A stretch of 23,360 nt of DNA. It comes from a virus. The notes below the pieces were generated by a model that was not told where the DNA came from, did no database searches, and was given only the letters and a program-made list of their open reading frames with translations. This document shows positions 1 through 23,360 of this stretch, piece by piece (the first letter of the stretch is position 1; the number at the start of each line of letters is the position of its first letter). The translations under genes were made by a program, and so were the position numbers. The DNA is taken from positions 1 to 23,360 of IMG/VR virus record IMGVR_UViG_3300008262_000375. One strand, written 5' to 3'.

Positions 1-480
1 GCAGGTTACACTCGTGGTATCGTAAATGCGGTTAAAGCACGTAAGAAGTTAACACAAGAAGATAGAGATACACTTTATAAAGGAAGAATTAACCCTATTG
101 CAACTTTCTCTGATGTAGGAACTGTAATATGGGGTAACAAAACTCTTCAAATTAAAGAGTCGGCTCTTGACAGAATTAACGTAAGAAGATTGTTATTACA
201 AGCTCGTAAATTGATTTCAGCAGTTTCTGTGAGATTGTTGTTCGAACAAAACGACCAAAAAGTAAGACAAGATTTCTTAAATGCTGTTAATCCAATCTTA
301 GATGCAATCAGAAGAGATAGAGGTTTATACGATTTCCGTGTAACAGTTTCTTCAGACACTGCTGATTTAGATAGAAACCAAATGACAGGTAAGATTTATA
401 TCAAACCTACAAGGTCTCTTGAGTTCATAGATATTACATTCTATATAACACCAACAGGAGCGTCTTTCGAAAATATCTAA
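1..480 (+). CDS. gp18: Tail sheath protein, C-terminal part (T4 gp18-like), 5' end outside window
   Basis: This is the last 159 codons of a contractile tail sheath protein, which polymerises around the tail tube and shortens during DNA injection. The reading frame is open from base 1 and ends in TAA. The fragment matches the conserved end of T4 gp18 as I know it: a 'VIWGNKTLQ' segment, then 'SALDRINVRRLLL', a helix with 'FEQND', 'RRDRGLYDFRV', 'DLDRNQMTGKIYIKP', and the terminal 'ITFYITPTGASFENI'. These form the sheath's conserved core next to the tube. It uses more CGT and C-ending codons than the large baseplate genes, as expected for an abundant protein. A strong hairpin follows nine bases after the stop. 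The family call is secure; the N-terminal half cannot be seen. Confidence 0.95.
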   Translation, partial: AGYTRGIVNAVKARKKLTQEDRDTLYKGRINPIATFSDVGTVIWGNKTLQIKESALDRINVRRLLLQARKLISAVSVRLLFEQNDQKVRQDFLNAVNPILDAIRRDRGLYDFRVTVSSDTADLDRNQMTGKIYIKPTRSLEFIDITFYITPTGASFENI

Positions 481-488
481 TAACCTTA

Positions 489-522
489 AATGACAGACCA
501 GTAGAAATACTGGTTTGTCATT
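489..522 (+). terminator. 15-bp hairpin with GAAA tetraloop after the sheath gene
   Basis: Left arm 489-503 pairs with right arm 508-522 over 15 base pairs, with one G-U wobble at 496/515, around a GAAA loop (504-507). The following sequence is ATATTTAA, not an uninterrupted T run. It may therefore be a weak terminator, or an mRNA-stabilising or processing hairpin protecting the sheath message. Confidence 0.6.
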
Positions 523-534
523 ATATTTAATAAT

Positions 535-1362
535 ATGAGAGTTTATTTAATTGAAACAGTAAGAGAAGAGTTTACACCTGATACAGTATATTGGGCGTTT
601 GACTGGGATGACAATATTTTAACCATGCCCACTCAGATTGTTCTATTAGACGATAATGGTGAAGAAGTTCTTATGTCTACTGAAGATTTTGCAGAACATA
701 GACATCAAATCGGTGTTGAACCTTTTAAATATAAAGGAAAAAATGTTGTGAGTTATGCAAATGACCCATACAGGTTTTTCTCAAACAAAGGGGACAAACG
801 TTTTTTAATAGATGTGATGTTTGCTGAAGAAGGTCCTGAATGGAGTAAATTCGCAGAAACAATAAATAACGGTTCAATTTTTGCAATCGTTACTGCTAGA
901 GGACATTCACCATTAGTGATACGTAAAGCTATCGAAAACATGATTGAGTCCAATTATAAAGGAATCAATAAAAAAGAATTAGTTAAAAATTTAAGAAAAT
1001 ATCGTCACTTCGCTGAGGAAGATGATATGAGTGATAATGAATTAATTAATTCTTATATGGATATGAATAAGTATTATCCTGTGACTTATGGACAAGGTTC
1101 GGCAGCTCAACCTGAAAAATTAAAAGTAGAAGCTTTAAAAGAATTCCATAATTATGTTAATTACATATCAGGGATTTTACATAAACCAGCATACTTAAAG
1201 AATTTAATATCAAATAGATTTGTACCTAAAGTAGTATTTTCAGATGATGATAGAAGAAATATTGAATATGCACATAAGAGTTTAAGTAATGACCCTGAAA
1301 GCAAATTTGAATTTATTTTAACACAAGGAGGAAAGAGACAAAAGTATGAACCAGAAAATTAA
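535..1362 (+). CDS. HAD-superfamily phosphatase-like protein
   Basis: This 275-residue protein has the signature motifs of haloacid dehalogenase (HAD) phosphohydrolases. Motif I is 'AFDWDDNIL', with candidate nucleophile D23 and general acid D25. Motif II is 'FAIVTARG', with T120. Motif IV is 'KVVFSDDDRRN', with D237-D239 for the metal. The segment between motifs II and IV (about 125-230) is long and would form a cap or substrate domain. N27 replaces the Thr or Val common after motif I. With both Asp residues present, catalysis is plausible, but the substrate is unknown: a nucleotide, a polynucleotide 3' end or a protein are all possible. The gene lies between sheath and tube genes, which adjoin in T4, so it is probably transcribed late. 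The ATG follows AT-rich sequence without a Shine-Dalgarno. Confidence 0.75.
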   Translation: MRVYLIETVREEFTPDTVYWAFDWDDNILTMPTQIVLLDDNGEEVLMSTEDFAEHRHQIGVEPFKYKGKNVVSYANDPYRFFSNKGDKRFLIDVMFAEEGPEWSKFAETINNGSIFAIVTARGHSPLVIRKAIENMIESNYKGINKKELVKNLRKYRHFAEEDDMSDNELINSYMDMNKYYPVTYGQGSAAQPEKLKVEALKEFHNYVNYISGILHKPAYLKNLISNRFVPKVVFSDDDRRNIEYAHKSLSNDPESKFEFILTQGGKRQKYEPEN

Positions 1363-1428
1363 TAACCTAGTCTAGTGTAAATTTCTTATAAAAAAACTAA
1401 AAGTAAAGAGAAAAATTTTTAAACTAGA

Positions 1429-1435
1429 TATTTAT
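1429..1435 (+). promoter_or_regulatory. Candidate late-promoter-like element TATTTAT upstream of tail tube
   Basis: GATATTTATAAAA lies 38 bases before the tube start in an A-rich 111-base gap that holds nothing else recognisable. Similar elements occur upstream of three other genes (4837, 16937, 21350). In DNA this AT-rich, chance occurrence is a real possibility. Confidence 0.3.
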
Positions 1436-1473
1436 AAAAAAACATAAAATAAAAAAATTAAAAAAATAACAAT

Positions 1474-1962
1474 ATGGCTGATTTACTGATGAAAATGCCG
1501 GTACCTTACGAACCCAAAAGGCAGAACCGATTTATATTAAGTTTTGATTCAACTTTGGGTATAAATGAATGGTTCGTAGAAAGTGCTTCAAGACCACATA
1601 TAACAATTAATCCAACAGAAATTCCATTTTTAAATACTTCTACATATGTAGCAGGTAGATTTACATGGGGTACTATTAACGTTACATTCCGTGACCCAAT
1701 TGGACCTTCAGCGTCACAAGCTTTGATGGAATGGGTTAGATTATGTGCTGAGTCAGTAACAGGTCGTATGGGATATGCCGCAGGTTATAAGAAAAACGTT
1801 GAAGTTAGTATGTTAGACCCAACAGGTGTTGTTGTTGAGAAATGGATATTAGAAGGTACTTTCTTAAGTGATGTTAACTTCAATAACTTGGATTATAAGT
1901 CCGATTCATTGGCAACAATCACGGCTACTTTGAGAATGGACCGTTGTATTTTAGTATACTAA
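1474..1962 (+). CDS. gp19: Tail tube protein (T4 gp19-like)
   Basis: This 162-residue protein is the building block of the inner tail tube, stacked as hexameric rings inside the sheath. T4 gp19 has 163 residues, so the length fits. Family features include the N-terminal 'PYEPKRQNRFILSFD', the tryptophan in 'INEWFVESASRP', 'TWGTINVTFRDPIGPSASQ', 'MEWVRL', and a C-terminal beta strand pair ending 'LATITATLRMDRC'. These belong to the gp19 / phage tail tube beta-barrel fold. It follows the sheath gene after the HAD insertion and is followed by a strong terminator, consistent with a separately ended, highly expressed message. Codons are enriched for well-expressed forms such as CGT, TTC and GAC. 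The ATG lacks a Shine-Dalgarno and has an A-rich leader. Confidence 0.93.
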   Translation: MADLLMKMPVPYEPKRQNRFILSFDSTLGINEWFVESASRPHITINPTEIPFLNTSTYVAGRFTWGTINVTFRDPIGPSASQALMEWVRLCAESVTGRMGYAAGYKKNVEVSMLDPTGVVVEKWILEGTFLSDVNFNNLDYKSDSLATITATLRMDRCILVY

Positions 1963-1987
1963 TAAAAAAAACAATACAAAATTTTGT

Positions 1988-2022
1988 AAAATCCTGTATA
2001 TATTGTTATACAGGATTTTTTT
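1988..2022 (+). terminator. Rho-independent terminator after tail tube
   Basis: A perfect 13-bp inverted repeat (1988-2000 with 2007-2019) encloses a six-base loop TATTGT. The right arm runs into a T tract to 2022. The next ORF starts at the very next base, so its start codon abuts the terminator. Confidence 0.88.
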
Positions 2023-2133
2023 ATGGAAGAATATTCAGGATACACATGTAATAGATGTGGAAAAGTGTTTGAAACTAAAGAAGAGTTTATTAAACAACAC
2101 AAAGAAGAAGTTAAAAATGAAAATAAAGATTGA
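2023..2133 (+). CDS. Small zinc-knuckle-like protein (36 aa)
   Basis: This 36-codon ORF ends in TGA, unlike the TAA of its neighbours. It encodes a peptide starting 'MEEYSGYTCNRCGKVFETKE' and ending in a Lys/Glu-rich tail. The first part resembles a C2H2 finger: C9-x2-C12, aromatic F16, hydrophobic F22 and H26, but the expected last histidine is absent. The ATG sits directly after the terminator T tract with no leader space, so expression needs readthrough or an unseen start. The charged composition and the CxxC spacing favour a real small gene, possibly a nucleic-acid or protein-binding one, but the evidence is thin. Confidence 0.45.
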   Translation: MEEYSGYTCNRCGKVFETKEEFIKQHKEEVKNENKD

Positions 2134-2174
2134 TTTATTTAATTCTTAAATTATTTTTATAATAAAATCGAAAT

Positions 2175-2936
2175 ATGATGGATAAGGATTTATACCAAGC
2201 TGCAACAGAAAACTTTAATTTACCACATGACATGGTTCAATTACCTTCAGGTGGAATTTTTTACAAAAGTAAGAAAAAATCAGTCAAAGTTGGTTATTTG
2301 ACGGCTGTTGATGAAAATTTACTAAATAGTTCTAATATTGAAAGAGAGGGATTAATGATGACTCTTTTAAGAAATAAGGTTTATGAACATGATTTAAGAC
2401 CTGAAGAGTTGTTAGATGTTGATATCCAAGCAGTTTTGTTATTTTTAAGAAATACTTCTTTTGGTCCTGAATATAATATGTCTGTTTTAGACCCAAGAAC
2501 AAACAAGTATTTTGATACTACAATTGTATTAGACGAACTTAATATTACCCGACCAACAAGTCTACCTGATGAGACCGGTCTTTTTGAAACTAAATTACCA
2601 AAAACTGGTGTGGTAGTTAAGTTAAAACCTTTATCATATGGTGAAGAAACTGAAATTGAGAAGTCTTTAGAAAAATACCCTGTAGGTTTAGTTCCACCTA
2701 CTATAACAATGAAATTACAAAAACAAATTGTTGAAGTTAATGGTGATACCTCACTTTCTACTATATCTAAATTTGTAAATGAACTTCCAATCTTGGATTC
2801 AAAACATATTAAGAATTTTTTAAGAGAAAACGTACCTTCATTGGACCTAAAAAGACAAGTTAAAACCCCATCAGGAGAAATAGTTACAGTTCAAGTAGCG
2901 TTTGGGGTTGAGTTTTTTCGTCCGTTCTTCCAATAA
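2175..2936 (+). CDS. Baseplate hub assembly protein, T4 gp26/gp51 type
   Basis: This 253-residue protein has the 'LPSGGIFY' motif (residues 23-30) near its N-terminus, characteristic of the T4 baseplate protein family that includes gp26 and gp51. It ends in a 'VAFGVEFFRPFF' strand, also seen there. A middle acidic/helical region (about 50-100) and a 'LRENVPSLDL' segment near the end fit the same family. In T4 these proteins act in hub assembly. Here the gene lies 22 bases upstream of the tape measure gene, where many phages encode the chaperone that coats the tape measure, so it could also serve that role. Two adjacent ATGs begin the ORF; the first is chosen. No programmed frameshift into another frame is visible. 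Confidence 0.65.
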   Translation: MMDKDLYQAATENFNLPHDMVQLPSGGIFYKSKKKSVKVGYLTAVDENLLNSSNIEREGLMMTLLRNKVYEHDLRPEELLDVDIQAVLLFLRNTSFGPEYNMSVLDPRTNKYFDTTIVLDELNITRPTSLPDETGLFETKLPKTGVVVKLKPLSYGEETEIEKSLEKYPVGLVPPTITMKLQKQIVEVNGDTSLSTISKFVNELPILDSKHIKNFLRENVPSLDLKRQVKTPSGEIVTVQVAFGVEFFRPFFQ

Positions 2937-2958
2937 TATTATTTAAAAATGAATAACA

Positions 2959-4815
2959 ATGTTTGTACTTGGTGATTTAGATGATGCTGCTAATAGTGCA
3001 GGTAAATTAAATGACGAATTTGCTGCGATAAGTTCGGAAATGTCAACTATTACAGGTCTTTTTGGGACATTTAATAATTTAGTTAATACGAATTTATTAG
3101 ACCTTACAAAAATGAGAGATGTTCTCTTATATGTTGACAGGTCGGCTATGAATATTTCAAAATCATTTGGACAAGGTCGAGAAAATGTAACACAATTAAA
3201 AATTGCAATGGCGGATGCATATGTTGAAGTTGCTAAAATGGGTGGTACGTATAAAGATATTGCGGAAATACAAGGAAAAGTTGCTGCTGATTTAGGTCGA
3301 AATGTTATTCTACAATCTGACACTATTGAAAAATTATTTGCAACACAAGAAGTTACAGGACAAAATGCTGAGGTAGTTACAAAATCATTTAAAGATGCTG
3401 GAATGAGTGCTAATTTGGCTGTGGAGGGGATGCAAAAAGTTGTTGATATTTCAAGAAGTCAAGGAGTTAATGCTCAGGCAGTGTCTAAACTTGTTGTTGA
3501 CAACATGAAAAATTTAAACATGTATACATTTCAAGGAGGTGTTGACGGTTTGTCTAAAATGGCGGCACAAGCAACATCAATGAGATTTAGTATGAGTGAA
3601 ACATTTAGATTTGCTGAGAAAGTATTTAATCCTGAAGGGGCGATTGAGACTGCGGCTGCTTTACAAAGATTAGGTGTGACTCAAAGTCAATTATTAGACC
3701 CATTAAGATTAATGGATTTAGCTCAAAATGACCCAACAGAATTACAAAATCAATTAGTTCAAATGACTGAACAATTTGTTCAACTTAATTCAAAAGGACA
3801 ATTTGAAATTATGCCTGATGCTAAAAGACAGTTAAGGGCTATTTCTACCGAGTTAGGAATTGGTTATGACGAACTTGTAAAAATGTCAATTGGTTCTGCG
3901 GAAGTTGCTGATAAAATGAATAAAATTAGTTTCCCAACAGGTGCATTTAGCGAAGAAGATAAAAAATTTATAGCTAACATGGCAGAGATGGGACCTGGTG
4001 GTGTTTATACTTTAAAGGTTGATGGTAAAGATGTTGGTATCGAACAGGCGATGGATATCTTTACTAAAGATAGGACTAAGTTTGATAAGTTTATGGAAGC
4101 GTCAAGACCTAAAACAATGGAAGATTTGGCGATTGAACAATTAGATACTTTAAAATCAATGTCGGCTGCTTTAAATTCTATGATGAATAGAACGTCTATT
4201 GCTGCTAGTGGTTCAAAAGTTGGAGAAACTATATTATCTGGGTATCGAGAAGCATACAATATTCCTGCTAGGACTATGTCAGGAGAAGCTTTTGATACTG
4301 AAAATATGAGAATTAAATTTGATGAACTTGGTACTGGTATATCTGATATTTTTACAAAAATTACTGAGGGTAATTTTGATTTAGCGGATGCAGCATCAAA
4401 AGTAGAGGGGGCGTTTAAAGGTCTTGGTGATTATCTTAAAGATGAACTTTCATCAGTAATTGGTAATTTAAAGGGTGAAGGGGAAAAAATAGTGAATGGT
4501 GGTAATAAAACATTAGAAATGGAAGACTTTATATTAAAAACACACCCAAAGGATTCTATAGTTTTTACACCTGATATGATGGTTGGTGGTACTAATTTGT
4601 TTGGTGGACAACAAAATAGTCTGAGTGAAACTAAAAATACCCATGATATTAATTTAAATGTTAATTTAACATCAACGGGTACTGATTTAAATCAAATAAC
4701 TAAAAAAGAAATATTAGAACCATTAGTTGCTCATATACAAAAAGTAATTACAGGTGATGGATTGTTAAATAAAAATGGTAAAACACCAAATCCAATGGTT
4801 AATTATCAGGTTTAA
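2959..4815 (+). CDS. Tail tape measure protein (T4 gp29 position and size)
   Basis: This 618-residue, mostly alpha-helical protein is a good candidate for the tape measure that sets tail length and sits inside the tube; T4 gp29 has 590 residues. The N-terminal third is rich in Ala, Ser, Thr, Lys and Met with heptad-like spacing. A Gly-containing break occurs at about 350 ('MGPGGVYTLKVDG'). The C-terminus has a short beta segment, 'HDINLNVNLTSTG', then 'ILEPLVAHIQKVI', a pattern common at tape measure ends. It lies between the gp26-like gene and the large tube-cap-position gene, matching T4 order 28-29-48-54. An earlier ATG at 2949 is in another frame and soon stops. At about 0.15 nm per residue the predicted tail is roughly 90 nm. 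Confidence 0.72.
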   Translation: MFVLGDLDDAANSAGKLNDEFAAISSEMSTITGLFGTFNNLVNTNLLDLTKMRDVLLYVDRSAMNISKSFGQGRENVTQLKIAMADAYVEVAKMGGTYKDIAEIQGKVAADLGRNVILQSDTIEKLFATQEVTGQNAEVVTKSFKDAGMSANLAVEGMQKVVDISRSQGVNAQAVSKLVVDNMKNLNMYTFQGGVDGLSKMAAQATSMRFSMSETFRFAEKVFNPEGAIETAAALQRLGVTQSQLLDPLRLMDLAQNDPTELQNQLVQMTEQFVQLNSKGQFEIMPDAKRQLRAISTELGIGYDELVKMSIGSAEVADKMNKISFPTGAFSEEDKKFIANMAEMGPGGVYTLKVDGKDVGIEQAMDIFTKDRTKFDKFMEASRPKTMEDLAIEQLDTLKSMSAALNSMMNRTSIAASGSKVGETILSGYREAYNIPARTMSGEAFDTENMRIKFDELGTGISDIFTKITEGNFDLADAASKVEGAFKGLGDYLKDELSSVIGNLKGEGEKIVNGGNKTLEMEDFILKTHPKDSIVFTPDMMVGGTNLFGGQQNSLSETKNTHDINLNVNLTSTGTDLNQITKKEILEPLVAHIQKVITGDGLLNKNGKTPNPMVNYQV

Positions 4816-4836
4816 TATTAGAAATAAAATTTGAGG

Positions 4837-4843
4837 TATTTAT
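4837..4843 (+). promoter_or_regulatory. Candidate late-promoter-like element TATTTAT upstream of giant baseplate gene
   Basis: GGTATTTATTAATA occupies the short gap after the tape measure gene, 15 bases before the start at 4859. It shares RTATTTATNAA with sites at 1429 and 16937. Similarity by chance in AT-rich DNA is possible. Confidence 0.3.
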
Positions 4844-4858
4844 TAATAAAATTATTCG

Positions 4859-7800
4859 ATGTCAGATAGTTCATTATCATTTGCTTCAACCTCGACGTTT
4901 AGAAACAACCTTTTAGGTAGAAATCTTGCTCCGTATACTGTACAGGGTGTTTTTACACCTCCAATAAGTAATGTTGCTTATGAAACAGTTTTAACTGTTA
5001 CAAATGTAATAGATTCTCCTGATAACTTGATTGCTGATGATGTATTTGCTAATCAACTTTATCCATTAAATGAATACGGTCCTGATGGGGGGTATAATAC
5101 AACAATTACGTTTAATGGTCCTCCATTACCTGTAGCCTCTAATAGTGGTGAATATAGTCCTAATGACACTGTATTAGATATTATAAATGAGGCAACTATA
5201 AATGCTCAATTTATTGAAAATAGATTTGGTCCTACTGGTGGATTTGAAGATTTATATTTTGTTGATAATATACAGTTAAATGGTATTACAAACAATCCTT
5301 ATTGGCAACCACCAAGTTTTTTACCTTCATTTTATACACCATATGAGATTTTAACAAATGATAACCCAAATGGTTCTAATGGTTTATTATCTCAAGATTC
5401 TTTTATCGCTAGAATTGGTGCAGAAAGATTACAATTTGCGTTTCAACAAAGAGTCGCAGCTGAAATCTTCCAAAACACTGTTGGACAAGTTAATTTATCG
5501 TCATTACAAGACCCTTTTGAAGCAAGTTTAATCGTTACGGGTCAACAACCGCTAATTTATAAGAATTGGAGAATTACAGTTCCTGAGAATCCAATATTAA
5601 GAATTGTTGATTTAGCAACGAGATTATCATCCGCTTATTGGCCTGTTTCACCGATACCTGGTGATTACTTTGAGATGGGAGGTGTTCCTCAAAATCAACA
5701 AACTTCATTGGCTTTAAATGTTGCTAATCAGTTAACAGGTGGATTTTTAGGACCGGTATTGAATTTTACAAGAAGTTCTTCTGAAACATTTTTGGCAAAT
5801 ACTGGAAACGGACAAAGGTCGGCATTATTTGCCAATATAGATTATAATAGATATCAACCACCATATGATAAAAATTATGGAGGTATTTTGGGTGTTATTT
5901 CGGGTGTTGCTAATTTATTAACCAATTTAATAAATCCTGATAACGGAACACTTATTGGTGGTTATTATGTTGGTAGTAGAAATGCTGAACCATCAACAAT
6001 TACTTCACCACCAAATCAAGTACCTGTCAATGTCTTTGGTGAACAAGTTCAAGCTCCTGTTTATGGACCATCTGAATTAGGTATTTTATATGAAGGTAAC
6101 CAAGAAGTTTTAAATTTTGGTTTAGCTTCTAAAACATATAGTGATGGTGGTGGTATTGGTGGGGGATTTGTATGGGTTTCACCAAAATATAAAGATAATG
6201 CTGGTTACAAACCAACAGTAGGTGGAGGTGTAGGTACTATTGATGAAAATTACAATGAAGTTAGTAGTGATTATACTCGTAATGAGTCAACAAATATTAC
6301 ATTTAAGGGTAATTCTATTTTAGATAATACTCAAAGATTAATTGATTCTGCGGATAATGTTCAAGGTATTTCAAGATTAAAACATGTTGGTAACGCTATA
6401 AATCAAGTTAGTAAAGTTTTCAATGACGGATACAAAGAAATGACTAAAGGTTCTAAAGTTGTATCTTATGTTGATAACACAACAGGAGAGCAGGCGGGTA
6501 CTGAGTATTGTAGAGTATTTGCTAAAGATACTCCATATTTGATGTATAATGATTTACAAAAGACAGACGGTATTACTACTTCAGGAAGAAGAAGTACTTT
6601 CTCTGTGTTAGATAATACTTTTAATTTAAACATTGCCCCAACAAGAAATCCAGGTTCAACAAACATTATTCAAGGAGGTGATGGTAGCGGTGGTTATGTT
6701 AAGAAATACATGTTATCAATTGAAAATTTAGCATGGAAAACATCAAGTAGACCTGGTTTTACTTATGATGATTTACCTGTTTGTGAAAGAGGACCAAATG
6801 GTGGTAGAATAATGTGGTTTCCACCATACAATTTAAAGTTTAGTGATTCTTCAAACGCTCAATGGAATCCAACATCCTTTTTAGGTAGACCTGAACCAAT
6901 TTATACATATAAAGAAACTTCAAGAACGGGAACTCTTTCATTTATGATAATTGTTGATAATCCTTCAGTTACAAATCTTATTGTTGAACAACAACTTAGT
7001 GGAAAAAATAAAGAAAGAATTGATTCAGTATTGAGTTCTTTCTTTGCGGGATGTACTAAATTTGACATTTATGAATTAGCTAAAAAATTCAATACATTAA
7101 AGCCAAGTGATTTGATGACTTATCAAGAAATCATCAATAATCCAAGATTAACTAATGAAGAACTTGAAGGTGTTATCAAAGAAATTCCTGTTGTTAACAC
7201 AACATCAGGTGGACAAGGTACTGACACGGCTCCTAATCCTGATATAGTTGTAGGTAGTGGGGAAGGTAATACACCTGACCTTATAGGTCCTTTTGAAAAT
7301 GAATTTTTGGATTTTGCATTTTATTTTGAAAATGACATTCCAGGGCCAAGTGATAAAGAAACAACAACCGCAAATTACAAAACAATTTACGACACATATA
7401 CATCATCTTCGAATATTACCAAGTATGTTGATAATGCTCATAATCTTTTTGATTCAACAGATGTAAATTACAATGTTCAAGAATTTTTTGATAATGTTAT
7501 TATAAATAACTTTAGAAAAATTACTGAAGGTGATAATTCATTTGTTCAACAAGCGTATAAATTATTAAATGATGGTATTGTAAAATCAATATCGATTGAG
7601 ATGGAAGGTTCGGCATCTGCTATTGCAACACCTCAATATAATAAAAAATTATCATTACGAAGAATCGACTCAATTAAAAATTATCTATCACAACCTATTA
7701 ATGGGGTTGATTTAGGTAAATTTATTAATGAGGGTACTTTTATTATAAAAAACGCTGAAGGTTTTGGCGAAGAAATCGTTATACCTAAATATAGTACTGA

Positions 7801-9922
7801 AATTGGGGCTAATGGTGTAACTGCAACTACTGTCAATTCAGGTACAGGTATTGATGTTGATTGTAAACAAAATATTGAAAATAAAAACGGTAATGTTACC
7901 TCTCAGTCTCAAGTTTATGCGTCAAATGCGATGGCTTGTAGACGAGTTAGAATTAAAAATATATCAGTTCAAAAAAATGAAATTATTCCAAATCCTGAAG
8001 AACCGGTAAAAACTGTTATTGATATAACTCCACCAACAACAACTACTACAACTGAAACTATAAAAGTTCCATTAAGACCCCCAATACCATCCCCAACTAA
8101 AACTATACAACAAAAATTGAAAGATAGTATTGGTAAACGAGTACTTAGGAATTTATTAACAGAATGTAATTATTTTGAAGTTATTAAAGAAAATGTACCA
8201 TTTTTATATGATTCATTTAAAGAGAGAATTAAGTATTTTAATCCTGCGTTCCACTCAATGACACCTGAAGGTCTTAACTCAAGATTAACATTTCTTAATC
8301 AATGTTTAAGACCTGGTGAAACAATACCTGTGATTGGTACTGATGGGAAACCAAGAATTAATGATGCTGTTAATACTTCTTTTGGGGCACCTCCTGTGTT
8401 AGTATTAAGAATCGGTGATTTTTATAATTGTAGAATAATACCTGATAGTATATCATTTACATACGATTCTTCACTTTTGGATTTAAATCCTGAAGGTATT
8501 GGAGTACAACCTATGTTAGTAAACGTGAATATGGGTTTTAAAATGATTGGTGGTCATGGTATTGCAAATCCTGTTGAACAATTACAAAACGCTCTTTCGT
8601 TTAACTACTATGCTAATACTGAAATTTATGATGAAAGGTCAGTTTGGACTGAAGATACTACGGCACTTGACAAACAAATTGCAGATGCATTAGGTTTAGA
8701 ACCTGAGGTGACTACACCTGTTAATAATGTTACACCACAAGCAACTAATGATGGTGGGTCAACGATTGGTGAGATACTTACAAATAAACCTATTGAAGGT
8801 GGAAGTGAAGGTGAGATTAGTTATTTAAAAATAATGGATTCTCTTCTAACGGATTCAAAAACATATTTCACATTAATTGTTAATAAACTTGAAGAAATTA
8901 ATACTAAATACAATTATGGTATAGTTCAATTAGTTAACCAAGATAGAAACTTTAAAATTGGACCATTAGATACTACACAACCTCACGATTCTAACATATA
9001 TGGGTCACCATTTAAAATTGAAGAAAAATTAAATCAAGTTTTTAATCAAGTTTATTCAGATATTAACAGTGGGGCGAATCCAATTATTAACCAATTAAAT
9101 CAATTAAATTTCTTAAACAGTACAAAAACTATTATAGTTAATAACATGACAAACTATATTGTATCAAATGTACAACCAACTATTGCAAGTGATATTACAG
9201 TAGTTTTACAAGACATTTTAAATTTTGAACAAACTTTTGTTCAAAACATAAGAAAAGTAAATTTAGTTGTTAAAGAACATGACGGTAAAGTAGATTCAAC
9301 TAATTTACCTTCAATTTATACATTAACACCGACAACTGAATTAAGTCCGACTACTGTTTCAGGTGCTGGAAATACATTACAAGAATTGGACGGTGATTTT
9401 ATATCTTTTGGAGCTCAAATGGATAATTTCAACACATATTTACAAGAAAAACAAATTATAACTTCTTCTTACAATGGTGTTGGTCAAATTCAGACCTTTA
9501 AATTAGATTCAAGTGATATTACAAATAACTGTTTCTTTATGGTTCTTGGGAGAATTCTTACTCAAGATTCTAAAAAAGATGAGTTTATTAGTAAATGTTT
9601 AACAGGTGTTTCAGATATTAACGAACCATATAGTTTGGAAAACAAATTTAGAAAAATAGTTAATGATTTGGCTAATGACTACTCTAAAGAAATTAACAGA
9701 GATGAAGAGTTTTTCCAAGAATTTAAAAAAGAAAATGAATATAAAAATTATGTTGATGGTGTTGAAGAATTGATGTATAAAGCAGGAAAAGTAAGGAAAT
9801 TTACTTTCTCAACTGTTACTCCGTCAACAGAAGAAGTAAAAACACAATTTAAAGAATTATATGATGGTCAAAATCACGGTGGTGATGATACATATTTAGG
9901 TAAGGTTAAATTTACAAGTTAA
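4859..9922 (+). CDS. Giant baseplate / tube-cap-like structural protein with an OmpA-like domain (1687 aa)
   Basis: This gene lies directly after the tape measure, where T4 has tube-cap genes 48 and 54 (about 320-360 residues each), but is some five times longer. Residues about 618-708 ('MLSIENLAW', 'GGRIMWFPPYNLKF', 'RTGTLSFMI') and about 1130-1261 ('PAFHSMTPEGLNSRL', 'PPVLVLRIGDFYNCRI', 'VNVNMGFKMIGG') look like beta-rich tube-related segments. Between them, residues 816-1034 resemble an OmpA C-terminal domain: 'FAFYFENDIPG', then 'NKKLSLRRIDSI', then 'NAMACRRVRI'. The OmpA Asp used for peptidoglycan binding is Ser920 here, while the key Arg (R935) is kept. A Thr/Pro linker (about 1058-1083) follows. 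The last 400 residues are helical and Asn/Gln-rich. No signal peptide is seen. I infer a baseplate scaffold; the individual domain calls are from motif recognition only. Confidence 0.65.
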   Translation: MSDSSLSFASTSTFRNNLLGRNLAPYTVQGVFTPPISNVAYETVLTVTNVIDSPDNLIADDVFANQLYPLNEYGPDGGYNTTITFNGPPLPVASNSGEYSPNDTVLDIINEATINAQFIENRFGPTGGFEDLYFVDNIQLNGITNNPYWQPPSFLPSFYTPYEILTNDNPNGSNGLLSQDSFIARIGAERLQFAFQQRVAAEIFQNTVGQVNLSSLQDPFEASLIVTGQQPLIYKNWRITVPENPILRIVDLATRLSSAYWPVSPIPGDYFEMGGVPQNQQTSLALNVANQLTGGFLGPVLNFTRSSSETFLANTGNGQRSALFANIDYNRYQPPYDKNYGGILGVISGVANLLTNLINPDNGTLIGGYYVGSRNAEPSTITSPPNQVPVNVFGEQVQAPVYGPSELGILYEGNQEVLNFGLASKTYSDGGGIGGGFVWVSPKYKDNAGYKPTVGGGVGTIDENYNEVSSDYTRNESTNITFKGNSILDNTQRLIDSADNVQGISRLKHVGNAINQVSKVFNDGYKEMTKGSKVVSYVDNTTGEQAGTEYCRVFAKDTPYLMYNDLQKTDGITTSGRRSTFSVLDNTFNLNIAPTRNPGSTNIIQGGDGSGGYVKKYMLSIENLAWKTSSRPGFTYDDLPVCERGPNGGRIMWFPPYNLKFSDSSNAQWNPTSFLGRPEPIYTYKETSRTGTLSFMIIVDNPSVTNLIVEQQLSGKNKERIDSVLSSFFAGCTKFDIYELAKKFNTLKPSDLMTYQEIINNPRLTNEELEGVIKEIPVVNTTSGGQGTDTAPNPDIVVGSGEGNTPDLIGPFENEFLDFAFYFENDIPGPSDKETTTANYKTIYDTYTSSSNITKYVDNAHNLFDSTDVNYNVQEFFDNVIINNFRKITEGDNSFVQQAYKLLNDGIVKSISIEMEGSASAIATPQYNKKLSLRRIDSIKNYLSQPINGVDLGKFINEGTFIIKNAEGFGEEIVIPKYSTEIGANGVTATTVNSGTGIDVDCKQNIENKNGNVTSQSQVYASNAMACRRVRIKNISVQKNEIIPNPEEPVKTVIDITPPTTTTTTETIKVPLRPPIPSPTKTIQQKLKDSIGKRVLRNLLTECNYFEVIKENVPFLYDSFKERIKYFNPAFHSMTPEGLNSRLTFLNQCLRPGETIPVIGTDGKPRINDAVNTSFGAPPVLVLRIGDFYNCRIIPDSISFTYDSSLLDLNPEGIGVQPMLVNVNMGFKMIGGHGIANPVEQLQNALSFNYYANTEIYDERSVWTEDTTALDKQIADALGLEPEVTTPVNNVTPQATNDGGSTIGEILTNKPIEGGSEGEISYLKIMDSLLTDSKTYFTLIVNKLEEINTKYNYGIVQLVNQDRNFKIGPLDTTQPHDSNIYGSPFKIEEKLNQVFNQVYSDINSGANPIINQLNQLNFLNSTKTIIVNNMTNYIVSNVQPTIASDITVVLQDILNFEQTFVQNIRKVNLVVKEHDGKVDSTNLPSIYTLTPTTELSPTTVSGAGNTLQELDGDFISFGAQMDNFNTYLQEKQIITSSYNGVGQIQTFKLDSSDITNNCFFMVLGRILTQDSKKDEFISKCLTGVSDINEPYSLENKFRKIVNDLANDYSKEINRDEEFFQEFKKENEYKNYVDGVEELMYKAGKVRKFTFSTVTPSTEEVKTQFKELYDGQNHGGDDTYLGKVKFTS

Positions 9923-9924
9923 TT

Positions 9925-10251
9925 ATGATGAATAAACAATTTTATAATCGATATAACAATTTTATCATAAATGGTAATCAAACTGTGGTCCCGTATATTA
10001 CGTTACCTTCAAAAACAACTGACAAACGATTCATTTATAAAATAAACCAAACAAGGTTAGATAAAATTTCACAACAATATTATAACTCACCTTTTTTTGG
10101 ATGGTTAATTATGGTTGCAAATCCTGTTTATGGAGGACAAGAATGGAATATACCTGATGGTTCTATATTGACTATTCCATATCCTTTGGTAACTTCTTTA
10201 CAAGATTATAAAACGGCTTTAGATAACCATTTCTTCTATTATGGTAGATAA
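9925..10251 (+). CDS. Baseplate wedge protein, gp53/LysM-like
   Basis: This 108-residue protein resembles the LysM-like core found in T4 gp53 and related tail proteins. Residues 44-88 run 'RLDKISQQYYNSPFFGWLI', then 'VANP', then 'IPDGSILTIPYPL', the typical LysM sequence of helix, hydrophobic W, Asn-Pro and 'I.pG..l.IP'. In contractile tails such proteins tie baseplate wedges to the hub and tube; peptidoglycan binding is not implied. It starts two bases after the upstream stop and overlaps the next start by 11 bases, suggesting translational coupling of three baseplate genes. Two in-frame ATGs stand at the start (9925 and 9928), with little consequence. Confidence 0.65.
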   Translation: MMNKQFYNRYNNFIINGNQTVVPYITLPSKTTDKRFIYKINQTRLDKISQQYYNSPFFGWLIMVANPVYGGQEWNIPDGSILTIPYPLVTSLQDYKTALDNHFFYYGR

Positions 10252-13200
10252 CTCAGAAAATATTTTAGTAGATTACGATTACAATAATATTATTGTCGTT
10301 GACCCAAATAAAGTGGTTGATACTAATGGTAATGTTAAAGAAAGATATGTTAAACAAGAAAATTTAGTAATTTACGCTAATTTAGAGTGTAATGTTTTAC
10401 CAAGAACTAAATTAGCTGTTGGTTCATCTAATACCACTGATATTAAAACAGTTAGTATTGCGAGTATTAATTTTTTAAAACCTGGTAATAAAGAGTTTAT
10501 GGATATTGGTTATACTGATGAACTAACAGGTTTAAAAAAGGTAAATAAAAATGGTACCGAACAAAATAATCCTAATAACGTAAAACAAACATCTAAAAAT
10601 GATAATTTTTATTTTGACCAGGCATCCAATTTAAATGGAAATGAAAGGGTTTCTGATAATGGTTTATTAGGTATTACGTCTATTAATATTAGACAAAACA
10701 CATCATTTATGTCAACAATTAGTGTTGAGTTAGAAGATGTTAGAGGGAAGGCTTTGTTTGAAGGTGGAAATAGTTCACCATATGCTGCATTTTTTAATTT
10801 ACCATATCCGTTGTTTAATTTAACAATTAAAGGTTGGTATGGTAAGGCATTAAAATTACCATTAATGTTACAAAACTTCACTTCGAGGTATGATGGTAAT
10901 AGTGGTAATTTTAAAATTACTTTAACATTTTACACTTATAAATTTACTGTATTGACTGAAATCTCAATGGGGGCCATGCAAGCAACCCCACATATGTATA
11001 AGTCAAATGTAACAGTACAAAAAATTAGCGGGGGTCCTAATGCTACTACACCTGTACAAGATGTTGTTTATGAACAAGGTTATCAAAAAATTAGAGAATT
11101 ATATAGTGAATATAAAACTAAAGGATTAATACCTGATGATTTCCCTGAAATTACACTTGTACAACTTAGAAATAGAGTTGAAAACTTCATTAAAAATATT
11201 TTAGATTCTTTCATAAAACAAAATTTGAATCCTTTAAAAAATATTCAAGATTATGAAAATAAAATGATTGACTATAAGAATAATATTTATTTTGGAAAAT
11301 CAGTTATTCAACCTTCATGGTTTGAAAAATACATGGATAAAAGTAATTATTATGTATTAAAGAACAGTGGAGTTAAAATTTATACGTTTAAATTATTTTA
11401 TGATACCTTAGAAAAACAAACAAACGCTAAAAATAAATTAGAACAAATAATTAGTGATGGTAATAAGTCATTAAATTCTAATACTACACTTGGTGAAAAT
11501 GGAACGTATACCATTAATAATGTTACAAAATCTTCTGCAATTACTTGTGATATCAATATAAACGATTTTCAAAAAATCATTCAAGATGGGGATATTGATT
11601 TAACCGAGACATATATTCAAAGAAATGGTGGTGCGGTGCCAACTACAGAACAACTTAGTGAGTTAGAAAAAGAAATTAAATTAACTTTAAATTCAGTAGG
11701 TTCAATTAACCTTTCAAACGGTGAAACAAACCCAAAAATACCTTTTTATTATTTTGAAGGTACTGGTAGTTTTATAGATAAAACTAACCAAATTTTAAAG
11801 TCAGTAAAAATAAAAAAAGAGGAAATACAAACATCATTAACTGACGCTTTAGCTGAAAAACTACAAAGTAAAAATACAGGAATTGGATTTGTACCAACTA
11901 TAAGAAATGTTTTAGCTGTTATTTTTGCAAATGGTGAGGCTTTCTTAAGACTAATGGAAGATGTCCATTCTAAAGCTTGGGATTTAAGAGATGAAAAAGT
12001 AAGAAAAAGTGCTATTTTAGGAACTAAACCTTCAACAGATAATTTAAATCCTGGTGAAAATGTAAATACTCCTATATACCCATGGCCTCAATATATTGTT
12101 GAAACAACGGGAGAGAATGGTAGAGGTAAATATGAGATTAGATATCCTGGTGAATCTGAAGTTATTGACCAAACAAAAGGTTTTGAATTTCAATATTGGC
12201 CTGAAGTTGAATTTTTGGAGGAATTTGTAAGAGCTTTTACTGAAACTACACAATCTAAAAATCAAACACCTCAAGATTTTTCTAATGAAGAAACTGATAT
12301 TAAAAGAATTAGTTTTAACGCTATTGAATTTCCTGTATCAAATGTTGTTTTTTCTAACAAAGAAGAAATAAAATTTTTCTATGAAATATTTGAGAGATTA
12401 TTTTTTGTTACAAATTACTCAAGATTAAGTAGAATAAATTTTGACACTGAATTTTCAGACAAAATTACATCATTACTTGCTGACGGGGAAAAAAATAATT
12501 TATTAGTTAGTTTATCTGACGATAATCCATTTTTAATACAAAAATTACAAAATTATGGTATTAACTCGGCTAATTTTGTTTCAATCCTAAGACATTTTTC
12601 TAATGATGGAGAAGGACAATCTTGGCAGAATTATATTAGAGGTATTTTTAACACTTCTTATATTAAAAATTTATCTCAGAATTCAAATTTTGAATTTTTA
12701 AATAAAAATATATTAAACGATTCATTATCTAGTCCATTAATCACTTTAACTAACGAAACTGATTTAATTGAGTTTGTTGGGAATTCTACTAAATCAAATG
12801 TGTTTGATTTTTTAGATATATACCCATTTACAAATTTAAATTGGGTGACTAATAACTTGGCAGATGGTTCATCAATATTGACGGTAGAAAGTAGTTTTGA
12901 TACTCGAAAAATACTTACCTTTAATACTGATAAAAAAATAATATCTAATTTTTCGGGTAATACTAGTTCAGACCAAAAAAGACCCATTACAAATTTTTTG
13001 TGGGGTACTAATCCAACACAACCACTAATAAGTAATACAACTAATTTGTCTTCTTTTTACGACTCAAGAGTACCTGAAAATCAGTTAATTACTGAAGGAA
13101 GTGTTTATTATAGTAATTACAGTGGATTTGTTACAAGTACTCAAACTACATCAATGTTCAATACACCATTTTTTGTTAATGCTATACAAGAGGGTGTTAG

Positions 13201-16200
13201 TAATTTTAGAAATAATGACCCATATCCATATAAAGCTGCCGCTTTTTTGTTTTTGAATAGTTTACCTTTAGCGACATTAAGGGAAAAATATAAAACATAT
13301 GAAAATGGAACAACAACTGATTTAGATTATATATTTGCAACAATTAAAAAATTTGGAGCAATACATAAAGTACCATATGCTTGGATATTAAAAATAGGTT
13401 CAATTTGGAGTAGATATAAAACTTATGTTGAAACAGGTACGGACTTTTTGAATACTTCTTGGAGTAACTTCAATTATATATCAAACTATGACCCAATAAC
13501 TAATTCACCTACAAAACAATATAGCTTGATTGTTGATGGTAGTGCGATTGATATTATTTTAGAAAAAAATACTGTAATTGGTACAGACACTAGTTCATTA
13601 ATTCATTCGGGATTTTATCCTAAATTGATTAATGACTTCAATGTCTTTTATCAAGGATTTCAAATATATTCAACGTATACTAATTCAGATATCCAAGATG
13701 GATTTTCTTCAGGTGTAACTCTCAATTATGTTGATGGTGCAATTATAGATTATGGTGATGGTTTTGATACGAACAGTCCTAACAGAACTTTAAGAATAAT
13801 TCCTTGGTCGGTTACCGTTAAGACATTAGATGATAAATTTAATTATGTTATACCATCTCAAGGTTCACCAATAAATCAAGTTAAATTTGAATGTTTTAGT
13901 AATGGACAAATAAAACAAGAAGTTTTAGGTAATCAATCAATGTATAACGGTTCAATTAGAACCTATTGGTCATCACCTCAGTATGGTTATTTTGATATTT
14001 CTAAAATAACAAAACCAAGTCCTGAACAATACTTAAAAAATATATTATTAACATCACAAATTCAGGAAAATTTCTCATTAAATGGTATTAATAGTTATTA
14101 TGATGACATTAGTGAAATTTTTTCAGTTTTTGAAAAAGATGTTCTTGATAGATTTGAAAATGAATTTTTAAATTTCTCAAGGTCAGTGTATGATTATAAA
14201 TCTAATATTGTTTCAGAAAATGATACAGATTCGGAATATTCTATGAAGAATTTTCAATTCTTTATGAGAGAAATGATGAAAGTACCATATAGTAGTGGTA
14301 CAACCGGTACTCAAACAGTCGGAAACACTTCAGATGGTCAATTTATTCAAATAAATAAATTTTTGATAGATTTTTTAAAATATGATGTGGTATTCAAATA
14401 CGGTAATCCGTCTAATTTTGATAAAAGATTGTTTTACACTTTTTCTAATTTACCAATAACTGAACCATATACTTGGGATTCTTATAAGGTATCAACACCA
14501 AATGCTTTACCTGTTAATGGAGGTTCTGTTTCTTTATCTCAATCTCAAACAAATTATCCTGATTCTTGGAAAGCTCTAAAGACGTATGTTGGTTTTTCTA
14601 ATATACCTGATTTAATTTATAGTAATAATGGTTCATATATAACTGATTTCTTTATTGATTTAGATGTTGCTTTCAGTGTGTCAAATATTAAGAATTTTGC
14701 GCCTATTATTAAAATTTATGCAACACAAAAACTTAATCAAAATCAAACAAATGAGATTGTTCCTGAACAGGCCCCACCAAATATTTCTTCACCTGCTTCT
14801 CCTCCTCTTTCTGGTATTGAAGTGGCCGTTGTAAATTTACAAAATGGGGATAAAATTATTGTACAAAAAGAAAGTGCTTTTCCATATAATCCTAATTTTT
14901 ATCCTATAGCTTATAATAGTACTGGTCAAGTTTTATATACAGGGGAAAAAGAAGCTCCTTTCCCACCAACTGTATGGAATAACTATTGTCAACAATTAAT
15001 TAACAATACTATTATACTATTATACGGTTCATTATCTACCAATCCTACTGACCCACAATATATTGTAAACCAAGATATACATGCAACTAGTAATTACCCA
15101 ACAATACCGAATCCTTTAAGTAATGAAGGTAAGAATTCATTTGCTGAAAACATGACTAACTATCTGTTACAATCAACTAATTTTCAAGATAAAATTACAA
15201 ATAATTTATTTACAAGATTAAGATTAGATTTACCTAAAGTTACGATTAGTAATTATAAAACACTAAATTCAAAATTGGAAGGTGATTTAACTAAAAGAGA
15301 TTTGTGGGAATCTTTTAAGGCAACAAATGATAAATGGATTTCAGGTAATGATTTTAAAAATAAAACGTTATTTGAAGATGTTTTATTTTTAGATAGAGCA
15401 TCAAGAGATATTGGTAATAAAGTTATTATTGACATATACAAGTTGAAAGAAAGATTGAATAACATCAATCCTAAAACTAATATGTTAACATATGTTCAGT
15501 CAATTATAGAAGAAAACCACTTTGTGGTTATGAATGTTCCATCATATATGAATTTTTATAATGTTCAAGATGCCACCAAAAATCCTGTACCAAAAATGGA
15601 AGGTGTTGGAGATTTTGCTAATAGTCTTTTTGGTACGTTTATGAACGTTGATTATAGAAATTCGTCTTCAAAATTAGTATGTTTTTATGGTGGTAAACCA
15701 AGTGAACACTTAGCGGTAAATAACGTTGATTATAAATTTAATGATGATGGTTTTGACTTGAAAAAAGACAATCCTTTAATTGAAAATCAAGTTGATAAGA
15801 AAGACTGGGATAAATCAAATAGAGTTGTTGGTTTTAATATTGATATTGGAACTCAAAATCAACAAATTTTTCATGGGTTTTCACTGTCACAAGACGCTGG
15901 ATTATCTACCGCTGAGAGTATTCAAATTCTTAATGATATGACCGCTCAGGCGGGTAATAGACAAGCAGCCACACAAAACATAAGTTTATATAATCTATAT
16001 AAAACTAGAAGTTACAAGTGTACAATTAATATGATGGGTAACGCTATGATACAACCAACAATGTACTTTAATTTAAGGTATGTTCCTATGTTTAGTGGGC
16101 CTTATATGATTTTATCAGTTGACCATACAATATCTCAGGGTAGTTTTGAAACAATTTTGACAGGTATAAGACAAACAATTTATTCATTACCACAATTAGA

Positions 16201-16915
16201 CGATTATTTACAAACATTGAAAGTTAATTTATTACAATCTATAGTTGAAACAACACTGACTCAAGAAAGACAAAATGCCACAACGGCCACGACCCAATCT
16301 TCAGGTAATATACTTAATGAAACCGCTCAAATTGGTTCAACAATTACTGAACAATATGCAACTCAAGTATCATCAGCAATAAACGAAGCTTGTAAGCCTG
16401 ACGAAAAGTACTCATCATATACTCCAATTGAAGAACCTAAAAACACTAAACTAAATTATTTGGACGTATATGAAAATATTATTTTATTAACATCAAATCA
16501 AACTTTACAATATTTAATCTTCTCAACGTTTTATATTGCCTCAGGTAAAAATTACGCTTTTGATACTTATGAAAATAATTTTGGAGGTATTACTATTGAC
16601 CAATATTGGGGACCGACTGGAGATGCTAATTTTAGTTCTGACAGAAAATTTTATTGTTCAGTAAATAACGCTCCTTATGCTAAATTCTCAACTATTGAAA
16701 AATCTATTCAATTTTTAATTTCTAGATGGTCAGGAAGAATTGGAACATTGACACCAACTGAGGAAAGTTTAGCAAAGTTTTGGGTACTTAACGCTAATAC
16801 TAATGAAACAAGACCGGAAAATAATTGGACTAGTTTATCTCAAGAGGAAAAAAATATTGTAATTAATGATTTTAGAGAGGCAATTCAAATATTCCAAGCA
16901 ATGGAATTACAATAA
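10241..16915 (+). CDS. Giant baseplate hub-like protein with possible C-terminal cell-wall domain (2224 aa)
   Basis: At 2224 residues this is the largest gene here. Residues about 147-250 ('NTSFMSTISVELEDVRG', 'PYPLFNLTIKGWYGK', 'FKITLTFYTYKF') form a beta-rich N-terminal hub-like segment. Residues about 1862-1979 ('VVGFNIDIGTQNQ', 'YKCTINMMGNAMIQP', 'YVPMFSGPYMILSVDHTI', 'FETILTGIR') resemble the C-terminal domain of gp27/late-control-D type hub proteins. A Thr/Gln/Ala linker (about 2010-2050) leads to residues 2074-2224 with 'FYIASGKNYAF' and 'NNFGGI', like glucosaminidase or lysozyme folds, but an obvious catalytic Glu is not seen. This could replace T4 gp27 plus gp5. The roughly 1500 residues between are Asn/Ser/Tyr-rich, without a domain I recognise. 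It overlaps the gp53-like gene by 11 bases. Confidence 0.65.
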   Translation: MVDNSENILVDYDYNNIIVVDPNKVVDTNGNVKERYVKQENLVIYANLECNVLPRTKLAVGSSNTTDIKTVSIASINFLKPGNKEFMDIGYTDELTGLKKVNKNGTEQNNPNNVKQTSKNDNFYFDQASNLNGNERVSDNGLLGITSINIRQNTSFMSTISVELEDVRGKALFEGGNSSPYAAFFNLPYPLFNLTIKGWYGKALKLPLMLQNFTSRYDGNSGNFKITLTFYTYKFTVLTEISMGAMQATPHMYKSNVTVQKISGGPNATTPVQDVVYEQGYQKIRELYSEYKTKGLIPDDFPEITLVQLRNRVENFIKNILDSFIKQNLNPLKNIQDYENKMIDYKNNIYFGKSVIQPSWFEKYMDKSNYYVLKNSGVKIYTFKLFYDTLEKQTNAKNKLEQIISDGNKSLNSNTTLGENGTYTINNVTKSSAITCDININDFQKIIQDGDIDLTETYIQRNGGAVPTTEQLSELEKEIKLTLNSVGSINLSNGETNPKIPFYYFEGTGSFIDKTNQILKSVKIKKEEIQTSLTDALAEKLQSKNTGIGFVPTIRNVLAVIFANGEAFLRLMEDVHSKAWDLRDEKVRKSAILGTKPSTDNLNPGENVNTPIYPWPQYIVETTGENGRGKYEIRYPGESEVIDQTKGFEFQYWPEVEFLEEFVRAFTETTQSKNQTPQDFSNEETDIKRISFNAIEFPVSNVVFSNKEEIKFFYEIFERLFFVTNYSRLSRINFDTEFSDKITSLLADGEKNNLLVSLSDDNPFLIQKLQNYGINSANFVSILRHFSNDGEGQSWQNYIRGIFNTSYIKNLSQNSNFEFLNKNILNDSLSSPLITLTNETDLIEFVGNSTKSNVFDFLDIYPFTNLNWVTNNLADGSSILTVESSFDTRKILTFNTDKKIISNFSGNTSSDQKRPITNFLWGTNPTQPLISNTTNLSSFYDSRVPENQLITEGSVYYSNYSGFVTSTQTTSMFNTPFFVNAIQEGVSNFRNNDPYPYKAAAFLFLNSLPLATLREKYKTYENGTTTDLDYIFATIKKFGAIHKVPYAWILKIGSIWSRYKTYVETGTDFLNTSWSNFNYISNYDPITNSPTKQYSLIVDGSAIDIILEKNTVIGTDTSSLIHSGFYPKLINDFNVFYQGFQIYSTYTNSDIQDGFSSGVTLNYVDGAIIDYGDGFDTNSPNRTLRIIPWSVTVKTLDDKFNYVIPSQGSPINQVKFECFSNGQIKQEVLGNQSMYNGSIRTYWSSPQYGYFDISKITKPSPEQYLKNILLTSQIQENFSLNGINSYYDDISEIFSVFEKDVLDRFENEFLNFSRSVYDYKSNIVSENDTDSEYSMKNFQFFMREMMKVPYSSGTTGTQTVGNTSDGQFIQINKFLIDFLKYDVVFKYGNPSNFDKRLFYTFSNLPITEPYTWDSYKVSTPNALPVNGGSVSLSQSQTNYPDSWKALKTYVGFSNIPDLIYSNNGSYITDFFIDLDVAFSVSNIKNFAPIIKIYATQKLNQNQTNEIVPEQAPPNISSPASPPLSGIEVAVVNLQNGDKIIVQKESAFPYNPNFYPIAYNSTGQVLYTGEKEAPFPPTVWNNYCQQLINNTIILLYGSLSTNPTDPQYIVNQDIHATSNYPTIPNPLSNEGKNSFAENMTNYLLQSTNFQDKITNNLFTRLRLDLPKVTISNYKTLNSKLEGDLTKRDLWESFKATNDKWISGNDFKNKTLFEDVLFLDRASRDIGNKVIIDIYKLKERLNNINPKTNMLTYVQSIIEENHFVVMNVPSYMNFYNVQDATKNPVPKMEGVGDFANSLFGTFMNVDYRNSSSKLVCFYGGKPSEHLAVNNVDYKFNDDGFDLKKDNPLIENQVDKKDWDKSNRVVGFNIDIGTQNQQIFHGFSLSQDAGLSTAESIQILNDMTAQAGNRQAATQNISLYNLYKTRSYKCTINMMGNAMIQPTMYFNLRYVPMFSGPYMILSVDHTISQGSFETILTGIRQTIYSLPQLDDYLQTLKVNLLQSIVETTLTQERQNATTATTQSSGNILNETAQIGSTITEQYATQVSSAINEACKPDEKYSSYTPIEEPKNTKLNYLDVYENIILLTSNQTLQYLIFSTFYIASGKNYAFDTYENNFGGITIDQYWGPTGDANFSSDRKFYCSVNNAPYAKFSTIEKSIQFLISRWSGRIGTLTPTEESLAKFWVLNANTNETRPENNWTSLSQEEKNIVINDFREAIQIFQAMELQ

Positions 16916-16936
16916 TAATTTTTATTACATATCAGA

Positions 16937-16943
16937 TATTTAT
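16937..16943 (+). promoter_or_regulatory. Candidate late-promoter-like element TATTTAT upstream of 74-aa gene
   Basis: AGATATTTATTAAGAAA sits in the 41-base gap after the giant hub gene, 13 bases before the start at 16957. It is nearly the same as the 1429 and 4837 elements and marks the start of a two-gene unit that ends at a strong terminator. Confidence 0.32.
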
Positions 16944-16956
16944 TAAGAAAAAGTAT

Positions 16957-17181
16957 ATGACAACCAAACAAATTTTAGATAACTATTTAGGTAAAAACAC
17001 TCGAATTACAGAAAGAGATTCTGGTAATGGGTATAAAGAAGTATGTGATTTAGACACAGGAGATTGTTTCACAGTTAGAATGAAAGATGGTCTAATCGAA
17101 AGATTTGATAATTCAGTACAAAAATCAAAAAAAATCCAAGTTGAAACAACTACAGGAATTAAACAACTATTAAATGGTTAA
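16957..17181 (+). CDS. Small protein of unknown function (74 aa)
   Basis: I cannot assign a family. The first 20 residues can form an amphipathic helix and end in 'RITER'. The centre has two cysteines seven apart (C30 and C37) in 'VCDLDTGDCFTVRMKDG', a compact beta-hairpin-like stretch. The C-terminus is Lys/Thr-rich. The gene overlaps the next start at 17174 by eight bases, so the two are probably co-translated. It lies in a two-gene unit between the baseplate block and the replication block. An 'ITE' at residues 17-19 matches the I-x-E pattern cut by T4-type prohead protease, but such tripeptides are common. Confidence 0.7.
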   Translation: MTTKQILDNYLGKNTRITERDSGNGYKEVCDLDTGDCFTVRMKDGLIERFDNSVQKSKKIQVETTTGIKQLLNG

Positions 17182-17863
17182 GAACATGAAAATTGATTTA
17201 AAAATTATAGAAGAATTACAGAGACATAACCAAATTAATAGTTATATCACTGAACAAGAAGTTGCATTACCACCAGCACCGGGTGGAGAACCTGGAGCTG
17301 AAGGGGCAATACCTCCACCACCTGCAGATGCTACGGCAGCTCCGGTACCACCTACCGCACCTGCACCTGCTGAAACCTCGGCACCTGTTAATGTTGAAAC
17401 TGACCCTGATGTTGAAAAATTAGACAAAGAAGGTAAATCTGAGGAAAAGAAAGAAAATAGTAAAGAAATTGAAATCACTGATTTAGTTAAGTCTCAAAAA
17501 AATATTGAAGACAAACAAGAAGAGTATTTTGAAAATTTATTTCAGCATTTAACTGATTTAGAAACAAAACTTTCTAATATGGATAATATAGTTAATAAAC
17601 TAAACGATTTAGAAAGTAAGATTGAAAAATATAGAACTAAAACTCCTGAAGAGAAATTAGAATTAAGAAGTATTGATTCAGGACCATTTAATCAAAAATT
17701 ATCTCAATTCTTTGAAGATAAAGAAGAGGATATGGAAAAAACAGGTAAAAATGAATATGTTTTAACTCAAAAAGACATACAGGACTACTCACCAATTGAT
17801 ATTAAAAAAAGTTTTAGAGATTTTGGTGATGAAAACATGGGTGAATTTGTAGACGTAAGATAA
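17174..17863 (+). CDS. Pro/Ala-linker and coiled-coil protein of unknown function (229 aa)
   Basis: An amphipathic N-terminal helix (about 5-28, 'IIEELQRHNQINSYITEQE') is followed by a Pro/Ala/Gly linker (31-70). Next come an acidic stretch and a predicted coiled coil (about 98-160, with 'NLFQHLTDLETKL', 'MDNIVNKLNDLESKI'), and a charged C-terminal segment. No catalytic motif, signal peptide or membrane segment is visible. This looks like an extended structural or core/scaffold-type protein. A possible I-x-E cleavage site follows the first helix. The ATG at 17174 overlaps the upstream gene; an in-frame ATG at 17186, just past that gene's stop, is an equally good start. A UUCG terminator follows. 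The linker DNA is markedly richer in G+C than its surroundings because of Pro/Ala/Gly codons. Confidence 0.75.
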   Translation: MVKNMKIDLKIIEELQRHNQINSYITEQEVALPPAPGGEPGAEGAIPPPPADATAAPVPPTAPAPAETSAPVNVETDPDVEKLDKEGKSEEKKENSKEIEITDLVKSQKNIEDKQEEYFENLFQHLTDLETKLSNMDNIVNKLNDLESKIEKYRTKTPEEKLELRSIDSGPFNQKLSQFFEDKEEDMEKTGKNEYVLTQKDIQDYSPIDIKKSFRDFGDENMGEFVDVR

Positions 17864-17866
17864 TTT

Positions 17867-17888
17867 AACGGTCTTCGGACCGTTTTTT
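17867..17888 (+). terminator. UUCG-tetraloop rho-independent terminator
   Basis: AACGGTC (17867-17873) pairs perfectly with GACCGTT (17878-17884) around TTCG. The extra-stable C(UUCG)G loop is followed by T residues to 17888. It separates the late structural genes from the replication genes. Confidence 0.93.
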
Positions 17889-17899
17889 ATCTAACACAT

Positions 17900-17928
17900 T
17901 TGACTATCGACTGGCTGACACTTATAAT
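17900..17928 (+). promoter_or_regulatory. Consensus sigma70-type promoter for the SSB gene
   Basis: TTGACT (17900-17905) and TATAAT (17923-17928) are separated by exactly 17 bases: five of six and six of six matches to the sigma70 -35 and -10 boxes. The predicted start at about 17935 gives a 20-base leader before the SSB ATG. It lies between the UUCG terminator and the gene, as an early or middle promoter would. Confidence 0.72.
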
Positions 17929-17954
17929 TAGTAAACAATTAAAACTTAAATAAC

Positions 17955-18800
17955 ATGGCGACAAACAATTCTCTAGATGCTGTTCTTGCACAGTATGAAA
18001 AAGCAAGTCAAGGTGGTTCTTCTAACACCTCAAAAATGTCTCAGGACGAAAGAATGAAAAAATACTTCGCAGCAATCCTTAAGGATAATGAGAAGCAAGG
18101 ACAAAAAAGATTAAGAATCTTACCAACACCTGACGGTTCTTCACCTTTCAAAGAAGTATGGTACCACGAAGTACAAGTTGATGGAAAGTGGAATAAAATT
18201 TACGACCCAGGAAAAAATGACAACGAGCGTTCACCTTTAACAGAGGTTTACGAAGAACTTATGTCAACAGGTAAAGAGTCGGATAAAGAACTTGCAAAAC
18301 AATATAAGCCAAGAAAATTTTATATTGTTAAAGTTATTGACCGAGACAACGAACAAGACGGTGTTAAATTCTGGCGTTTTAAACACAACTACAAAAACGA
18401 AGGAATTCTTGATAAGATTATTCCGATTTGGAGAGCTAAAGGTGATATTACTGACCCTGAAAAAGGAAGAGATATCATTTTAGAACTAACTAAAGCAAAA
18501 ACTCCAAAAGGTGCGACATACACGGTTATCCAAACCATTATGTATGATGACCCAACACCTGTACATGAAGAAAAAACAATTTCTGATTCTTGGGTTAATG
18601 ATGAGTTAACATGGTCTGATGTTTATTCTAAAAAACCTGTTGAATATTTGGAAGCGATTTCAAGAGGTGAAGTACCTCGTTGGGATTCAGATGCGGGTAA
18701 ATATGTTTACGGAAATTCAGAAGAAGCGTTGATTTCTATGGGTGGTACTTATAAAGACCCACAAGTAGATGCGGAACCTGATGGTGACTTACCGTTCTAA
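17955..18800 (+). CDS. gp32: Single-stranded DNA-binding protein (T4 gp32-like)
   Basis: This 281-residue protein resembles T4 gp32 (301 residues), which coats ssDNA at the fork and organises replication, recombination and repair. Matching features are the polar N-terminal self-association region, 'KRLRILPTPDGSSPFKEVWYH' starting at about 51 (T4 'VIRFLPSKNDEQAPF'), 'DGKWNKIYDP', 'FYIVKVIDRD' and 'VKFWRFKHNYKN', all of the OB fold. The protein has no cysteine, so the gp32 zinc site (Cys77, Cys87, Cys90 in T4) is absent. The C-terminus is acidic and ends 'DAEPDGDLPF', close to the bacterial SSB tip 'DDDIPF', unlike T4 gp32. C-ending and CGT codons are enriched. It stands alone between its own promoter and a terminator. 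Confidence 0.88.
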   Translation: MATNNSLDAVLAQYEKASQGGSSNTSKMSQDERMKKYFAAILKDNEKQGQKRLRILPTPDGSSPFKEVWYHEVQVDGKWNKIYDPGKNDNERSPLTEVYEELMSTGKESDKELAKQYKPRKFYIVKVIDRDNEQDGVKFWRFKHNYKNEGILDKIIPIWRAKGDITDPEKGRDIILELTKAKTPKGATYTVIQTIMYDDPTPVHEEKTISDSWVNDELTWSDVYSKKPVEYLEAISRGEVPRWDSDAGKYVYGNSEEALISMGGTYKDPQVDAEPDGDLPF

Positions 18801-18806
18801 TTAATT

Positions 18807-18852
18807 GAACTTGGACATCGATTTGATAAGGTGTCCAAGTTCTTATTTTTTA
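18807..18852 (+). terminator. Rho-independent terminator after SSB gene
   Basis: A perfect 11-bp stem (18807-18817 with 18832-18842) with a 14-base loop is followed by TTATTTTTT. It would give the SSB message its own 3' end, allowing expression well above the downstream recombination genes. Confidence 0.88.
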
Positions 18853-18881
18853 ACAAATTTTTAACTAACACATAGACATTT

Positions 18882-19871
18882 ATGGCGATTAAGAAAAAAG
18901 AAATTGGATTAGATTCAATTAAATCCAAATTTTCATCAAAAACAAAATATAAACCTGAAAACTATTATAACTGTGGTGATGCTTTTTTAGAAGCATGTGG
19001 ATTACCAGGACCTGTTATGGGTGGTATTAATATGTTTTTAGGTCACTCAAACTCATCAAAAACTACCGCAATGATTTTGGCGGCAGTTGATGCTCAAAAG
19101 AAAGGACATTTACCTGTTTTTATTATTACAGAGAAAAAATGGTCTTGGACTCATGCTGTTGAATTAGGACTATCTGCTTCTCAAAACTCTGAAGGGGAAT
19201 GGGATGGTGACTTTATCTTTAACGATAGTTTTGATTATATTGAACAAGCTACCGATTTTATTAATGAAGTATTAGATTCTCAAGAAAAAGGTGATTTACC
19301 ATATAACTTATTGTTCTTATGGGATTCAGTTGGTAGTATTCCTTGTAAAATGACATTTGAAGGTAAAGGCGGTAAAATGCACAATGCTTCCACACTTGCT
19401 GATAAGATTGGAATGGGAATTCACTCAAGAATTAGTAAATCTAAAAAAGAAGAATACCCATATTATAACACAATGGTTGTTGTAAATCAGCCTTGGGTTG
19501 ATTTACCTGATAATCCATTTGGACAACCTGAAATTAAAGCTAAAGGTGGTGAGGCTCTTTGGTTAGCATCTGCTTTAGTATTCTTATTTGGAAATCAAAA
19601 GAAGGCGGGTATTAATCATATTACCGCAACAAAAAATGGTAGAACTGTTCGTTACGCAATTAGAACCAAAATCTCTATTTTGAAAAACCACGTAAATGGT
19701 TTAGGTTATAGTGATGGTAAAATTATCGCAGTACCTCAAGGTTATATTTCTGACACAAAAGAGGCATTGGAAAAATACAAGAAAGAATATTCACAATATT
19801 GGAACGCTGTTTTAACAGGTACTGGTGAAATTCTTCTTGACGAAGAAGTTGTTGATGAGTCTGACATCTAA
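18882..19871 (+). CDS. uvsX: RecA-like recombinase (T4 UvsX-like)
   Basis: This 329-residue strand-exchange ATPase would form filaments on ssDNA for recombination-dependent replication and repair. It has a RecA core: Walker A 'GHSNSSKTT' (54-62), with Ser in place of the Gly before Lys as in the divergent T4 UvsX loop 'GPSKSFKS'; catalytic-type E84 in 'IITEKKW'; Walker B 'LLFLWDS' (D148); 'VVNQPW' (about 200-205) at the start of the ssDNA-binding L2 region; and 'KGGEALWLAS' (221-230), equivalent to RecA 'TGGNALKF'. The acidic C-terminus resembles RecA regulatory tails. T4 UvsX has about 390 residues, so this one is somewhat short at the C-terminal end. It follows the SSB gene, its functional partner. 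Confidence 0.93.
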   Translation: MAIKKKEIGLDSIKSKFSSKTKYKPENYYNCGDAFLEACGLPGPVMGGINMFLGHSNSSKTTAMILAAVDAQKKGHLPVFIITEKKWSWTHAVELGLSASQNSEGEWDGDFIFNDSFDYIEQATDFINEVLDSQEKGDLPYNLLFLWDSVGSIPCKMTFEGKGGKMHNASTLADKIGMGIHSRISKSKKEEYPYYNTMVVVNQPWVDLPDNPFGQPEIKAKGGEALWLASALVFLFGNQKKAGINHITATKNGRTVRYAIRTKISILKNHVNGLGYSDGKIIAVPQGYISDTKEALEKYKKEYSQYWNAVLTGTGEILLDEEVVDESDI

Positions 19872-19882
19872 AATTAAATTAA

Positions 19883-20893
19883 GTGATTAAAACACTATTA
19901 ATTGACGGTAACAATTTATTAAAAATTGGTTTTCACGGAGTTAAGGATTTCTTTCACGAAGGTAAACACGTTGGGGGTATTTGGCATTTTCTAAATACCA
20001 CCCGACGTTTTATTGAAGAAGAAAACTTTGATAAAGTTGTTGTATTTTGGGATGGTGAAAATAGTTCGTCAGCACGTAAAATAATTTACCCACAATACAA
20101 AGAAAATCGTACCTTTACAAAAATTGATTTCAAAGAGGAATCATTTTCACAACAAAAACATAGAGTTAAACAATACCTTGAAGAAATGTTTGTCCGTCAA
20201 GTTGATATAGATAATAACGAGGCAGATGATTTAATTGCTTATTATTGTCAAATATCTAATGATGAAATGGTGACAATATTTTCATCAGATAGGGACTTGA
20301 CCCAACTTATATCTGATAACGTGTCTATATACTCTCCAAAGACTAAATTAACCTATAAGAAGGGGGATTTTATTAGATTATTTGAGGCTGAAATTCCACA
20401 TTATAATGTGAAGACTTACAAAATCCTATCTGGTGATAAATCAGATAATATTGATGGTATATACTATTTGGGTGAAAAAACTTTAGTTAAATTATTTCCT
20501 GAAATACTTGACCAAGAAGTAACTTTTACCGATGTTTTACAAAGAGCTGAAATATTATTAGCTGAAGACAAAGAAAACAAAGTATTACAAAATTTACTTT
20601 CGGGTAGAACTAAGACAGGAGTATATGGAAATGAATTTTTTGAGATTAACAACAAAATCGTGGATTTGTCTAATCCGTTAATCACAGAAGAAGGAAAAGA
20701 AATCGTTGAACTTTATTATCGTGAAACATTGGACCCTGAAGGAAGGGGGTATAGGAATCTTATACGCATGATGATGGAAGATGGATTTTTTAAGTTTTTA
20801 CCTAAAGGTGACAATACATGGGTTAATTTTGTTAAACCCTTTTTAAAACTAACAAGAAAAGAAAAGAAAAAATATCAATTAAACAAAAAATAA
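19883..20893 (+). CDS. rnh: 5'-3' exonuclease / RNase H of the FEN (T4 Rnh) family
   Basis: This 336-residue metal-dependent nuclease would remove RNA primers and 5' flaps during lagging-strand synthesis; T4 Rnh has 305 residues. The acidic active site is clear: D8 in 'LLIDGNN', D57 in 'VVFWDGE', E113, D115 and D116 in 'NEADDLIAYY', D136 and D138 in 'FSSDRDLTQL', and D185, D188 and D191 in 'SGDKSDNIDGI'. The last belongs to the helix-hairpin-helix DNA-binding region. The start is GTG at 19883: an in-frame TAA immediately precedes it and the next Met is at residue 102, past the first catalytic Asp. A distant alternative is the flap-nuclease domain of DNA polymerase I, but no polymerase domain follows. 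It is 11 bases after uvsX and three before the next gene. Confidence 0.9.
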   Translation: MIKTLLIDGNNLLKIGFHGVKDFFHEGKHVGGIWHFLNTTRRFIEEENFDKVVVFWDGENSSSARKIIYPQYKENRTFTKIDFKEESFSQQKHRVKQYLEEMFVRQVDIDNNEADDLIAYYCQISNDEMVTIFSSDRDLTQLISDNVSIYSPKTKLTYKKGDFIRLFEAEIPHYNVKTYKILSGDKSDNIDGIYYLGEKTLVKLFPEILDQEVTFTDVLQRAEILLAEDKENKVLQNLLSGRTKTGVYGNEFFEINNKIVDLSNPLITEEGKEIVELYYRETLDPEGRGYRNLIRMMMEDGFFKFLPKGDNTWVNFVKPFLKLTRKEKKKYQLNKK

Positions 20894-20896
20894 ATT

Positions 20897-21349
20897 ATGA
20901 AAGAACAAGATGTAACTAAATTGGAATTTTTGATGAAAGTTAACGACAACATCATCGTCCAAAGATTTTTCAACGTTAGGAATTACAATCCTAAAGCAAA
21001 AAACTCTGATGACCTTTATGAGTATATGAAGGATTTCAAAGATGAGATGTCCCATATTTTGAAGATGAAAACTGTTGACTATATGTTACAGAATTCATAT
21101 GAGATTATGGAGAATCCGGAGATTCTTGAGACCTCTTTTACTGATGGTCCAGAATATTTTTCACTGATTATTAAAAATAATGACATGACAATTTGTCATA
21201 GATTGTTTGACGCAAAAATCTACCCACCTAAAATAAGATACACCGTAGACATCCGTCCGCAAATAAAAAGTTTGTTGTCAGACTTGACAGATATTTTTTC
21301 ATCAGAAAATTTAACATTTAGTAACTACGAAATTCCTGTAGAGGGGTAA
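20897..21349 (+). CDS. Unknown protein with an internal duplication (150 aa)
   Basis: I do not recognise a family. The protein has two copies of one pattern: residues 12-33 ('LMKVNDNIIVQRFF', then 'YNPK') and 91-112 ('IIKNNDMTICHRLF', then 'YPPK') align without gaps, sharing K, N, D, I, R, F, Y, P and K at nine of 22 positions. The halves are joined by a helical segment (about 38-72). The composition is charged and soluble, with no membrane segment. It lies between the flap exonuclease and the helicase with short gaps, in the area where T4 has small replication and late-transcription accessory genes after rnh (dsbA, 33, 59). A replication accessory role is plausible by position only; no sequence similarity to gp59 or gp33 is evident to me. 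Confidence 0.8.
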   Translation: MKEQDVTKLEFLMKVNDNIIVQRFFNVRNYNPKAKNSDDLYEYMKDFKDEMSHILKMKTVDYMLQNSYEIMENPEILETSFTDGPEYFSLIIKNNDMTICHRLFDAKIYPPKIRYTVDIRPQIKSLLSDLTDIFSSENLTFSNYEIPVEG

Positions 21350-21356
21350 TATTTAT
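21350..21356 (+). promoter_or_regulatory. Candidate TATTTAT element upstream of helicase gene
   Basis: TAATATTTATCAATT begins at the stop codon of the upstream gene, 22 bases before the helicase ATG. It shares the TATTTAT core with three sites in the tail region but is the weakest match, and here it would not mark a late gene. Confidence 0.18.
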
Positions 21357-21378
21357 CAATTACAAGAATAAAAAAATT

Positions 21379-22761
21379 ATGGCGACAATTAAAAATTTTG
21401 ACTATCTAGGTTCTACATTCCAAATTCAATTGGTTAATCAAATTATTGTAGACAAAGAGTTCGGAAGGTCCATAATTGATGTAATTGAAACAAACTATTT
21501 CGAAAATAAGTACTTCAAAATCATCATGCAAATGATTAAGGAGTATTATTCAAAGTACGAACACACACCTACTTTTGATACTTTGGAACAGATAACAAAG
21601 TCTGAATTACAGCAAGAGTTGGCTTCCAAAATTGTTCTTGACACTATCACCAAAATCAAAGAATCAACGATTGAAGGTGGTCAGTTTGTTCAAGAAAAAG
21701 CACTTAAATTTTGTAAACAACAAGAGTTACAAAAGGCGATTACTAAAGCACAAAAAGTTATTGATGGTGGAGAGTTTGAAAATTATGATACATTAGAACA
21801 ATTAATCAAAGACGCATTACAAGTAGGTGAAAGAGAAGACGGTATGTCAGATGTTTTCACCAACTTGGATGAGGTCTTAAATGAAGATTACAGACATCCA
21901 ATACCTATGGGAATACCGGGTATTGACAGATTACTTAAGGGTGGTTTGGCTAAAGGTGAAATTGGTGTTATCTTAGCACCTACAGGTGTTGGTAAATCTA
22001 CATTTTTAACAAAAATTTCAAATCACGCATATAACTTGGGATATAGTGTTCTTCAAATCTTTTTTGAAGACAACCCAAAGATTATCCAAAGGAAACACTT
22101 CACTTTATGGACTAAAGTTCATCCTGATGAGTTATCAATTAAGAAAGATGAGGTGATGAGTAAAGTTAAAGAGATTGAAAATAAAATGGAGAATAAATTA
22201 CTTCTCCAAAAATTACCATCGGATACTTTAACAATGCTTCAAATCAAAAATATGATTAGAAAAATGATTGCTGACGGTGTTAAACTTGATATGGTTGTTT
22301 TAGATTATATTGATTGTGTTGTACCTGATAAAAATTTAGGTGATGAATGGAAATCAGAAGGTTCTGTTATGAGAGGATTTGAAGCCATGTGTCACGAATT
22401 AGATTTAGTTGGGTGGACTGCAACTCAAGGTAATAGAAGTTCAATTTCATCAGAAGTGGTTACAACTGACCAAATGGGTGGGTCAATTAAAAAGGCTCAA
22501 GTTGGTCACGTGATTATATCAGTGGCGAAATCATTACAACAAAAAGAAATGAAATTAGCAACAATTGCGATTACTAAATCAAGAATTGGTGATGATGGAG
22601 TGGTATTTGAAAATTGTAAATTTGATAATGGATATTTAGATATAGATACGGATAGTTCAGTTACGTTTTTAGGACTTGAGGAACAAAATGAGGAGAAAAA
22701 ACGACAAAGAATTCAAGAATTATTAGAAAAAAGAAAACAAAGAGAACAACAAAATAATTAA
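21379..22761 (+). CDS. gp41: Replicative DNA helicase (DnaB family, T4 gp41-like)
   Basis: This 460-residue hexameric helicase would unwind DNA 5'-3' at the fork; T4 gp41 has 475 residues. The N-terminal helical domain (about 1-150) is followed by a RecA-type core. Motifs are '[16 protein letters not shown]' (about 175-190), Walker A 'APTGVGKST' (200-208, K206), catalytic E230 in 'IFFEDNP', Walker B 'MVVLDYID' (D309), 'TATQGNRSS' with sensor Q350, and a basic 'TKSRIGDDG' (about 399-407) where DnaB proteins place the arginine finger. The C-terminus is a Lys/Arg/Gln-rich helix. A separate primase domain is not present; T4 uses gp61 for that. It is five bases upstream of nrdB and 29 after the unknown gene. 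Confidence 0.93.
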
Positions 22762-22766
22762 ATAAT

Positions 22767-23360
22767 ATGGAGAAAATATTAGTAGAAAATCCTAACAGAT
22801 TTGTTATATTCCCAATCGAACACAATGATATTTGGGAATTTTATAAAATGCATCAAGCTGCGTTTTGGACAGCTGAAGAGGTTGATTTATCAGGTGATAT
22901 TAGAGATTGGGAAAACCTATCAGAAAATGAACAATATTTCATTAAGAATATTTTATCATTTTTTGCAGCATCTGACGGTATTGTGAATGAAAATTTAGCG
23001 GAGAATTTCTACCGTGAAGTACAATATCCTGAAGCAAAATTCTTTTACGGAATCCAACTTGCTATGGAAAACATTCATTCATTAATGTATTCACTTCTTA
23101 TTGATACATACGTATCAAATGAAGAAGAAAAACAAAAGTGTTTTACTGCGTTAGATAATCTTCCTGCAGTTCAAAAGAAGGCTAAATGGGCTTTGGATTG
23201 GATTGAAAACGCATCTTTTGAAGAGAGATTAGTCGCTTTCGCAGCTGTTGAAGGTATCTTCTTCTCAGGTTCATTCTGTTCAATATTTTGGTTAAAATCT
23301 CGTGGTATTATGCAAGGTTTGTGTAATGCTAATTCATTAATCTTTAAAGATGAGAATTTA
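22767..23360 (+). CDS. nrdB: Ribonucleotide reductase class Ia small subunit (NrdB), 3' end outside window
   Basis: These are the first 198 codons of the R2 subunit, which holds the diiron-tyrosyl radical that reduces ribonucleotides to deoxynucleotides. Residues 33-44 '[12 protein letters not shown]', '[12 protein letters not shown]' with iron ligand D70, '[16 protein letters not shown]' with E101, H104 and radical Y108, and '[14 protein letters not shown]' with E162 are all as expected. The remaining E/H ligands lie beyond the window edge. The sequence is much closer to the eukaryotic R2 type, also found in Bacteroidota, than to E. coli or T4 NrdB. Only the 5' part is visible; nrdA is not in the window. 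It starts five bases after the helicase stop. Confidence 0.95.

Follow-up and report, generated by a model that had tools for sequence, protein, structure and literature searches.

An OmpA-like domain with an altered binding pocket within a long tail protein of uncultured phages

Results

Gene order around the 1687-residue protein

The window analysed here is an IMG/VR viral contig of 23,360 bases. A single open frame on its plus strand (4859..9922) encodes a tail protein of 1687 amino acids, whose length is conserved among the closer viral relatives (mostly ~1625–1755 amino acids) and whose gene slot is conserved as well. Upstream on the same strand lie genes for a tail tube protein (1474..1962; phrog_4542, E 1e-27), a baseplate hub-type protein (2175..2936; phrog_150, E 7.5e-12) and a probable tape measure of 618 amino acids (2959..4815). 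The last of these is assigned from its position, as it is a conserved neighbour and an annotated tape measure is found in the same slot of Flavobacterium phage vB_FspM_immuto (hereafter immuto). Downstream, also on the plus strand, follow a gp53/LysM-like baseplate wedge subunit of 108 amino acids (9925..10251; phrog_7145, E 9.4e-5, and E 4.9e-6 for its counterpart in the distant relative L148) and a large hub-type protein of 2224 amino acids (10241..16915), which was assigned from position and conserved order, and from relatives that bear C-terminal endolysin-like or M23 domains. The order tube, hub-type protein, tape measure, 1687-residue protein, gp53/LysM-like protein and large hub is kept across the relatives checked, in agreement with the baseplate-region setting that had been proposed in the initial annotation.

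The C-terminus of the large hub is endolysin-like in L148 (11324–16771; phrog_181, E 3e-10) and an M23 peptidase in L255 (10921–16113), and the immuto hub carries a VanY domain. In the window, the last 400 residues of the hub (10241–16915) gave no family match. Among 50,697 phage records, no cultured relative was found for the 2224-residue hub, nor for the 1687-residue protein in a tblastn search. Both the conserved order and the slot shared with an immuto protein that lacks the insert described below were counted for the assignment of the 1687-residue protein, which is likely to be the tube initiator, or baseplate centrepiece.

Directly before the tail tube gene, a 275-residue protein (535–1362) begins with the stretch FDWDDNILTMPT. 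Its family matches are very weak; by eye, the sequence is suggestive of a HAD-type phosphatase. Defence-system models gave no match.

Identity of the OmpA-like domain

An OmpA-C-like domain spans residues 816–1040 of the 1687-residue protein (7304..7978, plus strand; delimited elsewhere in our analysis as ~808–1040). It had been proposed from the sequence at 7304–7960, residues 816–1034, a correspondence with which the translation agrees exactly; the residues that were named (E916-G917-S918-A919-S920, N928, R934, R935 and A1026 of ACRRVRI) are correctly numbered, and the domain itself was borne out by profile searches and predicted structure. Profile searches of the PDB, and searches with PF00691, NCBIfam Pal and bacterial OmpA profiles, all reached the OmpA family.

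PF00691 matches residues 888–953 when the whole 1687-residue protein is searched (18.7 bits, E 0.0022), and the isolated domain with 22.2 bits (E 1.8e-4); searched against the 23,360-base window alone, it gives E 8.7e-7. A first scan identified 39 viral relatives of the domain. Of 27 domains that were aligned, PF00691 matched 25 and, at a loose threshold, the NCBIfam Pal model matched all 27. When a profile of the homologous domains was compared to all PDB chain sequences, the first 27 hits were all of the OmpA/Pal/MotB type (best E 1.1e-4) and included OmpA, Pal, YfiB and PorE.

An AlphaFold2 model of the domain (mean pLDDT 87, pTM 0.86) has the OmpA order beta1-alpha1-beta2-alpha2-beta3-alpha3-beta4, with extra helices between beta1 and alpha1 (model residues 35–58, protein residues 840–863) and a disordered loop ahead of the last helix and strand. 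In the structure comparison that had been set beforehand, this model and Foldseek matched the OmpA/Pal/MotB fold. The best 39 Foldseek matches in the PDB are all of this type, none of them with E ≤ 0.001 (best 0.041); the weak E-values are probably due to the enlargement of the phage domain seen in the model. When Foldseek was run against viral models, the one strong match (E 2e-5) was a protein from an uncultured phage, and phage proteins named OmpA came up only weakly.

The G917–N928 distance of 11 residues is the same as in the GHTD...N motif of the aligned bacterial domains, so the claim of canonical spacing holds. An insertion of ~75 residues had also been suggested before the last strand. 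Extra length is indeed present there, but its size is nearer to ~50 residues: S920 to R1028 covers 108 residues, and we take the equivalent span of E. coli Pal to be ~57.

Could the resemblance be chance, or the convergence of a helix-strand motif? The Pfam scores of the window copy (18.7–23.9 bits) are all below the curated cut-off of 27.2 bits, and the Foldseek E-values fall short of 0.001. Reciprocal profile tests with shuffled controls argue strongly against it. A bacterial OmpA profile, built from ten domains of one Paludibacteraceae and one Holophagaceae genome, recognized 150 of 193 unique phage inserts at E ≤ 1e-3, as opposed to 1 of 1930 shuffled inserts, and 180 of 193 as opposed to 3 of 1930 at E ≤ 0.05. 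In the reverse direction, a profile of 17 compact distant phage domains detected OmpA-type domains of bacteria in 59 of the 60 genomes in the class that was searched, with a best E of 2.3e-14. PF00691 likewise matches 16 of these 17 phage domains (best E 4.1e-10), in addition to the 25 of 27 above, and the AlphaFold model and Foldseek are consistent with the OmpA fold. We therefore reject chance resemblance, to which we assign hardly any probability, and regard the identity of the domain and the sequence of its pocket, as judged from profiles and model, as secure.

Two cysteines, C1002 (7865–7867) and C1027 (in MACRR, 7937–7945), are invariant in a 42-member alignment of the family, and a cysteine ahead of the last-strand arginine recurs in distant members. 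A disulfide or another pairing of the two is possible from the sequence; disulfides occur in other tails (PMC10811340).

The pocket is conserved but changed

In OmpA-like domains an aspartate of the pocket binds diaminopimelate. At this position the window protein has Ser920 (codon 7616..7618, plus strand), and the pocket arginine, 15 residues further on, is retained as Arg935 (7661..7663, plus strand); the same Asp-to-Arg spacing of 15 is found in the aligned bacterial domains. That the aspartate was replaced by Ser920 with R935 kept had been noted from this one sequence; it proved to be a hallmark of the family rather than a quirk of a single member. All 133 unique close relatives have serine and arginine at the two positions. 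In a wider set, whose members are related to each other so that the counts are not independent, the 175 residues aligned at the aspartate position comprise 169 Ser, 3 Thr, 2 Gly and 1 Asn, with no Asp or Glu, while the pocket Asn (N928) is present in 168 of 177 sequences, Leu (L931) in 171 of 177 and Arg (R935) in 177 of 177. Among bacterial control domains, aspartate is found in 28 of 28 rows, which come from two genomes and include repeats, and a class-wide search of bacterial OmpA-like domains found aspartate in 29 of 31 and serine in the other two.

In TagL, diaminopimelate is contacted by Asp486, Asn494, Leu497 and Arg501, and mutating Asn494, Leu497, Ser498, Arg501 or Ala502 abolishes wall binding (PMC8253398). 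By spacing, TagL Asp486, Asn494, Leu497, Ser498, Arg501 and Ala502 align with S920, N928, L931, S932, R935 and I936. Since one of the four contact residues is changed in every relative examined, the canonical grip on diaminopimelate is disfavoured.

Of the 20 residues conserved at 97% or more, eight lie in the Lbeta2-alpha2 stretch, around S920–R935. Others are F823, N825 and P828 in Lbeta1-alpha1 and G970, E971 and C1002 in Lbeta3-alpha3, with some at the last strand; the rest of the domain core is variable. This clustering of the most conserved residues at the pocket, within a varying core, indicates that the pocket is under selection and not decaying, and a decaying domain that has lost its pocket is accordingly disfavoured. 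Alignment of the family thus shows a pocket that is conserved but changed, in which Asp is always exchanged, almost always for Ser, and Arg, Asn and Leu are kept.

Probable insertion into a putative tube-like domain

The OmpA-like domain is flanked by two hypervariable linkers on the plus strand: residues 781–809 (7199..7285; conservation minimum 0.33) before it and the Pro/Thr-rich residues 1041–1080 (7979..8098; conservation 0.44) after it, both with pLDDT <50 in a larger model. The linkers (~781–809 and ~1041–1080) have the lowest conservation of the region, and the OmpA-like domain varies faster than the flanks.

Outside the linkers lie what appear to be the two halves of one tube-like domain, residues ~640–712 (6776..6994, plus strand) and ~1125–1270 (8231..8668, plus strand). 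The first half aligns with the 717-residue immuto protein (hhalign E 1.9e-6, probability 90%); the homology covers window residues ~647–712, and the immuto domain runs on uninterrupted. The second half alone is not significantly similar to the immuto domain (hhalign E 0.13), but once the insert is omitted the two halves are collinear and align to it in a single match of 139 columns (E 4.5e-6). As the immuto domain is uninterrupted and both halves align when the middle is left out, the OmpA-like domain is most simply explained as an insertion. What the data support is a domain held between two variable linkers rich in Pro and Thr and placed within a putative tube-like domain.

A model of residues 560–1295 is confident in the OmpA part only, the flanks being mostly at pLDDT <50. 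With this low-confidence model, Foldseek ranked one OmpA hit first; after it came tube initiators and tubes from contractile or flexible tails, at E 0.07–1 (Streptomyces CIS, A-1(L), AFP, AlgoCIS, pyocin R2 and Milano). Helices are predicted beside the tube-like halves (model residues 143–216 and 524–590), also with low confidence. Sequence searches found no homologous solved structure for the flanks, nor any match to the tube-like domain in PHROG, Pfam or the PDB, and its profile showed no similarity to that of the tail tube protein of the phages themselves (E 0.5).

In some distant relatives (L147 from a Paludibacteraceae metagenome-assembled genome (MAG), L276 and L295) a different, larger insert of 393–945 amino acids occupies the same place in the protein and has a GATK/GATS-type motif of altered spacing. 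Judging by these sequences, more than one OmpA-like version may have been inserted at this point.

Distribution and hosts

Confirmed relatives numbered at least 575 in a scan with the flanking region (A3), at least 597 with the divergent member L040 and at least 598 with the more distant homologue L148, and the contigs of viral relatives reach 380 kb. Among the loci fetched first, 196 open reading frames carry the first flank, the OmpA-like domain and the second flank together. One contig (L020, 3546–8436, and L099) encodes the long protein in two overlapping frames (704 and 954 amino acids), through either a frameshift or an assembly error; elsewhere the protein is intact.

Scanning the contigs of bacterial and archaeal genomes revealed three relatives: one in a MAG of the Holophagaceae, one in a MAG of the Paludibacteraceae and one in a single-cell assembly of Prochlorococcus. 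The last is L148 (contig QCKH01000012.1, 51 kb), which is also in the viral collection as L229; it is only distantly related, and its insert is compact (GYAS...R, NSRRVDLKI). These three sequences in bacterial assemblies do not settle the hosts. The sole match of the RecA-type recombinase of the window is to immuto (37% identity), and a Bacteroidota host is thereby suggested, not proven.

Discussion

Possible functions of the domain

The initial annotation had considered a grip on peptidoglycan, an outer-membrane partner or structural reuse. Our preferred reading, to which we give a probability of about one half, is that the OmpA-like domain serves as a tethered docking module whose pocket has been re-tuned, rather than as a canonical diaminopimelate anchor. 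The protein with the interrupted tube-like domain would continue the tail tube into the baseplate, and six copies of the OmpA-like domain may ring the base of the tube. The ligand of their re-tuned pockets would no longer be free diaminopimelate but, most probably, a peptide or carboxylate belonging to another protein of the tail or baseplate, and the tethered domains could thereby hold hub, tube and wedges together until contraction. This role is favoured by analogy: the centrepiece of Milano and pyocin has a helical domain that keeps the wedges joined and departs from the baseplate along with the moving tube (PMC10811340), and gp53-type subunits contribute their LysM fold to the structure of the wedge (PMC10811340, PMC10966104). 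However, a site that docks proteins only has no obvious need for the Asn, Leu and Arg kept from the wall-binding pocket, and the wall hydrolase domains in the hubs of relatives make a wall-related role at the tip plausible. Support for a tube-like fold of the flanks, whose model is poor, comes from synteny, a distant homologue and weak Foldseek hits (all with E > 0.05).

The kept pocket residues and the hydrolase domains of the hubs give weight to a cell-wall or periplasmic anchor, which we consider the main rival, though less probable. On contraction the initiator ring would leave with the tube and enter the periplasm, where the six domains would bind either peptidoglycan by a changed mode (recognizing, for instance, a stem peptide that is cross-linked or modified, without need of the Asp) or a periplasmic or outer-membrane protein, steadying the tube tip or positioning the wall hydrolase of the hub. 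The fold otherwise serves wall binding, the Asn, Leu, Ser and Arg of the TagL wall-binding set are conserved, the pyocin centrepiece is extruded with the moving tube (PMC10811340), hubs of relatives have endolysin-like, M23 or (in immuto) VanY domains, and Ser-type OmpA-like domains exist in bacteria (at least 2 of 31 sampled). Against such an anchor, one of the four diaminopimelate contacts is changed in every relative examined and the bacterial controls nearly all retain Asp. A fuller version, in which uncultured and partly giant phages turned the OmpA wall-anchor fold into a periplasmic tail-tip anchor with a Ser/Arg pocket, carried on the tube-initiator ring and gripping a wall structure or protein that canonical OmpA does not read, would be a device not described before; we rate it a little lower still. 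Structural reuse alone, in which the baseplate would employ the domain as a rigid spacer or for packing and the former pocket would bind nothing, seems improbable to us. It has a precedent in LysM, also a wall-binding fold, which is structural in the gp53-type wedge (PMC10811340, PMC10966104), and the domain overall does vary faster than its flanks; yet the pocket residues are its most conserved part, and both linkers are variable and predicted to be disordered, unlike those of a rigid packing element. Docking and altered wall or periplasmic binding cannot be separated by the computed data. That Asp is always exchanged and Arg always kept offers a direct test between binding of a phage protein and binding of a wall feature.

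Taken singly, the fold, the tail machine and the Ser-type form of the OmpA domain are known or occur in bacteria. Taken together, as something nearly constant in a large phage family, they were not met with in cultured phages or in the open-licence papers searched, where a search for an OmpA-like domain in a phage baseplate gave type VI secretion system papers alone and narrower searches gave nothing relevant. The domain would be a second wall-binding fold, after LysM, in the core of contractile tail tips, and it recurs almost throughout a large phage group that has no cultured representative in the searched collection. If the pocket binds a phage protein, this would explain how these baseplates are held and released; if it binds another feature of the wall, it would give the tail a novel means of holding on within the periplasm.

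Comparison with known systems

The 1687-residue protein has the slot between tape measure and hub in common with the Milano baseplate centrepiece gp25, pyocin PA0626 (Ripcord), Afp7/Alg7 and the A-1(L) tube initiator, and likewise an adjacent gp53/LysM-like unit; a tube-like domain is suggested, and helical segments beside it are predicted with low confidence, so that the likeness is one of gene position and predicted architecture. Those initiators are 200–400 amino acids long, as against 1687 here. Also different in the window are the LysM-like unit, which is a separate gene, and the OmpA-like domain, which splits the putative tube-like domain. The immuto protein immuto26A_236 (QQO91915.1) is closer, sharing the slot and a detectably homologous tube-like domain, but it is a hypothetical protein of 717 amino acids that is uninterrupted and in which no OmpA-like domain was found.

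With the OmpA-C/Pal/MotB family (PF00691; Pal, A. baumannii OmpA, TagL, PorE) the phage domain shares the predicted order of elements, the FxFxND-type first strand, the G...N..LS..R spacing, the Asn/Leu/Arg pocket and the R[RK]V last strand. It differs from this family in that all close relatives have Ser for Asp, helices are added after beta1 and the loop that precedes the last strand is long and variable. Also, OmpA-C domains end envelope proteins, whereas the phage domain sits within a tail protein on two linkers. The Ser-type (GYASPEG) OmpA-like domains of Bacteroidota, such as L337, resemble it in having Ser at the Asp position and keeping the Arg. L337 differs in being a bacterial protein, a 589-residue open frame with a tandem-repeat-like C-terminus; going by the shared sequence features, a bacterial Ser-type domain of this kind is a possible source of the phage domain.
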